Shown in pieces: positions 1 to 64,000 of a stretch of 64,000 bases of DNA. This stretch comes from Desulforamulus reducens MI-1 (GTDB lineage Bacteria > Bacillota > Desulfotomaculia > Desulfotomaculales > Desulfotomaculaceae), in contig NC_009253.1 of NCBI RefSeq assembly GCF_000016165.1, positions 1,212,332 through 1,276,331 on the forward strand. The letters are read 5' to 3'. Positions within the stretch are counted from its first letter, which is position 1. Each line of letters starts with the position of its first letter. Position numbers and translations under genes: made by a program. The notes under the pieces are model-generated. The model ran no database searches. It saw only the letters and a list, made by a program, of their open reading frames with translations, and was not told where the DNA came from.

Positions 1-1
1 A

Positions 2-841
2 AATTCCTTTACAAACATAGAATGTAAGTGTAGTAATTTATTGCATGAAAAATATATTTTGGTTAATATTAGCCTGCTGCGGGATGAAAAAAATGCTGTA
101 TCAGGTGCCATCGGAATTTACACAGATGTTACCGAATTACGTCGGCAGGAAGCTCGTATTCGGGAGCAAGAGAAACTAGCAGTGGTGGGCCAGATGGCTG
201 CAGGCATGGCTCATGAAATAAGAAATCCCCTTACTTCGGTACGTGGGTTTGCTCAATTGATGAGCGAAAAAATGGCAGAAGAACAAAACCCTTATAAAGA
301 ATTTATGGAAATCATGATCCAAGAAATTGATCAGGCTGACAGCTTTATCAATAATTTTCTCCAGTTAGCCAGACCAAAACCGCCTAAAATGCAAGCTTGT
401 TCATTAAATCAACTTATCCTTAATTTTATTAAAATATTTGAGTCCCAGGCCTTTTTGCAGGGTGTAAAAATAGGGATAGATTTGGGGGAAATACCTACTA
501 TTGTAATTGACAAAGATCAAATTAAACAAGTTTTGTTGAATCTTTGTCAAAATGCTCTTCAAGCAATGAATATGCAGGGTACCATCACCATAGCCACTCG
601 TTTCCACGCTGCAGAAAAGGAAGTGAGTCTATCAGTCAGAGATAATGGACCTGGTATTCCAGGGGATAATATAGATAAATTGGGAACACCCTTTTTTACC
701 ACAAAGGACAAAGGAACAGGACTTGGATTATCCATTTCCTATACCATTGTGGATAAGCACCAGGGTCGTATTGAAGTAGAAAGTACAATTGATGAAGGGA
801 CTTGCTTCAAGGTTTACCTACCGGTGTACGAACAGTTCTAA
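2..841 (+). CDS. PAS-domain sensor histidine kinase, 5' truncated by window edge
   Basis: The reading frame is open to base 2, so the N-terminus lies outside the window. What remains is the end of a PAS-like sensor domain (...GIYTDVTELRRQEAR), a HisKA dimerisation helix with the phospho-acceptor His in MAHEIRNPLTSVRGF near base 212, and a HATPase_c domain with N box (LLNLCQNALQAM), G1 (DNGPGIP) and G2 (KGTGLGLSI). It would autophosphorylate and pass phosphate to a response regulator. The layout resembles KinA/KinE-type sporulation kinases, and spmA follows, but the partner cannot be told from the window. No response regulator gene is adjacent on the visible side. Confidence 0.9.
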   Translation, partial: NSFTNIECKCSNLLHEKYILVNISLLRDEKNAVSGAIGIYTDVTELRRQEARIREQEKLAVVGQMAAGMAHEIRNPLTSVRGFAQLMSEKMAEEQNPYKEFMEIMIQEIDQADSFINNFLQLARPKPPKMQACSLNQLILNFIKIFESQAFLQGVKIGIDLGEIPTIVIDKDQIKQVLLNLCQNALQAMNMQGTITIATRFHAAEKEVSLSVRDNGPGIPGDNIDKLGTPFFTTKDKGTGLGLSISYTIVDKHQGRIEVESTIDEGTCFKVYLPVYEQF

Positions 842-893
842 TTGGTCAACCCCTCTCATAATATCTGGAATAGGAGGACAAGGGGGGGGTTGA

Positions 894-1484
894 ATGGTAA
901 ATTACGTATGGCTGGGCATGGTTGTTTTTGGTATTCTTGTGGCCGGTGCTCAGGGTCATATTGAAGTTGTTACGAAGGCGGCTTTGGATGGGGCCCAGAT
1001 CGCAGTACAAACTTCCTTGAGTTTAATTGCCATTATCACTTTTTGGTTGGGTATTATGAAACTTGCTGAAGCTGCTGGTTTAGTACAAGGATTGGCTAAA
1101 GTGGTAAGGCCCATTACGGGTTTTTTATTTCCTAGTATACCTAAGGATCATCCAGCCATGGGTGCTATTGTTATGAACCTTAGTGCCAATATATTGGGCT
1201 TGGGAAATGCTGCAACTCCGATGGGTCTTATTGCCATGCAAGAACTACAAAAACTAAATAAGCATCGTCCGGACACAGCTTCCGAGGCCATGTGTACATT
1301 TTTAGCCTTAAATACCGGCTGCATTACTATTATACCAACCACGATTATTGGCATCCGTGTGCTATATGGTAGTCAAGAACCTACGGAAATTGTGGGGACT
1401 ACTGTTTTTGCAACCCTTTGTGGGATGATTGTGGCTATTCTGGCAGACAGGCTATTAAGAAGTCTGTACAGGAATAGGTGGTGA
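894..1484 (+). CDS. spmA: Spore maturation protein A
   Basis: This is a 196-residue polytopic membrane protein with the Gly/Asn-rich nucleoside-recognition (gate) signature, NLSANILGLGNAATPMG, in the middle. SpmA and SpmB act together in spore core dehydration in Bacillus. The ATG follows a strong purine-rich site (AGGAGGACAAGGGGGGG). spmB begins 4 bases after the stop, so the two are surely co-transcribed and probably translationally coupled. Family and gene order are diagnostic; the transported substrate is not established for the family. Confidence 0.93.
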   Translation: MVNYVWLGMVVFGILVAGAQGHIEVVTKAALDGAQIAVQTSLSLIAIITFWLGIMKLAEAAGLVQGLAKVVRPITGFLFPSIPKDHPAMGAIVMNLSANILGLGNAATPMGLIAMQELQKLNKHRPDTASEAMCTFLALNTGCITIIPTTIIGIRVLYGSQEPTEIVGTTVFATLCGMIVAILADRLLRSLYRNRW

Positions 1485-1488
1485 GCCT

Positions 1489-2019
1489 ATGTACGAACTG
1501 ATCAATCAGATTTCACGCTGGGCCATACCCGTTATGCTTTTATTTATCCCATTGCTGGCGTTCATAAAAAAAGTGCCTGTATTTGAAACATTTGTGGAGG
1601 GAGCGGAGGCAGGTTTTTCAACTGCCATTAAAACCATTCCATTTTTAACGGCTATGCTGGTGGCTGTGAGTATTTTTCGAGCCTCCGGGGCTATGGAGCT
1701 TTTAGCTTCTTGGATATCCCCAGTGTTAAATATGGTGGGGATTCCTGCAGATATTTTACCCCATGCGGTCATGCGTCCTTTATCAGGTGGAGCAGCACTG
1801 GGAATTGCCACGGAAATTATTAAGACCCACGGACCGGATAGTTTTGTGGGTCGCCTTGTTTCGACCATGCAGGGTAGTAGTGATACAACCTTTTATGTGC
1901 TTACCCTTTACTTTGGTTCTGTGGGCATTCGTAAGTACCGTTATGCAGTGGCATCGGGTTTAACAGCGGATTTTACCACGCTTATCGCATCCATCATGAT
2001 TTGTAAGCTAATGTTTTAG
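1489..2019 (+). CDS. spmB: Spore maturation protein B
   Basis: This 176-residue membrane protein is the expected partner of SpmA. The gate-like signature RPLSGGAALGIATEI lies near residue 97, followed by the conserved MQGSSDTTFYVLTLYFGSVG block typical of SpmB. Several hydrophobic spans cover most of the chain. It starts with ATG 4 bases after spmA. Like SpmA it is needed for normal spore core dehydration and heat resistance in Bacillus; the mechanism is unknown. The pair lies directly upstream of rluB, as in many spore-formers. Confidence 0.93.
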   Translation: MYELINQISRWAIPVMLLFIPLLAFIKKVPVFETFVEGAEAGFSTAIKTIPFLTAMLVAVSIFRASGAMELLASWISPVLNMVGIPADILPHAVMRPLSGGAALGIATEIIKTHGPDSFVGRLVSTMQGSSDTTFYVLTLYFGSVGIRKYRYAVASGLTADFTTLIASIMICKLMF

Positions 2020-2083
2020 TTTAGACTTGCCCGGGTATGATACAATTGATCTGGCAATTATTTTCTAAGGAGATACGCATTAT

Positions 2084-3013
2084 ATGGAGGAAAGATTACA
2101 AAAAATATTGGCAAAAGCGGGAGTGGCTTCCCGTCGCCATTCTGAAGAATTAATTATCAGTGGTCAAGTTAAAGTTAATGGCAAAACAGTTACAGAAATG
2201 GGATTAAAAGTAGATCCAACAAAGGATAAAATTGAAGTAAAGGGGAAACCCCTTCCTCCACTGGAAAAAAAGGTTTATTTACTGATGAATAAACCCAGGG
2301 GATATGTAACGACCCTTAGTGATGAAAGGGATAGAAAAACTGTTGTTGATTTACTAAAAGGGGTAGAACAAAGGGTATATCCCGTAGGACGGCTGGACTA
2401 CGATTCAGAGGGATTGCTTCTGTTGACCAATGATGGAGAGCTAACCCAGGCCCTTACCCATCCTAAACATAAGGTCAAAAAAACCTACTTGGCGAAGGTG
2501 GATGGCATACCTGAAACAGAGGAACTAAAAGCAATGGCCAAAGGCTTGGTGTTGGAAGATGGACCCACAGCACCGGCTGATGTAAGGCTTGCAGGCACTG
2601 GGGATAACAGGGCTTTACTGGAGATTTCCATTCACGAAGGCCGCAATCGTCAGGTAAGGAGAATGTGTGAGCATATTGGTTATAAAGTTCTTCGATTAAG
2701 AAGGACCCGTATAGGGACCCTTGAACTGGGTAGCTTAAAATCAGGTGAGGTACGGGCATTAACCAAGAAGGAATTAAGGGAGCTAGCCTCATTGGTGGGG
2801 TTAAAGCAAAATTATAATGATATGCAGCTTACCACCGAGGTTCAGAAGAAAAAGCCCAGCCCCTGCGGCAGGGTTGGCCGAATCAAAGGAAAGGTCTCCG
2901 AGCAAAAAAGTAATAGGTCTGCAAAGTCAAAGGTTAACGAATTTTTTGAAAAAGGGACATTAAGGGGTAAAAATAGTAAAAGTAAGGTTTCCAGCAGAGA
3001 GAGTAGTAGATAG
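2084..3013 (+). CDS. rluB: Pseudouridine synthase, RluB/RsuA family
   Basis: A 309-residue protein with an N-terminal S4 RNA-binding domain (residues 1-55, RLQKILAKAGVASRRHSEEL) and a pseudouridylate synthase domain carrying the catalytic motif GRLDYDSEGLLLLTNDG (Asp about 105). Members isomerise a uridine of 23S rRNA (RluB) or 16S rRNA (RsuA); length and context favour RluB. The last 60 residues are a Lys/Arg/Ser-rich tail of low complexity, probably a disordered RNA-binding extension and longer than in most homologues. A hairpin terminator follows at once. Confidence 0.9.
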   Translation: MEERLQKILAKAGVASRRHSEELIISGQVKVNGKTVTEMGLKVDPTKDKIEVKGKPLPPLEKKVYLLMNKPRGYVTTLSDERDRKTVVDLLKGVEQRVYPVGRLDYDSEGLLLLTNDGELTQALTHPKHKVKKTYLAKVDGIPETEELKAMAKGLVLEDGPTAPADVRLAGTGDNRALLEISIHEGRNRQVRRMCEHIGYKVLRLRRTRIGTLELGSLKSGEVRALTKKELRELASLVGLKQNYNDMQLTTEVQKKKPSPCGRVGRIKGKVSEQKSNRSAKSKVNEFFEKGTLRGKNSKSKVSSRESSR

Positions 3014-3021
3014 ACAACATT

Positions 3022-3044
3022 AACACGGCAACAGCCGTGTTTTT
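3022..3044 (+). terminator. Intrinsic terminator after rluB
   Basis: An 8-bp perfect stem AACACGGC/GCCGTGTT with a 4-base loop is followed by a T-run. It lies 9 bases after the rluB stop. Confidence 0.85.
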
Positions 3045-3057
3045 CCCTTATTTAGGC

Positions 3058-3215
3058 ATAAACTACCCACCAGGTTGGCAATATTATAAAGTATTAGCCA
3101 TCAGACTTCAGCTTAATGTGTAGTTTATAGGGTTGGCTTTGAGCCATGAGCCATGGCCCATGGCCCATGGCTTACGGAGGGTTCCAACCAAAGAACTTCT
3201 GAAGTTGATGGCTAA
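3058..3215. repeat. Nested inverted repeats with a CCATGGC tract
   Basis: A non-coding block upstream of the zinc-ribbon gene. An 18-base arm at 3094-3111 (TTAGCCATCAGACTTCAG) has a near-perfect inverted copy at 3199-3215, differing by one missing base. ATAAACTAC near 3058 is mirrored by GTAGTTTAT near 3118, and GGTTGG near 3074 by CCAACC near 3184. Between the arms is a short tandem GCCATGGCCCATGGCCCATGG tract. It could be a miniature element or a structured leader. No gene is evident inside. Confidence 0.6.
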
Positions 3216-3258
3216 TAAACATGTTAGGGTAAATGAAGTAGCATCCGGGGGGATTAAA

Positions 3259-3498
3259 ATGCCGTATTGCAAAAAATGTGGAAACCATGAAAGCCTTGCA
3301 AGTTCCTATTTTTTACCCAGTTCAGAAACGGCAACGGCGCCACCCTATGGTCTGCTGGGCAATTTTAATCAAGAAGGTTATCTAACAACTTTGGAGTGTC
3401 AAGGGGCCAGTTTAGATGATGCTCAGGAAGCCTTTGAACGGCCAGAAATTTATTTTGATACCTGTCCGTCCTGTGGTTCCCATGATATCCATTGGTAA
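3259..3498 (+). CDS. Small zinc-ribbon protein
   Basis: A 79-residue protein with two CxxC pairs, CKKCG at the N-terminus and CPSCG near the C-terminus, the spacing of a zinc ribbon. The middle is not recognisable. The ATG at 3259 follows GGGGGGATTAAA. The frame is open further upstream, but that extension runs into the CCATGGC repeats and is probably not translated. Function is unknown; a metal-binding or nucleic-acid-contact role is only what the fold suggests. Confidence 0.75.
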   Translation: MPYCKKCGNHESLASSYFLPSSETATAPPYGLLGNFNQEGYLTTLECQGASLDDAQEAFERPEIYFDTCPSCGSHDIHW

Positions 3499-3564
3499 AC
3501 CTAGCAGGATTTTTTCCCGCCTTAATCGAATTTTTTAAACTAGGTTGGGCGAGGAGGGTTTCTT

Positions 3565-4023
3565 TTGAGCTTACAGAAAGAAGATATTACACACCGCCCC
3601 TTACGGGTTAGGGTTCGATTGGATTTTAAAGGAATTGGAAAACCGGGACGCTTTTTATTTGGGGGTAAACCTGGTGATAAGGCTGCTGAAGATTTAAGAG
3701 AGCAGCAGGTTGCTGTTTTTCGGAATGTGCCCATTCAAGGAATACAGGTGGAAGAAATTGATATGAGTTCCGAAGTATACGTGGTACAGGATGAAGTTAC
3801 AAATTCTGAGGCGGCCTATGCTCCGGTCATTCTAGAACTCCGGGCAGAGACATTGGAAGATGTTATTCGTTTTATTGCCCGGGATGATTTTCGAAAAATA
3901 GAAATTATTGAGCCAGTAAATTTAGCACTTACGAAATATGATGTGGAGAGACTGTTGTTTAGAGTAGCAGAGGAAATGAGGGTCTACCGTTCATTATTAG
4001 AACGAAAATTTAACCACCGTTAA
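3565..4023 (+). CDS. Conserved hypothetical protein
   Basis: A 152-residue soluble, charged protein starting at TTG behind AGGAGGG. It begins with a beta-rich RVRVRLDFKGIGKPGRFLFGG segment and ends in an amphipathic helical stretch (YDVERLLFRVAEEMRVYRSLLERKF). No transmembrane segment, signal peptide or catalytic motif is visible and I do not recognise the family. Codon use matches its neighbours and the start signal is strong, so it is very likely a real gene. Position between rluB and hutP gives no functional clue. Confidence 0.7.
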   Translation: MSLQKEDITHRPLRVRVRLDFKGIGKPGRFLFGGKPGDKAAEDLREQQVAVFRNVPIQGIQVEEIDMSSEVYVVQDEVTNSEAAYAPVILELRAETLEDVIRFIARDDFRKIEIIEPVNLALTKYDVERLLFRVAEEMRVYRSLLERKFNHR

Positions 4024-4176
4024 AATATGAATAGTTTCAAGTAGCCACCTCTTACGAACCCTGTTAACGTAGTATTTAGATTAAACAGAAAAGTGATGAC
4101 ACCAACCAAAGGTTTAATAAGTGACAAGACAAATTAATATCAGAACAGTAAAACTTATAAAGAGTATCGTGAAACA

Positions 4177-4205
4177 TTGCATTTGGATATAAGCTGTAAT
4201 ATAAT
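4177..4205 (+). promoter_or_regulatory. Sigma-A-type promoter of hutP-aroH
   Basis: TTGCAT and a perfect TATAAT are separated by exactly 17 bases. Transcription should start near 4212, only a base or two before the hairpin at 4214. Confidence 0.75.
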
Positions 4206-4213
4206 CTAAGCAA

Positions 4214-4257
4214 CCCACAGGTACAAAGAGAATATTCCTGTGGGCTGTTATTTTTTT
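4214..4257 (+). terminator. Terminator-like hairpin in the hutP leader
   Basis: An 8-bp stem CCCACAGG/CCTGTGGG with a 15-base loop is followed by CTGTTATTTTTTT and then the hutP ribosome site. It sits between promoter and start codon, so it would attenuate hutP-aroH or stabilise the 5' end. Confidence 0.7.
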
Positions 4258-4271
4258 GGAGGTGTTCACTT

Positions 4272-4694
4272 TTGAGTCTCCATGGTAGTAGAAAAGTGGC
4301 CAAGGCGGCCATAGAAATGTCCATGACCGAAACCAGAGAGCAGGAGAAAGAATACAAAACTAGGTTTTTAGCAGGGGGAATTCGAACAGCTGCAGTGGAC
4401 TATGGCGGCGATTTTATTTCTTCGATAAACCGTATTATTGAAAGGGCTGTGGTGGCAGCTAAACGGGAAGGCGTCATAAAAGAAGTGCATGCGGATGAAG
4501 GTGCTGTGGCTGGTGCAACTCGTGAAGCGCTATCAATTATTGTGCCAAAGGCAGTAGGCCTAAATGTAGGAGGCAAAATTGGTATTGCCAGACAGGAGGA
4601 TCATATCAGTGTGGCGGTATTTTTTGGAGTAGGACTTTTGCATTTAGATGAAGTGGCCATTGGTTTGGGACACCGAGCTGTATCAAGCTCGTAG
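4272..4694 (+). CDS. hutP: HutP-family RNA-binding antiterminator
   Basis: A 140-residue HutP-like protein. In Bacillus, HutP is a hexamer that binds L-histidine and Mg2+, recognises spaced UAG triplets in hut mRNA and melts a terminator. The family block ALSIIVPKAVGLNVGGKIGIARQEDHISVAVFFGVGLLHLDEVAIGLGHR in outline (start PKAVGLNVGGKIGI) is well kept. The TTG start follows GGAGGTG. No histidine-utilisation gene is near; it is paired with aroH 15 bases downstream, so its target and ligand may differ here. The terminator-like hairpin in its own leader suggests autoregulation. Confidence 0.85.
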   Translation: MSLHGSRKVAKAAIEMSMTETREQEKEYKTRFLAGGIRTAAVDYGGDFISSINRIIERAVVAAKREGVIKEVHADEGAVAGATREALSIIVPKAVGLNVGGKIGIARQEDHISVAVFFGVGLLHLDEVAIGLGHRAVSSS

Positions 4695-4709
4695 CAGGGG
4701 GTAAGTAGG

Positions 4710-5075
4710 ATGGTTTTTGTTAGGGGAATTAGAGGAGCTGTTACGGTAGAACGGAATGATACTCAAGAAATATTAGATGCTACTCGAGAAATGTTAGCCT
4801 TAATTATTCAACGAAATCAAATTAACATCAAAGATATTTGTAGTATATTTTTCACAGTTACACCTGATTTGAATGCTGGGTTTCCTGCCAAAGCAGCAAG
4901 GGACATGGGATGGGAGTATGTTCCCTTAATGTGTGCCCTGGAGGTTGGGGTTGAGAAAGCTTTGCCTAGGTGTATCCGGGTATTAGTGCATGTCAACACA
5001 GAAAAAGCTCAAAAGGATATGAAACACGTTTATTTGCGGAATGCGGCCTGCTTGAGGCCGGACCTTTCAGATTAA
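4710..5075 (+). CDS. aroH: Chorismate mutase, AroH class
   Basis: A 121-residue monofunctional chorismate mutase of the trimeric AroH fold, converting chorismate to prephenate for tyrosine and phenylalanine. Recognisable segments are VRGIRGAVTVERND at the N-terminus, the substrate-binding FTVTPDLNAGFPAKAAR, and the C-terminal RVLVHVNTEK and HVYLRNAACLRPDL. It sits with hutP upstream and a DAHP synthase downstream, so the cluster covers the first and a branch-point step of aromatic synthesis. Start ATG at 4710 behind AGGGGGTAAGTAGG. Confidence 0.93.
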   Translation: MVFVRGIRGAVTVERNDTQEILDATREMLALIIQRNQINIKDICSIFFTVTPDLNAGFPAKAARDMGWEYVPLMCALEVGVEKALPRCIRVLVHVNTEKAQKDMKHVYLRNAACLRPDLSD

Positions 5076-5258
5076 GAGTAGGCCGTGACATTGCTCCGGC
5101 CTATTTTACTTTTTTCAACTGCATTGCTCCAGAACTGGTGGTGCCAGTTGTAACAGAGCTAAAATTGAGTATGATTTGTTCTTTCTAACTCTTAGGAAGG
5201 AATATATCCTTTAATAGCGAAAATTAATAGGTATAAGACTTAGCATGGAGGGTTAAGC

Positions 5259-6092
5259 TTGCCTTCATATAATTTGGTTAGTAAGGAAATGAAAGAAGAT
5301 GAAACAGTGGTCCAAGTGGCTGATAAAGCCTTTGGCGGCGGAAGTTTTTCTGTCATTGCAGGACCCTGTGCTGTGGAAAATAGTGAGGAACTGATTGATC
5401 TTGCCATCTTCCTTCGTGAAGCTGGTGTTCAAATACTGCGGGGTGGTGTTTTCAAGCCTAGGACCTCCCCGTACTCCTTTCAAGGACTCGGCAAAGAGGG
5501 TTTAGGGTTCCTGGCAGAGGCTGGTCAATTAGCCGGTTTGCCTGTTGTTACTGAGGTACTGGATGTCCGGGATCTAGATATGGTATTGCAGTATGTTGAT
5601 ATGGTGCAAATTGGTAGTAGGAACATGCAGAATTTTGGTTTGCTGCGGGAAGTTGGTCGTTCAAAGCACCCGGTGCTTCTGAAACGAGGGTTGTCCGCCA
5701 CGGTTGAGGAATGGTTACTGGCAGCTGAGTATATTTTAACTGAGGGAAATCAACAGGTTATTTTATGTGAACGAGGAATTCGAACCTTTGAGACAGCCAC
5801 CCGAAACACCTTGGATATCAGTGCAATACCACTGGTAAAACAATTAAGCCATCTACCTGTAATAGCAGACCCTAGCCATGCCACTGGTCGAAGGGAACTT
5901 GTGGTGCCTGTGGGGAGGGCTGCTGTTATGGCCGGTGCTGATGGGTTGATGATTGAAGTCCACCCTGCTCCGGAAAGAGCCCTATCCGATGGAGCCCAGT
6001 CCCTCAGACCCGAAGAATTAAAAAATTTAATGCGAGGTCTTAAAGATTTATTACTGGTGAGAGATGAAATAAACAAAGGAACCGGAGCGTAA
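5259..6092 (+). CDS. aroF: 3-deoxy-7-phosphoheptulonate synthase, short form
   Basis: A 277-residue DAHP synthase of the AroA-beta/KDO8PS-like class, condensing phosphoenolpyruvate and erythrose 4-phosphate, the first step of the shikimate pathway. Family motifs are [52 protein letters not shown] and DPSHATGRR. It starts at TTG behind GGAGGG. It lacks the N-terminal ferredoxin-like domain of the second copy at 7597, so it is probably regulated differently. The C-terminal codons form one arm of a long shared terminator. Confidence 0.95.
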   Translation: MPSYNLVSKEMKEDETVVQVADKAFGGGSFSVIAGPCAVENSEELIDLAIFLREAGVQILRGGVFKPRTSPYSFQGLGKEGLGFLAEAGQLAGLPVVTEVLDVRDLDMVLQYVDMVQIGSRNMQNFGLLREVGRSKHPVLLKRGLSATVEEWLLAAEYILTEGNQQVILCERGIRTFETATRNTLDISAIPLVKQLSHLPVIADPSHATGRRELVVPVGRAAVMAGADGLMIEVHPAPERALSDGAQSLRPEELKNLMRGLKDLLLVRDEINKGTGA

Positions 6093-6120
6093 CCAGCGCT
6101 CCGGTTCCTTTGTTTATTTC
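6066..6120. terminator. 24-bp bidirectional terminator built into two gene ends
   Basis: Bases 6066-6089 and 6097-6120 are perfect inverted repeats around a 7-base loop, with A-rich and T-rich outer ends. The stem contains the last codons of aroF (plus strand) and the last codons and stop of the convergent aminotransferase. Confidence 0.9.
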
Positions 6121-7301
6121 AGACCTAGTTCTTGGGCCAGACTAGTCCAGGCCGGTAGAGATCTTTTTATGGTATCCATTTCAATGCAGTAAGACAGGCG
6201 GAAATAGCCTGGTGTACCAAAACCACCACCTGGAACTACCAAAATATTGTGATTTAGGGCTACTCTGGTAAATTCAAGGTCATCAGCAAGGGGTGATTTA
6301 GGAAATAGATAAAAGGCTCCTTGGGGCTTCTGTATTTCAAAGCCCAGTGAGGTAAGATGATTGTATAGAACATCGCGCTTTTCCTGGTATTCCTCTATGT
6401 TGACGGATTCCCGTTGCAATCCTTTCACCAGGCGTTGCATTAAAGCAGGAGCATTTACAAAGCCCAAAGTACGGTTGCAGAATATTAGACCTTCTACCAA
6501 TTGGTTAACTCCGTTAATTCTAGGGTTAACTGCAATATAACCAATACGTTCGCCCGGCAATGCAAGGTCTTTACTGTGGGAGGTAACCATGATTGCATTG
6601 GTTATATACGGGAAAACAGAGGGGACTTTTACACCGTCATAAACAATCTTGGCATAGGGTTCATCCGAAAGGACAAAGATTGGCCTCCCCCATTGTTGAG
6701 ATTTTTCTGTCACTAACTTGCCTAAGGATGCCAGTGTTTCAGCTGGGTAAACAACACCAGTAGGGTTATTGGGAGAGTTAATGATGATGGCTCTGGTCTT
6801 TTCATTGATAGCAGAGGCGATGGCGTCTAAATCAGGCAGGAACTTTTCATCGTTAGGAACAACCTTTAAGACTCCCCCATGATTATCAACATAGAATCCA
6901 TATTCCACAAAATAAGGAGACAGTGCAATAACCTCATCCCCGGGGTTTAAGATCGCTTTGAGAACCACATTGAGGCCGCCCCCGGCCCCTACGGTCATGA
7001 CGATGTGCTGAGCCGTAAAGGGCAAGTCTGATTGTTCCGCTATGACCTCAGCCACGGCGGAGCGGGTTTCGGGATAACCTGCATTGCTCATATAACGATG
7101 CATGCCTGGTTCAGGGTTAAGGGCTAATGTTTTTAATTGTTCGTTAAATTTTTCCGGGGGTTCTACGGAGGGATTACCAAGGGTGAAATCAAATACCTTT
7201 TCAGGACCGTAAATTTTTCTTAGGCGGTCACCTTCTTCAAACATTTTACGTATCCAGGAAGCTTTGCCTAAAGAAGAGGCTACTTTATCAGACAGTACCA
7301 T
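6114..7301 (-). CDS. Pyridoxal-phosphate aminotransferase, class I/II
   Basis: A 395-residue fold-type I aminotransferase. Visible motifs are FDFTLGNPSVEPP near the N-terminus, INSPNNPTGVVYP (cofactor/substrate contact), the SDEPYAKIVYDG block, and the Schiff-base lysine in VTSHSKDLALPGERIGY. The ATG at 7301 follows AAGGAG; the frame is open about 36 codons further upstream without a better site. It lies on the opposite strand between two DAHP synthase genes, so an aromatic or aspartate/prephenate aminotransferase role is likely, but sequence alone does not fix the substrate. Confidence 0.88.
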   Translation of the reverse strand: MVLSDKVASSLGKASWIRKMFEEGDRLRKIYGPEKVFDFTLGNPSVEPPEKFNEQLKTLALNPEPGMHRYMSNAGYPETRSAVAEVIAEQSDLPFTAQHIVMTVGAGGGLNVVLKAILNPGDEVIALSPYFVEYGFYVDNHGGVLKVVPNDEKFLPDLDAIASAINEKTRAIIINSPNNPTGVVYPAETLASLGKLVTEKSQQWGRPIFVLSDEPYAKIVYDGVKVPSVFPYITNAIMVTSHSKDLALPGERIGYIAVNPRINGVNQLVEGLIFCNRTLGFVNAPALMQRLVKGLQRESVNIEEYQEKRDVLYNHLTSLGFEIQKPQGAFYLFPKSPLADDLEFTRVALNHNILVVPGGGFGTPGYFRLSYCIEMDTIKRSLPAWTSLAQELGLK

Positions 7302-7460
7302 TTGCAAACTCCTTTCATATGAACGATTTACCATTATTTTACCATTAGAAAAGATATTTTTATATATTTTTCCATTGTAATTGTCAAGTCTTAAATCTGA
7401 TGATAACATATACCTGTAGGATGGTTTTATAAGAAATTTTTGCAGGATGGTAGAATGGTG

Positions 7461-7515
7461 AGGAGGGGTTTCTATGTAATTTTTTAGGTCTAACTGACAC
7501 TCTTTTTGGGGTGTC
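7461..7515 (+). promoter_or_regulatory. Start-stop mini-ORF and terminator-like hairpin in the aroF2 leader
   Basis: AGGAGGGG is followed by TTTCT and then ATG TAA (7474-7479), a start codon directly followed by a stop. Then GACACTC (7496-7502) pairs with GGGTGTC (7509-7515), one G-T pair, followed by TTTTA. The arrangement lies about 80 bases upstream of the second DAHP synthase and resembles an attenuator. Confidence 0.4.
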
Positions 7516-7596
7516 TTTTATTATTGGCTGTGGTGGTTATATTAAAGAATAGTAGGAGTCCTGAAAAAGTTGTAGGATGGAAGGGGAAAGAGTTCG

Positions 7597-8613
7597 ATGA
7601 TTGTTGTAATGAGCCAGAGAGCTACAGAAGATCATATAAATGCTGTTTTAAAAAGACTTCAAAAAGTCGGTTTTGAAATTCATCTATCTCAAGGGGTTGA
7701 AAGAACCATTATAGGTGCTATCGGTGATAAGACAAGAATGGCTGATTTGGCACTGGAAGCTATGCCAGAAGTTGATAATGTAGTACCGATACTTCAGCCC
7801 TATAAGCTTGCCAGCAGAACCTTTAAAGAAGAAAACACCATCATTCGGGTGGGTGATTTAGAAATCGGCGGTAATCAAATTCATGTGATGGCTGGGCCCT
7901 GTGCAGTAGAGAGTAGGGAACAGCTTTTTGAGGCCGCGGATGCTGTGAAAAAAGCCGGAGCGACGCTGCTTAGGGGAGGTGCCTTTAAACCCCGCACCTC
8001 ACCCTATTCCTTTCAAGGATTAGAAGAAAAAGGATTACAATATTTAGCCGAGGCGAGGGAAAGAACTGGGCTTAAAATTGTTACAGAGCTTATGGATGCC
8101 AGCAGTTTGCCAATGGTGGCTGAATATGCAGATATTATACAGATAGGCACCCGAAACATGCAAAACTTCTTTCTTTTGCGTGCAGTAGCAAATGTACAAA
8201 AACCTGTACTATTGAAAAGAGGTATTTCAGCCACCATTGAGGAGTGGTTAATGTCTGCGGAGTATATTATGGCCGGGGGAAACTATCAAGTAATTCTGTG
8301 TGAAAGAGGTATCAGATCTTACGAGAGCTATACTCGCAACACCTTGGATTTATCTGCTATACCAGTAATAAAGCATTTATCTCACCTACCGATTATTGTG
8401 GACCCAAGTCACGCGCTGGGAAAATGGAGATTTGTGTCTTCCATGTCCAAAGCTGCTGTGGCTGCAGGGGCTGATGGATTATTAATTGAAGTTCACCCTA
8501 ATCCCTCAGAGGCCTTGTGTGATGGGCCACAATCCTTAACACCGAATAACTTCGGTTCCTTAATGACAGAAGTGCAACAGGTAGCCGGAGCAGTTGGCAG
8601 AACATTGACTTAA
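7597..8613 (+). CDS. aroF: 3-deoxy-7-phosphoheptulonate synthase with N-terminal ferredoxin-like domain
   Basis: A 338-residue DAHP synthase. Residues 1-70 form the small alpha-beta (ferredoxin-like) domain seen in Thermotoga-type enzymes, where it mediates inhibition by tyrosine/phenylalanine. The catalytic part carries [53 protein letters not shown] and DPSHALG. It is a paralogue of the 5259 gene, very similar over the whole catalytic domain. tyrA and aroA follow closely, so this copy probably belongs to the regulated tyrosine/phenylalanine operon. Confidence 0.95.
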
Positions 8614-8651
8614 GTAAAAAATAGTTCCGGAAGAGGAAGCAGGGATTTTGA

Positions 8652-9551
8652 TTGTTTAAGAAGGTTGTTATTGCCGGGGTGGGGTTAATGGGTGGCTCCC
8701 TTGGCATGGCCATGGTCAAAGGAAATATGGCCACAGAGGTTGTGGGAGTCGATCCCGACAGGGAAAACTTAAAACAGGCGGTTCGCATGGGGGCCGTACA
8801 CCGGGCTGCGGATTTGGCTGAAGCCTTACCGGGTACAGATTTACTGATTCTTGCTACACCCATCGGTGTTACCCTGGGGGTTTTGGAAATGGCTATTCCC
8901 TATTTGACTCCTGGAACCATCATTACAGATATAGGGAGTGTCAAAGGACGCCTAGTAGAACGTGCTGAAGCAATGCTGCCGTCCAATGTTCATTTTGTGG
9001 GAGGGCATCCCATGGCTGGTCTAGAGTTAACTGGCGTGGTTGGGGCCCGTGAAGATTTATTTGAGGGTGCAGCTTATATTATTACACCAACACCCTTAAC
9101 CAACCCTACAGCCTTAGAAAGAATCAAAGGACTGATAGAAAAATTAGGGGCGAAGCCCATCGAACTGGGATATCTGGAACATGATGGGGTAGTGGCCTTC
9201 ATTAGCCACTTACCCCATCTATTGGCTGCTACCCTGGTAAATACCATAGCCAATGAACCTGAAAAAGAACTGCTTTTAAACATGGCCGCGGGTGGTTTTA
9301 GGGATACCACTCGAATTGCTGCATCAAATTCCCTTATGTGGAGAGATATCTTGTTAACAAACCGTGAGATGGTTTTACAGGCAATCACCCGTTTCCGCAG
9401 TCAACTGGAAGAAATGGAGAAGTTTATAAAGGATTTCAATGCCGTTGAATTGGTAAAGATTCTTAATCATGCCAAGGGGTTACGGGAGTCCTTACCAGAA
9501 AATAGGGTATATATGAATAAGTGCCAAGAGAAAAATCAGAGGGGAAAATAA
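8652..9551 (+). CDS. tyrA: Prephenate dehydrogenase
   Basis: A 299-residue NAD-dependent prephenate dehydrogenase, making 4-hydroxyphenylpyruvate for tyrosine. An N-terminal Rossmann motif, AGVGLMGGSLG (residues 8-18), is followed by ATPIGVTL, TDIGSVKG, the family signature VGGHPMAGLELTG and FISHLPHLLAATL. It starts at TTG (8652). No C-terminal ACT domain is present, so feedback control is probably exercised elsewhere, for instance at the DAHP synthase. aroA starts one base after the stop codon. Confidence 0.93.
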   Translation: MFKKVVIAGVGLMGGSLGMAMVKGNMATEVVGVDPDRENLKQAVRMGAVHRAADLAEALPGTDLLILATPIGVTLGVLEMAIPYLTPGTIITDIGSVKGRLVERAEAMLPSNVHFVGGHPMAGLELTGVVGAREDLFEGAAYIITPTPLTNPTALERIKGLIEKLGAKPIELGYLEHDGVVAFISHLPHLLAATLVNTIANEPEKELLLNMAAGGFRDTTRIAASNSLMWRDILLTNREMVLQAITRFRSQLEEMEKFIKDFNAVELVKILNHAKGLRESLPENRVYMNKCQEKNQRGK

Positions 9552-9552
9552 A

Positions 9553-10842
9553 ATGGAACTGGTAATCAACCCTGTAAAAAAACTACGAGGAAATGTTTCA
9601 GTGCCCGGGGATAAATCTATATCACATAGGGCAGTTATGGTTGGGGCTTTAGCCCAGGGAATCACAGAAGTGAGTAATTTTTTAATGGGGGAAGACTGTC
9701 TTGCCACTGTTAAGTGTTTAAGAGCCATGGGAGTATCCATTGAGGGCCCTACCAATGGCAAGTTAAAGATTTATGGTGTGGGCTTGCAAGGACTGCGTGA
9801 ACCTGCGGATCTATTGGATACTGGAAATTCCGGGACAACCACCCGTTTATTAATGGGGATTCTTGCCGGTCAACCCTTTACGAGTATCATTACTGGGGAT
9901 CAGTCCCTAAAGAAAAGACCCATGGCTCGGGTTACTAAACCCCTACAGGATATGGGAGCTTCCTTTTTAGGCCGAAATCAAAATAATCTCTTACCCATGG
10001 CTGTTCAAGGCGGCAAGCTAAAACCCATTGATTTTCATTCCCCGGTTGCCAGTGCTCAGGTAAAGTCCGCTGTCTTATTTGCAGGGTTATTTGCGGAAGG
10101 CTATACCTCTGTAACGGAACCTGCTGTGTCCAGGGATCATTCTGAACGGATGTTAAAGGCCTTTGGTGCTGAGGTAGAGGTGAAGAATCAAACTGTTCGA
10201 ATAAAGGGGCTCCCCCAACTAAAAGGAATGAAAATCACAGTTCCCGGGGATATTTCCTCCGCGGCATTTCTCATGGTTGCAGCGGCAATTCTTCCTGGCT
10301 CAGACATAACCATACAGGGGGTTGGGATCAATCCAACCCGTGACGGTATTCTTGAGGTCCTTAAACAAATGGGTGCAGGAATAGAAATTATGCATAGCCG
10401 ATTGCAGGGTGGTGAGCCTGTGGGAGATATTCGGATAAAGGGTGCAGAACTACAGGGGACTGAGTTATCTGGCCCAATCATACCTAGACTGATAGATGAG
10501 ATTCCTATTATCGCTGTGGCTGCAGCTTATGCCCGGGGAACTACAGTAATTCGTGATGCTTCAGAGCTGAAAGTAAAGGAAAGTAACCGTATCTCCTCAG
10601 TGGTAAGGGAATTAAGGAAGTTTGGTGCAACCGTTGAAGAACTTTCCGATGGTCTAATCATCCAGGGAGGTACGCCTTTATCAGGTGCTGTTTGTCAAAG
10701 TTATGGGGACCACCGGATGGCTATGGCCATGGCGGTGGCGGGCTTAGCTGCCAGTGGTCAAACATTAATCGAACAAGCGGATTGTATTCCTGTTAGCTTC
10801 CCAGGGTTCAGTGATGTATTAAAAGAGGTAATTGTAGAATAA
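9553..10842 (+). CDS. aroA: 5-enolpyruvylshikimate-3-phosphate synthase
   Basis: A 429-residue EPSP synthase, joining phosphoenolpyruvate to shikimate 3-phosphate. Diagnostic segments are VPGDKSISHRAVMVGALA at the N-terminus, LDTGNSGTTTRLLMG, KKRPMARV, SAQVKSAVLFAGL, VPGDISSAAF, LIDEIPIIAVAAA, KESNRI and SYGDHRMAMA. The overall length matches the family. It is tightly packed behind tyrA and followed by a terminator, so it closes the aromatic operon. The NSGTT substitution pattern suggests a class II-like enzyme, but I have not measured kinetics-relevant residues. Confidence 0.95.
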   Translation: MELVINPVKKLRGNVSVPGDKSISHRAVMVGALAQGITEVSNFLMGEDCLATVKCLRAMGVSIEGPTNGKLKIYGVGLQGLREPADLLDTGNSGTTTRLLMGILAGQPFTSIITGDQSLKKRPMARVTKPLQDMGASFLGRNQNNLLPMAVQGGKLKPIDFHSPVASAQVKSAVLFAGLFAEGYTSVTEPAVSRDHSERMLKAFGAEVEVKNQTVRIKGLPQLKGMKITVPGDISSAAFLMVAAAILPGSDITIQGVGINPTRDGILEVLKQMGAGIEIMHSRLQGGEPVGDIRIKGAELQGTELSGPIIPRLIDEIPIIAVAAAYARGTTVIRDASELKVKESNRISSVVRELRKFGATVEELSDGLIIQGGTPLSGAVCQSYGDHRMAMAMAVAGLAASGQTLIEQADCIPVSFPGFSDVLKEVIVE

Positions 10843-10845
10843 TAT

Positions 10846-10875
10846 GCTGGAAGAATTTATCTTTCAGCTTTTTTA
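10846..10875 (+). terminator. Intrinsic terminator after aroA
   Basis: Stem GCTGGAAG/CTTTCAGC (one G-T pair) with a 7-base loop, followed by six T. The rest of the 187-base gap before cmk shows no gene. Confidence 0.8.
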
Positions 10876-11029
10876 TTAACTTTTGTAATTCTAAAATGTT
10901 CCGGTATTGCAAGGGTAATTAAGGCTGCTACCAGCCAAGTTTTTTGAAAAAAAAAGGAATATTTAGCTTAGTGTCGAAAACCCTAAGGTGTGTATAGGCT
11001 TTTTGTGATGATAATTGGAGGTCTATTGA

Positions 11030-11698
11030 TTGACAGAACATAAGTGTATTGCCATTGATGGTCCTGCGGGAGCAGGTAAAAGTACCGTAGCAAAAAAAGT
11101 GGCTCAAAAATTAAATTTACTCTATATAGATACTGGAGCAATGTATCGTGCCGTTACCTTAAAAGCCTTAAGGGAAAGGATCAACTTATGGGATGATATT
11201 GCCCTGATAGAACTGGCTAAGCGAACCATCATAACGTTATTGGCTGGACAGAAGCAATCTGTTCTACTGGATGGTCTGGATGTAACCAGAGAAATACGGA
11301 CACCAGAAGTGACTAACAATGTTTCGATAGTAGCTAAAATTGCCGGGGTGAGAGAAGTACTGGTACAGCGCCAACGGGAGATGGCTGAAGAAGCTGGTGT
11401 TGTCATGGATGGTAGAGATATTGGAACGGTGGTTTTGCCCAAAGCAAAGGCCAAGTTCTTCCTTACAGCCTCAGCTGAGGAAAGGGCAAGACGGCGAGCG
11501 AAAGAAATGATGAACTTTGGTTATGATGTTGATCTAGAACAGTTAATCAAAGAAATTGAAGAAAGAGATTTTATGGACAGTAATCGTGCTGTATCCCCAT
11601 TGGTTCCGGCGGAGGATGCTGTTTTAATTGATAGTTCCGGTATGACCATTGATGAGGTTGTCAATTCTATTATTACCTGGGTAGAGAAAGGGAAATAG
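11030..11698 (+). CDS. cmk: Cytidylate kinase
   Basis: A 222-residue (d)CMP kinase. It has the P-loop GPAGAGKST (residues 11-19), LYIDTGAMYRAVT, the insertion MAEEAGVVMDGRDIGTVV in outline (MDGRDIGTVV), and FLTASAEERARRR of the lid. It phosphorylates CMP/dCMP with ATP. The TTG start follows TTGGAGG. It is followed by plsC and ispH-rpsA with small gaps, the cmk-plsC-ispH-rpsA order that is common in Clostridia. Confidence 0.95.
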   Translation: MTEHKCIAIDGPAGAGKSTVAKKVAQKLNLLYIDTGAMYRAVTLKALRERINLWDDIALIELAKRTIITLLAGQKQSVLLDGLDVTREIRTPEVTNNVSIVAKIAGVREVLVQRQREMAEEAGVVMDGRDIGTVVLPKAKAKFFLTASAEERARRRAKEMMNFGYDVDLEQLIKEIEERDFMDSNRAVSPLVPAEDAVLIDSSGMTIDEVVNSIITWVEKGK

Positions 11699-11702
11699 GT
11701 TT

Positions 11703-12287
11703 ATGCTTTATACTACTCTCAGGTTTATCATTCGTTACATCCTTTTAATATGGAGAAGATGGAAGATTGTAGGCCGTGATAATTTGCCTGTAAGCGGGGG
11801 AGTTCTGGTTGTTTCAAACCACGTTAGCAACTTGGACCCTTTGGTAGTGGGATGTGCCTTAACTAGGCGCATTCATTTTATGGCCAAGGTGGAATTGTTT
11901 AAAATTCCTATTTTAGCTAGCCTTATACGAATGTTAGGGGCTTTCCCGGTCAATCGTGAAAGATCAGATCGTAAGGCCATTCGTATGGCCTTAGAATATC
12001 TGCAAAACGGTGAAGTTGTCGGAATATTTCCCGAAGGAACCCGTAGTAAAACCGGAGAATTGCAAAAGGCCCAAATCGGTGCAGCGATGCTGGCTGTTAA
12101 GAGCAATACCCCTATCCTTCCAGTTGCTCTCATAGGAACCAGGGGAATCTTTAATAAAGTTGTAGTGAAGATTGGTGAACCCTTATATATACCCGAACTG
12201 TGGCGAAGCCGTGCCAGTAAAGAGCAACTAGAAGCACTAAGCGAACAGGTTATGAAGGAAATTGAACGATTAATTAACAATCAGTAA
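11703..12287 (+). CDS. plsC: 1-acyl-sn-glycerol-3-phosphate acyltransferase
   Basis: A 194-residue lysophosphatidate acyltransferase with the HX4D catalytic motif NHVSNLDP (His40, Asp45), the substrate-binding FPVNR, and FPEGTRSK (Glu111-Arg114). One N-terminal hydrophobic segment (about residues 5-20) anchors it to the membrane. It makes phosphatidate from lysophosphatidate, downstream of PlsY (20507 in this window). It starts 4 bases after cmk. Confidence 0.93.
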   Translation: MLYTTLRFIIRYILLIWRRWKIVGRDNLPVSGGVLVVSNHVSNLDPLVVGCALTRRIHFMAKVELFKIPILASLIRMLGAFPVNRERSDRKAIRMALEYLQNGEVVGIFPEGTRSKTGELQKAQIGAAMLAVKSNTPILPVALIGTRGIFNKVVVKIGEPLYIPELWRSRASKEQLEALSEQVMKEIERLINNQ

Positions 12288-12323
12288 TATTATTCAGCAA
12301 TTGCAGGCAAAGAGGGTGATTTC

Positions 12324-14342
12324 TTGCGGATTAAATTAGCTAGCAAGGCTGGGTTTTGTTATGGCGTAAAAAGAGCCATTGATTTAGCTTTATCCACTGC
12401 CAAAGAAAAGGCAGGAAACATTTATACCCTAGGCCCCTTAATCCATAATCCCCAAGTGGTTCAAAATTTAGCGGAAAATGGCATATGTGAAATAAACGAT
12501 ATTGGTGAAGTTAAAGAAGGGACCGTTATTATTCGTTCCCATGGTGTAGGACCAGAAATTATACAAGCTGCCAGGGAAAAAGGGCTTAAGGTATTGGATG
12601 CAACTTGTCCCTTTGTAGCAAGGGCCCAGAAATATGCACATGAAATGGCTGCACAGGGAATTCCTGTATATATTTTGGGAGATCCGGGACATCCTGAAGT
12701 TCAGGGTATTCTAGGTTGGACTGAGGGCAAAGGGAGCGTTATAGATAATCCAAGTGAAATAACTCGGGTGGAACACCCTAAGGTAGGGGTCGTGGCACAA
12801 ACTACACAGCCATTGAGTAACTTTCAGGCATTATTAGAAGCTCTACAAAATCAGGGAGTAGAAGTGGATGCCAGAAATACAATCTGCCATGCCACTGGCG
12901 AACGCCAACGGGCAGCAATGGAATTGGCCAGAGAAGTGGATGTCATGGTTGTGGTAGGGGGTAAGAATAGTGCCAATACAAAAAAACTGGCCAAGATATG
13001 TCAGGAAACCGGGACACCAACCTATCATGTGGAATCCGCAAGGGAATTACGTAAGGAATGGTTCCTAGGGCATGAAATAGTTGGTCTGACAGCGGGCGCT
13101 TCAACACCTGACGCAATTATAGAGGAGGTTAAAAAGAGGATGAATGAAATGGACCAGATGACCAATGGTGAAGAAGGAATGAGCGAAGCTATGGAGGTGA
13201 AATCTCCACAGGCTGGTGAGCTTGTTAAAGGTATTGTTGTTCAAGTTGGTATGGATGAGGTGTTAGTTGATATTCGAGCTAAATCCGAAGGTGTGATACC
13301 TCGAAAAGAAATGGCCTTTTATGGTGTGGATAATCTCCAAGAAATTGTAAAAGTTGGAGATGAAATAGAGTGTGTTGTTATCAAAGCTGAGGATAATGAA
13401 GGAAAAATTATTTTATCCAAAGAACGTGCAGATGCAGAAAAGGCTTGGGATGGTTTAGAAGAAGCCATGGAACAAGGTACAATTATTAAAGGTGTTGTAC
13501 GTGAAGTTGTCAAAGGTGGCATGTTGGTGGATGTTGGCGTTCGTGCATTTTTACCAGCTTCCTTGGTAGAACGTGGTTATGTTGAGGACCTTTCGAAATA
13601 CTTAAATCAAGAGTTTGAAGTGCGTGTTATTGAAATGAATAAACAACGTAAAAAAGTAGTTGTATCACGTAAAGCTGTTTTAGAAGAACAAAATGCACGC
13701 AAGCGTGAAGAATTACTTGCTTCGCTTCAAGAAGGACAAATTGTAAAAGGCATTGTTCGCCGTATTACCAATTTTGGTGCCTTTGTGGATCTTGGTGGAT
13801 TGGACGGTTTACTGCATATCTCAGAAATGAGTTGGCATCGTATTAATCATCCTCAGGAAGTAGTTAAAGTTGGGGATGAACTGGAAGTTATGGTATTAAA
13901 GGTTGATACCCAAAATGAGAAGATATCTTTAGGTCTGAAGCAAGTTTTACCAAATCCATGGGATAATGTTGAAGAAAAGTATCCCGTTGGCAATATATTT
14001 AATGCCAAGGTGGTACGTTTGGCTCCCTTTGGCGCTTTTGTACAATTAGAACCTGGTGTTGAAGGACTTGTTCATATTTCTCATTTAGCTGACCGCCATG
14101 TTGAAAAGCCAGAGGATGTAGTAAAAGAGGGGGAGGAAGTCCAGGTTAAAGTCCTCAGTATGGATCCCTCTGAAAAACGTGTTCGCCTTTCCATTCGTGA
14201 GGTCAATGGTGAAAGACGGTCCGCCCGGGAAGCACGCCCCCGGAAACAAGAGGAGGTTCAGGAACAGAATGTAATGAATGAAACTCCTGAAGAGAAAATA
14301 ACCCTTGGGGATGTATTTGGGGATATGTTTAAAGAAAAATAA
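12324..14342 (+). CDS. ispH-rpsA: Fusion of HMB-PP reductase (IspH) and ribosomal protein S1
   Basis: A 672-residue two-part protein. Residues 1-275 are IspH, the [4Fe-4S] enzyme of the last non-mevalonate isoprenoid step, with cluster cysteines Cys12 (GFCYGVKRA), Cys95 (DATCPF) and Cys188 (NTICHATGERQ). Residues about 298-625 hold four S1/OB RNA-binding repeats, e.g. GIVRRITNFGAFVDLGGLDG and ARVVRLAPFGAFVQLEPG-like. A short acidic linker joins them. Such fusions are known in some Clostridia and Peptococcaceae. The S1 half appears richer in GTT/CGT/GAA codons, like highly expressed genes. TTG start; a terminator follows. Confidence 0.95.
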   Translation: MRIKLASKAGFCYGVKRAIDLALSTAKEKAGNIYTLGPLIHNPQVVQNLAENGICEINDIGEVKEGTVIIRSHGVGPEIIQAAREKGLKVLDATCPFVARAQKYAHEMAAQGIPVYILGDPGHPEVQGILGWTEGKGSVIDNPSEITRVEHPKVGVVAQTTQPLSNFQALLEALQNQGVEVDARNTICHATGERQRAAMELAREVDVMVVVGGKNSANTKKLAKICQETGTPTYHVESARELRKEWFLGHEIVGLTAGASTPDAIIEEVKKRMNEMDQMTNGEEGMSEAMEVKSPQAGELVKGIVVQVGMDEVLVDIRAKSEGVIPRKEMAFYGVDNLQEIVKVGDEIECVVIKAEDNEGKIILSKERADAEKAWDGLEEAMEQGTIIKGVVREVVKGGMLVDVGVRAFLPASLVERGYVEDLSKYLNQEFEVRVIEMNKQRKKVVVSRKAVLEEQNARKREELLASLQEGQIVKGIVRRITNFGAFVDLGGLDGLLHISEMSWHRINHPQEVVKVGDELEVMVLKVDTQNEKISLGLKQVLPNPWDNVEEKYPVGNIFNAKVVRLAPFGAFVQLEPGVEGLVHISHLADRHVEKPEDVVKEGEEVQVKVLSMDPSEKRVRLSIREVNGERRSAREARPRKQEEVQEQNVMNETPEEKITLGDVFGDMFKEK

Positions 14343-14358
14343 AAAATAAACAAAATGA

Positions 14359-14387
14359 TGGTTGTCCATATAAGGGCAACCTTTTTT
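14359..14387 (+). terminator. Intrinsic terminator after ispH-rpsA
   Basis: Stem GGTTGTCC/GGGCAACC (one G-T pair), 6-base loop, then seven T. Confidence 0.88.
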
Positions 14388-14482
14388 TATTTGCTTAGAC
14401 GGTATACATGTATTGCATATTTTCACAACCCAAGGGAAATCTATTTTTAAGCTACTGAAAACTCTTTAAAGGAGGAAAGGTT

Positions 14483-15259
14483 ATGGATCGTTTTCCCCTG
14501 GGACTCATTGTATTAATCATTGTATCCCTACTGGTCTTTTTTGGTGTGGCCCAACGGGCTCTGGATCGCATGAGATTAACAGACAAAGGTGCGCTGGTAG
14601 TTATTTTAGCTCTTATTGTGGGTAGTTTTATTAATGTTCCCATACCGGGGTTTAGGGTTCCTTTGGAAATAAACATTGGTGGTGCGCTAGTTCCTATTGC
14701 CCTGGCAATTTATCTTTTAGCCAAGGCGGGTACTGGCAAAGAAGTTTCAAGGGCGTTAATATCGGCGGCACTTACGGGCGTTGTTATTTATTTTATCAGT
14801 ACTCGTTATATGAGTGGTCTTGCAGAACCAGCAGGCGGGGCCTTAAGTTTTGTCGATCCTCTTTATGTATTTCCAATTATTGCAGCAGTCATCGCTTATG
14901 TGGCCGGGCGCTCCCGTCGAAGTGCTTTTATTGGAGCCACCTTGGGCATAATTTTGTGGGATGTTGCAAACTATTACTATATGTTACAAAATAATGCTAC
15001 CAATGCCACAAAAAGCATTGGTGGGGCCGGGGCCTTTGATACTATTGTAATTTCCGGTATACTGGCTGTCTTATTAGCAGATTTAATTGGGGAAACCAGA
15101 GAAAGATTACAGGGTGGACCCGCCTCCCAAGGTAAACCAGATGCTTTATTAGTGGGTTTAAGAAAACCGGAGTTTGAAAGAAAAGAGAAGAAAACCCAAA
15201 AAGAAAATAGCAAAGATAAAAATACTCATTGGGAGGAGGTAGACCCCTTTGAAGACTAA
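14483..15259 (+). CDS. DUF1614 family membrane protein
   Basis: A 258-residue membrane protein with about seven hydrophobic spans (residues 5-22, 37-53, 66-80, 90-105, 125-140, 146-165, 188-203) and a charged, Lys/Glu-rich cytoplasmic tail of about 45 residues. It matches the DUF1614 type found in spore-forming Firmicutes; function is unknown. Its last 11 bases overlap the next gene, whose ribosome site lies inside its final codons, so the two are translationally coupled. Coupling to a SpoIIP-like protein suggests a sporulation or germination role. Confidence 0.8.
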   Translation: MDRFPLGLIVLIIVSLLVFFGVAQRALDRMRLTDKGALVVILALIVGSFINVPIPGFRVPLEINIGGALVPIALAIYLLAKAGTGKEVSRALISAALTGVVIYFISTRYMSGLAEPAGGALSFVDPLYVFPIIAAVIAYVAGRSRRSAFIGATLGIILWDVANYYYMLQNNATNATKSIGGAGAFDTIVISGILAVLLADLIGETRERLQGGPASQGKPDALLVGLRKPEFERKEKKTQKENSKDKNTHWEEVDPFED

Positions 15260-16526
15260 GCTGTTTCGTACTATAGTAAGTATCTGTTGCATACTTATGG
15301 GCGTTGGGATCATTGGACGGTTAAGCTTTGCAGAGATGGTTCTCCCCGCCTGGAATCCGGCTTTGTTATTAACCAGTGAAGAAGTAGACCACCTTGTTGG
15401 TAAATCAATCGATATTCTAGATGAAAAAGGGAATAGGATTAGCCAGGCCTGTCGAGGGGTAGCGGTGGGAGATGAGATTATTAACTCCGAAGGACAACAT
15501 TATCGAATTACTAAAGTTAGCAAGGGTGCAGCTTCTGCCAAATCCCTAGGTATGGATAAGGATTTTCTGGCCTGGAATGAATATTTTACAGACGAACGTC
15601 TGGCCATGGCGGCTGCGGCTCCTAAAACAGGAACGGTAGGGGTTTATCATACGCATAGTGATGAGGCTTACGTCCCCACCGATGGTTCAGAAAGCATTCC
15701 CTTTAAGGGTGGTATTTACGATGTAGGCCAAAGCTTTGTTCAAAGGCTAAAAGCAAAAAGCGGTACCAATGTAGTCTATGATAAAACACCCCATGACCCC
15801 CATGATAATGCTGCCTATCAGCGGTCCAGACGAACTGCGATGAATATTATGAAGCAGAACCCCATAGCCATCATAGATGTGCACCGGGATGGAATTCCAG
15901 ACCCAAGTTACTATACAGCAAAAGTCGCTGATACCGAGGTTAGTAAACTCAGACTTGTTGTGGGGCGCCAAAACCCCAATATGCAGGCTAACCTGGATTT
16001 TGCCAGAAGAATGATGGCCTATTCCAATAAAGTGCATCCGAAGATTGTAAAAGAAATCTTTATGGCCAAAGGAAACTATAACCAGGATTTAATGCCCACG
16101 GCCCTTCTTATTGAGGCAGGAACCCATACCAACACGAAACAGCAGGCGGAAAATGGTGTGGCTTTGTTTGCCGATGCTGTACCCACTGTTCTGGGTATTC
16201 AGGGAGGTCCAACAACACAAGCAAAACCAAATGTTCCAGGAGGCGGTGTAACAGGTGATGGGGCAACTGGTGCAGGTGGTTGGAAAGCTGTTGGTTGGAT
16301 ACTAGGTTTAACTCTTATCCTTGGTGGAGGATTTCTGCTGATAAGCTCTGGTAGCTTAAAGGGCTTGTCAGGCTTTGGGAAAGAATTTACCAATTACCTT
16401 GGGCCTTTGAAAAAGATAGCAAGAAAAAAAGAAACAAATAAAACAAAAGATCAATCTAAAAAAGCCGATGGGGATATGGCAGATAGAGCTGTGATAGACC
16501 ATAGGGATGATGTTACAGAAGATTAA
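15249..16526 (+). CDS. SpoIIP-like sporulation amidase/endopeptidase
   Basis: A 425-residue protein with an N-terminal hydrophobic segment (residues 9-28, signal or anchor), a SpoIIP-type amidase domain (about 140-325) with metal-ligand motifs VGVYHTHSDEAY, IAIIDVHRDGIPD and LLIEAGTHTN, then a Gly-rich linker, a second membrane segment near 350-370 and a basic tail. SpoIIP cleaves peptidoglycan stem peptides and glycan during engulfment. The two-anchor layout and extra tail differ from classical SpoIIP, so it may be a paralogue. TTG start behind GGAGGAGG, overlapping the DUF1614 gene. Confidence 0.82.
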   Translation: MKTKLFRTIVSICCILMGVGIIGRLSFAEMVLPAWNPALLLTSEEVDHLVGKSIDILDEKGNRISQACRGVAVGDEIINSEGQHYRITKVSKGAASAKSLGMDKDFLAWNEYFTDERLAMAAAAPKTGTVGVYHTHSDEAYVPTDGSESIPFKGGIYDVGQSFVQRLKAKSGTNVVYDKTPHDPHDNAAYQRSRRTAMNIMKQNPIAIIDVHRDGIPDPSYYTAKVADTEVSKLRLVVGRQNPNMQANLDFARRMMAYSNKVHPKIVKEIFMAKGNYNQDLMPTALLIEAGTHTNTKQQAENGVALFADAVPTVLGIQGGPTTQAKPNVPGGGVTGDGATGAGGWKAVGWILGLTLILGGGFLLISSGSLKGLSGFGKEFTNYLGPLKKIARKKETNKTKDQSKKADGDMADRAVIDHRDDVTED

Positions 16527-16534
16527 ATTGAAAG

Positions 16535-16570
16535 GCTGCCGACTTCTTAGGGAGGCGGCAGCTTTAATAT
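16535..16570 (+). terminator. Hairpin after the SpoIIP-like gene
   Basis: Stem GCTGCCG/CGGCAGC with a 14-base loop and only a weak T-rich trail, so termination may be partial. Confidence 0.4.
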
Positions 16571-16600
16571 TTAGATGCCAGGACATAAAAGAGGTGTGAA

Positions 16601-17491
16601 ATGGAAAAATACCTATTGGTTACGGTTATTGGGATTGCAGCGGGCTTTTTATCTAGAGTTGCTCTGTTGCGGGTGGACTATCGCCAATATCCCGGTTATC
16701 CACACGGTTTTGTAACCCATCTGTCACTGGGATTTATTGCAGCTTCCTTGGGGGCCATAGCGGTGCCTGCGCTGGTAGAACCGGATTATGCTGCATTCAC
16801 TTTTTTAGCTCTGGCAGCTCAACAATTTAGAGATATTCGAAGCATGGAAAGACAAACCTTGGAAAGCTTAGAAGAAAGTGAATTAGTACAGAGAGGCAAA
16901 GATTATATTGAGGGTATAGCCAGAACCTTTGAAGCTCGTAATTATTTAGTGATGGCCACGTCCTTTTTAACTGCCTTAATAGTTCAATATATGGGTTTTA
17001 TTGTAGGTATAGCCGCAGGGATTGTTTTAGTATTGATCAGCCTGTTGTTTAAATCAGGTAACACCATTGGTGATATTTGTGAAGTGCTGCCTGCTAAGTT
17101 GCATTTTAAAGATACCATTTTGCATGTGGAGCATATCAATATCATGTCTGTGGGTCTTAAAGAGCGTCGTAAGAAAATATTACAGGATGGACTTGGTGTA
17201 TTAATAAAACCTAAAAATGATGATGCTAGAGCCACCATTCACGACATTGGCCAGAGGTTGGCCATTGCGCATACTGCGGGGACGATACTGGGAACGAAAA
17301 AAGATGTGGATTTGCCAGAATTTACACCAATGTTAAGAAAAGACCCGGATACTGGGCAGGTAGGATTTTATATTGTACCCAATGAACCAGATATAAAGGC
17401 TTTGGTAGAAGCGGTTAAGAAGACGCCGGTATTGGAAAGTGCTGCTTCCAGACCCTTGAAGTCCAAGGCCGGAAGATATGCGGCAGATTAA
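16601..17491 (+). CDS. YIEGIA family membrane protein
   Basis: A 296-residue protein containing the name-giving motif KDYIEGIARTFEARNYLVM near residue 106. Membrane segments lie at about residues 4-20, 42-60, 65-78, 118-132 and 134-152, followed by a soluble C-terminal half. The family is restricted to spore-forming Firmicutes and its biochemical role is not established. It is followed 2 bases later by its usual small partner. Start ATG behind AAGAGGTG. Confidence 0.85.
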   Translation: MEKYLLVTVIGIAAGFLSRVALLRVDYRQYPGYPHGFVTHLSLGFIAASLGAIAVPALVEPDYAAFTFLALAAQQFRDIRSMERQTLESLEESELVQRGKDYIEGIARTFEARNYLVMATSFLTALIVQYMGFIVGIAAGIVLVLISLLFKSGNTIGDICEVLPAKLHFKDTILHVEHINIMSVGLKERRKKILQDGLGVLIKPKNDDARATIHDIGQRLAIAHTAGTILGTKKDVDLPEFTPMLRKDPDTGQVGFYIVPNEPDIKALVEAVKKTPVLESAASRPLKSKAGRYAAD

Positions 17492-17493
17492 CC

Positions 17494-17694
17494 ATGAAGG
17501 GGGAGGTAGATCTGTCTAAGGGAAGCATCGTGGCAGCAGTCACCATTGTGCCGGATAATATTCAGGGAGATGTCCCCATTATTATAGCAAAGGATGAGGA
17601 CGATCGAGAAAAATTGGCTGGCCATATTGCAAATGTTTTACAAAGTACTGTTCATGATCTAGGTAATGGAACCTATATAATTGTTCAACACTAA
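17494..17694 (+). CDS. Capping complex subunit for YIEGIA (CCYIEGIA-like)
   Basis: A 66-residue small soluble protein next to YIEGIA, matching the short partner found beside YIEGIA genes. The core is GSIVAAVTIVPDNIQGDVPI, then an acidic DEDDREKLAGHIANVLQ helix and GNGTYIIVQH. ATG 17494 has no ribosome site of its own and could be reached by coupling from the YIEGIA stop. A strong GGGGGAGG lies inside codons 2-5 and is followed 5 bases later by an in-frame CTG (17512), which may be the real start. Function unknown. Confidence 0.72.
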   Translation: MKGEVDLSKGSIVAAVTIVPDNIQGDVPIIIAKDEDDREKLAGHIANVLQSTVHDLGNGTYIIVQH

Positions 17695-17755
17695 ACTTGA
17701 CTAATAATGGTAGATGGTGGATAATTGATGCAGTACGTCCACGGGGAGTTTTGTG

Positions 17756-19075
17756 ATGAAAAACAATGGTTTATACATAACAGATGTTGAAAATGGCAGT
17801 ATTGCAGAGGAAATAGGTATTCAACCTGGAGATCGCCTGGTTGCCATTAATAAAGAGCCTATACGAGATGTTTTAGATTATCGATTCCTTTGTGCCAACG
17901 AAGAAGTGCTGGCTAAGATAGTCACTGCCAGTGGTGAAGAATGGGAAATTGAAATTGAGAAGGATTATGAAGATGATCTGGGGTTGGATTTTGGCGAGCA
18001 TTCCTTTGGGCCAATTAGACGATGCCATAATCGTTGCCTCTTTTGTTTTGTGGATCAGATGGCTCCGAGCATGCGAGAATCTCTGTATATAAAAGACGAT
18101 GATTATCGTCTTTCTTTTTGGCAGGGTAATTTTGTATCCTTGACCAATGTTAAGGATGAAGAACTGAAACGAATCATAGACCAAAAACTAGGGCCATTAT
18201 ATATATCTGTGCATACAACAAACTCTGAATTACGCTGTCGCATGCTAAACAATCGCCATGCCGGAAAAATACTGGAACAACTTAAGATGCTTGCTGAGGC
18301 GGGTATTGAAATGCAAACCCAGGTTGTATTATGCCCAGGCATCAACGATGGCGAAGAACTGAAGCGAACCATCCGTGACTTAGCCCTGCTATGGCCGCAA
18401 GTACACTCCCTGGCAGTGGTTCCAGTGGGTGTTACAAAATACAGGGAAGGGCTCTATAGCCTGCGAACCTTTACTGAGACAGAGGCACAAGGAGTTATTG
18501 ATCTCATTGAAGATTATCAGAATAAATTTATGAGTCTTTGGGACTATCCCTTTGTTTATGCATCCGATGAATTTTACGTAATGGCAGGAAAACCAATCCC
18601 ACCTACCGAAAATTATGGGGACTTTCCTCAAACAGAAAATGGCATTGGTCTTGCGAGATTATTTTTGGATGAATGGGCAGAGGTTGAAGAGGAGTTACCC
18701 AATGAAATTGATGATCACCGTCGAATAACACTGGTAACGGGTACCTCTGGTGAAACCTTTTTAAGGCTTGTGACTGATCGATTAAACCTTATCAAAGGGC
18801 TAACCGTAGAACTAAGGGTAGTACAAAACAATTTCTTTGGCAATACAGTGACCGTTACGGGGCTTTTAACAGCCGGGGATATCATAGGGGCCTTAAAGGG
18901 CAAAGAAATAGGAGACTTATTGGTGCTTCCTACAGTTATGCTTAGAAACGGAGAAGAAGTGTTCTTAGATGATTTAAGGGTAAGTGATGTTTCAGAGCAA
19001 CTGGGAGTATCAGTAACTGTGGCAGAAGGACCTCGTGATTTGGTTGAGATTGTTTTAGGATTAGACGAGAAATAA
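17756..19075 (+). CDS. DUF512 family Fe-S protein with PDZ domain
   Basis: A 439-residue protein. Residues 1-70 resemble a PDZ-like domain (GSIAEEIGIQPGDRLVAIN). Then comes a radical-SAM-like cysteine motif CHNRCLFC (Cys90, Cys94, Cys97) and a barrel-like region, and the C-terminal DUF512 domain (about 290-430) with LVTGTSGETF. The biochemical reaction is not established; the family precedes der in many Clostridia, as here, which suggests a link to ribosome assembly or translation. ATG 17756 is preferred over GTG 17753 because of spacing from GGGGAG. Confidence 0.85.
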   Translation: MKNNGLYITDVENGSIAEEIGIQPGDRLVAINKEPIRDVLDYRFLCANEEVLAKIVTASGEEWEIEIEKDYEDDLGLDFGEHSFGPIRRCHNRCLFCFVDQMAPSMRESLYIKDDDYRLSFWQGNFVSLTNVKDEELKRIIDQKLGPLYISVHTTNSELRCRMLNNRHAGKILEQLKMLAEAGIEMQTQVVLCPGINDGEELKRTIRDLALLWPQVHSLAVVPVGVTKYREGLYSLRTFTETEAQGVIDLIEDYQNKFMSLWDYPFVYASDEFYVMAGKPIPPTENYGDFPQTENGIGLARLFLDEWAEVEEELPNEIDDHRRITLVTGTSGETFLRLVTDRLNLIKGLTVELRVVQNNFFGNTVTVTGLLTAGDIIGALKGKEIGDLLVLPTVMLRNGEEVFLDDLRVSDVSEQLGVSVTVAEGPRDLVEIVLGLDEK

Positions 19076-19138
19076 AGTGGTAAAACTTTAACTGAAATTA
19101 TTGTATAGTTATATTATTTTAGAAAAGAGGGAAAACCC

Positions 19139-20458
19139 TTGCCCAAACCCATAGTAGCAATTGTCGGACGACCCAACGTTGGGAAGTCCACACTCTTTAA
19201 CCGTATTGTTGGTGCCCGTATTGCCATAGTAGAAGATATGCCTGGTGTAACCAGAGACAGATTATATCAGGATGCCGAATGGCAGGGGCGCGAATTTACC
19301 CTGGTTGATACCGGTGGTTTAGATTTTGCAGAAGATATCATCACCGCACAAATTAGAAAGCAAGCTGAATTAGCAATCTATGAAGCAGATATAATCCTAT
19401 TTGTGGTGGATGCCAGAGAGGGCTTAACTGCCATCGATGAGGAAGTAGGCAGGACCCTGAGAAGGGCTGACAAACCTGTTATCTTGGTGGCTAACAAAGT
19501 TGAACATTTTGATAAGATTCCTTACTATGACTTTTATCAATTGGGACTGGGCGATCCGGTGCCTGTATCTGCCGCAGAGGGCTTAAATACTGGCGATTTA
19601 TTGGATGAATTAGTTAAGAACTTGCCGGCCCAAGATGAAGACCCCTATCCGCCGGATACCATTCGTATTGCTGTTATTGGCAGGCCCAATGTTGGAAAAT
19701 CATCCTTGGTAAATACTATTTTGGGGGAAGAACGGGTTATTGTAAGTAACATTCCCGGCACCACCAGAGATGCCATTGACTCCTCCTTTGAGAAAAATGG
19801 GAAAAATTATGTTTTGGTTGATACTGCGGGGATGAGACGACGGAAAAAAATTGACCTGCCAACTGAGAGATATAGCGTTGTCCGTGCCTTGAGGGCAGTG
19901 GACCGCTGCGATGTGGCATTAATGGTTTTTGATGCAACCGAAGGGATAGCCGAACAGGATAAAAGAATTGTTGGATATGCCCATGAAAAAGGCAAAGCGA
20001 TTATTTTGATTATTAATAAGTGGGATCTTATAGAAAAAGACGACAAAACCATGAATCGCTTTGAAAAAAAAATACGGGAAGAATTGGCATTCTTAGACTA
20101 TGTACCCACTTTGTATATCTCGGCGTTAACCAAACAGCGTGTCCCAAAGGTTCTTGAAACAGTGGATTTTGTAGCGGAAGAGGCCAGTAAACGTGTGGCC
20201 ACTGCAGATCTGAACAATCTAATCCGTGAAGCGACCCAGCACAACCCGCCTCCGGCTGATAAACATCGCCGATTAAAGATTTTCTATGCAACCCAGGGGG
20301 GTGTAAAACCACCAACTTTTATTTTGTTTGTTAATGAACCGGAAATCATGCATTTCTCATATCAACGTTACTTGGAAAATAAAATAAGAGATACCTACGG
20401 TTTTAAAGGTACCCCTATTCGGTTTTTCCTGCGAAAAAGAGAAGGCAAGGACATCTAG
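19139..20458 (+). CDS. der: Ribosome biogenesis GTPase Der (EngA)
   Basis: A 439-residue protein with two tandem GTPase domains, each with a GRPNVGKS P-loop (near residues 9 and 183), DTGG/DTAG switch II motifs, and NKVE/NKWD base-recognition motifs, followed by the KH-like C-terminal domain ([20 protein letters not shown]). Der is essential for 50S subunit assembly. TTG start behind AGAGGG. plsY and gpsA follow with short gaps. Confidence 0.95.
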
Positions 20459-20506
20459 GACTTGTCTCCTCGATTTTAACTTTTAAGTGATTCGGAGGAA
20501 TAAATA

Positions 20507-21109
20507 TTGGTTCATATAACCACAGTAATGATAATTATTGGGGCATATTTAATCGGATCGATTCCCTTCGGGTTTCTTTTAGCTTATTTTTGGAAGGGAA
20601 TCGATATCCGTAAGTGTGGTAGTGGGAACATTGGTGCTACCAATGTATGGCGCACACTTGGCAAAGTCCCGGGTATGATAGTATTAATTTTAGATATGAT
20701 AAAGGGGATCTCAGCTGTTTTACTTGCTAAACAGCTAGAGAATACAGATATTGCTGTGCTGGGTGTTGCCCTTGCCGTTATGGCTGGCCATAGCTGGCCC
20801 CTATGGCTGAGATTTAAGGGTGGTAAAATTATCGCCACCGGTGCAGGCGCAATTTTAGCACTCTCACCGATGCCTTTGTTATTAGCTTTTTTAGTATGGC
20901 TAACGACAGTTGTTGTCAGCCGCTATGTTTCACTGGGTTCTATCCTGGGTGCAGTTTCTTTGCCCATTTGGATGGCTTTATTGAACCAAAATAGACATTA
21001 TTTGATTTTCTCGGTATTAGTCGCTTCCTTTGCTGTTTGGAAACATTCATCAAATATAGGGCGCCTGATCAAGGGAACTGAGTTTAAAATAGGACAAAAG
21101 AAAACATAG
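20507..21109 (+). CDS. plsY: Acyl-phosphate glycerol-3-phosphate acyltransferase
   Basis: A 200-residue integral membrane enzyme making lysophosphatidate from acyl-phosphate. Family motifs are [27 protein letters not shown], and the [20 protein letters not shown]-type loop (AGHSWP, FKGGK). About five transmembrane segments. TTG start behind GGAGGAATAAATA. gpsA, which makes the glycerol-3-phosphate substrate, follows 16 bases later, so substrate supply and first acylation are in one operon; PlsC (11703) does the second acylation. Confidence 0.94.
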
Positions 21110-21125
21110 GATTGGGGGACTGGGA

Positions 21126-22160
21126 ATGGCCAAGGTAGCAATGATCGGGGCTGGCAGTTGGGCAACAGCTTTGGCCCAGGTGTTGGCCCAAAACAACAAT
21201 TCTGTGCTTCTCTGGGCAAGAAGGCCGGAACTGGCCCAGTTAATAAACGAAGGGGAAAACAAAAGATACCTTCCCGGTGTTCAATTGCACCCTTCTCTTT
21301 CAGCAGATACTGATTTGGAAAAAGTTCTACACCAAGCAGAGGCTGTAGTATTTGGTGTTCCTTCCCATGGATTTCGGGAACTGTTACAGAAATCCCGGCC
21401 CTATATAAAATCTGATGCTTTCATTATTAATGTAGCAAAGGGCTTGGAAGAAAGCACCCTTCTACGACTATCAGAAGTATGTGCCAGTGAATTTGGGGAA
21501 GCAGTATTAAGCCGTTATGCGGTTCTTTCCGGCCCCAGTCATGCAGAGGAAGTGGGACTAAATATTCCTACGGCTGTGGTTGCCGCTGCCCAAGAGATTA
21601 GAATGGCAGAATACGTGCAGGATCTATTTATGTCACAGGACTTCCGTGTCTATACTAATCCGGATTTAGTGGGAGTGGAATTAGGTGGAGCCTTAAAAAA
21701 CATTATCGCTCTGGGTACAGGTATTGCTGACGGTTTGGGGTTTGGAGATAATACAAAAGCAGCTATGATGACAAGGGGTCTAGCCGAAATTACTCGACTG
21801 GGATATAGTATGGGAGCAAATCTTTTAACCTTTGCAGGATTAGCAGGTGTAGGTGATTTGATTGTAACCTGTACTAGCATGCATAGCCGAAATAGAAGGT
21901 GCGGTATTGCAATCGGTCAAGGTAAAACTATTCAGGAAGCTGTGGAAAGTGTAAACATGGTGGTGGAAGGCATACGTACTACTCACGTTGCCTGGGAGTT
22001 AGCTAAGAATCAAGGAGTGGAAATGCCTATCACGGAGCAAACCTATCAGGTATTATTTCATGGACTGTCTCCAAGAGATGCTGTTTTAAATTTAATGGGC
22101 AGAGGAAAAAAGAACGAGGTCGAAGAATTGTCCTTAGCAACATACAATATAATACAATAA
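21126..22160 (+). CDS. gpsA: Glycerol-3-phosphate dehydrogenase [NAD(P)+]
   Basis: A 344-residue cytosolic dehydrogenase converting dihydroxyacetone phosphate to sn-glycerol 3-phosphate. Rossmann motif [10 protein letters not shown] (residues 7-16), [39 protein letters not shown] in outline (ELGGALKNI with catalytic Lys), and [13 protein letters not shown]. Length and motif order match the family. A long hairpin terminator follows the stop by 8 bases. Confidence 0.95.
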
Positions 22161-22167
22161 GTTTTTC

Positions 22168-22200
22168 AAAAAGAGCAGGGTCTATGACCCTGCTCTTTTT
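22168..22200. terminator. Bidirectional terminator between gpsA and a small convergent gene
   Basis: Perfect 15-bp stem (22168-22182 and 22186-22200) with a 3-base loop, starting AAAAAGAGC and ending GCTCTTTTT, so it works on both strands. Confidence 0.9.
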
Positions 22201-22222
22201 GAGTATGTTGATAAACCTCTCT

Positions 22223-22405
22223 TTACTTTTTATTCCACTTACCCCCGAATAAATTTCCTAAATCAAAGGGAAATGGGGGTAAAGCTGGCTTTTGAGGCTG
22301 CTTTGGCTCAATTGGTTTTTGAACCGTGGGTTTAGCAACTGGTTTTTGCTTAGTTTTTTTTCCAGGTTTATTTAGACCGGGGCCAAATCCATATCCATAG
22401 CCCAT
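22223..22405 (-). CDS. Small Lys/Pro-rich protein
   Basis: A 60-residue basic protein: an N-terminal Gly/Tyr-rich start (MGYGYGFGPGLNKPG), a Lys-Pro-Gln-rich middle (KPVAKPTVQKPIEPKQPQKP) and a compact end PFPFDLGNLFGGKWNKK. The ATG follows a consensus AAAGGAGG, and a terminator lies just downstream, so it is very probably expressed. The composition resembles small spore-coat or surface proteins, but I do not recognise a family. It is convergent to gpsA and divergent from the spoIVA region. Confidence 0.7.
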   Translation of the reverse strand: MGYGYGFGPGLNKPGKKTKQKPVAKPTVQKPIEPKQPQKPALPPFPFDLGNLFGGKWNKK

Positions 22406-22490
22406 TTATAAAACCTCCTTTTTGTAGTCAATATATGGAGCTATTTCAAATTGGTGACATTTTAGCAGTTAATCTTTTGGGTATAGAATG

Positions 22491-22578
22491 TATAAATTTT
22501 ACGATATGCATAAGGGCCTACGCCGTCGCCTATAGGCTCTCGTGCCCTATAGGGTATGGCATAAGCCAAATTTTCTTT
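22491..22578. repeat. Dispersed intergenic repeat, copy A (long subtype)
   Basis: Begins TATAAATTTTACGATATGCA, continues TAAGGGC and GTCGCCTATAGGCTCTC, and ends GGCATAAGCCAAATTTTCT. Inner arms GGCCTACGCC and GGCATAAGCC can pair with two G-T pairs. Closely related to copy D at 40882, less so to B and C. It lies in the 578-base gene-free gap between the small minus-strand gene and spoIVA. Confidence 0.75.
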
Positions 22579-22691
22579 AAAATATTATAGTAAATTAAAG
22601 TGTCCTTGGTAGTCATAAAGGGACAAATATTAAATATCTTTTATCAATAGAGAGTAATACTAGAGTCACTAGAGATGATATAAAATTTCTG

Positions 22692-22719
22692 TCATAAAGT
22701 ACCTGGAAGTACATATATA
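22692..22719 (+). promoter_or_regulatory. Possible sigma-E-type promoter of spoIVA
   Basis: TCATAAA and CATATATA are 13 bases apart, loosely like the mother-cell sigma-E consensus. It lies about 260 bases before spoIVA. The match is partial and the region is AT-rich, so this is tentative. Confidence 0.25.
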
Positions 22720-22792
22720 TATAATGTTAATGTATGTCAATGGAAAGAAATTCAGGAAGAAGGGACTACCTTTCTCCTGGTATAAAAGAAAT

Positions 22793-22871
22793 TATAAACT
22801 TTACGACATGCATAAGGCAAATTAGGCCTCCGCCTACTGTAAAAAACTTGGCGGAAGCCAAGTTTTTCTAA
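22793..22871. repeat. Dispersed intergenic repeat, copy B (short subtype)
   Basis: Begins TATAAACTTTACGACATGCA and ends CTTGGCGGAAGCCAAGTTTTT. The right end is an 11-bp hairpin AAAAACTTGGC/GCCAAGTTTTT with loop GGAA, terminator-like. Aligns along its length with copy C at 33148. Two copies, A and B, thus precede spoIVA. Confidence 0.75.
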
Positions 22872-22983
22872 CCAATATCAGTTTTCCGGTCTCTACGGTC
22901 CATTATCGCGGAGGAGGGATGCAGTATTTCTATATAAACTTCCCTAATATTTTTTTGAATTTTAGAAGGAGGGGATAAACGGA

Positions 22984-24462
22984 ATGGAAAAGATGGATAT
23001 CTTCCGCGATATAGCGGAGAGGACCGGGGGAGATATCTACCTCGGTGTAGTTGGCGGGGTGCGGACCGGTAAATCCACTTTTATTAAAAGATTTATGGAG
23101 TTAGCCGTCATTCCAAATATTAAAAATGTGTATGATAAAGAACGGGCTAAGGATGAACTTCCTCAGAGCGGTGCAGGACGAACAATCATGACCACTGAGC
23201 CCAAGTTTGTTCCTAATGAGGCTATTGAAATTACTGTTAACCCTAGCCTTAAGGTAAATATGCGGTTAGTGGATTGTGTAGGATACCGTGTACTGGGTGC
23301 ACTGGGATATGAAGAGGAAGAAGGCCCCCGAATGGTTACAACACCATGGTATGAAGAGCCAATTCCTTTTCAGGAAGCTGCTGAGATTGGTACCAGAAAA
23401 GTTATATCCGAACATTCCACCATTGGTGTAGTTGTAACTACCGATGGGACCATTACAGATATTACTAGAGAGAATTATATTGATGCTGAAGAAAGAGTCA
23501 TAGAAGAGCTAAAAGATATTAATAAGCCCTTTATCCTGCTTCTTAACTCTATCAAACCCCAAGCCAGTGAAACAATTCAACTGGCAAATGAATTAGAAGA
23601 AAAATATGACGTTCCGGTTCTGCCAATTGATTGTGCCGAATTAAAACAACAGGATATTCTTAAAATTTTAGAACAAGTTCTCTTTGAATTCCCAGTTAAC
23701 GAAGTTAATATTAGTCTGCCTCTCTGGATCGAGGAACTGGATGGTAAGCACTGGCTCAGAGAAAGCTTTGAAGATGCTGTCAAGGATACTGTACGGCATG
23801 TACGACGTTTACGGGATATTGAAACAGCCGTAAGTAACCTTGATGAGTATGAATTTGTGCATCAGGTCAACTTAAAACACATGAATATGGGTACAGGCTC
23901 AGCATCCATAGAAATGGTGGCCAAGTCAGACCTTTTCTACCGAATATTGACCGAAGAAACTGGTTTTGAAATTGGAGGGGATCATCATCTTTATAGACTG
24001 ATGAAAGACCTGGCTGTGGCCAAACGGGAGTTTGATAAGGTATCCACTGCATTACAAGAAGTACGTGATACAGGCTACGGAGTTGTTACACCGAGACTGG
24101 ATGAAATGAATCTGGAAGAACCAGAATTAATTCGTCAAGGCAATCGTTTTGGGGTAAAATTAAAGGCAAGTGCCCCTTCCCTACATGTTATTCGGGCAGA
24201 TATAACCACAGAGATTACACCCATAATTGGAACCGAAAAACAATGCGAAGAATTGGTACAATATATGTTGGCTGGTTTTGACGAGAACCCTCAAAAAATC
24301 TGGGAGTCAGAAATCTTTGGTAAAACACTACATGATTTGGTACGTGAAGGAATACAAAATAAACTGCACAGAATGCCGGAAAATGCCCAAGTTAAATTGC
24401 AAGAGACGTTGCAAAGAATTGTTAACGAAGGCAGTGGCGGTCTAATTTGTATTATTATATAA
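22984..24462 (+). CDS. spoIVA: Stage IV sporulation protein A
   Basis: A 492-residue spore-coat morphogenetic ATPase of the TRAFAC lineage. SpoIVA polymerises on the forespore surface in the mother cell and anchors coat and cortex assembly. The P-loop is GGVRTGKSTF (Lys30, Ser31), followed by ELPQSGAGRTIMTTEPKF in switch I and LVDCVGYRVLGALG in switch II. The C-terminus ends GSGGLICIII, the conserved membrane-proximal tail. Length matches the family. ATG behind GGAGGGGATAAACGG. Confidence 0.96.
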   Translation: MEKMDIFRDIAERTGGDIYLGVVGGVRTGKSTFIKRFMELAVIPNIKNVYDKERAKDELPQSGAGRTIMTTEPKFVPNEAIEITVNPSLKVNMRLVDCVGYRVLGALGYEEEEGPRMVTTPWYEEPIPFQEAAEIGTRKVISEHSTIGVVVTTDGTITDITRENYIDAEERVIEELKDINKPFILLLNSIKPQASETIQLANELEEKYDVPVLPIDCAELKQQDILKILEQVLFEFPVNEVNISLPLWIEELDGKHWLRESFEDAVKDTVRHVRRLRDIETAVSNLDEYEFVHQVNLKHMNMGTGSASIEMVAKSDLFYRILTEETGFEIGGDHHLYRLMKDLAVAKREFDKVSTALQEVRDTGYGVVTPRLDEMNLEEPELIRQGNRFGVKLKASAPSLHVIRADITTEITPIIGTEKQCEELVQYMLAGFDENPQKIWESEIFGKTLHDLVREGIQNKLHRMPENAQVKLQETLQRIVNEGSGGLICIII

Positions 24463-24470
24463 TTTTAGAT

Positions 24471-24509
24471 AGATAACCCCACAGGTTCATATTGTCTGTG
24501 GGGTTATCT
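24471..24509 (+). terminator. Hairpin after spoIVA
   Basis: Perfect 14-bp stem (24471-24484 and 24496-24509, AGATAACCCCACAG and its complement), 11-base loop, with only a weak T-rich trail. Confidence 0.65.
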
Positions 24510-24597
24510 CTATTTATAAAATATAATAATATTAATAAATATCTCAAAGATATTTGGTAATAGTAATATTACATTTACTTGACTAAGCTCTTAGAGT

Positions 24598-24650
24598 GTG
24601 TCAAAGATCTTTTGCCCTTTAGGCTTGGCGCCAGGCCAAATTTTTCTAAT
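24598..24650. repeat. Dispersed intergenic repeat, degenerate copy E
   Basis: Keeps only the right half of the family: GCCCTTTAGGCTTGGCGCC, then AGGCCAAATTTTTCTAAT, including a near-palindrome GGCTTGGCGCCAGGCC. It lies in the 303-base gap between spoIVA and the ACT-domain gene; nothing else is seen there apart from the hairpin at 24471. Confidence 0.5.
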
Positions 24651-24765
24651 AAAATACAGATACTAATAAAATATTAGTGTTGAAGTGTTATTTTTAGGAT
24701 GGTATAATGTCTACTGTGAACAGATAATTATCCACTCAAAACGGACGAATGCGAGGTATAAGGTT

Positions 24766-25212
24766 GTGGCAAAAAGAGAACCCAAATACTTCTTAGTACA
24801 AGAAGATATTTTACCAGAAGCTATTTTAAAAACAGTGATGGCAAAGGACTTATTGCTAAAGGGTGCTGCAAATACCGTTAATGAGGCAGTTGAAAAAGTG
24901 GATCTAAGCAGAAGTGCTTTTTATAAATATAAGGATAAAGTGTTTCCATTCCATCAATGGAGTCGCGGAAAAATTGTGACTCTGGCATTGCTAATGGAAC
25001 ATCAACCGGGTGTCCTTTCTACGGTATTAAATATTATAGCTTCTGTCAAGGGCAGTATTTTAACGATTAACCAAAACCTACCTTTACAGGATATGGCCAA
25101 CGCAACCCTTTCTGTTGAAACAGCCGAAATGAATCAGGATTTGGAAGAGTTATTACGAATTATTGGTGAAGTAGAAGGGGTTCGAGAAGTACGTCTAGTG
25201 GGACAGAATTAA
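24766..25212 (+). CDS. ACT domain protein, UPF0735/PheB-like
   Basis: A 148-residue protein with an N-terminal helix-turn-helix-like part ([24 protein letters not shown]) and a C-terminal ACT domain (residues 72-148, [22 protein letters not shown]). Such proteins often precede hom, as here, and are taken to sense an amino acid, although the ligand is not established. GTG 24766 is chosen because it gives the usual length and follows AGGTATAAGG; the frame is open 27 codons upstream without a good site. Confidence 0.82.
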
Positions 25213-25232
25213 GATTTCGGAAGGGGATTGTA

Positions 25233-26525
25233 ATGGAAAAAGTGATTAAAATAGGTCTGTTGGGTTTAGGTACGGTTGGCCGAGGTGTATACCGCATCCT
25301 AGAAGAGAACAGAGAGAATATTCAGCGGCGTGCAGGCGTCAAGTTAGAAGTAAAAAGGATTTTAGTCCGTAGTCTGGAAAAGGAACGTGGGATTTCGATT
25401 CCAAATGATTACTTAACTACTAATATTAATGATATAACTAACGACCCAGAAATTAAAATTGTTGTGGAAGTGTTGGGGGGTATTCATCCCACGTTGGATT
25501 ATGTACTGGAAGCTTTGAACAAAGGTAAAAGCGTTGTTACAGCCAATAAAGATATGGTAGCACAGCATGGTCAGCGCCTTTTTAAAGCAGCTCAGAATAA
25601 CCAATGTGACTTGCTGTTTGAAGCCAGTGTGGCAGGTGGTATTCCCATTATTCGTACTCTAAAACAGAGTCTAGCTGGGAACTGCATCGAAGAAGTTTTT
25701 GGTATCATTAATGGAACAACTAACTATATGTTGACCAAAATGTCCCAAGGGGGCTGCGAATTTGGAGATGTCCTTCAAGAAGCACAGGCTAAGGGCTATG
25801 CTGAGGCAGACCCGACTTCTGATGTTGAGGGTTTTGATGCAGCTAGAAAAATAGCTATTTTAGCTTCCATAGCCTTTAATTCAAGGGTGCAGTTAAATGA
25901 AGTATATACCGAAGGGATCACCCGTATAACAGCAGATGATATTGCTTATGCCGGCGAATTGGGATATAACATAAAATTATTGGGCATTGCCAAAGACAGG
26001 ACTGAGGGGATTGAGGTTCGGGTTCACCCAACCTTTATTCCAAAGGATCACCCCTTAGCGACGGTGGGGGATGTATTTAATGCCGTATTTGTTCGTGGTA
26101 ATGCTGTGGGAGATACGATGTTTTATGGCAAGGGTGCTGGGGAACTTCCCACCGCCAGTGCAGTGGTTGCTGATATTATGGATGCAGCAAGGGATATTGT
26201 AAGAAATGTTCCGGGATTTATTGGTTGTACTTGTTTTAGAGAGAAACCTGTATTAGGTATTGGGGAAACCATTAGTAAGTATTATATTCGACTTAAGGTA
26301 GCGGATAAGCCGGGGGTTCTGGCTTCTATAGCTTTAGTTTTTGGTAACAAAGAAGTCAGCCTTAAGTCTGTTATACAAAAGGAAGCCACGGGTAAGACGG
26401 CTGAACTGGTATTGGTGACCCATCGAGTGCAGGAACAAAATGTTCAAGATGCTTTAATGGATATTAAACAGTTATCTTCTGTTCTAGAAATTGCTAACGT
26501 AATTCGAGTTGAAGGGGAAAAGTAA
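25233..26525 (+). CDS. hom: Homoserine dehydrogenase
   Basis: A 430-residue monofunctional enzyme reducing aspartate semialdehyde to homoserine. N-terminal Rossmann motif GLLGLGTVGRGVY, VVEVLGG, NKDMVAQHG, catalytic region GIINGTTNYMLTKM and AQAKGYAEADPTSDVEGFDAARK in outline (GYAEADPTSDVEG), and a C-terminal ACT domain (residues about 350-430) for threonine feedback. It sits in the order ACT protein, hom, thrB, lysC, covering most of the aspartate-to-threonine path. Confidence 0.95.
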   Translation: MEKVIKIGLLGLGTVGRGVYRILEENRENIQRRAGVKLEVKRILVRSLEKERGISIPNDYLTTNINDITNDPEIKIVVEVLGGIHPTLDYVLEALNKGKSVVTANKDMVAQHGQRLFKAAQNNQCDLLFEASVAGGIPIIRTLKQSLAGNCIEEVFGIINGTTNYMLTKMSQGGCEFGDVLQEAQAKGYAEADPTSDVEGFDAARKIAILASIAFNSRVQLNEVYTEGITRITADDIAYAGELGYNIKLLGIAKDRTEGIEVRVHPTFIPKDHPLATVGDVFNAVFVRGNAVGDTMFYGKGAGELPTASAVVADIMDAARDIVRNVPGFIGCTCFREKPVLGIGETISKYYIRLKVADKPGVLASIALVFGNKEVSLKSVIQKEATGKTAELVLVTHRVQEQNVQDALMDIKQLSSVLEIANVIRVEGEK

Positions 26526-26529
26526 AAAC

Positions 26530-27435
26530 ATGATAGCAGAAACCATTAAGGTTCAAGTTCCGGCCACCACTGCTAATATGGGCCCTGGTTTTGATTGTTT
26601 AGGAATGGCACTGGGGTTATACAATGAAATTCATATGAGCCTGTCTCCCGGTAAATTATTTATAGACGTCCAGGGAGAAGGGGCAGAAGATATAAAAAGG
26701 GATGAAACTAATATTGTCTGGCAGGCGGCCCAACGAGTTTTTCAAGAACTGGATTTAGAGAATCCGGGACTGACAATCAAACTAATTAATCAAATTCCAA
26801 CCTCCAGGGGCCTGGGAAGCAGTGCAGCGGCCATTGTTGGAGGCTTAATTGCAGCCAACCAGCTTACCGGGGGAATTCTGGATCAGGATCGCCTGCTTGG
26901 GTTGGCAACTGAACTGGAAGGTCATCCAGATAATGTTGCACCAGCCCTCCTGGGGGGGATTGTTATCTCAGTAGTGGCAGAAGGAGAAGTACATTATATT
27001 AAGATAAATCCTCCAGAAGATTTAAATACGGTGGTTGCCATCCCTGATTTTTTGCTATCCACACGGAAGGCCCGGGAAGTATTACCAAAGACAGTCAGCT
27101 TAAGGGATGCTATTTTTAACCTGAGTCACACTGCCCTGTTGGTTGGAGCCCTATGCGAAAAACGTTTAGATTTGTTGTCCGTGGCCGGGAAAGATGTATT
27201 ACACCAACCATACCGTGCCAGTTTAATTCCAGGTATGAAAGAAGTGATCCAAGCCGCCAATGAAGCGGGTGCCTTAAACGTGACATTAAGCGGGGCAGGT
27301 CCCACTGTTATTGCCCTGACCAGTGGATTTTCAGAAGAAATTGCTCGCTCCATGGAACAAACCTTTCAAAGGGCGAACGTCAAATGCCAGGTGAAAATGC
27401 TAAAACCGGCGGTTGAAGGAACTATAATTTTGTGA
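26530..27435 (+). CDS. thrB: Homoserine kinase
   Basis: A 301-residue GHMP kinase phosphorylating homoserine. N-terminal [20 protein letters not shown], the ATP loop [16 protein letters not shown], and C-terminal [14 protein letters not shown] 26530 lies 4 bases after the hom stop and is preceded by AAGGGGAAAAG inside the end of hom; the frame is open seven codons further upstream. thrC is not in the visible cluster. Confidence 0.94.
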
Positions 27436-27484
27436 TTTAATATTTTATATAGTTAAAGCATTACATCAGAGAGGCGGTAACAAA

Positions 27485-28723
27485 ATGCTGGTTGTCAAAA
27501 AATTTGGCGGGAGTTCAGTGGCAGATCCCGAACGAATAAAGAGAGTGGCTAGAAGAGTTGTAGAAGAGCATCAAAAGGGAAATCAGGTGGTAGTAACTGT
27601 ATCGGCCATGGGTGATACCACAGATGATTTAGTTAGTTTGGCAAAACAAGTAACGAATGATCCCTCCGAAAGGGAAATGGATATGTTACTCTCCACAGGA
27701 GAACAAATATCCATAGCTCTTTTATCAATGGCAATTCGCGATTTAGGGTCCGATGTAATATCTCTTACTGGTGGACAAGTTGGTATTTATACTGATGATG
27801 TGCACAGCAAAGCCAAAATTTTAAAAATAGAAACCAGTCGAGTAAAGGAAGAATTGGAACAAGGGCGTGTTGTTGTTGTGGCTGGTTTCCAAGGAATCAA
27901 ATCGAATCATGATATAACCACATTGGGTCGTGGTGGTTCTGACACCACTGCAGTGGCTTTAGCTGCAGCCCTGAAGGCAGATATCTGTGAGATATTTACA
28001 GATGTTGATGGTGTTTATACAACAGACCCAAGGTTGGTACCGGAGGCCAGCAAATTAAAAAATATTTCCTTTGATGAAATGCTGGAACTTGCCAGCTTAG
28101 GAGCACAAGTATTGCACCCCCGTTCAGTGGAGTTAGCAAAACAATATGGCATTCCCATTCATGTTCGCACCAGTTTTGATCATCGAGAAGGAACTATTGT
28201 TGAGGAGGCACCAAATATGGAAAATGCACCAGTGGTTAGTGGAGTTGCCCATGATTATAACGTTGCCAAAATTGGCTTATTTGATGTACCCGATCAGCCT
28301 GGCGTAGCCAAGAAAATCTTTAAGGCTTTGTCAAAGCATAATCTTAATGTAGATATGATTATTCAAAGTGCTATGCGAAACAACATGAATGATATTGGTT
28401 TTACCACAACCCAGGATGATCTTAGGAAAGCCCTACAAACCATTGAGGCTATTCAGCAAGAAGTAGGCTTTAGAGGCTACAATCACGATGAAGATGTGGC
28501 AAAGGTATCCATTGTAGGAGCAGGGATGATTTCTCACCCGGGTGTAGCAGCAGATATGTTTGAAGCTCTGGCAGATGAAGGAATTAACCTTGAAATGATA
28601 ACCACTTCAGAAATTAAAGTATCCTGTGTCATTAAAAGGTCTGAGACAGAAAAAGCAGTGAAGGCACTGCACAAGAAATTTAAACTGGACAACCTGGCAG
28701 AAGCTAGTATTTATAACAGATAA
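27485..28723 (+). CDS. lysC: Aspartate kinase
   Basis: A 412-residue monofunctional aspartokinase. [13 protein letters not shown] at the N-terminus, [30 protein letters not shown] in outline ([12 protein letters not shown]), [15 protein letters not shown], and two C-terminal ACT domains (residues about 255-410; [17 protein letters not shown] and [19 protein letters not shown]). It feeds lysine, threonine and methionine synthesis. In such enzymes an internal start often gives the beta subunit; an AGGAGG-like stretch before ATG about residue 248 (TTGAGGAGGCACCAAATATG at 28200) fits that. Confidence 0.95.
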
Positions 28724-28736
28724 CTAAAAAGAGAGT

Positions 28737-28772
28737 AAAAAATGATCTCCGCACCTGCGGGGATCATTTTTT
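28737..28772. terminator. Terminator after lysC, probably bidirectional
   Basis: AAAAAATGATC(T)CCGC pairs with GCGG(G)GATCATTTTTT around loop ACCT. The small minus-strand ORF at 28764 ends inside it. Confidence 0.85.
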
Positions 28773-28907
28773 ACCGGGACATTCATTGGAACCCTTTGCC
28801 ACAAAGATGGGGCCTTCACCGCAATCGCGCGGTGATTGAATTAATGACTTTTTATTATAAGTGACTTGAGCGGGTTCTTTTAGTTCTTTGGTAAGTTTAT
28901 CTGTTAT
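28764..28907 (-). CDS. Possible 47-residue protein with non-canonical ATA start
   Basis: On the minus strand an ideal AGGAGGTGAGTTGAC precedes an open frame of 47 codons whose only codon at start position is ATA (28907). The product would run ITDKLTKELKEPAQ... and end CGEGPIFVAKGSNECPGKK, with two cysteines. Reading frames from the nearby TTG and GTG stop at once. The stop lies in the lysC terminator. It may be a real small gene with an ATA start, a gene that lost its start codon, or coincidence. Family not recognised. Confidence 0.4.
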   Translation of the reverse strand: MTDKLTKELKEPAQVTYNKKSLIQSPRDCGEGPIFVAKGSNECPGKK

Positions 28908-28965
28908 GTCAACTCACCTCCTGCTATTAGCATATGTTTAACAGGAGGATTTTAATCTTGGCAGA

Positions 28966-29811
28966 TTATTTTTGAGCATATTGTTTCTCAATAATAACCC
29001 GCCCCAGTTCTTGGGAACGACGGGTGGCTTTAAGAATTGCTTTACGGAGGGTGTTTTGGAAGTCTCCCTTATTTAATTCATTAATGCCTGCCATGGTAGT
29101 TCCGTTTGGTGAAGTGACCTGACGTCTCAGTTCTTCGGGGTTTTCACCTGTCTCCATAAGCATTTTTGCTGCACCCAATAAAGTTTTTAAAACCAGGGGG
29201 CGGGCCAGTTCTCTGGGTATGCCGGCGGTCTCGCCGGCTTTTTCCATGGCTTCTACTAAATAATAAATGTAAGCGGGGCCACTGCCGGAAAGGCCTGTAA
29301 CAGCATCCAATAGATGTTCTTCGACAACAACAACTTCACCCATCATGCAAAAAATCTCTTCGGCTAACTTAAGTTGATTCGGAGTGGTAAAGCGACCGGC
29401 ACTAAGACCCGTAGCAGACTCCAGTATGGCACAGGAAGTATTAGGCATGGCCCGGATAACGGCAATTTGCGTATTTAGACTATCTTCAATGAGTGAAGTG
29501 GGTACACCTGCCAGGACAGAAATGATAATTTGGTTTTCTTGAGTGCTATCCCTAAGCTCATCCAAGGCGGCAAATACATCCTGGGGTTTCATTGCCAAGA
29601 CAATAATATCAGCTTTGGCAGCGGCGGTTTGCTTATCTGTAACAGGAACAATACCATAGTAGTTACGTAGATAGTTTAAACGCTCAGTGTTACTGCGGTT
29701 TGCAACACGGATCTCACCGGGACGTACGATCCCAGCGGATAAAATTCCTTTTATCATAGATTCGCAAATATTACCGGCACCGACGAAAAAAAAGGTTTTT
29801 CCTTCTAACAT
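28966..29811 (-). CDS. proC: Pyrroline-5-carboxylate reductase
   Basis: A 281-residue NAD(P)H enzyme, the last step of proline synthesis. FFFVGAGNICESMIKGIL at the N-terminus, VLAMKPQDV, AVIRAMPNTSC, and the signature LTGLSGSGPAYIYYLVEAM followed by VTSPNGTTMAGI. ATG 29811 follows TTAGGAGGTT. Together with proA and proB upstream on the same strand the whole glutamate-to-proline route is encoded in one operon. Confidence 0.95.
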   Translation of the reverse strand: MLEGKTFFFVGAGNICESMIKGILSAGIVRPGEIRVANRSNTERLNYLRNYYGIVPVTDKQTAAAKADIIVLAMKPQDVFAALDELRDSTQENQIIISVLAGVPTSLIEDSLNTQIAVIRAMPNTSCAILESATGLSAGRFTTPNQLKLAEEIFCMMGEVVVVEEHLLDAVTGLSGSGPAYIYYLVEAMEKAGETAGIPRELARPLVLKTLLGAAKMLMETGENPEELRRQVTSPNGTTMAGINELNKGDFQNTLRKAILKATRRSQELGRVIIEKQYAQK

Positions 29812-29829
29812 TACTATAACCTCCTAACA

Positions 29830-31077
29830 TTATGGACGGACCTGGCCGGTTCCTTTTACAACGTATTTATAGCTGGTTAGTTCCCGGAGACCCATAGGAC
29901 CCCGGGCATGTAGTTTTTGAGTACTGATACCAATTTCTGCACCAAAGCCATACTCAAATCCATCGGTAAAACGGGTTGATGCATTGTGGTAAACTGCTGC
30001 TGCATCTACCTGACGTAAAAACTCTGCTGCGGTATTTTGGTTATTGGTTACAATGCTTTCAGAATGTCCGGAACTGTATTGTTGGATATGATCCAGGGCA
30101 TCCTGGAAATCTTTCACAACTTTAATGGCTAATACAGGGGACAGAAATTCAGTGGCCCAGTCGCTATCTTCAGCTTTTTTAACTCCTGAAAGGATTTCAA
30201 CAACCTTTGAGCAGCCTCGGATTTCCACACCACGTGTGTTTAGTTCCTGCACAGCTCCGGGGAGCCAATTTGCAGCAATTCCCTCATGAACCAGCAGGGA
30301 TTCTGCGGCATTGCATACGCCATACCGCTGGCATTTGGCATTCAGTAGGATTTCAAGGGCCATGCCTGGATCTGCATCCACATCCACATACACATGACAG
30401 TTACCTACACCAGTTTCAATAACAGGCACAGTGGCATTTTCTACCACCCTTCGGATCAGGCCAGCACCACCTCTGGGAATAACTAAATCCAACAGACCGT
30501 TAAGTCTAAGCATTTCATCCACAGCTCCCCGGTCCTCGGAATCAACAAATTGTACGGTATCTTCCGGTATTGCAGTTTTGGCAAGACCTTTTTTAATGGC
30601 TGACACCAGAGCACGATTACTGTTTAAAGCACTGGAACTTCCTCTTAGTACCACAGCGCTGCCAGCCTTCAAACATAGGGCGCAGGTATCTACAGTTACG
30701 TTAGGACGGGCTTCGTAGACCATACCAATGACACCCATGGGTACACGAACCTTGGCAATCTCTAAACCATTGGGTCTTTGCCAGGTTTCCATAACTTGCC
30801 CCACGGGGTCTTCTAATTCAACGACCTGCTTGATTCCTTCCACCATACCATCAATGCGAGCAGAGGTTAGGGCTAGCCGATCCAATAGGGAGGGACTTAA
30901 ACCCATTTTTTTACCATTGTCTAAATCCTTTCCATTGGCCTGTAGAATGGTCTCTTTATCCGCAAGTAACTGAGAAGCAATGGCTTCTAAAGCAGAATTT
31001 TTAGCTTCTGTATCCAAAACAGATAGTGTCCTGGCGGCGATTTTAGCTTTTTTAGCCAGATTCTTTACATTTGACAT
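29830..31077 (-). CDS. proA: Gamma-glutamyl phosphate reductase
   Basis: A 415-residue aldehyde-dehydrogenase-fold enzyme reducing gamma-glutamyl phosphate to the semialdehyde. Segments typical of ProA are VPMGVIGMVYEARPNVTVD, LRGSSSALNSN, IPRGGAGLIRRV, the catalytic Cys in NAKCQRYGVCNAAE, and YGFGAEIGISTQKLHARGPM. Its start overlaps the end of proB by 13 bases, implying coupled translation. Confidence 0.95.
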   Translation of the reverse strand: MSNVKNLAKKAKIAARTLSVLDTEAKNSALEAIASQLLADKETILQANGKDLDNGKKMGLSPSLLDRLALTSARIDGMVEGIKQVVELEDPVGQVMETWQRPNGLEIAKVRVPMGVIGMVYEARPNVTVDTCALCLKAGSAVVLRGSSSALNSNRALVSAIKKGLAKTAIPEDTVQFVDSEDRGAVDEMLRLNGLLDLVIPRGGAGLIRRVVENATVPVIETGVGNCHVYVDVDADPGMALEILLNAKCQRYGVCNAAESLLVHEGIAANWLPGAVQELNTRGVEIRGCSKVVEILSGVKKAEDSDWATEFLSPVLAIKVVKDFQDALDHIQQYSSGHSESIVTNNQNTAAEFLRQVDAAAVYHNASTRFTDGFEYGFGAEIGISTQKLHARGPMGLRELTSYKYVVKGTGQVRP

Positions 31078-32165
31078 ATAGAAAAACCCCTTTCACAGAC
31101 TAACCAGTCCCGATTAATAACTTCCAATCCGTGACGTGTATTTTTGTTAACAAGGCGTAAATCCTCAGAAGAAAGGTTTGTTATACCCTTTGCCAGGACA
31201 ACACCCTGTTCATCAGCAACTGATACAACGCTTCCTGCAGTGAAATCTCCCTTTATACCAATTATACCAACGGCCAGTAAACTTTTATGTCTTTCTGTAA
31301 GGGCCTTTACTGCGCCTTTGTCGATGAGCAAAGTTCCGCGTGTTATACTTCCATAGGCAATCCACTGTTTGCGACTTCTCAGAGTATGATCAGAGGGTTC
31401 AAAGGAAGTACCCAGTTTCTCGCCTGTAGCAATGCCTGATAAAATTGACGGTTCTTTTGCACTGGCCACCACGGTTCTTATGCCACTGCGGGCAGCAATA
31501 CGAGCAGCAGCTAGTTTTGTTTTCATACCTCCGGTACCCACGGTACTACCACTATCACCAGCTAATTTAATTATGCTATCATCAATATGCTGAACTACCG
31601 GAATTAACTTTGCATTAGGGTCCTTCCTGGGGTCACCGTTATAGAGTCCATCGATGTCTGTAAGAAGAATAAGGAGTTCAGCTTCTACTAAACCTGCAAC
31701 CAATGCACTTAGGGTATCGTTATCGCCAAAACGGATCTCGGCAAAGGTTACGGTATCATTCTCATTGACAATGGGCAAAACATGACGATTTAACAGTACA
31801 TTTAGTGTGTTGCGGGCATTTAGGTAACGTTTACGATCCGCAAAATCTGCACGGGTAAGGAGAATTTGCCCAACCTTGATGCCCAAGGATTGAAATAACT
31901 CATTGTACTTTTCCATCAATAGCCCTTGACCAACGGCAGCGGCCGCCTGTCTTTCCGGCATCGTTAAATGAGTGCAGTTCCAACCGAGGTGACCCAATCC
32001 CGCAGCAACTGCTCCCGAAGATACAAGAATTGGTTGCCAACCTTGGTTAAAAAGCTTTGCCACAGCACTTGCGAGGGCTTTTAACTTGTATTCATCCAGT
32101 AATTTTTCACGATTCGTCAGGCTACTGCTACCGATTTTTATAACGATCCTTCTATGCTGTTCCAA
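31065..32165 (-). CDS. proB: Glutamate 5-kinase
   Basis: A 366-residue enzyme. An amino-acid kinase domain (residues 1-255; IVIKIGSSSLT, VSSGAVAAG, NENDTVTFAEIRFGDNDTLS in outline, LLTDIDGLYNGDP, GTGGMKTKLAAA) is followed by a C-terminal PUA domain (about 275-360; GTLLIDKGAVKAL). It makes gamma-glutamyl phosphate from glutamate, usually feedback-inhibited by proline. TTG start behind GAGGAGGCTACAAGA. A T-box leader lies directly upstream. Confidence 0.95.
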   Translation of the reverse strand: MEQHRRIVIKIGSSSLTNREKLLDEYKLKALASAVAKLFNQGWQPILVSSGAVAAGLGHLGWNCTHLTMPERQAAAAVGQGLLMEKYNELFQSLGIKVGQILLTRADFADRKRYLNARNTLNVLLNRHVLPIVNENDTVTFAEIRFGDNDTLSALVAGLVEAELLILLTDIDGLYNGDPRKDPNAKLIPVVQHIDDSIIKLAGDSGSTVGTGGMKTKLAAARIAARSGIRTVVASAKEPSILSGIATGEKLGTSFEPSDHTLRSRKQWIAYGSITRGTLLIDKGAVKALTERHKSLLAVGIIGIKGDFTAGSVVSVADEQGVVLAKGITNLSSEDLRLVNKNTRHGLEVINRDWLVCERGFSICQM

Positions 32166-32214
32166 TCTTGTAGCCTCCTCTGGTTTTTCGATACTCTAAA
32201 TAAAAACAGCTCTA

Positions 32215-32450
32215 AAAATAAAAAAACCTCCGCCCCCAAAGGACGAAAGGATTCTTTCGTGGTACCACCTTTATTAATGCAAAAATGCATTCACTTAATA
32301 CCCGATATCGGAGGTGGCCGGCCCAGTTATCCCGAGCAGCTCTGGAGTGGGTTTTCAAAATCTTAGCCTAAGGAACCTTCCAGCCGCTGGATTCCTCTCT
32401 CTGCTAAGCATAGGATCTTTACTTTTCTCCTTCATCACTTCTATTAAGTT
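32215..32450 (-). ncRNA. T-box leader, probably proline-specific
   Basis: Reading the minus strand, the T-box sequence AGGTGGTACCACG is followed by a terminator (CCTTTCGTCC, loop, GGGGGCGGAGG, then seven T). Upstream is a stem I with CTTAGC/GCTAAG arms and AGAGAG-GGAA elements. In the 3' strand of the presumed specifier loop stands AAAACCCACTCC: CCC followed by A, or CCA, both proline codons. Uncharged tRNA-Pro would favour the antiterminator and switch on proBAC. This agrees with proline T-boxes known before proB-type genes in Bacillus. Confidence 0.88.
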
Positions 32451-32456
32451 GCTTCA

Positions 32457-32486
32457 ATTATAACTTTTCAGAAAGTGGAAAGTCAA
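32457..32486 (-). promoter_or_regulatory. Promoter of the T-box proBAC operon
   Basis: TTGACT and perfect TATAAT with an 18-base spacer on the minus strand. It starts transcription near 32450, just before the T-box stem I. Confidence 0.75.
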
Positions 32487-32652
32487 GAAAGTGAAGTTGA
32501 TTTATAGTTTACATAAAATTTTAAAAATTGTAGAAAAAAGTTTCGCATTTATGAAAAGAACCTAAACACTTAATTTTATGGAAAGATTTGTGACCTTATG
32601 AATAGTCACTACGTATGATAAAAATAAAAGGTTTTGGAAAGGAGATCCGTGT

Positions 32653-33099
32653 ATGTTTAGGTTTCCCCTCTTACATGATCCACGTGCAGTGTTATTTGGT
32701 ATTACCCTGTTTAGCCAAAATAGTCCGGGATTAGAAAAACAGTTAGAAGTTTTTGCCAATATGTTAGAAGCAACTCGCAATTCGCTATCTGTTATTCGAG
32801 GCGAAATGCATAATTTTGAGGCTTCTCTTTTTTCAAGTTTACCAGCCTCCAAAACAGAGTTTTCTACCAAACCCGTAGGAGAACAGCCGGTTCCCATAAC
32901 CTATACCAACCCGAACCAACCTTCTTTTGAACCAACCATTACACTGGAGCCAACTGTTCCTTCTGCCCCTACCGTGGATGCAATTGAGGAAATAAATAAC
33001 CAGTTAGAAAAACAATTGGATAGGTTGGCCCATAGTAACCCGGATAGTATAAATGAATTCTTGAATGACCTTGAGCGGTTGATAAGAAAATATCGTTAA
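32653..33099 (+). CDS. Hypothetical protein
   Basis: A 148-residue soluble protein: helical N-terminal half (SPGLEKQLEVFANMLEATRNSL), a Pro/Thr/Glu-rich low-complexity linker (about residues 75-110, TYTNPNQPSFEPTITLEPTV), and a C-terminal helix likely to coil (EEINNQLEKQLDRLAHSNPD). ATG 32653 behind AAAGGAGATCCGTGT. A perfect terminator follows. I do not recognise the family; a structural or spore-associated role is possible but unsupported. The AT-rich 166 bases upstream back onto the T-box promoter. Confidence 0.75.
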   Translation: MFRFPLLHDPRAVLFGITLFSQNSPGLEKQLEVFANMLEATRNSLSVIRGEMHNFEASLFSSLPASKTEFSTKPVGEQPVPITYTNPNQPSFEPTITLEPTVPSAPTVDAIEEINNQLEKQLDRLAHSNPDSINEFLNDLERLIRKYR

Positions 33100-33105
33100 T
33101 AATTT

Positions 33106-33132
33106 AATCCACGGCATATGCCGTGGATTTTT
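33106..33132 (+). terminator. Intrinsic terminator after the 32653 gene
   Basis: Perfect 10-bp stem AATCCACGGC/GCCGTGGATT, 4-base loop ATAT, then TTTTT. Confidence 0.88.
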
Positions 33133-33134
33133 GG

Positions 33135-33228
33135 GCATATCGGAAAGTATAAAACTTTCCGATATGCATAAGGGCAAACTAAGGCTTCGCCGACGTCTAA
33201 AGACTTGGCGAAGCCTTAGTTTTTCTAA
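33135..33228. repeat. Dispersed intergenic repeat, copy C (short subtype, two perfect hairpins)
   Basis: The best preserved copy. Hairpin 1 is a 13-bp perfect stem, 33135-33147 with 33155-33167 (GCATATCGGAAAG and complement, loop TATAAAA). Hairpin 2 is a 16-bp perfect stem, 33176-33191 with 33207-33222 (AAACTAAGGCTTCGCC and complement), followed by TTTTTCTAA. Copies B, A, D and E share TATAAA, GA(T/C)ATGCATAAGGGC and the right end. Confidence 0.8.
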
Positions 33229-33343
33229 AAATTTGGGAATATTAATCATTGGTAAAGACTCTGGAACCCTATTTTAAGAAGGAATTTTACAAGGATTGTC
33301 GAATAACATATTTTCGTTATACACTTGTTGGAGGTGAAAGATC

Positions 33344-33559
33344 ATGCCAATTTTCGAATTTTCCTGTAAAGCTTGCGGCAAAGTATTTGAAAAATTGCAA
33401 CTGGTCGGAAGGGAGGACAAAGTCATGTGTCCTGACTGCGCCAGTGAGAATGTAGAGAAAAAGATTTCAGCACCCTTCTTACCCAGCTCCGTTGGAAGAC
33501 CGGCGGATAGTGGTTCTTGCAGCACTTCCAAAGATAGTGGGTGTCAGACAGGTGGTTGA
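33344..33559 (+). CDS. FmdB-type zinc-ribbon protein
   Basis: A 71-residue protein with the FmdB-like start MPIFEFSCKACGKVFEKL and CPDC, giving a CxxC-CxxC zinc ribbon within the first 40 residues. The tail is Ser/Gly/Cys-rich with two further cysteines. FmdB-family proteins are presumed regulators but their target is unknown. ATG behind GGAGGTGAAAGATC. A terminator at 33593 closes the unit. Confidence 0.85.
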   Translation: MPIFEFSCKACGKVFEKLQLVGREDKVMCPDCASENVEKKISAPFLPSSVGRPADSGSCSTSKDSGCQTGG

Positions 33560-33592
33560 GGCATATAAAGGTTACAGTCTGTAACCTAAGTG

Positions 33593-33622
33593 AAACAGGG
33601 GATATTAAGGCCCCTGTTTTTT
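33593..33622 (+). terminator. Intrinsic terminator after the FmdB-type gene
   Basis: Stem AAACAGGGG/CCCCTGTTT, 9-base loop, T-run. A smaller hairpin GGTTACAG/CTGTAACC lies just upstream near 33570. Confidence 0.85.
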
Positions 33623-33687
33623 CATTCTTAATTCTAACTTGTCCCGGGCCAAGAATATAGTTATAGAAAGAAAGGCAGGGAAAAGTT

Positions 33688-34584
33688 ATGACTCTTCAAG
33701 AACTCTTTAGCAGTTTTGCTGTGGTATTTGTTCTATTGGGGACAGTGTTGCTTTTCATGCATTCCTTTGCACCTGTAACTCGCTCCCAAGAAAGACAGAT
33801 AACCATTACCCTTGATGTATTTCATTTATTTCGACATATCTCTGTACTCTTAAAATACTCTCTTCTCTCAATAGCCCAAATGCCTCCATTATTATTACTA
33901 TTTTTAATCCTGTACGGTTTGGTCCTATCCTTTTATTATTGGTATCAAAGAATGAGTTTGGGTTTGACTGGACTTTTAGGATTAAGTATATTGACAACGA
34001 TTATTTCCCTGGGTATTATCGCCCTTATCCTGTCACCGATCCTATTTATGACTCGCAAATACCTCTTTGATGATATGATAGAGTCTCGTATTTTTCGAAT
34101 TGCTATCTATTCGGTAATGGTTCCCTTTCTTTATATATTTATAATTCATGATCTCACCCCAGGGCCCCTGGTGGAAGGGATTATGTTTACAGGCATTGTT
34201 ATTAGTTATTACCAAATCTTTAGAGGAATCATCTACTGTCTGCAAACCCCCAGGACATTTTTTTCTTACTTAGATAGCAGGTTCATTCCTATCTTGATGA
34301 TTGTCTCATGGTTGTTTGTTATTATTTTTAATCTCTATACCATGATTTTATTGGTATCAAACACAAACCCCTATTCATTTATTGATAGTACAGGTCCAGT
34401 TACAGAACATATACGCCTTTTGTATTTCACTATCATTACCTTTACCAGTGTTGGCTATGGGGATATTACCCCCAGGGGGAATTTTCCCGTTTTTATTACC
34501 ATGATAATTTCAATAACAGGCTTTTTATATTCAGCGCTTTTTATCGGTGGTTTGCTGGCTGCTTTTACTTCACGAAGCAAGTAG
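33688..34584 (+). CDS. Potassium-channel-like membrane protein
   Basis: A 298-residue protein with about seven hydrophobic spans. The C-terminal part is a two-helix ion-channel pore with the K+ selectivity filter TSVGYGD (residues 253-259) between a helix at about 210-230 and the final helix TMIISITGFLYSALFIGGLL. The N-terminal 200 residues are extra membrane segments of unknown type, without the charged S4 of a voltage sensor. No cytoplasmic RCK/TrkA-N domain is attached; the chain ends 15 residues after the last helix. Confidence 0.82.
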   Translation: MTLQELFSSFAVVFVLLGTVLLFMHSFAPVTRSQERQITITLDVFHLFRHISVLLKYSLLSIAQMPPLLLLFLILYGLVLSFYYWYQRMSLGLTGLLGLSILTTIISLGIIALILSPILFMTRKYLFDDMIESRIFRIAIYSVMVPFLYIFIIHDLTPGPLVEGIMFTGIVISYYQIFRGIIYCLQTPRTFFSYLDSRFIPILMIVSWLFVIIFNLYTMILLVSNTNPYSFIDSTGPVTEHIRLLYFTIITFTSVGYGDITPRGNFPVFITMIISITGFLYSALFIGGLLAAFTSRSK

Positions 34585-34649
34585 AAGGAAGGAGACCATA
34601 CTAAAAAGGAGAAAGATACAAGTATTTTATTTTATCGGGAGGAAACAAT

Positions 34650-36272
34650 GTGCGTATTGAGTATGTAGACTCTTTTTATTCCCAGCCGTTCCCTGGCACC
34701 TATATGCGGGACTTTGGCCAAGTAAAGCATTTTTTTGAGTATAATCCCCACCAACTGCAAGAGTATAAAACACGTTGTGAGCATGAGCTGGCTTTGCCGA
34801 AGGAGCATCTGGTGGCTCTGGCAGAAAACTTGAAGGATTTTAATCAAGGTCTTGGCTGTGGAGAAAAAACTTTACATAATATTGAACTACTGGACCAGGG
34901 AAAGGCACTGACTGTAGTAACTGGGCAACAACCAGGAATACTTACAGGTCCCTTATATACAATTTATAAGGCCATGGGTACCATTGGGTTGGCTGAAAAA
35001 CTATCAAAGGAACTTAATCGTAAGGTTATCCCGGTATTTTGGATTGGTGCCGACGATCACGACCATGAAGAAATTAACCATATCTTTATACCTACTGCAA
35101 AGGGTCCTAAAAGAATTACCTTAGCAGGAAAACCGGCCGGTAGAATATCAGTGGGGAATATTCCCATACCGGATATTGCTCTGCTTTTAGAAGAACTGGA
35201 AGATTTGTTGCCACCCATTGGTTGGAAAAACCAGGGCATAGAGTTAATTAAACGAACAGCCCATGAAGCTGCCAACCTAGCTGAATGGTTTGGAAAACTG
35301 ATGACCTTCCTGTTTAAGGATTATGGACTTGTATTCATAAACCCGGTATTGCCACAAGTACGGGCAATTACAGCTTCTTTGTTTTATAAAGTGGTTACCA
35401 CAGCACCGGCAGTTAATCAATTGCTTCAAGCCAGTTGTCAACAAATGCTTGGCTGCGGTTACACCCCTCAAGTACAAGGTGAGAAGGACAAATTGCATCT
35501 ATTCTGGTATAACGAACATGGGTATCGAGAAGCTTTATATTATAAAAAAGGTTTGATCTCCAACAAAGATGGTACAAGGACTTGGACAAAAGGGCAGTTA
35601 GGTGAGTTGTGCTTAACGAACCCGGCAAAGTTTAGTCCTGACGTGGTTATGCGCCCGGTTGTTCAAGAAAAACTTTTACCAGTATTGGCCTATGTGGCAG
35701 GTCCCGGGGAAATTAGCTATTATGCCCTGCTCAAAAGAATTTTTCATTATTTTGCAATGAAAATGCCGGTCATCTATCCACGTCCCAATATTACAGTGAT
35801 AGAACCCCTCATAAAAAGATTAATAACCAAATACCAAGTGCCTCTAAGTTGTCTTACATACGGCTTAGAAGAATTCATTGAAAACTACCTTCAGCAAGAA
35901 GATCAGCTTGGTATTGAGACTGTTTTCAATGAATTACGTGGAACATTAAAGGAAAAACAAGGAGAAGTTGTGAAAAAGCTATCTATCCTTGACCCTGATA
36001 TCGAGGGTATGGGTAAAGAGAATTTAAAACGATTAATAAGAGTTGTTAACTCCTTTGAAGAAAAAGTCAAGCAACGTCATAGAAAGAACAATCAAGTTGC
36101 TATTCAGCAATTACAAAAAATCCAACACATGACACAACCTATGGGGCAATGGCAAGAAAGGGTATACAACATATTTCCCTATGTTATGAAATATGGTCCA
36201 GGGATTATTAAGGAAATGTATCACCTCATTGAAATATCTGATTGGAGACAAAAAATTATATTTTTTGATTAG
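34650..36272 (+). CDS. bshC: Putative cysteine ligase BshC
   Basis: A 540-residue protein of the BshC family, thought to add cysteine to GlcN-malate in bacillithiol synthesis. Recognisable segments are LTVVTGQQPGILTGPLYTIY in outline (VTGQQPGILTGP), VIPVFWIGADDHDHEEINH, VAGPGEISYYALLK and MPVIYPRPN. The C-terminal third is coiled-coil (KEKQGEVVKKLSIL onward). GTG start behind GGGAGGAAAC. bshA and bshB are not in the window. Length matches the family. Confidence 0.92.
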   Translation: MRIEYVDSFYSQPFPGTYMRDFGQVKHFFEYNPHQLQEYKTRCEHELALPKEHLVALAENLKDFNQGLGCGEKTLHNIELLDQGKALTVVTGQQPGILTGPLYTIYKAMGTIGLAEKLSKELNRKVIPVFWIGADDHDHEEINHIFIPTAKGPKRITLAGKPAGRISVGNIPIPDIALLLEELEDLLPPIGWKNQGIELIKRTAHEAANLAEWFGKLMTFLFKDYGLVFINPVLPQVRAITASLFYKVVTTAPAVNQLLQASCQQMLGCGYTPQVQGEKDKLHLFWYNEHGYREALYYKKGLISNKDGTRTWTKGQLGELCLTNPAKFSPDVVMRPVVQEKLLPVLAYVAGPGEISYYALLKRIFHYFAMKMPVIYPRPNITVIEPLIKRLITKYQVPLSCLTYGLEEFIENYLQQEDQLGIETVFNELRGTLKEKQGEVVKKLSILDPDIEGMGKENLKRLIRVVNSFEEKVKQRHRKNNQVAIQQLQKIQHMTQPMGQWQERVYNIFPYVMKYGPGIIKEMYHLIEISDWRQKIIFFD

Positions 36273-36364
36273 AAATAGTTCACTTTTGAATGATTTAACC
36301 GAAGTAAAGTTGTTTTTATTAATTAATGTTATAATTAAAGAAATATCTAGCAAGGAGCCAGGGA

Positions 36365-36541
36365 ATGTTAGCAGTTAGTTTCTTTTTTGTGTTAATGGGA
36401 GGAATCCTCATTTTTGTTGGTATCGTAGGGCTTTTTTTGCAATTTTTAACCAAGGAAAATACGGGGAGAAAAAAGTGGGTAATCTTATGGGCTGGGGGAA
36501 CTTTAAGTTTATTACTTGGCTTATTAATGGCAATGTCCTAA
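36365..36541 (+). CDS. Small two-span membrane protein
   Basis: A 58-residue protein, MLAVSFFFVLMGGILIFVGI... with two hydrophobic helices (residues 3-27 and 41-56) and a basic loop (TKENTGRKKW) between them. ATG follows AAGGAGCCAGGGA, and a long hairpin follows the stop. Small double-spanning proteins of this kind are common beside envelope genes; no family is recognised. It shares the terminator with the convergent LCP-like gene. Confidence 0.72.
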   Translation: MLAVSFFFVLMGGILIFVGIVGLFLQFLTKENTGRKKWVILWAGGTLSLLLGLLMAMS

Positions 36542-36546
36542 AACAG

Positions 36547-36579
36547 ATAAGTGCTTAACCCGGTGGGTCAAGCACTTAT
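36547..36579. terminator. Bidirectional terminator between convergent genes
   Basis: ATAAGTGCTT-A-ACCC pairs with GGGT-C-AAGCACTTAT (one A/C mismatch), 3-base loop. It contains the stop codon of the minus-strand gene. Confidence 0.8.
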
Positions 36580-37323
36580 TTCATTGATAATGTTCTTCCA
36601 GGTGGCAGGTTCTACATAGCGGTATCGACAGCCGTCTAAATAATAATCCTGCCCATACAACGCTTTTTTGGTAAGAATGGCTGGCCCTTGGTGACTAATT
36701 ACCCTGTAAAGCCTTAACATCATATTGGGGTGAATGTCACTATGTACCTCCGCGGTAAAAATCCATAATAGACGGGGAACTACTTTAATTTTGTTAGGCG
36801 AAATAATATTGGCGGCCATGGCCCGAAGAACATCCTGATCATCCTTACGGCGTTCGGTTCGCGTATCCTCAAAGGCACAAAGCAGAGTCGTTTTTCGGCC
36901 ATTAACGTTAAATGTTCCGACCAGTTCACTGGCCTGTTCAATAACAGGCTGATCAAAGGAGATATAGCCATTAATTTTAATTCCCAGAACACCTTCTAAT
37001 CGTTTCCTCAATCCATTCCTTCCTGTTTCCTCCCATACCAGACCAATGGTGGATGGTTCATTATTGCTCCCTGATAAGGAAGCAAAAACAGGGAGACTAA
37101 GAATGTTAATTTTACCTGTGTTAGAGTCAAAGGTCATCAGGGTTAGGGCCTTAAGAGTCTGGTGATCTGTCCAAAGGCACATGATATGAGTTTTATTCTG
37201 TTTTTCAGTTGCAGCTTCTGACAAGCTGGTCGGAGTAGGAATAATAGTAAAGACAATCACCCAAAGCGCCACTAATATTAGTATGGATAATTGTTTTAAT
37301 GAAAAAACAGCAAGACTTTTCAT
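36568..37323 (-). CDS. LCP (LytR-CpsA-Psr)-like exported protein, divergent
   Basis: A 251-residue protein with an N-terminal membrane/signal segment (residues 9-28) and an extracytoplasmic domain that resembles LCP proteins in outline: LKALTLMTFDSNTGKINILSLP, then GYISFDQPVIEQASELVG. The paired Asp/Arg catalytic residues of true LCP phosphotransferases are not obvious, so it may be a degenerate, non-catalytic relative. No good ribosome site precedes ATG 37323, so a different start is possible. Confidence 0.62.
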   Translation of the reverse strand: MKSLAVFSLKQLSILILVALWVIVFTIIPTPTSLSEAATEKQNKTHIMCLWTDHQTLKALTLMTFDSNTGKINILSLPVFASLSGSNNEPSTIGLVWEETGRNGLRKRLEGVLGIKINGYISFDQPVIEQASELVGTFNVNGRKTTLLCAFEDTRTERRKDDQDVLRAMAANIISPNKIKVVPRLLWIFTAEVHSDIHPNMMLRLYRVISHQGPAILTKKALYGQDYYLDGCRYRYVEPATWKNIINEISA

Positions 37324-37396
37324 AGTAGTTATTATGTAAAAAAATAAAAGTTAATATTCTGCTCTAAAAAAAGAATCAGCCTAGGGGTTGTCTAAA

Positions 37397-38248
37397 TTAA
37401 CTAGCAAAGTTTGATAGCTTATGGGCAAATACCTTCATTTCATCTGCTATTTGTCCTAACTGCTTGGTAGCCTCATCAACTTTGTCAGTGGTAGATTGTT
37501 GCATTTGAGCAATAGTTGCGGTTTCATCTATGCCAAGGATGATTGTTTTCATAGAATCTTCTATGTTTCCTAAAATATTACTGATTTTTTTGGCAGAAAC
37601 AACACTATCCTCAGCTAACTTTCGAACTTCATTGGCTACCACACCAAAGCCCCGGCCATGGTTGCCTGCTCTGGCGGCCTCAATGGCTGCATTAAGGCCA
37701 AGCAATTTTGTTTGATCAGCAACCTTTTTAATAAATTCAATCACTTCATCGGTATCATTAATGTGTTTTTCTGCCTGGAAGACGGCAGAATTTAATTTCT
37801 CACAATGGGTTTCTAATGCTCCAGTCACTGACTTGATGGCCGAGGGTACACTGTGTACAGTACTGTTTAATTCTTCTGCCATCGAGGCTAGCTGCTGTGC
37901 TTGACCTTTCAGTTCTTGTGCCGACTCCTCCTGTCCCCGGGCAACGGTGTACATAAGCTTAGAAATTACAGGATCGGCCAAGTGGGTAGTAGCTTGTTTA
38001 TGTTCTAAAATGGCTTGATTTACGGAGGCATTACCAGTAACATCTAAAACAACATCCAAATTGGCTGACTGAAGGAGTTGTTTAAAATCTAAAAACGTAG
38101 GGATACCTAATTCTTTGGCTACTGTAAAGGCAGGGGCATTTTCGTTGATGTCCGCTATACCGATTACAGTGATATCAGTGAGAGAGGACATTAAGCGAAG
38201 CATTGCTGAGCCACCTTGGCCACCTCCTACAATACCCACTTTAATCAA
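37397..38248 (-). CDS. Soluble chemoreceptor with N-terminal Rossmann-type domain
   Basis: A 283-residue protein without transmembrane segments. Residues 1-110 look like an NAD-binding oxidoreductase fold: [17 protein letters not shown], a beta strand IGIADIN, then [17 protein letters not shown]. Residues about 112-283 are a chemoreceptor signalling hairpin with [40 protein letters not shown] cytoplasmic receptor sensing a dinucleotide or redox state and signalling to CheA is the natural inference. The N-domain lacks a catalytic part, so it is not a dehydrogenase. TTG start behind AAGGGGGG. Confidence 0.85.
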
Positions 38249-38404
38249 TCTAAACCCCCCTTTTTTAACGATACTAAAATTATTCTCTTTTTATACAAAT
38301 TTTCCTACAATACAATTAAAAAAGTTTGTATATTTAAGATATAAAATTTTACAGATATATTAGGAATTTGATAAAGTAGTAAAAAGAAAAAAGGGAGTGA
38401 TTTT

Positions 38405-38962
38405 TTGGTCTATTGGGCAAGGGCAGGCAAGGAAAATACTCAAGCAACCATTGAGGCAGCATTAAACTATGCAAAGGATAAAGGAATCCATTATGTAGTT
38501 GTGGCATCCAGCACTGGTAACACGGCGGAAAAATTTATCGGCTGTGACAGAAGGGTTATATGTGTTACTTACCAGGCTGGATTTAAGGAACCTGGACAAC
38601 TTAGCATAAAGCCTGAGGTTAAAAAAAGATTACAACAGTCGGGGATTGATGTTTTGTCAACCACTCACCTGATGGCTGGTTTGGATAGAGCCCTTCGTTA
38701 CAAATTTCAAGGCATATATCCAACAGAGATTATGGCTTATACCCTAAGAATGTTTGGGCAGGGGGTTAAGGTCTGTGTAGAGGTAGCCGGGATGGCCCTT
38801 GATGCAGGTTTAATACCTTACGGTGAAGAGGTTGTGGTGGTTGCAGGCAGTGGTAAAGGAGCAGATACTGCATTGGCAATGGTACCAGCCCATTCACAAT
38901 TCTTCTTTGATACAAAGATTAAAGAAATTATCTGTAAGCCACGTGAGTTTGAACATCACTAA
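38405..38962 (+). CDS. Pyruvate-kinase C-terminal-domain-like protein
   Basis: A 185-residue stand-alone protein resembling the C-terminal (alpha/beta) domain of pyruvate kinase: NTQATIEAALNYAKDKGIHYVVVASSTGNTAEKF in outline (VVASSTGNTAEKF), VVVAGSGKGADTALAMVPAHS. No catalytic pyruvate kinase barrel is attached. Stand-alone members are frequent in Clostridia and their function is unknown. TTG start behind GGGAGTGA. Divergent from the chemoreceptor gene; a perfect terminator follows. Confidence 0.8.
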   Translation: MVYWARAGKENTQATIEAALNYAKDKGIHYVVVASSTGNTAEKFIGCDRRVICVTYQAGFKEPGQLSIKPEVKKRLQQSGIDVLSTTHLMAGLDRALRYKFQGIYPTEIMAYTLRMFGQGVKVCVEVAGMALDAGLIPYGEEVVVVAGSGKGADTALAMVPAHSQFFFDTKIKEIICKPREFEHH

Positions 38963-38988
38963 AAACAGGGAGAACCCCTGTTTTTAGG
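38961..38988 (+). terminator. Intrinsic terminator after the 38405 gene
   Basis: Perfect 10-bp stem AAAAACAGGG/CCCTGTTTTT with a 5-base loop, overlapping the stop codon. Confidence 0.85.
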
Positions 38989-39012
38989 TTGTTGTACTAC
39001 CTTTGTATTTGT

Positions 39013-39049
39013 GATTTCATTATCTCCGCTTGCGCTAGATAATGAAATC
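39013..39049. repeat. 13-bp perfect inverted repeat
   Basis: GATTTCATTATCT (39013-39025) and its complement (39037-39049) with an 11-base loop. It lies between the 38405 terminator and the small minus-strand gene and could end the latter's transcript. Confidence 0.5.
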
Positions 39050-39083
39050 CCTTTGCCTCCTTTTTCAAGGGAAAAAACATGTT

Positions 39084-39200
39084 TTATTTATGTTTATTTT
39101 TTTCAGGAGTCTGTAAAAAGTTATTGCGAAGAACTTTCCCGCTGGTAGCTCTGTAATTAATTCCGGCAAAGCCTTTTTCCATGGGTTTTTCTTTGTTCAT
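39084..39200 (-). CDS. 38-residue basic protein
   Basis: Minus-strand ORF MNKEKPMEKGFAGINYRATS..., 38 residues, ending TPEKNKHK. It is preceded by an excellent AAAAGGAGGGAAATAAA ribosome site and followed by a 13-bp hairpin, which argues for a real gene. The product is basic and hydrophilic with no Cys or membrane segment. Family not recognised. The 222 bases upstream to the VanW gene are AT-rich and show no other gene. Confidence 0.6.
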   Translation of the reverse strand: MNKEKPMEKGFAGINYRATSGKVLRNNFLQTPEKNKHK

Positions 39201-39422
39201 TTTATTTCCCTCCTTTTGCTTATTGTTTGTTTTTGTAGACAGAATTAGTCTTAGCTAAATTAACAAGATTTTGTTAATTTAGCTTTTTAGTAGATTTAAG
39301 CTAGAATTAAAAAAATTTTTTTCTTATAGTTAAAATACAGGAAAAACAGTAACTTTTTGTACTTTTTTGCGTCAGTTCTACTGAAATATTATTTAACTAG
39401 TCATTAAAGGAAGGTTTTAAGA

Positions 39423-40853
39423 ATGTCCAAGCAAGCCAGGGGTTATAAAATGGCAGGAAGAATTGTTCTGTTAGGTATAGTTGCTTTTTTTATAGGAGTA
39501 GCCGTAGCATTTTTTGAAATGGAAAGTGCAGAGGCCAGAAAAATACCTGCAGGTACGTATGTCCAGGGAGTTGAACTGTCTAACCTTGAAAAAAAGCAGG
39601 CAGAGCAAAGACTAGTGCAGATAGCAGAAAGTATCATGAACAGGCAAGCCACCCTGACTTATCAAGACAAATCTTGGACTTTTTCCTTACAACAACTTGG
39701 TGTGGTTGTTAATGTGGAAGACACTTTGTATAAGGCACTGCAGGGGAAAGAACATTCCTTCATAAAGGAAATTACTACCTATTTTTATCCAGAAAAAAAA
39801 GAAATTACTCTTACTATGGCAGTGAACAAAGAGAAACTAAAAACGGTACTGGCACCTATTTTTCAAACTATTGAGAGACCTGCCACCGATGCTGTGCTAA
39901 CAGTACTGGATAATGAAGAGATATTGGTAAAGCCAGATCAAAAGGGTATCAAGGTTGATGTAAAAAAATTATGTGAAGATCTATTAAAAGCCAGTGTAAA
40001 TCAGGAAAACCCGAGGGTGCAATTTAAAATTATAGAAACTTTTGCCGCTAAAACCCTAGCAGATATTCAAGGGTTGAATATCAATGGAAAGATTTCTAGC
40101 TTCACCACAAATTTTAACGGTAAGAATGTTAATCGCACTATCAATATAAGGACTGCAGCTAGGAAGATAGATGGTTTAATACTGGCTCCCGGAGAGGAGT
40201 TTTCTTTCAACAGGAGAGTGGGAGAACGGACAAGCAATGCTGGTTATCGACCCGCAGCGGTGATTGTAGGAAACAAATTCGATGATGCTCTGGGAGGTGG
40301 TATTTGTCAGGTATCAACTACACTTTATAACGCTATTTTACTAGCAAATCTAACTCCCAGTGAAAGACATAATCACTCTTTGGCCATTAGTTATGTTCCC
40401 CTGGGGCGGGATGCGGCGGTTGCCTGGGATTTCCTTGATTTTAAATTCAAAAATACTTTGCCGGGACATCTTTATCTGCGAACCATTGTTGGTAGAGATT
40501 ATATTACTGTTCAGGTTTATGGGGATGTCAATCAAAAAAGAGACATTCTTATTCGCAGTTGGGTAACGGAAATCATAGAACCAGATGTAAAAAAGGAAAC
40601 TGACCCTAAACTTCAGCCAGGTCAGGAAATTTTAATACAAGCCGGTTCTCCTGGTTTTAAGGCCCAGTCAGAACGGGTTATACGGGAAAAGGGTGTGGTT
40701 ATTAAAAGAGAAGCGTTACCCACCAGTTATTATCATGCCCGTGCAAAACAAGTGAAAGTTGGCCCTGAGCAAACAAACAAGCCAATGGGAGAAAACTCTG
40801 TGGAACAACAGGAACCGGAAATAGAAAAGAACCTTGCGCAAACTGAATCTTAA
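39423..40853 (+). CDS. VanW family protein with peptidoglycan-binding-like domain
   Basis: A 476-residue exported protein. N-terminal membrane anchor (residues 12-30), a putative peptidoglycan-binding domain (about 40-210, GVELSNLEKKQAEQRL typical of PG_binding_4), and a VanW domain (about 235-370) with FSFNRRVGERTSNAGYRPA, GGGICQVSTTLYNA and ERHNHSLAISYVPLGRDAAVA in outline. A G5-like region and a Gln/Glu-rich tail follow. VanW-type proteins are common in spore-formers; the reaction is unknown. ATG behind AAAGGAAGG. Confidence 0.9.
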   Translation: MSKQARGYKMAGRIVLLGIVAFFIGVAVAFFEMESAEARKIPAGTYVQGVELSNLEKKQAEQRLVQIAESIMNRQATLTYQDKSWTFSLQQLGVVVNVEDTLYKALQGKEHSFIKEITTYFYPEKKEITLTMAVNKEKLKTVLAPIFQTIERPATDAVLTVLDNEEILVKPDQKGIKVDVKKLCEDLLKASVNQENPRVQFKIIETFAAKTLADIQGLNINGKISSFTTNFNGKNVNRTINIRTAARKIDGLILAPGEEFSFNRRVGERTSNAGYRPAAVIVGNKFDDALGGGICQVSTTLYNAILLANLTPSERHNHSLAISYVPLGRDAAVAWDFLDFKFKNTLPGHLYLRTIVGRDYITVQVYGDVNQKRDILIRSWVTEIIEPDVKKETDPKLQPGQEILIQAGSPGFKAQSERVIREKGVVIKREALPTSYYHARAKQVKVGPEQTNKPMGENSVEQQEPEIEKNLAQTES

Positions 40854-40879
40854 AAGATCACTGGCAGCGATCTTTTTTT
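40852..40879 (+). terminator. Terminator after the VanW gene
   Basis: AAAAGATC and GATCTTTTTTT pair around a 9-base loop, overlapping the stop codon. Confidence 0.75.
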
Positions 40880-40881
40880 AA

Positions 40882-40994
40882 GCATATCGAAAAGCTTATA
40901 CTTTCTGACATGCCATAAGGGCAACGAAGTCTTACGCTGTCGCCTAAAGGCTCTCCAGACCTATAGGATATGGCGTAAGCTAAGTTTTCTTTCT
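40882..40994. repeat. Dispersed intergenic repeat, copy D (long subtype)
   Basis: GCATATCGAAAAG followed by CTTTCTGACATGCC gives a partly paired first hairpin. The middle GTCGCCTAAAGGCTCTC and right end CCTATAGGATATGGCGTAAG, then CTAAGTTTTCTTTCT match copy A at most positions. It lies directly behind the VanW terminator. Confidence 0.75.
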
Positions 40995-41113
40995 CAGATG
41001 TACAAAAACGTACTTGGTAACAATCCATATATTTTGTTACAATAAAAGATAAAACTTTGGTTTCATTTTGCTTAACAATATTAAACAATTTACACAAAAA
41101 TTGGGAGGAAAAC

Positions 41114-42637
41114 ATGTCCAGGAATATCGGGATTATTGATCTTGGTTCTAACTCAATACGTCTTATTCTTATGAAAATCGGTAATAACGATTCCTATAAA
41201 CTTTTGGATGAAATAAAAGAGACTGCAAGAATAGGGGAAAATATGGGCCCTGAAAGGGTTATCAAGAAACCTGCCAGGGATAGAGCCATTCAAACCATTC
41301 GATTGTTTCAAAAATTTTGTCGGGCCAACCAGGTTGATAGCATTTATGGTGTAGCAACTGCTGCCATACGGAATGCAGTAAATGGTAATGAGGCTTTAGA
41401 AACTATTATGAGGGAAACGGGAGTATCCTTCAGAATTCTTTCGGATTCTGAAGAAACTCGCTACGTATACTTGGGTGTTGTTAATAGTCTTGAGTTTAAT
41501 GACGTTCTGATTGTAGATATTGGGGGTGGCAGCACCGAGTTAATCCTCTGCCGTGATCGTAAAATCATCCATTGGACCAGTCTTCCCATCGGTACCGTAA
41601 ACCTTACGGAAACCTATTTATCCACACCAATACCTGATCCTGAACAAATTATTAAGTTAGAAAGACTTTTAAAAGAACAGTTTGCAACGGTTCCTTGGTT
41701 AGAATCCACCCGAGGCATAGAGATTATTGGTGTAGGAGGGACTTTCCGTAACTTGGGACGGATTGATCGCAAACGTACACGATATAGTTTAAACCTATTG
41801 CACAACTATAGGATACATTCCGAACGGGTTAAGGAGATTTATAAGCAACTTCAAAGCATATCTGTTGAGGAACGTAAGGGGATTCCGGGCTTATCAAAAG
41901 AAAGGGCCGACATTATTGTTGGTGGCTTAGCCATTATTTCTAAACTAATTGAGCATATTGGAGGACCCGGTGTTCGTATTAGTGGATTAGGTCTACGTGA
42001 AGGGGTCTTTTATGATTATTTGTTTAAGGATTGGCCGGAGCCAATTGTTAATAATGTAACTGAGCATAGTGTACAAAACTTTATGGACTTATACCAGGTT
42101 AGAAGGTACCATGCAGAACATGTTGCCAAACTATCCCTTTCATTGTTTGATCAATTGAAGCCATTGCATGGTTATGGGTTGTGGGAGAGAAAAATACTTC
42201 GCATAGCTGCGCTGCTTCACGACGTCGGGAATACAGTAAGCTACTACAATCACCATAAACATACCATGTATGTGCTATTAAACTCGAGACTTAATGGATT
42301 GTCCCACCGAGAACTGGTTTTGGTATCCCTAATTGCTGCCAGCCACGGCAAGGTAGATCTGAAATTTAAACTTCAACAGCACTCTGATGTATTATTTCCG
42401 CAGGATGGAATCCTCGTTCGCAGATTAGGGGTGCTGGTTCGCATGGCAGAAAATTTGGATAGAACAGAAGCGGGAGTCATTGAAGATGTCATTTGCACCA
42501 TTAAAGAAAAAGAGGTGCAAATTGATTGTGTAACTGCGGAAAATGCAGACTTAGAGATTCGAGAACTTTATAAGAAAGTAACGAACTTTAATAAGGTTTT
42601 TGGAAGAAAATTTAAATTTCCCAAAGAAGAGATTTAA
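41114..42637 (+). CDS. ppx: Exopolyphosphatase / pppGpp phosphatase family with HD domain
   Basis: A 507-residue Ppx/GppA protein. The ASKHA phosphatase domain (residues 1-300) has GIIDLGSNSIRLILM, GVATAAIRN, LIVDIGGGSTELILC and GVGGTFRNLGRI; a C-terminal HD-type domain (about 325-500) has RYHAEHVAKL and LLHDVGNTVSYYNHHKH in outline. It hydrolyses polyphosphate or pppGpp; which is not decided by sequence. ATG 41114 follows GGGAGGAAAAC; the frame is open 19 codons upstream without a site. Confidence 0.92.
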   Translation: MSRNIGIIDLGSNSIRLILMKIGNNDSYKLLDEIKETARIGENMGPERVIKKPARDRAIQTIRLFQKFCRANQVDSIYGVATAAIRNAVNGNEALETIMRETGVSFRILSDSEETRYVYLGVVNSLEFNDVLIVDIGGGSTELILCRDRKIIHWTSLPIGTVNLTETYLSTPIPDPEQIIKLERLLKEQFATVPWLESTRGIEIIGVGGTFRNLGRIDRKRTRYSLNLLHNYRIHSERVKEIYKQLQSISVEERKGIPGLSKERADIIVGGLAIISKLIEHIGGPGVRISGLGLREGVFYDYLFKDWPEPIVNNVTEHSVQNFMDLYQVRRYHAEHVAKLSLSLFDQLKPLHGYGLWERKILRIAALLHDVGNTVSYYNHHKHTMYVLLNSRLNGLSHRELVLVSLIAASHGKVDLKFKLQQHSDVLFPQDGILVRRLGVLVRMAENLDRTEAGVIEDVICTIKEKEVQIDCVTAENADLEIRELYKKVTNFNKVFGRKFKFPKEEI

Positions 42638-42654
42638 TTTTAGAAAAGATATAG

Positions 42655-42822
42655 AAAGGAAGTCCTCCGAATAGGATAGTGGTATAACAGAGGTAAATAC
42701 CATAAGTAACTGCCCATGAGTTAAATTGCAGTATATGAACGGTAGTAATGGACTATGGGCATATTTAAATTTGCTGCTGCAGAACGCTGGGTTAATCTCG
42801 AAAAACAGAGAGGAGTGGGTGC
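42655..42822 (+). ncRNA. Unassigned structured leader RNA candidate
   Basis: A 168-base non-coding stretch with several helices: TGGTAT/ATACCA (near 42677 and 42699), TGCCCAT/ATGGGCA (near 42711 and 42757), TCTC/GAGA (near 42797 and 42809), and TCCTC near the start able to close with GAGGA near the end. It leads directly into a 25-codon membrane peptide and a terminator. I could not match it to a riboswitch or 6S RNA I know. It may be a riboswitch, a small RNA, or an ordinary leader. Confidence 0.4.
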
Positions 42823-42828
42823 CACTAC

Positions 42829-42906
42829 ATGTGGCTGGTTCTTGGATTATTCTTGAGCCTGATATTGTGTCTAAAGATAGTACTAACAGAAGTTAAGAAA
42901 AATTAA
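42829..42906 (+). CDS. 25-residue hydrophobic membrane peptide
   Basis: ATG at 42829 opens a 25-codon frame: a single hydrophobic helix (MWLVLGLFLSLILCLKIVL) followed by TEVKKN. The composition is that of a one-span membrane peptide with a basic cytoplasmic end. AGAGGAGTGG lies 13 bases upstream, further than usual. A terminator follows 13 bases after the stop. It resembles small accessory subunits of transporters or toxins in size only; family not recognised. Confidence 0.5.
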   Translation: MWLVLGLFLSLILCLKIVLTEVKKN

Positions 42907-42919
42907 CTGGTTTTTATAT

Positions 42920-42942
42920 TGCGGTTTATACCGCATTTTTTA
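42920..42942 (+). terminator. Intrinsic terminator after the 25-residue peptide
   Basis: Stem TGCGGT/ACCGCA with loop TTAT, then seven T. Confidence 0.85.
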
Positions 42943-43012
42943 TTGGCGTATCAGATATCTTATAACGTTATCAAAGAATAAAGATTAGTTTTAAGTAAAA
43001 GGAAGGATTTAT

Positions 43013-43807
43013 ATGAAGTTTACAGTGGCAAGTTTTAATGTTAACTCAATCCGTAGCCGTAAGGAATTACTTTTGGAATGGCTTTTAACAAATTGTCCGG
43101 ATGTTATTTGCTTGCAAGAAACGAAGGTAAGGGATATAGATTTTCCGGAGGATTTTTTTAAGGAGAAAGGTTTTCATGCCATATATAAAGGCCAAAAATC
43201 CTATAATGGTGTGGCAATCTTAAGCCCACATCCAATAACCCCTTTAAACAGTGATCTGGGGGATGTTGCAGAACCAGGGGAAGCAAGGCTTCTTGCAGCC
43301 TCGGTTAAAGGAATTCCGATCATTAACACCTATATTCCCCAGGGACAAGCAGTAAACAGCCCCAAATTTTCTTATAAACTATCTTGGATTAAGTCCATGA
43401 GAGACTACTTTAACACAAATTATTTATCAACTTTACCACTTCTTTGGATGGGTGATTTTAATGTAGCACCGGAGCCTAAAGATGTTCATGACCCAAAAAG
43501 GTTGTATGGTAAAGTGGGTTTTCATCCAGAGGAACATCTGGCCTTACAATATGTAAAGGAATGGGGATTTCAGGATGTGTTTCGTATGCATGAACCGGAG
43601 GCAGGTCATTTTACCTTTTGGGACTACAGAATACCTAAAGGGGTCGAACGGAATTTAGGCTGGCGTATTGATCATATTTGGGCCACAGAGTCCCTAGCAA
43701 AGCGATCCACCAGAGCTTGGATTGATATGGAACCAAGACGCCGGGAAAAACCTTCCGACCATACCTTGATTCTAGCAGAATTTGAACTGTCAGGGGAAAG
43801 CATCTAA
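43013..43807 (+). CDS. xth: Exodeoxyribonuclease III
   Basis: A 264-residue endonuclease/exonuclease/phosphatase-fold enzyme for AP-site repair. Catalytic motifs: FNVNSIRSR, CLQETKV (metal-binding Glu), NTYIPQG, WMGDFNVAP (Asp/Asn), WRIDHIWAT and PSDHTLI (Asp-His). Length fits ExoIII/XthA. ATG behind AAAGGAAGG. It stands alone between terminators. Confidence 0.93.
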   Translation: MKFTVASFNVNSIRSRKELLLEWLLTNCPDVICLQETKVRDIDFPEDFFKEKGFHAIYKGQKSYNGVAILSPHPITPLNSDLGDVAEPGEARLLAASVKGIPIINTYIPQGQAVNSPKFSYKLSWIKSMRDYFNTNYLSTLPLLWMGDFNVAPEPKDVHDPKRLYGKVGFHPEEHLALQYVKEWGFQDVFRMHEPEAGHFTFWDYRIPKGVERNLGWRIDHIWATESLAKRSTRAWIDMEPRRREKPSDHTLILAEFELSGESI

Positions 43808-43952
43808 GTTTGACTTTTGTATTAACCCCAATGATAATCCTTCTTGTTAAAATAATTTATACTAAAGGAAGGAAAAAAATACATTTTGTCGAATCGAAAT
43901 AACAAATAGGTATAAATTACCAAAATATTTGTATCTGTCAATAAAACTTAAC

Positions 43953-44027
43953 AAACAGGGCAAACCTGGTGAAAGTCAGGGACGCAAAGCCATGGGTCTA
44001 AAGCGAATGCCAGGACGGCTAGGCTAC
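43953..44027 (+). ncRNA. Cyclic di-GMP-I riboswitch (GEMM-I)
   Basis: The aptamer signature is clear: ACAGGGCAAACC, then GAAA loop-type TGGTGAAAGTCA, GGGACGCAAAGCC, GGGTCTAAAGCG, and the closing GCCAGGACGGCTAGGCT. It is followed at once by an intrinsic terminator (44031) and then the chemoreceptor at 44122. Class I aptamers bind c-di-GMP and here would change readthrough of the terminator; whether binding turns the gene on or off cannot be read from the sequence. Confidence 0.93.
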
Positions 44028-44030
44028 TAA

Positions 44031-44064
44031 AATACACCAAATTATTTTATGGTGTATTTTTTTT
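44031..44064 (+). terminator. Terminator of the c-di-GMP riboswitch
   Basis: Perfect 9-bp stem AATACACCA/TGGTGTATT, 10-base loop, eight T. It lies 4 bases behind the aptamer, so it is the expression platform. Confidence 0.88.
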
Positions 44065-44121
44065 ATTATTAATTTTTGCCAGACAAAATGAAGGATTAAA
44101 ATTAAGGGGAGGATATCTTGC

Positions 44122-45987
44122 ATGTCTATGGTTCCGAGTTCCAGAATTAAACCATCGGGAAGTCTTAAATTTCAAGTGAGTGTGTTTATTGCTATTTTGC
44201 TGATTGTTTGTGTAATGGCAGTTTCATGGTTGTCCATTAGTAAAATGGAGAAGGCCATCAACCAAAAGGTGAAAGAAGGAGAGATGGTTGCAAGCCTTAT
44301 TATCCGTGAGGAAATTCAACATTTTCTAGATTCCAAGGGGGAAATAGTTAAGAACTTAAGTTTAGCCCAGGAATTTCAAAGTCAAGATAAAAAACAAATT
44401 CTAAAACTGTTATTAAGTGCACAAAACCAGAGTGAGTTTCAAAATATTTATTTTGTTACAGGTTCAGGTGAAATTACCATTGCCCCTGTAAAACAACTAC
44501 CCAAAGATTTTGATCCAAGGCAAAGGGTTTGGTACCAGGAAGCTGTAAAGAAAGGAACCATGGTTTGTACCGACCCTTATATTGATCAAGCAACAGGCAA
44601 GCCATGTATGACTGTAGCCTTAGCCGTTAAAGATTCAGAGGGACGCTTTGTAGGGGTTCTGGGCGCAGATATAAAGCTGGAAACAATAAGTTCTCTGGCG
44701 GTGAAATACAAGTTTGGTGAAGAAGGTTATTTCTATGTTTGTGACAAACAAGGTAAAGTCATCGGCCACCCAGATGCCAAAGCCATCAATGGGGATATTA
44801 TGAATAGAGCGTATGTGAAAGCTGCATTAGCCGGGAAAAGCGGATTTGATACCTATGCAGATAATGGTGTTAAAAAACTTGTATATTATTCAGAAATTCC
44901 AAAGACCGGGTGGGGATTGTTTGTCCAGCAGCCGGAACAGGAAGCCTATGCAGAGCTTTATCGTGCTAGAAATATGATTATTATCATAACTCTTCTTATT
45001 CTGGCCAGTGCACTGGTGATTTCCCTATACTTCACGGGAAAAATGGTTAATGTTATTAAGATGGTAGGAGAGGGAGCTAGGGCCATTGCCCAGGGAAATT
45101 TAACTTACAGTCTGACTATTGCCAGAAAGGATGAGTTGGGTATACTGTCAGATTCCATCAATGAAATGACGAACCATTTAAAAACAATTATAGGTGGAGT
45201 AAAAGATTCTACCAATAGGGTGACCGGAGCATGCAACAGTATGGCCGTAAGCATGGAACAAATCCATGAAGCCAGCGACAAAAATGCCAGTGATATCAGC
45301 AATGTTGCGGCTACCACAGAACAAATTACCGCCAGTGCGGAAAATATCAACGAAATGGTTGGCTCAGTGTCCCTTAGTGCTCAGCACGGTCAGGAAGAAA
45401 TTGGTGAAGTCATTGGAGCAATGGAAGGTATAAAGTCATCAACCAATGAGATTTCCCGGGCTATTTCCGAAGTTGAGAATCAGTCTAAGAAAATCCAACA
45501 TATTACAACTATCATTACACAAATCGCAGAGCAAACCAATTTATTAGCTTTGAACGCAGCCATTGAAGCTGCTAGGGCCGGTGAACATGGGAAAGGATTT
45601 ACAGTGGTGGCGGATGAGGTTCGAAAACTGGCTGAACAAACCAGTGCTGCCACCAGGGAAATCCATGGGGTAATTGAGAATGTTTATGCCAGTGTTCGGG
45701 ATTCCGTAGACAAAATGCTGACAGGAAATGAAATGGTAGAAATGGGCAGTCAAAGGGTTCAAGAAGCAGGAGAGGTATTTAAAACCATTACAATTAACAT
45801 TGAGGAACTTGTGGAAAAGATGGCACAGATAACCCGGGCCACCATTACTATGTCTGCCAGTATCCAGAATGTGGCGGCGGCTTCACAGGAGCAGGCTGCT
45901 ATTATTGAAGAGGAGAATAAAATGGTAGAAGATTTACGACAGTCAGCCATTGTACTAGATAATATGGTCCAAAAATTTGTAGTGTAA
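44122..45987 (+). CDS. Methyl-accepting chemotaxis protein with Cache sensor
   Basis: A 621-residue transmembrane chemoreceptor. TM1 at about residues 19-37, an extracellular double-Cache domain (about 40-285; [36 protein letters not shown]), TM2 at about 290-308, HAMP (about 310-365, [20 protein letters not shown]), then the signalling hairpin with [20 protein letters not shown] and [17 protein letters not shown]. It reports an extracellular ligand, probably an amino acid or organic acid, to CheA. Expression is governed by the c-di-GMP riboswitch upstream. Confidence 0.94.
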
Positions 45988-46011
45988 AAATACAAGCTAA
46001 TAGGCAGATAT

Positions 46012-46060
46012 GAACCTCCCAAAAGTAAATAGTATTGTTAAAATCTACTTAGGGAGGTTC
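46012..46060 (+). terminator. Hairpin after the chemoreceptor gene
   Basis: GAACCTCCC (46012-46020) pairs with GGGAGGTTC (46052-46060); inside, AAGTA pairs with TACTT. No T-run follows, so termination is uncertain. Confidence 0.4.
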
Positions 46061-46099
46061 CCCGATAACATTAAATTAAAAATTGATTAAGTTTTTATG

Positions 46100-46128
46100 T
46101 TGACTTTTGTTTTTGCTTTCGCTATAAT
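46100..46128 (+). promoter_or_regulatory. Promoter of tRNA-Pro
   Basis: TTGACT and perfect TATAAT with a 17-base spacer, about 46 bases before the tRNA gene. Confidence 0.8.
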
Positions 46129-46174
46129 AACATTTGTCGACAGGGCAAGTTGCTCTGGTGAAAAATATGATAAT

Positions 46175-46251
46175 CGGGGCGTAGCTCAGTTTGGGAGAGC
46201 GCTACCTTGGGGTGGTAGAGGTCGCAGGTTCAACTCCTGTCGCTCCGACCA
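46175..46251 (+). tRNA. tRNA-Pro (anticodon GGG), CCA encoded
   Basis: A 77-base cloverleaf: acceptor CGGGGCG/CGCTCCG (one G-T pair), D arm with TAGCTCAG and GGGAGAGC, anticodon stem CTACC/GGTAG with loop TTGGGGT (anticodon GGG, reads CCC), T arm with GGTTCAACTCC, and genomic CCA. The mobile element begins right behind it, so its 3' end is the likely attachment site. Its codon matches the presumed specifier of the proBAC T-box. Confidence 0.95.
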
Positions 46252-46281
46252 GTTGGTACACGGGGGCTGAGAGCGGTTCCC

Positions 46282-46325
46282 GTTGGGCAGCAAAAAAGGG
46301 CCAATGCCCAACAAATGCCTAACAA
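46282..46325. repeat. Candidate integrase arm-type sites beside the att site
   Basis: Two exact-length tandem 11-mers, ATGCCCAACAA (46304-46314) and ATGCCTAACAA (46315-46325), and an inverted GTTGGGCA (46282-46289). They sit between the tRNA 3' end and the integrase gene, where arm-binding sites of lambda-type integrases are expected. Confidence 0.55.
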
Positions 46326-46337
46326 AATTTTTAAAAG

Positions 46338-46371
46338 GAAACCCGCCTTACTCGGAAGTTTGGCGGGTTTC
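46338..46371. terminator. Terminator after the integrase gene
   Basis: Perfect 10-bp stem GAAACCCGCC/GGCGGGTTTC with a 14-base loop; T-rich on both sides. Confidence 0.75.
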
Positions 46372-47478
46372 TTCTTTTTTGTTTTGGTTGTCATACATCT
46401 GCCTGATGTTGTTGTCTATCTCATGCTGCCTGTCCAGGCCCAGGTGCTGGTATATCGTCTTTAGAACTCGTATGTCGTGTCCTAGCCTTTGGGCGGCATA
46501 TTGGTCCGGTATTCCCCTGGCGTATAGCCAGCTGGCGTGGTAGTGCCGCAGGTCGTGAAATCTTATTTCTGGCAGCTTTTTATTTCGCACGAATGCTGCC
46601 CAATAGCTCGAGTAACTGTCCGGGCGCATGTTAAATATCTGGTGATCTGAGTTATTGCTTATCTCTACGATGTTGGTCGGCTCCTGGTCCTTCTTTTTTC
46701 TTTTCCGCTTTTTAGGCTTTCGCATATCCTCAAGCAGCCCCATTAAGTATTCCGGCACAATTACTTCGCGGAGTCCGTTTTCGCTTTTGGGCCGTTTATC
46801 CTCGTATAAATTATCCTCATTTATACTCTTTGCTTCATCAACTCTGAGAGTGCCATTATTCCAATCGATATCATTCCAGCGCAAAGCAAAAATTTCACCT
46901 CGGCGCAATCCGCACCAAGCTGCTAAAAGCACTATGGGTTCGTCCCTGGTACCCCTAACTGCATTGTGGATGGTTTCCATCTCTTTATCGTTGGGGACCC
47001 TGGGCGTATACTTTTCCTCTTTCGGCAGCTTGATGTCCTTGGCCGGGCTTTTTTGCTTCATTACATCTGCAAGGGAAGTTTTAAGCACTGATGTCATGCG
47101 GCGCACACTGGCCTGAGAAACTGTTTTACTTTTCTCGGCCATGAATCTCTTAATGTGGATCTCATTTAACTGTTTTAGCTTCAAATTTCCGAAATAAGGG
47201 GTATAATGGTTCTTAATATAACTTTTGTATGTGGCCCTGGTGGACGGCGAGAGCGTTTTAGTTTCCATCCACTTCTCAATCCAGGCTACGACCCTGGTAT
47301 TGTCGAGGTGGACGAAGCGCCCTTCTTCTATCTCTTGTTCGATCTCCCGGGCCTTACTCTTTGCTTCTTTTAGCGAGTCACAGGTAACGTATTTGAACAG
47401 CTGCTTTCCGTTTGAATCCCGGCCTACATAAATGGTAGCCTGCCATGTTCCATTTGGTCGCTTTTTAAAGCTAGCCAA
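46348..47478 (-). CDS. int: Tyrosine recombinase (phage-type integrase)
   Basis: A 376-residue site-specific recombinase. Residues 1-55 are an arm-type DNA-binding domain (RPNGTWQATIYVGRDSNGKQ), 56-150 the core-binding SAM-like domain, 160-350 the catalytic domain with Arg192 (CGLRRGEI), HDLRH (His308, Arg311), GHDIR (His334) and Tyr343 (TIYQHLG). A Lys/Arg-rich insertion lies at 253-266. It would integrate the element at the adjacent tRNA-Pro. TTG start, one base-pair step after the stop of the small upstream gene. Confidence 0.95.
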   Translation of the reverse strand: MASFKKRPNGTWQATIYVGRDSNGKQLFKYVTCDSLKEAKSKAREIEQEIEEGRFVHLDNTRVVAWIEKWMETKTLSPSTRATYKSYIKNHYTPYFGNLKLKQLNEIHIKRFMAEKSKTVSQASVRRMTSVLKTSLADVMKQKSPAKDIKLPKEEKYTPRVPNDKEMETIHNAVRGTRDEPIVLLAAWCGLRRGEIFALRWNDIDWNNGTLRVDEAKSINEDNLYEDKRPKSENGLREVIVPEYLMGLLEDMRKPKKRKRKKKDQEPTNIVEISNNSDHQIFNMRPDSYSSYWAAFVRNKKLPEIRFHDLRHYHASWLYARGIPDQYAAQRLGHDIRVLKTIYQHLGLDRQHEIDNNIRQMYDNQNKKEETRQTSE

Positions 47479-47643
47479 TTACTTCAACTCCTTTTTAGCC
47501 ATCTCTATGGCCCTGGCTGCTCTCTTGACCTCCTTCAAATATTGTCCAGTAACGTATCTACGAATCTGTTTACCATTCTCATCTCTGCCCATGTAAATAG
47601 TTGCTTGCCACTTACCGTTTGGCCTTCTTGCAATACTAGCCAC
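47479..47643 (-). CDS. Stand-alone integrase arm-binding-domain protein
   Basis: A 54-residue protein (GTG start behind GGAGGTGAGATAAGA) consisting only of an integrase-type arm DNA-binding domain: RRPNGKWQATIYMGRDENG then KQIRRYVTGQYLKEV. It is about 60 percent identical by eye to residues 2-50 of the integrase that follows immediately. Its stop abuts the integrase TTG, and AAGGAG in its last codons is the integrase ribosome site, so the two are translationally coupled. It could compete for or bridge arm sites; a simple duplication remnant is the alternative. Confidence 0.75.
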   Translation of the reverse strand: MASIARRPNGKWQATIYMGRDENGKQIRRYVTGQYLKEVKRAARAIEMAKKELK

Positions 47644-47645
47644 TC

Positions 47646-48278
47646 TTATCTCACCTCCGATTTAAAAAATATCGCTTTCCCTATTATTGAGATTTGCTTC
47701 ATGTCCTTTTTTGAGAATACCTTATCCGGGTAATTGGGATTTTCAGCCCTGAGAATAACGCTCCCGTTTAACGCATAAATCCGCTTTAAGGTTGCTTCCT
47801 CGTTATCGATTATTACTGCAGCAATTTCCCCGTTTTCTACCTGCGGCTGTTTCCTTATGTAGACGATATCGCCGTCCAAAATGCGAGCGCCTATCATGCT
47901 ATCTCCCTTAACCCTTAAGCAGAAATCAATACTCACGTTATCAGGAATGTATTCATAGCCGTCTATGTTTTCCTGGGCAAGGATTGGGATGCCGGCTGCA
48001 ATGGCTCCTATAATGGGTATTTTCTTGGAGGGCATAGTTTTTTCAACGTATTTACTGGCGCCTTCCGTTCCGGTTAACCATGCCGGGTTAACGCCGTACT
48101 TTTCTGCTATCTTTTCAATCGTCGGTATTTTTGGCGCAATGTCACCAGTGGTGTATCTGGATATCGTTGCATTGCTTAAGTGCAAATGTTCACCCAGGCT
48201 GTAAGTCGTGTCGTTGTTATCCACCATAAGCTCTAGCAGCCGCTTACTAAATAAGCCTTTATCAAAGTACCTTCCCAT
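47646..48278 (-). CDS. LexA/CI-like repressor with S24 peptidase domain
   Basis: A 210-residue repressor. N-terminal XRE helix-turn-helix (YSLGEHLHLSNATISRYTTG), linker, and an S24 self-cleavage domain with the Ala-Gly site in GAIAAGIP (Ala95-Gly96), catalytic Ser127 (KGDSM) and Lys165 (ATLKRIY). Such CI-like proteins keep the lysogenic state and are inactivated through RecA-stimulated autocleavage on DNA damage. Divergent from the Cro-like gene across an operator region with TGC-N5-GCA sites. Confidence 0.93.
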   Translation of the reverse strand: MGRYFDKGLFSKRLLELMVDNNDTTYSLGEHLHLSNATISRYTTGDIAPKIPTIEKIAEKYGVNPAWLTGTEGASKYVEKTMPSKKIPIIGAIAAGIPILAQENIDGYEYIPDNVSIDFCLRVKGDSMIGARILDGDIVYIRKQPQVENGEIAAVIIDNEEATLKRIYALNGSVILRAENPNYPDKVFSKKDMKQISIIGKAIFFKSEVR

Positions 48279-48305
48279 GCAATAACCCCCTTATTTCATT
48301 TTGTT

Positions 48306-48334
48306 ATTATATATTGGAATGTTAATAAATGCAA
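48306..48334 (-). promoter_or_regulatory. Repressor-gene promoter
   Basis: On the minus strand TTGCAT and TATAAT with a 17-base spacer. The -35 region contains a TTGCAT half-site like the operators. Confidence 0.65.
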
Positions 48335-48363
48335 TAATACCGTTTAGAAATTCTTAAATTTTA

Positions 48364-48427
48364 TTGCAAAACGTATTGACAAGTTTCGCCATAGGATTTA
48401 AAATGTGTCAAACGGTGTTGCAAAACG
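48364..48427 (+). promoter_or_regulatory. Rightward early promoter with operator repeats
   Basis: TTGACA (48376-48381) and TAAAAT (48399-48404) with a 17-base spacer. TTGCAAAACG occurs at 48364 directly before the -35 box and again at 48418 behind the -10 box, 54 bases apart; a third copy is at 48680 at the end of the Cro-like gene. Two copies have the palindromic form TGC-AAAAC-GCA. These are likely repressor/Cro operators. Confidence 0.75.
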
Positions 48428-48452
48428 CATTAAAAGAAACGGGGGTGAAACT

Positions 48453-48707
48453 ATGGCGAAGAAAAAAAGGAAGTATCCAGAATTAACCGCTTTGAAGGGT
48501 AAAATTAGGGAAATGGGGACTACCTATAGAAAAATTGCTGAAGAAATGGGCATCGGGGTTAATACTCTATCAGATAAGATAAATGGTTTTTACGCTATCA
48601 GTGGTCCTGAAATGGAACAGATTGCTACCATCCTTGATATTAATCCAAAAGACGTAGCCTATTTTTTTATGCCCTCGTATTGCAAAACGCAACAGAGAAG
48701 CGCTTAA
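48453..48707 (+). CDS. Cro-like XRE-family DNA-binding protein
   Basis: An 84-residue protein with a basic N-terminus (MAKKKRKYPELTALKGK) and one helix-turn-helix (TYRKIAEEMGIGVNTLSDKIN). It is the first gene of the rightward early operon and the expected antagonist of the S24 repressor. ATG 48453 behind GGGGGTGAAACT; an in-frame GTG 48 bases upstream lies on the operator and is unlikely. A third operator-like sequence overlaps the last codons. Confidence 0.87.
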   Translation: MAKKKRKYPELTALKGKIREMGTTYRKIAEEMGIGVNTLSDKINGFYAISGPEMEQIATILDINPKDVAYFFMPSYCKTQQRSA

Positions 48708-48741
48708 TTAATCAGTTAGTTGTCGAAGGAGTGATTTATTC

Positions 48742-48990
48742 ATGACGCTTTCCGACAAATTGCATCAAGAACAGAAAAAGCTCTGCAGCATGGACATAAA
48801 CGACCCAGGTATCCTGGCGCAGAGCCAGGTCGTGGATGAGCTTATCGTTGAGTATCAAAGGGAGGTGATGCTTTGCGGCAATGGACAGGCCGTCGTTGGC
48901 GATGGAATCCAAGGAAGTGCATCCCGCTGGTGCTCCTGGGCTGGCTGGCTGGTGGGGTGGTATGCGGTGTTATCTGGCTCTATTTACTAA
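48742..48990 (+). CDS. Spo0E-like protein with extra C-terminal tail
   Basis: An 82-residue ORF. Residues 1-42 resemble Spo0E-type aspartyl-phosphate phosphatases: two helices with LHQEQKKLCSM and the signature-like QSQVVDELIVEYQRE. Spo0E members dephosphorylate Spo0A~P and delay sporulation. Residues 43-82 are Gly/Trp-rich and overlap the next gene in another frame, so the tail may be a by-product of that overlap. ATG behind GAAGGAGTGATTTATTC. A phage-borne sporulation brake is plausible but only inferred. Confidence 0.6.
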   Translation: MTLSDKLHQEQKKLCSMDINDPGILAQSQVVDELIVEYQREVMLCGNGQAVVGDGIQGSASRWCSWAGWLVGWYAVLSGSIY

Positions 48991-49007
48991 GCTGGTTTAT
49001 ATCTTAG
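48873..49007 (+). CDS. Small membrane protein overlapping the Spo0E-like gene
   Basis: In another frame, TTG 48873 behind an excellent GGGAGGTGATGC opens 44 codons: a basic head (MRQWTGRRWRWNPRK) and one long hydrophobic helix (IPLVLLGWLAGGVVCGVIWL). The strong ribosome site inside the Spo0E-like gene argues that this frame is used. It overlaps that gene by 118 bases. No family recognised; single-span phage membrane proteins of this size are common. Confidence 0.6.
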   Translation: MRQWTGRRWRWNPRKCIPLVLLGWLAGGVVCGVIWLYLLSWFIS

Positions 49008-49019
49008 GGAAAAAGAAAA

Positions 49020-49036
49020 GCGGCTTTTAAAGCCGC
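49020..49036. repeat. Hairpin in the leader of the 49118 gene
   Basis: GCGGCTTT/AAAGCCGC with a 1-base centre, no T-run. Similar hairpins open later blocks at 50219 and 52686. Confidence 0.4.
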
Positions 49037-49080
49037 AGAGAAAATTACTCAACTCAATTTTATATCAAGGAGGTAACTTT

Positions 49081-49125
49081 GTGAATAAAAAATTAATAGA
49101 GGGAGGTGAGATAAAAAATGCCTGA
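49081..49125 (+). CDS. Possible 14-residue leader peptide
   Basis: GTG 49081 behind AAGGAGGTAACTTT opens 14 codons (VNKKLIEGGEIKNA) whose stop overlaps the start of the next gene. The next gene's own ribosome site GGGAGGTGA lies within it. Translation of the leader would bring ribosomes to the 49118 start. Confidence 0.4.
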   Translation: MNKKLIEGGEIKNA

Positions 49126-49468
49126 GAAAATTAACGTTCTTGAATTAGCCCACGGTGCTATCGCTGAGCAGATTTCAAATGAATTGGGTAAAGTGCTAGA
49201 AAATCTAATGGACCCCAATACTGATGTTAAAACCAAACGTAAGCTAGTAGTCACACTGGAGTTTAAGCCTGATGAAAACAGGGACGTAGTGGATTGCACG
49301 GCGCAAGCTAAGGCTACACTGGCTCCCGTTAAGCCCATTACAACCAGGCTTCTTATGGACACTGACCATATGGGCCGTCCTGTTGCAGCAGAGCTTAACC
49401 GGGAGAAAGGCAGCGCCCTGGCGGAGGAAATCGAAACCGAGCTTAAGCTCGTAAAAAGCGCAGGTTAA
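49118..49468 (+). CDS. Phage protein of the 'replication terminator protein' annotation type
   Basis: A 116-residue soluble protein. The middle KRKLVVTLEFKPDENRDVVD and the repeated beta pattern resemble small proteins that head phage replication modules and are often labelled replication terminator protein without experimental basis. It is not similar to Bacillus Rtp as far as I can see. ATG behind GAGGGAGGTGAGATAAAAA. First of a set with DUF2800 and DUF2815 genes, so a role in phage DNA replication is likely. Confidence 0.6.
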   Translation: MPEKINVLELAHGAIAEQISNELGKVLENLMDPNTDVKTKRKLVVTLEFKPDENRDVVDCTAQAKATLAPVKPITTRLLMDTDHMGRPVAAELNREKGSALAEEIETELKLVKSAG

Positions 49469-49493
49469 ATAATTAGTTGAGGAGTGAAATGGT

Positions 49494-50210
49494 TTGTTAA
49501 CTGAAGAAGGTCTTAAATTCTTAATGCAACTCAAAGACATAGAAATTGTCGACCACGACGGGCTGCAGTATTCATCAAGAGCGCTTCACTTAATCCCTGA
49601 AGCATCGCCGGTAGCTTTCGCCACAAAATCTTTAGCCGGCATCGTAGAGCTGATTAATAAGGAGCATGAGCACAAGCGCCTTAACGACCTTATTATCCAC
49701 ATCGTTGATCCCATTCGCGTTGATGTTTACTCAATGCTGCGTGAGGACCTTGGAAGGTTCCACCTGTATTCTGCTATTGCGGAATTGCCGGGCCAGAACT
49801 TTGGTAACTACATGAACCTGGAAACGGCCATTATTCGCCTAAAATCAACTTTTGTCCAGACTGATGCCAGGGACAAGCTCATCCAGGTGCTCGGGAACAT
49901 AAAAGAGGATGCTGTTAAGACCAGCAGCGACGATGGAATTTCTCAAACGGTCACGGCCAAGACCGGCATCGCTACCGTTGGTAACGTCAAAATCGAACCT
50001 ATCATTAAGCTGGCACCGTATCGTACTTTCATTGAGGTTGAACAACCGGAGGGAGAATTCCTCCTGCGGCTAAGGAACGGCCCGGAAGCGGCTTTATTCG
50101 AAGCAGACGGCGGAGCTTGGAAAATGCAGGCCCGCAAGAATATTAAGGAATACTTTATGGACAAGCTTGATGATCTCGTTATGCTCGGTAAGGTCATTAT
50201 TACCGAGTAG
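49494..50210 (+). CDS. Phage protein, possibly DUF2303/YfdQ-like
   Basis: A 238-residue protein. The segment with FVQTDARDKLIQVLGNI, DDGISQTVTAKTGIA and LAPYRTFIEVEQPEGEFLLR recalls DUF2303 (YfdQ-like) phage proteins, but I cannot confirm this without a profile search. No membrane segments or catalytic motif are visible. TTG start behind GAGGAGTGAAATGG. Lies between the previous gene and a linker-rich protein in the phage replication module. Confidence 0.55.
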   Translation: MLTEEGLKFLMQLKDIEIVDHDGLQYSSRALHLIPEASPVAFATKSLAGIVELINKEHEHKRLNDLIIHIVDPIRVDVYSMLREDLGRFHLYSAIAELPGQNFGNYMNLETAIIRLKSTFVQTDARDKLIQVLGNIKEDAVKTSSDDGISQTVTAKTGIATVGNVKIEPIIKLAPYRTFIEVEQPEGEFLLRLRNGPEAALFEADGGAWKMQARKNIKEYFMDKLDDLVMLGKVIITE

Positions 50211-50218
50211 AAAAAACC

Positions 50219-50244
50219 GCCCCGGTTATTCACTTAGCCGGGGC
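50219..50244. terminator. Hairpin between phage genes
   Basis: GCCCCGG (50219-50225) pairs with CCGGGGC (50238-50244). No T-run. It is followed by ACTCAATTTTA, the same 11 bases found at 49052 before the 49118 gene. Confidence 0.45.
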
Positions 50245-50295
50245 CACAAAAACAAAAACTCAATTTTAGTATAAAGAAAACGGAGGAACCTGTAA

Positions 50296-50811
50296 ATGGA
50301 AATTAACATTAACCTTAACATCAACGCTCCTGAGATATGCTCAACTATTCGCGAGGTTGCACCTTTGCTACTGGCAGCACGTACCACTAACGTCGTAAAC
50401 GCGGCCACCAGCGCTGCTGAAAATAGCAAATCGAATTTTAGCTTCAAGCTTCCTGCCGATCAAAAAGAAAACACCACTCCCGATAAGGCTGAAGTTAAAG
50501 CTGCACCTGAGAAGGAAAAACCGGCAAAAGCCAACGATAAGGCCAAGCAGCAAAAAGAACAAAAGCAGGAACCCGAGCCTGCGCCGGAGCCGGAGCCAGA
50601 GAAAACCACCGAAGAACCTGCATCGGAGAATGTTAACGATACTCAGCCCGAGTACACAATGGAACAGGTTAGGGCCAAGTTAATGGCGCTAGCTCAGGAC
50701 GGCAAGCAGGCCCAGGTTAAAAAGATTATTACCGATTGCGGGGCTAAGAAGCTTACCGATATCCCTGCGGACAAATACGCTGAAGTGATGGCCGCTGCGG
50801 AGGCTCTATAA
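50296..50811 (+). CDS. Phage protein with acidic/proline linker
   Basis: A 171-residue three-part protein: a hydrophobic-alternating N-terminal part (MEININLNINAPEICSTIRE), a low-complexity Lys/Glu/Pro/Ala linker (residues about 60-115), and a small helical C-terminal domain (YTMEQVRAKLMALAQDGKQ ... CGAKKLTDIPADKYAEVMAA). Related phage proteins are sometimes labelled rRNA biogenesis protein rrp5, which is not meaningful. The linker suggests a tethering role in the replication complex. Its stop overlaps the next start (TAATG). Confidence 0.6.
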   Translation: MEININLNINAPEICSTIREVAPLLLAARTTNVVNAATSAAENSKSNFSFKLPADQKENTTPDKAEVKAAPEKEKPAKANDKAKQQKEQKQEPEPAPEPEPEKTTEEPASENVNDTQPEYTMEQVRAKLMALAQDGKQAQVKKIITDCGAKKLTDIPADKYAEVMAAAEAL

Positions 50812-52004
50812 TGACCGCCCATGCTTTTTTATCGGCTTCTGGTTCTAAGCGCTGGATGGAGTGTCCACCCAGCGCTATGCTGGAAAAACAATTCAAGGAT
50901 GTACAGAGCGCCTATGCTGCAGAAGGTTCATTCGCTCACTCTTTAGCAGAGCTGCACCTTAACCTTTACCTTGAGAATATCTCCAAGCACAAATTTAACA
51001 GCGAGTGGAATAAGCTGCAGCAGAATGAATTCTTCTCTCAAGAAATGATCGACTATGTGGATGTTTACGTCGGGTTTGCGATTGAACGCATCAATGCTGC
51101 CCGGGCCAGAACCAAAGACGCGGTTATCCAAATAGAGCAGCGGCTTGATTATAGCCCCTGGGTACCAAATGGCTTCGGCACCGGTGACTTAATAACCATA
51201 GCCGATGAGATTATGGAAATAGCCGATTTGAAATACGGAAAAGGCGTTCCTGTTAGCGCTCTTGACAATCCGCAAATGAAATTGTATGCCCTGGGCGCGA
51301 TTAATCAATTTAACCTACTTTATGACTTTCAAATTGTGCGCATGACAATCGTGCAGCCCCGGCTGGATAGCATATCAATCGCAGAGTTATCGGTTAAGGA
51401 GCTTTTAGATTGGGCTGAAAATACGGTTAAACCGCTAGCCGCTATGGCTATCAAGGGTGAAGGTGAATTCAAAGCCGGCAACCACTGTCAGTTTTGTAAA
51501 GCTAGATTTACCTGCCGGGCCAGGGCCGACAAGAACCTAGAGCTTGCAAAATTGGACTTCCAGGACCCGCCGCTATTAACCATTGATGAGATTGCCGAGG
51601 TGCTGGCAAAGGCGGAAGAGCTGCAAAAGTGGGCCAAAGATGTAAGCGATTACGCTCTTGACCAGGCTGTGAACCACGATGTTAAATTTCCGGGTTGGAA
51701 ACTGGTTGAGGGCAGGAGTAAACGAGTTTACAGCGACGAGAAGGAAGTTGCAAATGTTCTTTTGGCTGCTAATTATGCAGAGGACATTATCTACAAACCT
51801 AAAGAGCTTGTTGGCATCACTGCAATGGAGAAAGCTCTGGGCAAGAAGAAGTTTGGCATACTGCTTGACGGGTTAATCATTAAACCAGCTGGTAAGCCGG
51901 TCCTGGTTCCTGAGAGTGATAAAAGGCCGGAGATATGCTCAACCGATTCGGCCAAAGCTGATTTTGCTGAACAAATCAGAAGCAATCGTTCAGCGCAAAA
52001 TTGA
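50811..52004 (+). CDS. DUF2800 family phage protein (PD-(D/E)XK-like)
   Basis: A 397-residue protein starting MTAHAFLSASGSKRWMECPP, with GSFAHSLAELH, the catalytic-like EIMEIADLKYGKGVPVSA (Glu-Asp-x-Lys), and four clustered Cys (CQFCKARFTCRAR, about residue 228) that may bind an Fe-S cluster as in AddB/Cas4 nucleases. DUF2800 is common in Firmicute phage replication modules next to DUF2815. An exonuclease role in recombination is inferred. It overlaps the previous gene by one base. Confidence 0.88.
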   Translation: MTAHAFLSASGSKRWMECPPSAMLEKQFKDVQSAYAAEGSFAHSLAELHLNLYLENISKHKFNSEWNKLQQNEFFSQEMIDYVDVYVGFAIERINAARARTKDAVIQIEQRLDYSPWVPNGFGTGDLITIADEIMEIADLKYGKGVPVSALDNPQMKLYALGAINQFNLLYDFQIVRMTIVQPRLDSISIAELSVKELLDWAENTVKPLAAMAIKGEGEFKAGNHCQFCKARFTCRARADKNLELAKLDFQDPPLLTIDEIAEVLAKAEELQKWAKDVSDYALDQAVNHDVKFPGWKLVEGRSKRVYSDEKEVANVLLAANYAEDIIYKPKELVGITAMEKALGKKKFGILLDGLIIKPAGKPVLVPESDKRPEICSTDSAKADFAEQIRSNRSAQN

Positions 52005-52115
52005 AAGGCTTGGGGCTAAAGAGAGCGTTATAAAAAGCGAACCCAATAAACCAGCTAAATCAGATGATGATATCATTTTGCCTTTCTAAAAATAAATAAA
52101 CGGGGGATTACAAAT

Positions 52116-52673
52116 ATGGCTGAAAACCAAAAAACCAAAGTAGTAACCGGCAAAGTCCGGCTAAGTTACGCAAATGTATGGGAACCCAGGGCCGCTGAAG
52201 AAGGCCAGGACCCTAAGTATTCACTCTGTATTTTAATTCCCAAGTCTGATACCGCTACCCTTCGTAAAGTTAAAGCTGCTATTGATGCAGCTAAAGAAGC
52301 AGGTAAAAGCTTATGGGGTGGTAAGATCCCACCAAACCTTAAGTTGCCCTTGCGCGATGGCGATATTGACCGTCCGGATCAGCCAGAGTATGCCGGCCAC
52401 TTTTTCTTGAACGCTAATTCCAAACAGAAGCCCGGCATTGTTGATAAAAACGTTAACCCAATTCTGGATCAATCCGAAGTTTACAGCGGCTGCTATGGTC
52501 GGGTGAGTGTTAACTTCTTCCCGTTCAATCAAAAAGGTAATAAGGGTGTTGGCTGCGGTTTGATGAACATTCAGAAGGTCGCTGATGGTGAGCCGTTAAG
52601 CGGCAGGACCAGGCCTGAGGACGATTTCGAGGCTATAGATGATGGCGATGTAGAAGAGGATTTCCTCAGTTAA
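52116..52673 (+). CDS. DUF2815 family protein, putative ssDNA-binding
   Basis: A 185-residue protein with KVRLSYANVWEPRAAEEGQD and YSLCILIPKSDTATLRKVKAA near the N-terminus, an OB-like beta-rich core, YSGCYGRVSVNFFPFNQKGN, and a very acidic C-terminus (DDFEAIDDGDVEEDFLS), as in phage single-stranded DNA-binding proteins such as gp2.5. DUF2815 pairs with DUF2800 in phages. The acidic tail probably recruits replication partners. ATG behind CGGGGGATTACAAAT. Confidence 0.88.
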   Translation: MAENQKTKVVTGKVRLSYANVWEPRAAEEGQDPKYSLCILIPKSDTATLRKVKAAIDAAKEAGKSLWGGKIPPNLKLPLRDGDIDRPDQPEYAGHFFLNANSKQKPGIVDKNVNPILDQSEVYSGCYGRVSVNFFPFNQKGNKGVGCGLMNIQKVADGEPLSGRTRPEDDFEAIDDGDVEEDFLS

Positions 52674-52685
52674 CTGACATTTAAG

Positions 52686-52719
52686 TACAGGCAGGTAACT
52701 TTTAAATTACCTGCCTGTA
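52686..52719. terminator. Hairpin after the DUF2815 gene
   Basis: Perfect 13-bp stem TACAGGCAGGTAA (52686-52698) and complement (52707-52719), 8-base loop, weak T trail. Confidence 0.6.
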
Positions 52720-52736
52720 TTATACGGAGGGTTATT

Positions 52737-52997
52737 GTGGATAGGAAAATAGTACAAATATCCTTTGCCGGTAACTATGAAGTACTCTATGACTTCTTTA
52801 CAGACCTCGATTTACAAATAGGTGATCCGGTAGTGTGCCATACCGTTAGGGGCTATAACGTTGGTAAGGTGGTCGGCTTTGTGGACGGCTCAACCAAAGC
52901 TACAAACTGGATAGTTCAGAAGGTCGATGTTGAGGGTCATATGCAGCGCCTGGCAAAGATACGGCAGGCTAAGGAGCTTGAGGAACTGTTAGGTTAG
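52737..52997 (+). CDS. Hypothetical phage protein
   Basis: An 86-residue soluble protein starting at GTG behind CGGAGGGTTATT. It has a beta-rich first half (VQISFAGNYEVLYDFFTDL; GDPVVCHTVRGYNVGKVVGF) that looks like a small barrel, and a helical end (HMQRLAKIRQAKELEELLG). No family recognised. It precedes a small membrane protein and the DNA polymerase gene. Confidence 0.65.
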   Translation: MDRKIVQISFAGNYEVLYDFFTDLDLQIGDPVVCHTVRGYNVGKVVGFVDGSTKATNWIVQKVDVEGHMQRLAKIRQAKELEELLG

Positions 52998-53008
52998 GAG
53001 GTTGATTC

Positions 53009-53146
53009 GTGATCTATAGAATACATCGGGCGATTGACAGAGTAGCGGCAATACTGGACCTTTGCGCAGCGGTTATATTCATAGCTTTGTTGCTAAAGGT
53101 TTATAGTTGGATGAGCATCATGTTTGGTAAGGGGTTAATCAAATGA
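53009..53146 (+). CDS. Small single-span phage membrane protein
   Basis: A 45-residue ORF, GTG 53009 behind TAGGAGGTTGATTC. Basic head (VIYRIHRAIDRVAAILD), one hydrophobic helix (LCAAVIFIALLLKVY), and a short tail. Its stop overlaps the polymerase ATG (ATGA), implying coupled translation. No family recognised. Confidence 0.6.
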   Translation: MIYRIHRAIDRVAAILDLCAAVIFIALLLKVYSWMSIMFGKGLIK

Positions 53147-55095
53147 CTATTCTTGGCATTGACATAGAAACATACAGCAGAGTTGACTTAACAAAAAGCG
53201 GAGTTTACGCATATGCGGAAGCTGAAGACTTTGAAATATTACTTTTCGGATATGCTTTTGACGATGAGCCGGTGCAATTGATTGACTTAGCCAGTGGTGA
53301 GCAACTACCGGATAATGTGCTAAACGCTTTAACTGATCCTGAAATAATAAAAACCGCTTTTAATGCTAACTTTGAACGGACCTGTATTGCAAAGCATTTT
53401 AACCGTCCTATGCCACCGGAGCAATGGCGCTGCACTCATGTACACGCCCTGACCCTGGGCCTTCCCGGTCACCTGGGCGACGTTGCCAAGGTGCTAGGCT
53501 TGAAGCAGCAAAAAGACACGGCAGGTAAGGCGCTAATCCGCTATTTCAGTATGCCTTGCAAACCAACCAAAGTTAACGGCCAGAGGACAAGGAACCTGCC
53601 CGAGCACGACCCGGATAGATGGGCAAAATTCAAATCATATTGCAAGCAAGACGTTGCCGTTGAACGGGACATCAGAAAAACCTTAGAACGTTTTCCGGTA
53701 ATAGAAGCTGAACATAAATTGTGGTGTCTGGACCAGCGTATTAATGATGGCGGGGTATTAGTTGACAGTCAGTTAGTTACAAATGCCATAGCTTGCGATA
53801 CGCAATACCAGGATAAATTGATGGCAAAGGCCGCAAAGCTTACCGGGCTAGACAATCCTAAGTCGGTAAGCCAATTAAAACAATGGCTGCTGAAAACAGA
53901 TGGCTTGGAGGTAGAGAGTTTAAACAAAGAATCCGTTCCGGAGCTATTAAAGCAAACTGAAAGTAGCACCGTCAAGCAAATGCTGGAGCTGCGACAAGAG
54001 ATGGCTAAGACCAGCGTTAAAAAATACTTAGCGATGGAACGCGCAAAAGGTAAAGATGGCCGAGTCCGAGGGCTGCTGCAGTTCTACGGGGCCAACCGGA
54101 CGGGCCGGTGGGCCGGGAGATTGGTCCAGGTGCAAAACCTTCCACGCAATTCGATTAAAGACCTGGACCAGGCCCGGCAGCTGTTAAAAGCCGGAGATTA
54201 TGAAATGCTGGAGCTGCTGTTTGAATCCGTACCTACTGTCCTATCTCAGTTAATCAGAACGGCTTTTGTTCCGAAAGAGGGCCACCGGTTTATCGTGGCT
54301 GACTTCTCCGCTATTGAGGCCCGGGTCATTGCCTGGCTTGCAGATGAGAAATGGCGCATGGACGTATTCCGTACCCACGGCAAAATTTACGAAGCATCAG
54401 CTTCAGCCATGTTCCACGTCCCAATTGAAGAAATTACAAAAGGCAACCCGCTAAGACAAAAAGGGAAAGTATCAGAGCTGGCCCTCGGTTACCAAGGAGG
54501 CCCTGGCGCATTGATAGCAATGGGAGCTTTAAAAGAAGGGCTAACAGAGGAGGAGCTTCCAGGGCTGGTTAAACTTTGGCGGCAATCTAGTCCAAATATA
54601 GTTAAGTTTTGGTATGACACGGAGGCAGCTGCAATTAAAGCTGTTAAGGAAAAAACCACTGTAGAGCTACACCACGGAATACATTTCATTTATGAGTCCG
54701 GCATCTTATTCATTCGCTTACCTTCCGGTAGGCGCTTGGCTTATATCAAGCCGAGGATACAAAACAATCCTCGGCTTGATAAGCCGGCATTAACCTATGA
54801 GGGCCAGGAGCAAGGTACAAAACAATGGGGCCGGCTCTACACTTACGGCGGGAAACTGGTTGAGAATATAGTCCAGGCTGTTGCCCGGGATTGTCTGGCG
54901 GAAGCTCTGCTTAGGTTAGACGTTGCCGGCTACAAAACCGTTATGCACGTTCACGATGAGTCTGTTATGGAGATGCCACATGGTGTAGGTAGCCTGGAGG
55001 ATGCCTGCAGAATAATGGAACAACCGATACCCTGGGCACCCGGACTTCCGATGCGGGCCGATGGCTTTGAAAGCAACTATTACAAAAAAGATTAA
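53143..55095 (+). CDS. polA: Phage DNA polymerase, family A
   Basis: A 650-residue DNA polymerase I-type enzyme without the 5' nuclease domain. The 3'-5' exonuclease starts at once with GIDIETYS (Asp7, Glu9). The polymerase domain shows RTGRWAGRLVQVQNLPR, motif A VADFSAIEARVIAWLAD, motif B RQKGKVSELALGYQGG, and motif C VMHVHDESVMEMP. It would replicate the element. The coding sequence contains a striking 19-bp hairpin at 54738-54785. It overlaps the small membrane gene upstream by 4 bases. Confidence 0.94.
   Translation: MTILGIDIETYSRVDLTKSGVYAYAEAEDFEILLFGYAFDDEPVQLIDLASGEQLPDNVLNALTDPEIIKTAFNANFERTCIAKHFNRPMPPEQWRCTHVHALTLGLPGHLGDVAKVLGLKQQKDTAGKALIRYFSMPCKPTKVNGQRTRNLPEHDPDRWAKFKSYCKQDVAVERDIRKTLERFPVIEAEHKLWCLDQRINDGGVLVDSQLVTNAIACDTQYQDKLMAKAAKLTGLDNPKSVSQLKQWLLKTDGLEVESLNKESVPELLKQTESSTVKQMLELRQEMAKTSVKKYLAMERAKGKDGRVRGLLQFYGANRTGRWAGRLVQVQNLPRNSIKDLDQARQLLKAGDYEMLELLFESVPTVLSQLIRTAFVPKEGHRFIVADFSAIEARVIAWLADEKWRMDVFRTHGKIYEASASAMFHVPIEEITKGNPLRQKGKVSELALGYQGGPGALIAMGALKEGLTEEELPGLVKLWRQSSPNIVKFWYDTEAAAIKAVKEKTTVELHHGIHFIYESGILFIRLPSGRRLAYIKPRIQNNPRLDKPALTYEGQEQGTKQWGRLYTYGGKLVENIVQAVARDCLAEALLRLDVAGYKTVMHVHDESVMEMPHGVGSLEDACRIMEQPIPWAPGLPMRADGFESNYYKKD
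54738..54785. repeat. 19-bp hairpin within the DNA polymerase coding sequence
   Basis: 54738-54758 (GGCTTATATCAAGCCGAGGA then T) is complementary to 54767-54785 except for a 2-base bulge; the loop is ACAAAACA. It codes for the segment YIKPRIQNNPRLDKP, at a surface-like position before LTYEG. Confidence 0.7.
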
Positions 55096-55136
55096 CGTAG
55101 GAAAATTTTACTTTTAAAAATGGAGTCGTTATTACC

Positions 55137-56507
55137 ATGAATTATGAAAAATTCATTAAACAAAAACAGCAAATAGTCGCTCCTTCTGGCTTTTCAGTTA
55201 GCCGTGATGATATTAACCCGGGCCTGTTTGAGTTTCAAAAAGACATAGTTAAGTGGGCATTAAAGCGCGGCCGGGCTGCCATCTTTGCCGGGACTGGCCT
55301 CGGTAAGTCAAGGATGCAGGTTGAATGGGGACAGAAAATACATGAGTTAACTGGTGGGGATGTTTTGCTCCTGGCTCCGCTGGCAGTAGCCGCTCAGACG
55401 GTAAGGGAAGGCGCAGCACTCGGTTATGAGGTTCACCTATGCCGGAGCCAGGACGACGTAAAGCCAGGGCTCAACATCACTAACTATGAAATGCTGCATC
55501 ACTTTGAGCCCATATTATTCTCCGGAATTGTACTTGATGAAAGCAGCATATTAAAATCCTTTACTGGCAAAATTAGAAATGAAATTATTGAATCTTTTGC
55601 ATTTACACCTTACCGGCTGGCCTGTACAGCTACACCAGCGCCTAACGACTACATGGAATTAGGCAATCATGCCGAGTTCCTGGGAGTTATGAGCCGGACA
55701 GAAATGCTCTCCATGTATTTTGTCCATGATGGCGGTAGGACATCGCAGTGGAGGCTAAAGGGCCATGCTGAAAGTGACTTCTGGGCATGGGTAGCATCCT
55801 GGGGAGTAGTGCTGGAGAAACCTTCTGACCTGGGATATGAGGATGGAGCCTTTAAGCTTCCACCGCTGAACATACATGAAATTATAGTACCTGCTGAAGG
55901 TCCGCCGGCCAACACATTAACGGAACGAAGACAGGCTAGAAAGAACAGCCTTAACGACCGAGTGGCTTATTGTGCTGAACTGATTAATCAAACAGATGAT
56001 ACCTGGCTTATCTGGTGTGATCTGAACGACGAAAGCGATGCTTTAACAAAAGCCATAGAAGGAGCTGTTGAGGTCCGGGGCAGCCATAAGCCAGCTTATA
56101 AGGAAAAGGCTATGCTGGACTTTGCGGCGGGGGACATTAAGCGCCTAGTCAGTAAAAGCTCTATCTGTGGCTTTGGGATGAACTTTCAGGTGTGTAACAG
56201 GATGGCTTTTGTCGGACTATCTGACAGCTTTGAACAGATATTTCAAGCAATACGACGATGCTGGAGATTCGGTCAGACAAAGCCGGTAGACGTTTACATT
56301 ATAACAGCTGAGACTGAAGGAGCAGTATTAGAGAACATCAAGCGGAAAGAGCAAGACTTTAAAAATATGGTTGATGAAATGGTCAGATATACGCAAGGAA
56401 TTTTATCTGAATCAATCAGATCCAGTGAGCGTGAAATGACCAAATATAACGCAGAAAAGCACCTAATCATTCCCGAATGGCTAAGGAGTGAACCCATTGC
56501 AAGTTAA
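55137..56507 (+). CDS. SNF2/DEAD-like phage helicase
   Basis: A 456-residue superfamily 2 ATPase. Walker A is AGTGLGKSR (residues 51-59), Walker B-like VLDESSILKSF, motif III LACTATPAPNDYMELGNHAEF, and late motifs FGMNFQVCNRMAFVGLSDSFEQ, QAIRRCWRFGQTKPVDVY (arginine finger region). Phages carry such proteins in replication/recombination modules. Its end overlaps the start of the DNA methyltransferase by 11 bases. A second, different SNF2-type gene starts at 63092. Confidence 0.9.
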   Translation: MNYEKFIKQKQQIVAPSGFSVSRDDINPGLFEFQKDIVKWALKRGRAAIFAGTGLGKSRMQVEWGQKIHELTGGDVLLLAPLAVAAQTVREGAALGYEVHLCRSQDDVKPGLNITNYEMLHHFEPILFSGIVLDESSILKSFTGKIRNEIIESFAFTPYRLACTATPAPNDYMELGNHAEFLGVMSRTEMLSMYFVHDGGRTSQWRLKGHAESDFWAWVASWGVVLEKPSDLGYEDGAFKLPPLNIHEIIVPAEGPPANTLTERRQARKNSLNDRVAYCAELINQTDDTWLIWCDLNDESDALTKAIEGAVEVRGSHKPAYKEKAMLDFAAGDIKRLVSKSSICGFGMNFQVCNRMAFVGLSDSFEQIFQAIRRCWRFGQTKPVDVYIITAETEGAVLENIKRKEQDFKNMVDEMVRYTQGILSESIRSSEREMTKYNAEKHLIIPEWLRSEPIAS

Positions 56508-57489
56508 TACCGTAGACCAAGTTATAACTGAAGAATACGCACTATATTTAGGTGATTGTGTGGAAGTAACCAAGGGGTTGCCCGATAACAGTATTCATTA
56601 TTCCATATTCAGCCCGCCGTTTAGCTCACTTTATACCTATTCTAATAATGAACGGGACATGGGTAACTCCCGAAACGATGAAGAATTTATGGAGCATTTC
56701 CGGTATCTAATCTCAGAGCTTTACCGGGTAACTATACCAGGCCGTTTGGTATCATTTCACTGCATGGATATCCCGGCTATGAAATCAAGGGACGGTTTTA
56801 TCGGGATTAAGGATTTTTCAGGTAGCCTGCTCAGAATGTTTATAAATAATAATTTCATTTATCATTCAAAAACAGTTATCTGGAAAGATCCACTTGTAGA
56901 AGCTACAAGGACTAAAGCTCTGGGGCTATTACACAAACAAATCGTTAAAGATTCAGCTATGTGCAGACAAGGTTTACCTGACTACTTAATCACTGTTAGG
57001 AAACCAGGAGATAACCCAGAACCGGTATCACATCCAGACGGATTTAGTAGATTTTATGGCGAGAATGAGCCCGAAGCCCCAAAAACGAAACCCACGCTCA
57101 AAGATAGCCAAAAACACAAAACAATATCGCTGGCTAAAACCGATCCGGTCTATTCACACCATGTATGGAGGCGATATGCTTCACCGGTTTGGATGGATAT
57201 TAGGCAAACTAATACTCTGCAGTACAGGTCCGCCAGAGAAGAAAAAGATGAAAAACACATCTGCCCTTTACAGCTTGACGTTATAGCCCGGGGAGTTGAG
57301 CTTTGGTCCAATCCAGGTGATGTAGTGTTCAGCCCATTCATGGGAATAGGCAGCGAAGGTTATCAGGCAGTTTTAATGGGCAGGCGGTTTGTAGGGATCG
57401 AATTAAAAGAGAGCTATTTCAAAATTGCGGCCAACAACCTGAAAATGGCAGTTGATGAACTGAATGAAATTGATGAGTTACTTTCATGA
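56497..57489 (+). CDS. Site-specific DNA methyltransferase, beta class
   Basis: A 330-residue enzyme with catalytic motif IV first (IFSPPFSSLYTYS) and the AdoMet-binding motif last (FSPFMGIGSEGYQAVLMGRR then FVGIELKESYF), the beta-class order typical of N4-cytosine or N6-adenine methylation; SPPF favours N4-cytosine. No nuclease partner is adjacent, so it is an orphan enzyme, perhaps anti-restriction. TTG 56497 is preferred, 8 bases behind AAGGAG, over the GTG at 56488 that overlaps that site. Confidence 0.9.
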   Translation: MQVNTVDQVITEEYALYLGDCVEVTKGLPDNSIHYSIFSPPFSSLYTYSNNERDMGNSRNDEEFMEHFRYLISELYRVTIPGRLVSFHCMDIPAMKSRDGFIGIKDFSGSLLRMFINNNFIYHSKTVIWKDPLVEATRTKALGLLHKQIVKDSAMCRQGLPDYLITVRKPGDNPEPVSHPDGFSRFYGENEPEAPKTKPTLKDSQKHKTISLAKTDPVYSHHVWRRYASPVWMDIRQTNTLQYRSAREEKDEKHICPLQLDVIARGVELWSNPGDVVFSPFMGIGSEGYQAVLMGRRFVGIELKESYFKIAANNLKMAVDELNEIDELLS

Positions 57490-57503
57490 AAGGAGATAAA
57501 CCA

Positions 57504-57941
57504 ATGGCAACGGTTTATTTGGCTGGAAAAATGACCGGTCTGTCTTTAGAAGAAATGTCCGGATGGCGAAAGAGGGCAGCAGGTTTATTGCATGACCACG
57601 GCTTTAACACTCTTAACCCCTTTGAGGTTTTTAAGATTGAAATAGCTCATAAATTACAAACTTCCACCAGGGAGATCGTAGATTCAAACAAATATCAGAT
57701 TCGCCACAGTGATGTTGTCCTGGTTGAACTTGACCACGCTGATATTTCAATCGGCACTATTGGCGAGATTGTTTACGCAAAAGAGCAAGGAAAGCCTGTT
57801 ATATGCTGGGGAAAGGCAGAAAAAGTAATAAATCATCCATGGGTATGGGAACATATCACAGCAGCTTATAACAACCTAGAAGAGGCGCTGGTGTGCATTA
57901 TTGATAAATATAACAAATCCGGTGATAAAAATGGCCTTTAG
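57504..57941 (+). CDS. Nucleoside 2-deoxyribosyltransferase-like protein
   Basis: A 145-residue protein with MATVYLAGKMTG at the N-terminus, SDVVLVELDHADISIGTIGE in the middle, and GKPVICWG, the pattern of the nucleoside 2-deoxyribosyltransferase/DUF4406-like fold. Phage relatives may process nucleotides or act on NAD-like signals; the substrate is not known. ATG 57504 is 8 bases behind AAAGGAG; an ATG 18 bases upstream has no site of its own. Confidence 0.75.
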   Translation: MATVYLAGKMTGLSLEEMSGWRKRAAGLLHDHGFNTLNPFEVFKIEIAHKLQTSTREIVDSNKYQIRHSDVVLVELDHADISIGTIGEIVYAKEQGKPVICWGKAEKVINHPWVWEHITAAYNNLEEALVCIIDKYNKSGDKNGL

Positions 57942-58378
57942 AAGACTAACCCCGAATGAAAAAGTAAGTATAAAGAAGGCCAAAAAAAGCGGCCAATGAG
58001 GTTATTAAAACAAAGCGCCGGGCCTTGGTCAAGGAAATAAGGGAGCTTGAGAAGAAGCACGCGACACCATTTGTAAGGTCAAAGGCTATAAGGGAATTGG
58101 ACGAGCAGCTTGATAATTTAAAGCTAATTACCGGGGAGCCAGCTATTGTATCAAACGGAGAAAGCTCAATCTGTTTGAATTATGAGCTGCTAGTTAAGCT
58201 GGGCCGAACGTTTAAAGGTTTTCAGTATCAGTATTCGATTGAATTCACCCGAGGCGGTAATTCCTTAACCGTTAGTTACAACAAAGGCTTCAGGTTGAAC
58301 GGAAAGATTGAATTTTACGGTCTACCTGAATATCAAACACACTTACTTGCTAATCTACCAGTTATTGAAATCTTTTAA
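57931..58378 (+). pseudogene. Hypothetical phage gene interrupted at an A7 tract
   Basis: ATG 57931 overlaps the previous stop and reads MAFRRLTPNEKVSIKKAKK then hits TGA. At the AAAAAAA tract (57982-57988) dropping one A joins this frame seamlessly to the long downstream frame, AANEVIKTKRRALVKEIREL..., ending at 58378, for a product of about 148 residues with a helical charged N-terminal half and a beta-rich end. Either a frameshift mutation, a sequencing slip, or productive polymerase slippage on A7. Otherwise translation could restart at TTG 58025. Family not recognised. Confidence 0.6.
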
Positions 58379-58394
58379 TATCGGAGGGATATAG

Positions 58395-58712
58395 GTGAGT
58401 TTTGAAAGCGTTATAAACGCCATGAACCAGCAGTCAAACGTGCTTAAAGAATTGGAAGAGTTACTTGCTCATAATGATAAGCAAAACAACCTGGGGCACA
58501 CGGTAAAGCTGGAAGACATCGAAAGGTTAAAAAGCTATGTAGCTAATATGAAGTTAGCTGTTAAAACGGCTACAGCCCTTGCCACGCATTATAAAAATGC
58601 CGGTAAAACGACCAATGCTGAAACAAAACAAGCACCACCAGCCGAACCTGCCGACTATTTATCGCGAAAGCCCGAGAGCAATAAAGAGCTTCTGGGAAAT
58701 GAAAGCCATTAG
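58395..58712 (+). CDS. Hypothetical phage protein, helical
   Basis: A 105-residue protein, GTG start behind CGGAGGGATATAG. The first 70 residues are helical and probably coil (NVLKELEELLAHNDKQNNLG, LEDIERLKSYVANMKLAVKT), the rest is a polar, Ala/Pro-rich tail. No family recognised. Its last 14 bases overlap the start of the PcfJ-like gene. Confidence 0.65.
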   Translation: MSFESVINAMNQQSNVLKELEELLAHNDKQNNLGHTVKLEDIERLKSYVANMKLAVKTATALATHYKNAGKTTNAETKQAPPAEPADYLSRKPESNKELLGNESH

Positions 58713-59583
58713 CAACCTTGACCTTATGGATGATGTGCTCACGCTGGTTAAACAAAAGCAGGACTTCATATCCGCCCTTGTAGCGACTTACTCTTTGCCG
58801 GATAAGCCAATCATAAAAAGGATTTTAGGCGCTAACCCGTTTGAGGCTAGTTTGTTATCAGAAGCAATGCAGCTCTGTAAAAATTACGATTATGCCATCC
58901 GGTTATATAAAAGCTTTAAGCTTTATAACCTACTGGGCTCTAATCGATACGGTTATGAATATACACCGGATTACGTGAACAGAGACGTACTGCAGTTTTT
59001 GAGGGATATGCTGCGGGTCTATGGTGAATCTGGAATAGTCCACATGATGGAAAACGCCAAGGAGATAAACCTGAAAGATTGCATTCGGCTATACCAGCAG
59101 CTAAAAGATGAAAACCAGCGGGCCATAAAAACCGAAAAAGTAAGGATAAGAGATTTGCACGATTGGATGTCCTACAGGCACAAGCTGCAAAATCATGAAA
59201 ATCTTAAATTTAACGTGCCTAACCATATTATCAGGCGGCTCTCAATGCAAAACGAAAAGCTTAAATTCTTTTTACCAAAGGAATCGATGGAGCTATTAAA
59301 GGCCGGTGTGGAGCTGCATAATTGCGTAGCTTCCTATAGCCGGGCCATGCAGGATAATTCAAAGTGGGTTGTCCTGGTAGCAAATGATAAAGGCAAACTG
59401 GTAGCGTGCTTGGAGGTACAAGGCAGGAGATTAATTCAGGCCAAAATCGATAAAAATAAACCGGTATCGAGTGACAATAAGTTAAATGCCGAGGTTATCT
59501 CCTGGGCCAAGGAAGCAAACCTTGAGATAAAAACCAACGACTTAAAGGTGCAGACTGAATCGGCTACTTCAGTAGCTGTTTAA
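58699..59583 (+). CDS. PcfJ-like protein
   Basis: A 294-residue protein. The C-terminal third carries the PcfJ-type signature: ELHNCVASYSRAMQDNSKW, VLVANDKGKLVACLEVQG, RRLIQAKIDKNKPVSSD. PcfJ domains occur on conjugative plasmids, phages and other mobile elements; function unknown. The N-terminal 180 residues are helical and not recognisable. ATG 58699 overlaps the preceding gene and has only a weak site (CTGGGAA), so an internal start at 58726 is possible. Confidence 0.75.
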   Translation: MKAISNLDLMDDVLTLVKQKQDFISALVATYSLPDKPIIKRILGANPFEASLLSEAMQLCKNYDYAIRLYKSFKLYNLLGSNRYGYEYTPDYVNRDVLQFLRDMLRVYGESGIVHMMENAKEINLKDCIRLYQQLKDENQRAIKTEKVRIRDLHDWMSYRHKLQNHENLKFNVPNHIIRRLSMQNEKLKFFLPKESMELLKAGVELHNCVASYSRAMQDNSKWVVLVANDKGKLVACLEVQGRRLIQAKIDKNKPVSSDNKLNAEVISWAKEANLEIKTNDLKVQTESATSVAV

Positions 59584-59605
59584 TCAAATGAGGTGAACAA
59601 GCAGA

Positions 59606-59762
59606 TTGAGAATAGCTGGAATGACAAAAGAAAGCACAGTAGACGGACCTGGTTTGCGTTTAGTTATACCTTCAAGGTTGCCCGCATAAATGCCCGGGGT
59701 GCCATAATCAGCATACCTGGGATCCTACGGGCGGAGAATGGTTGGTGAGCTATGAACAGTGA
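59606..59762 (+). pseudogene. nrdG: Truncated, frameshifted nrdG-like fragment
   Basis: TTG 59606 behind AGGTGA reads LRIAGMTKESTVDGPGLRLVI, the N-terminus of the anaerobic ribonucleotide reductase activase. One base then shifts the frame, and the adjoining frame continues QGCPHKCPGCHN (radical-SAM CxxxCxxC) and HTWDPTGGEWLVSYEQ, then stops. About 52 residues of the usual 150 or more are present; the rest is replaced by the primase gene, which starts at 59752 inside it. A decayed gene, or a phage minimal radical-SAM peptide if slippage restores the frame. Confidence 0.75.
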
Positions 59763-62208
59763 TCCTAACAAAAAAGTAAAACTAAAAATCAAGCATGACG
59801 GTAATATCTCCATTGCTGTTGGCCGCAGCCGGAAAGAGACAAATTGGAAAAACAAAGACATGCTTTGGTCTGCTATGGTAGATAGGCTCAGCCGGACTAA
59901 TCGAACCGGTGAGACCTTTGCCGAATATAAGAAGTTATCGAAAAGCCAGCAGGGGCAAATTAAAGATGTTGGCGGGTTTGTCGGTGGGACGCTTAAAAGT
60001 GGCCGACGCAAATCTGAGAACGTAGCCTGGCGGCATTTAATTACTCTGGATATAGATTACGCCAAGGGCGATTTTTGGGCATCCGTTACGGTAATACTGG
60101 GCTGTGCATGCGTGCTTTATTCCACGCATGCGCATTGCCCGGAGGCTCCAAGGCTGAGGTTGGTTATTCCGCTGAAGCGGCCAATAGCCCCGGACGAATA
60201 CCCGGCAGTGGCCCGACGCATTGCAGCAGACCTGGGGATTGACTTTTTCGACGATACTACTTATGACCCGGTCAGATTGATGTATTGGCCGTCAACGTCA
60301 GCAGATGGGGAATTCGTTTTTAAGTACTTAGATGAGCCCTGGCTCGATCCGGACGAGGTTTTAGCCCGCTATGAGGACTGGCGGGACCCGTCCTATTGGC
60401 CTGAATCATCGCGTGCTCAACAGGCCCGGCAAAAACTTGCAGACAGGCAAGGAGATCCGTTAGAGAAGCCCGGGGTGGTAGGTGCGTTTTGCCGTACCTA
60501 CTCAATCCCCGAGGCGATTGAAACGTTCTTAATCGATATCTATGGTCCTGCCGGTGAGGGCCGCTATACTTACCTTCCTGGTTCCACTACCGGTGGCTTG
60601 GTGCTATACGATGGCGATAAATTCGCTTTCAGCCACCACGGTACGGACCCGATAAGCGGCAGGCTGGTCAACTCCTTTGACCTGGTGCGGCTCCACAAAT
60701 ACGGTGACCAGGACGAAAGCGCGGAGCCTGGAACGCCAACAGTAAAGCTGCCGTCCTATCTTGCTATGACAGACTTCGCAATAGAGGACCCAAACGTTAA
60801 AAGCACAATGGGTAAGGACATCTTAGTAAGAGCCCAAGAAGACTTTGCCGACGATGATGATTGGACACAGCATCTGGAGTATACCAAGAAGAAAGAATTA
60901 AAAACATCTCTTAAAAATTTGGTGCTTATTCTACGCCATGACCCAAACCTTAAAGGCATTGCTTACAATGCCCACAAAGGGGCAATAACGCTGTTAGAAA
61001 AGGTTCCCTGGCGTAAGCCCGGGGATTGGAAAGGGCCGAACTGGTCAGACGATGATGATGCAGCGCTCCGGGTCTACCTGGAGAAGGTTTACGAAATCTG
61101 GACCCCGTCGAAGCTAAATGATGCTTTAACGGCGGTAAGCCATGAGCGGTCCTTCCACCCTATCCGGGATTACTTAAACGGGCTAGATGAATGGGACGGC
61201 ATCCCTCGCCTGGAGGAAGTATTGATTGACTACCTCGGGGCCGAGGACTCAGTTTATACCAGAGCCGTAACAAAGAAAACCTTTGTAGCTGCCGTGGCCC
61301 GGGTAATGAACCCAGGTTGCAAGTTTGACTATATGCTGGTCCTGATAGGCAAGCAAGGCCTGGGCAAAAGTACACTATTTACCCGCTTGGCCGGCAATTG
61401 GTTTAATGATTCACTTAGCATGTCCGACATGCGGGATAAAACTGCAGCCGAGAAGCTACAGGGTTATTGGATTTTGGAAATTGGGGAATTGGCCGGTTTT
61501 AAAAAGGCTGAAGTTGAAGTAGTTAAGTCATTCCTTAGCCGGCAAAAGGATATTTACAGGCCGTCGTATGGCCGCAGAACGATTGAGTATCCGCGCCAGT
61601 GTGTGATTGTCGGTAGCACTAACAATGACACCGGATTCCTCCGGGACTCCACCGGCAACCGGCGTTTTTGGCCGGTGAACGTGACAGGCGTGTCGACGGA
61701 TAGGGCACCCTGGGCCATGAATGATTACACAGTAGGTCAGATTTGGGCCGAGGCGCTGGCATGCTATAAAGCTGGCGAAACGCTGTACTTGGAAGGTAAA
61801 GCAGCTGAGGAAGCTTTCGAGCAGCAGAAACTTGCTATGGAAGCTGACGAGCGCCTGGGCATGGTCAAAGAATACCTGGATATGCTACTGCCGGAAAACT
61901 GGGAAGAAATGAGCCTAACTGAGCGCAGGACGTTTATCAACGGCGGTGATTTTGGGCATGGCCCTGAAGGAACAATGCAGCGCGATAAAATTTGCGTTGC
62001 CGAAATTTGGTGTGAACTGATGGGCAAAGAGTTAACCGGCATTAAAAGGTTTGAGATAGATGAAATACACGGATTGATGCGGCAGATTGACGGTTGGGAA
62101 AAGTACACCGGAAATAAGGACGGAAAAATGAAATTCAATTTATACGGAGTGCAAAGAGCTTATATAAGAAAAGATTCAGCGAAATTTTCAGAGACCAAAA
62201 ACGAATAA
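59752..62208 (+). CDS. VapE-type phage primase/helicase
   Basis: An 818-residue protein. The N-terminal part (about 60-230) resembles a primase/BT4734-like domain (WRHLITLDIDYAKGD; THAHCPEAPRLRLVIPLKRP). The C-terminal half (about 440-740) is a VapE/D5-like ATPase with P-loop GKQGLGKST (residues 533-541), LEIGELAGFKKAEVEVVKSF and VIVGSTNNDTGFLRDSTGNR-RFWPV. It would prime and unwind at the element's origin. ATG 59752 overlaps the nrdG fragment. The TTGCCGA array begins 8 bases after its stop. Confidence 0.92.
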   Translation: MNSDPNKKVKLKIKHDGNISIAVGRSRKETNWKNKDMLWSAMVDRLSRTNRTGETFAEYKKLSKSQQGQIKDVGGFVGGTLKSGRRKSENVAWRHLITLDIDYAKGDFWASVTVILGCACVLYSTHAHCPEAPRLRLVIPLKRPIAPDEYPAVARRIAADLGIDFFDDTTYDPVRLMYWPSTSADGEFVFKYLDEPWLDPDEVLARYEDWRDPSYWPESSRAQQARQKLADRQGDPLEKPGVVGAFCRTYSIPEAIETFLIDIYGPAGEGRYTYLPGSTTGGLVLYDGDKFAFSHHGTDPISGRLVNSFDLVRLHKYGDQDESAEPGTPTVKLPSYLAMTDFAIEDPNVKSTMGKDILVRAQEDFADDDDWTQHLEYTKKKELKTSLKNLVLILRHDPNLKGIAYNAHKGAITLLEKVPWRKPGDWKGPNWSDDDDAALRVYLEKVYEIWTPSKLNDALTAVSHERSFHPIRDYLNGLDEWDGIPRLEEVLIDYLGAEDSVYTRAVTKKTFVAAVARVMNPGCKFDYMLVLIGKQGLGKSTLFTRLAGNWFNDSLSMSDMRDKTAAEKLQGYWILEIGELAGFKKAEVEVVKSFLSRQKDIYRPSYGRRTIEYPRQCVIVGSTNNDTGFLRDSTGNRRFWPVNVTGVSTDRAPWAMNDYTVGQIWAEALACYKAGETLYLEGKAAEEAFEQQKLAMEADERLGMVKEYLDMLLPENWEEMSLTERRTFINGGDFGHGPEGTMQRDKICVAEIWCELMGKELTGIKRFEIDEIHGLMRQIDGWEKYTGNKDGKMKFNLYGVQRAYIRKDSAKFSETKNE

Positions 62209-62510
62209 AAACCGGTTGCCGATGTGGTTGCCGATAGGCTGTTTGGTTGCCGATACAATTGAACGATTGCCGAGGTTGCCGATTGCCGAGGTTGCCGAGC
62301 GTAGGCTGAATTATAGAAAAAGTTGCCGACGGTTGCCGATATCGGCAACCACTTGAAGCCTAGAGCACCAAGCGTTAGCGGGAAAGTTGCCGAGGTTGCC
62401 GATAGTCTATAGAGTATTACTATTTATAGAATATATAGGTGTACCCGTACACGTACACACACACGTATAGGAGTTTTAAAACTATCGGCAACTCGGCAAC
62501 TCGGCAACCG
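62209..62510. repeat. TTGCCGA iteron array, probable replication origin
   Basis: Eleven TTGCCGA in direct orientation start at 62216, 62228, 62247, 62267, 62276, 62283, 62292, 62323, 62333, 62387 and 62396; four inverted copies start at 62342, 62485, 62493 and 62501. Most are preceded by G or GG. A direct pair at 62386-62405 mirrors an inverted pair at 62483-62501 around an AT-rich stretch (62403-62445) and a run of GTACACGTACACACACACG. No ORF survives here. Iterons plus AT-rich DNA beside the primase fit an origin. Confidence 0.75.
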
Positions 62511-62607
62511 CACACGGTTTTTGCAAGGGCTGATAGCGCGAGCGAAATACACTATAAGTCAAAATATAGTTAGAGAAAATAAGAATAAAGGGAGGTAAAA
62601 ATCACAA

Positions 62608-62817
62608 ATGGAACAGTGCGAAGAATGGCTGTCTAGCAGATTAAAAAACGGGAAATTGGTACTTTGCGATGATATAAGAGCCGAGGCAAAAGAACAAGGT
62701 TTTACCAAAAAACAGCTGAAAGAAGCTAGAAAAAAGCTTAAAGTTAAAACGTTTCACCAATTTGATGAGCATGGCGGTACATCGAATTGGTTTTGGAAAA
62801 TAGGTACCAGTTCGTGA
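62608..62817 (+). CDS. Small winged-helix-like phage protein
   Basis: A 69-residue protein, ATG behind GGGAGGTAAAAATCACAA. The pattern GKLVLCDDIRAEAKEQGFTK then KQLKEARKKLKVKTFHQ and a final Trp/Phe-rich strand resembles the small winged-helix unit found at the C-terminus of phage and plasmid primases and replication proteins. It lies just behind the TTGCCGA array, so it may bind there. Family assignment is tentative. Its stop overlaps the next GTG start. Confidence 0.6.
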   Translation: MEQCEEWLSSRLKNGKLVLCDDIRAEAKEQGFTKKQLKEARKKLKVKTFHQFDEHGGTSNWFWKIGTSS

Positions 62818-63095
62818 ATGAAGCACAGATTGAACGCAAATTTAAGCGCGAAGTTGAAAGGCGAGGAGGCAAAGCCTGGAAGTTTACCTCTCCAGGTATG
62901 TCAGGAGTGCCGGACCGGATTGTTCTTCTTCCCGGAGGTAGAAGCATATTCGTCGAGCTTAAAGCTCCTGGTGAAGAACCAAGGCCGCTACAAGTAAAAA
63001 GGGCAAAAGAATTAACTGAACTTGGCTTTGAAGTTTATTGCATAGATTCTTTTGCGGCTATTAACAAATTTGTTATCGAGGTATTTGGAAAATGA
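62814..63095 (+). CDS. VRR-NUC domain nuclease
   Basis: A 93-residue minimal VRR-NUC protein of the PD-(D/E)XK superfamily: KFTSPGMSGVPDRIVLLPGG (Asp) and SIFVELKAPGEEPRPLQ (Glu-x-Lys), followed by RAKELTELGFEVYCIDS. Stand-alone phage VRR-NUC proteins act as structure-specific nucleases, often beside SNF2-type helicases as here. GTG 62814 overlaps the previous stop by 3 bases; the next gene overlaps its own stop (ATGA). Confidence 0.9.
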   Translation: MNEAQIERKFKREVERRGGKAWKFTSPGMSGVPDRIVLLPGGRSIFVELKAPGEEPRPLQVKRAKELTELGFEVYCIDSFAAINKFVIEVFGK

Positions 63096-64000
63096 TTTTT
63101 AAGCCACATGAATATCAGGGTTATGCAATTAAGAAAATCATAGAGCTGCCGGCAGTTGGACTTTTCATGGATATGGGTCTTGGGAAGACAGCCTGCGCCC
63201 TAACTGCAACCGCAGAGCTAATGCATAACTACTTTGAGGTTTCAAAGGTTTTAGTTGTAGCACCGCTGAGGGTGGCGGAGGACACCTGGAGCCGTGAAAC
63301 CGCGAAGTGGGACCACTTGAATTATTTAAGAATTGCTAAGGTGCTAGGTCCTGAAAAAGATCGCATAGCGGCTCTTAATTCCAAAGCTGATATTTATGTG
63401 ATAAACCGCGAGAATGTTAAATGGCTGGTTGAGCACTTCGGTAAAAAATGGCCCTTCGATATGGTGATTATAGACGAGCTTTCAAGTTTCAAATCATCTA
63501 AGGCTAAAAGGTTCAGGGCGCTGCGAAAAGTAAGGCCGCTAATAAAAAGAATCATCGGGTTGACAGGAACGCCGGCACCGAACGGACTGCTTGACTTATG
63601 GCCGCAGGTTTATCTGTTGGACCTCGGGGAGCGCCTGGGAAAGACAATCACCGGATATCGGGAAAGATATTTTAAACCGGGTAAAAGAAACCGGTCAGTT
63701 ATATTCACCTGGGACCCAAAGCCGGACGCTGAAGCGGCTATACACAACAAGCTTTCAGACCTTTGCGTGAGCATGAGCGCAGCGGATTGGCTGCAGCTGC
63801 CAGAACGAATCGATAATATCATCCCGGTTAATTTATCACTTAAAGCCTGGGGCCAATATGAACAGCTAGAACGGGATCTGCTGTTACCTTTAGCTGACGG
63901 GGATGTGGTTGCCAATACCGCAGCAGTGCTGGCTAATAAGCTGCTGCAAATGGCAAACGGGGCCGTATACGATGAGAACGGAATGGCCCAGGAATTCCAC
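63092..64000 (+). CDS. SNF2/DEAD-like phage helicase, 3' truncated by window edge
   Basis: The frame is open from ATG 63092 to the last base, 303 residues visible. It starts MIFKPHEYQGYAIKKII, with Walker A DMGLGKTA (near residue 27), VLVVAPLRVAEDTW, Walker B-like MVIIDELSSFKSSKA, and LTGTPAPNGLLDLWPQVYLLD. This is the partner helicase commonly found behind VRR-NUC in Firmicute phages. The C-terminal RecA-like lobe lies outside the window. It differs clearly from the SNF2-type gene at 55137. Confidence 0.9.
   Translation, partial: MIFKPHEYQGYAIKKIIELPAVGLFMDMGLGKTACALTATAELMHNYFEVSKVLVVAPLRVAEDTWSRETAKWDHLNYLRIAKVLGPEKDRIAALNSKADIYVINRENVKWLVEHFGKKWPFDMVIIDELSSFKSSKAKRFRALRKVRPLIKRIIGLTGTPAPNGLLDLWPQVYLLDLGERLGKTITGYRERYFKPGKRNRSVIFTWDPKPDAEAAIHNKLSDLCVSMSAADWLQLPERIDNIIPVNLSLKAWGQYEQLERDLLLPLADGDVVANTAAVLANKLLQMANGAVYDENGMAQEFH

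Follow-up and report, generated by a model that had tools for sequence, protein, structure and literature searches.

Genes and repeats at the locus

The window, a stretch of 64,000 nucleotides from Desulforamulus reducens MI-1, is part of a single contig of 3,608,104 bp. At position 46203 it contains the 3' part of a tRNA-Pro (ggg) gene, and 49 bp of this part occur again as a direct repeat 49.65 kb downstream, in sequence beyond the window. From this follows that the repeat array described here belongs to a prophage roughly 50 kb long, of which the two 49-bp repeats are likely the attachment sites. The early genes of the prophage encode, in order, a DUF2800 exonuclease, a single-stranded DNA-binding protein, a family A DNA polymerase, a helicase and VapE, and then, on the far side of the array, a VRR-NUC-like nuclease and an SNF2 helicase (Table 1). 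The nuclease also has a match to the Pfam VRR_NUC family (E 0.0017), which falls short of the family's cut-off.

Table 1. Features at and around the repeat array (positions in the window)
Feature	Position	Strand	Basis
VapE-type primase-helicase, 818 aa, proposed initiator	59752..62208	+	PF05272 E 5e-81; phrog_256 E 0
VapE C-terminal winged-helix domain (predicted), about residues 746-808, proposed iteron reader	61987..62175	+	AlphaFold, 7pds Z 12.0
VapE wing and last strand, residues 781-808, switching with the iteron unit	62092..62175	+	
Left iteron cluster, TTGCCGA, nine + copies and one - copy	62216..62348	.	
Palindrome GGTTGCCGATATCGGCAACC within the left cluster, formed by TTGCCGA copies	62333(+)/62342(-)		
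Tandem iteron pair facing the spacer, starts 62387/62396, 9 bp start to start	62387..62402	+	
AT-rich spacer, 82 bp, 68% AT, proposed unwinding element	62403..62484	.	
Alternating purine-pyrimidine tract, 24 nt, inside the spacer	62446..62469	.	
Three inverted iteron copies at array end, starts 62485/62493/62501	62485..62507	-	
69-aa winged-helix-like ORF	62608..62817	+	AlphaFold
VRR-NUC-like nuclease, conserved right neighbour of array	62814..63095	+	phrog_93 E 7e-30
SNF2/DEAD-type helicase, continues past window end	63092..64000	+	PF00176 E 2e-19

The array begins 7 bp past the vapE stop and consists of 15 exact copies of TTGCCGA in the 292 bp from 62216 to 62507, 11 on the plus and four on the minus strand, with irregular start-to-start distances of 7-89 bp. 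The original prediction had these copies and their strands right, but gave their spacing as 7 to 58 bases, which is too narrow. Its statement that the array is neither a CRISPR nor a tandem satellite agrees with the irregular spacing and with the presence of copies on both strands, and the inverted duplication that it described is found as the tandem pair at 62387/62396 set against the inverted copies at 62485/62493/62501 across the AT-rich spacer. The neighbours that it named, a VapE-type gene and a small winged-helix-like gene, are borne out by the Pfam match in Table 1 and by a fold prediction for the 69-residue product.

Neither shuffled nor simulated sequence approaches this density of copies. 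The window as a whole has 23 copies of TTGCCGA, when 7.3 +/- 2.8 are expected and the maximum in 100 shuffles is 13; its densest 300 bp have 15, a stretch in which 40 Markov simulations never give more than 2. When the count is extended over the whole genome (3.6 Mb), as had been proposed, GGTTGCCGA is found 40 times, nine of them inside the array, which is the sole cluster among the places listed. An Rfam search of the array region gave zero matches, and promoter-like matches there are no more frequent than by chance. The minus strand of the region has three terminator-like sites where 0.8 are expected, and two of them consist of iteron copies. The GC skew has no inflection at the array; it is positive over nearly the entire prophage and so is uninformative as an origin marker.

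The N-terminus of VapE matches DNA primase families. Among solved structures its best sequence match is 7pds, a complex of PriRep1 with double-stranded DNA (E 2e-109, profile positions 363-798), and the protein in this structure has been identified as SaPI5 PriRep1 (PMC10516667). AlphaFold predicts a winged helix for the C-terminus of VapE (residues 690-818, mean pLDDT 87.7), with a helix at about 766-778, a strand at 782-784, the wing at 785-791 and further strands at 792-795 and 799-806; the best fold match of this model is 7pds again, so that PriRep1 is the top match in both sequence and structure. For the 69-residue ORF the prediction, made from a single sequence (pLDDT 85), has the order H-H-H-E-E and is winged-helix-like. 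An iteron plasmid origin of the RepA/Pi type, at which a plasmid Rep initiator recruits the DnaA/DnaB of the host, was considered and rejected, since no plasmid-Rep Pfam match was obtained among the window genes scanned and the only conserved candidate initiator is the primase-helicase.

The array behind VapE genes of other phages

Relatives of VapE were gathered from viral contigs and whole genomes, which gave 180 distinct loci. VRR-NUC lies at most 700 bp from the vapE stop in 173 of them, with a median gap of 259 bp. The array score exceeds 30 in 105 of the 180 loci, among which there are 52 distinct canonical 8-mers, while 28 loci have weak arrays only (score at most 20). In 79 of 105 distinct gaps the repeats beat all shuffles. 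What is conserved behind VapE genes is, as the original prediction had proposed to check, the array and not its exact sequence.

The layout is conserved together with the place. Of 96 strong arrays, 88 close on the right with plus copies, a spacer and minus copies, in this order. The spacer has a median length of 92 bp and, in strong arrays, an AT fraction of 0.71, compared with 0.64 region-wide; the commonest distance between neighbouring copies is 9 bp, and the last copy lies a median of 24 bp ahead of VRR-NUC. In 82 spacers the alternating purine-pyrimidine run is 19 nt long on average; first-order simulations give 9.2, and a stretch of equal length on the left side of the spacers gives 6.0. 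Between the tract at 62446-62469 and those of the 82 relatives the character is kept and the sequence is not. An easily unwound or Z-forming element is a possible reading of this tract.

The unit GTTGCCGA is found in the window, in its relatives L032-L034 and in some other phages. Different units occupy the same place elsewhere, namely GTAACCGA in L031, GTATCCAT in L037 and TGTGTCCAT in L039, and further loci have TGTAAACA, TGTTACCA, TGTCAACA, TGTCTACA, TGGAAACA, GGAACAAG and others. One fixed GTNNNC frame for every unit was tried; it suits many loci, but not all, and free unit discovery was used instead. The arrangement is also present in the named phages LWP01 of Listeria, Javan630 of Streptococcus, phiCDKH02 of Clostridioides, 2638A and phiSauS-IPLA35 of Staphylococcus, and StAB of Corynebacterium, and the listed features of these phages include no origin annotation. 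A non-coding origin near a helicase gene, a possible parallel, is known from another Firmicutes phage, Sfi21 of Streptococcus thermophilus.

In L032-L034 the vapE frame enters the array, so that iteron copies code for the end of the protein (for example PVAEVAEVAEVADRI, L034 8410-8475). The gap of L032 (8436-8703) holds a degenerate array with four of 13 copies exact, which is possibly decaying or of relaxed specificity.

Variation of the unit with the VapE wing

There are three groups of loci in which nearly identical VapE proteins are followed by arrays with different units; the flanking genes in these sets are mostly 92-100% identical. To exemplify, consider the C. difficile-type prophages, which occur in three unit states, TGTTACCA, TGTCAACA and TGTCTACA. 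In L137, L140 and L144 identity is about 99.7% for the VapE proteins over residues 30-690, 99.6% or more for the vapE DNA between -400 and -120, and 98.5-100% for VRR-NUC. Between these flanks, identity drops to 75-80% in the final 120 bases of vapE and to 67-81% in the gap, and the unit has changed through the whole of each array, the far inverted pair included. The protein differences are confined to residues 781-808, plus positions 644 and 649, and the helix before the wing is unchanged. From the predicted positions of strands and wing it follows that the residues which switch with the unit fall in the wing and the last strand. The array and VapE C-terminus of L140 are those of the C. difficile phage phiCDKH02. 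The switch is repeated, with more scattered differences, in L038/L039 (GTATCCAT to TGTGTCCAT; right flank DNA 93-99% identical) and in L113/L114 (GTTGCCGA to GTTACCGA; 85-92%). In all, unit and wing switch together, and wing and array, being contiguous, have apparently been exchanged as one block.

For pairs at least 93% identical over VapE residues 30-735, the mean wing identity is 0.965 (minimum 0.5) when the unit is the same (156 pairs) and 0.569 (range 0.50-0.71) when it differs (105 pairs), where the pairs are not independent and the discordant ones come from the three groups only, most of them being of C. difficile type. When all pairs at least 75% identical are taken, residues 781-808 form the best window for predicting whether two loci have the same unit (AUC 0.848; the best window below residue 736 reaches 0.796). 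Wherever two of these wings are more than 85% identical, the units are the same. At deep divergence, C-terminal windows are among the best-ranked in covariation without being unique, and certain distant wings have one unit in common. Among 25 loci with GGxxAC arrays, 23 have K or R at residue 800, and among 33 with GTxxCC arrays not one does; these counts ignore phylogeny, and the relation of this residue to the unit class is a lead rather than a code. Listeria phage LWP01 and L140, the VapE proteins of which are 52% identical, both have the unit TGTCAACA and R800.

The proposed origin, its alternatives and known systems

The array is very probably the replication origin of the prophage, read by the C-terminal winged helix of VapE and organized in the manner of the rep-ori of phage-inducible chromosomal islands (PICIs). 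A probable iteron origin, with VapE or the 69-residue protein as binder, had been suggested in the original prediction, and the reading with VapE is now the best supported one, since the array is kept behind VapE genes and its unit tracks the wing. We infer binding of VapE to the iterons, assembly of a double ring, melting and replication, in the following way. VapE protomers would attach to the TTGCCGA iterons by their C-terminal winged-helix domain, the wing of which would recognize the variable core of the unit. With iterons in direct orientation to one side of the AT-rich spacer and in inverted orientation to the other, two helicase assemblies would face each other head to head, and ATP-driven remodelling would melt this spacer with its purine-pyrimidine tract. 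Each ring would then unwind outward, and the primase domain would prime for the family A polymerase of the phage. The diversity of units plausibly keeps initiator and origin private to each phage.

We lean, by a narrow margin, toward a more general proposal: that VapE-type phages have one origin architecture, in which the iteron is an exchangeable password read by the wing. A switch would then be the exchange of a cassette that comprises roughly the final 100 bases of vapE and the array of about 300 bp. The resulting replication systems would be private and would exclude one another, and they would provide natural data on the recognition code between wing and DNA.

The joint switching of unit and wing could also reflect mere neighbourhood within one recombination tract, with the array read by something else, and the contiguity of the two, their joint replacement and the sharp borders toward conserved flanks are as this would require. 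The explanation is improbable, because the differences in the C. difficile-type set end at the wing, although the rest of this domain is adjacent too, because residue 800 tracks the unit class at many loci (again in counts that ignore phylogeny), and because LWP01 and L140 agree in unit and residue 800 in spite of their divergence. More doubtful still is that the array is an operator or a centromere-like partition site, bound by VapE or another phage protein for transcription of the VRR-NUC and SNF2 genes or for DNA segregation, while replication starts elsewhere. Operators and parS-like sites also have clusters of short binding sites, and the array lies upstream of VRR-NUC with its last copy close to the start of that gene; but the number of copies, their arrangement in two blocks that face each other and an AT-rich spacer containing a purine-pyrimidine tract are all features of origins, promoter-like matches are at chance level, and the unit follows an initiator helicase and not a repressor.

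Of the two candidate binders named in the original prediction, VapE gains from the switching of the unit with its wing, and the 69-residue protein falls away. Its gene adjoins the array and its predicted fold is winged-helix-like, but a role for it as iteron-binding initiator or loader is, judged from comparison of the loci, highly unlikely. In the relatives whose sequence was read directly, L032-L034 with their TTGCCGA array among them, no such ORF lies between VapE and VRR-NUC; the protein has zero matches in 50,697 phage records and in nine other sampled genomes of the family; and units differ among phages that do not have it. It may be a passenger or a regulator. That the array is a packaging site, a satellite repeat or CRISPR-like can hardly be maintained: it is a short sequence repeated in a phage, but its spacing is irregular, it uses both strands, it lies in the replication module and it has no Rfam match.

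Rep helicases of SaPIs recognize, by their C-terminal domain, iterons directly 3' of their own gene, apparently as two hexamers (PMC7581432), and PICI origins have an AT-rich region, thought to melt, between two sets of iterons (PMC6092414). The rep-ori of SaPIbov1, SaPI1, EfCIV583 and E. coli PICIs (PMC6092414, PMC7581432) is like the window in that the iterons lie immediately 3' of the gene of the initiator helicase, in two sets around an AT-rich region (here 62216-62402 and 62485-62507, on either side of the 82-bp spacer). VapE is a Rep homologue with a helicase core and a predicted C-terminal winged helix, which may be the counterpart of the C-terminal recognition domain of Rep; the joint switching of unit and wing is an indirect sign of this. 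Unlike in SaPIs and PICIs, the arrays are found in phages, many from Firmicutes and one from Corynebacterium, as part of replication modules that seem complete and encode a DNA polymerase of their own. The carrier in the window is not a phage-inducible satellite but a prophage, about 50 kb long, which encodes a polymerase and is bounded by the 49-bp tRNA-Pro repeats; from this follows that the replicon type is probably that of PICIs while the element itself is not a PICI.

The original prediction knew of no described origin with this unit. This may hold for TTGCCGA itself, but not for the organization, which is known from SaPIs and PICIs (PMC6092414, PMC7581432). The new elements appear to be its presence in many phages and the joint switching of wing and iteron; no description of arrays in VapE phages, of the range of units or of the purine-pyrimidine tract was found in the open-access papers searched. 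The published view that the organization of PICI origins occurs in no other known bacterial replicon (PMC6092414) is weakened by the phage arrays, and this suggests that satellites and phages have one replicon type in common. The assignment would locate, from sequence alone, the origin of replication for temperate phages that form a very large group, and several of them infect well-studied Firmicutes. In the nearly isogenic natural sets a change of iteron goes with a change of about ten residues in the wing. These sets make a protein-DNA recognition code testable, and also the reasons for origin switching, which may be that a phage is incompatible with prophages or satellites already resident, or that it evades nucleases that target origins.

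Other systems have parts of this arrangement. Cch2 of SCCmec, with AAGTG repeats, is like VapE a helicase of the D5/primase-C-term type with repeats downstream of its gene, and its isolated C-terminal domain binds direct repeats; it differs in that there are three iterons only and that the carrier is not a phage (PMC7581432). In the PLE of Vibrio cholerae the DNA-binding domain of RepA and the iterons of ori covary and swap as modules, swaps have shown that the pairing is cognate, and selective pressure comes from a phage nuclease which is directed at the origin and mimics RepA (PMC8263062). The exchange of wing and array in one cassette resembles these modules by analogy only, since RepA has an N-terminal RepA_N domain, no predicted helicase or primase, and iterons of about 30 bp (PMC8263062). 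The alpha protein of phage P4 is like VapE a primase-helicase fusion (PMC7145576) with a winged-helix origin-binding domain (as cited in PMC10516667). The P4 domain is not among the structural matches returned for the VapE C-terminus, an absence that does not count against kinship.

Two further features of the prophage may be mentioned. Directly upstream of vapE lies a gene for a PcfJ-like protein (PF14284, E 3e-12; 58579-59583), an unusual neighbour. Beyond the window, the same prophage carries a diversity-generating retroelement (L346 4114-7396) with an RVT_1 reverse transcriptase (E 6e-21) and an upstream gene, the 3' end of which resembles the template repeat, with 11 of 16 mismatches at template adenines.
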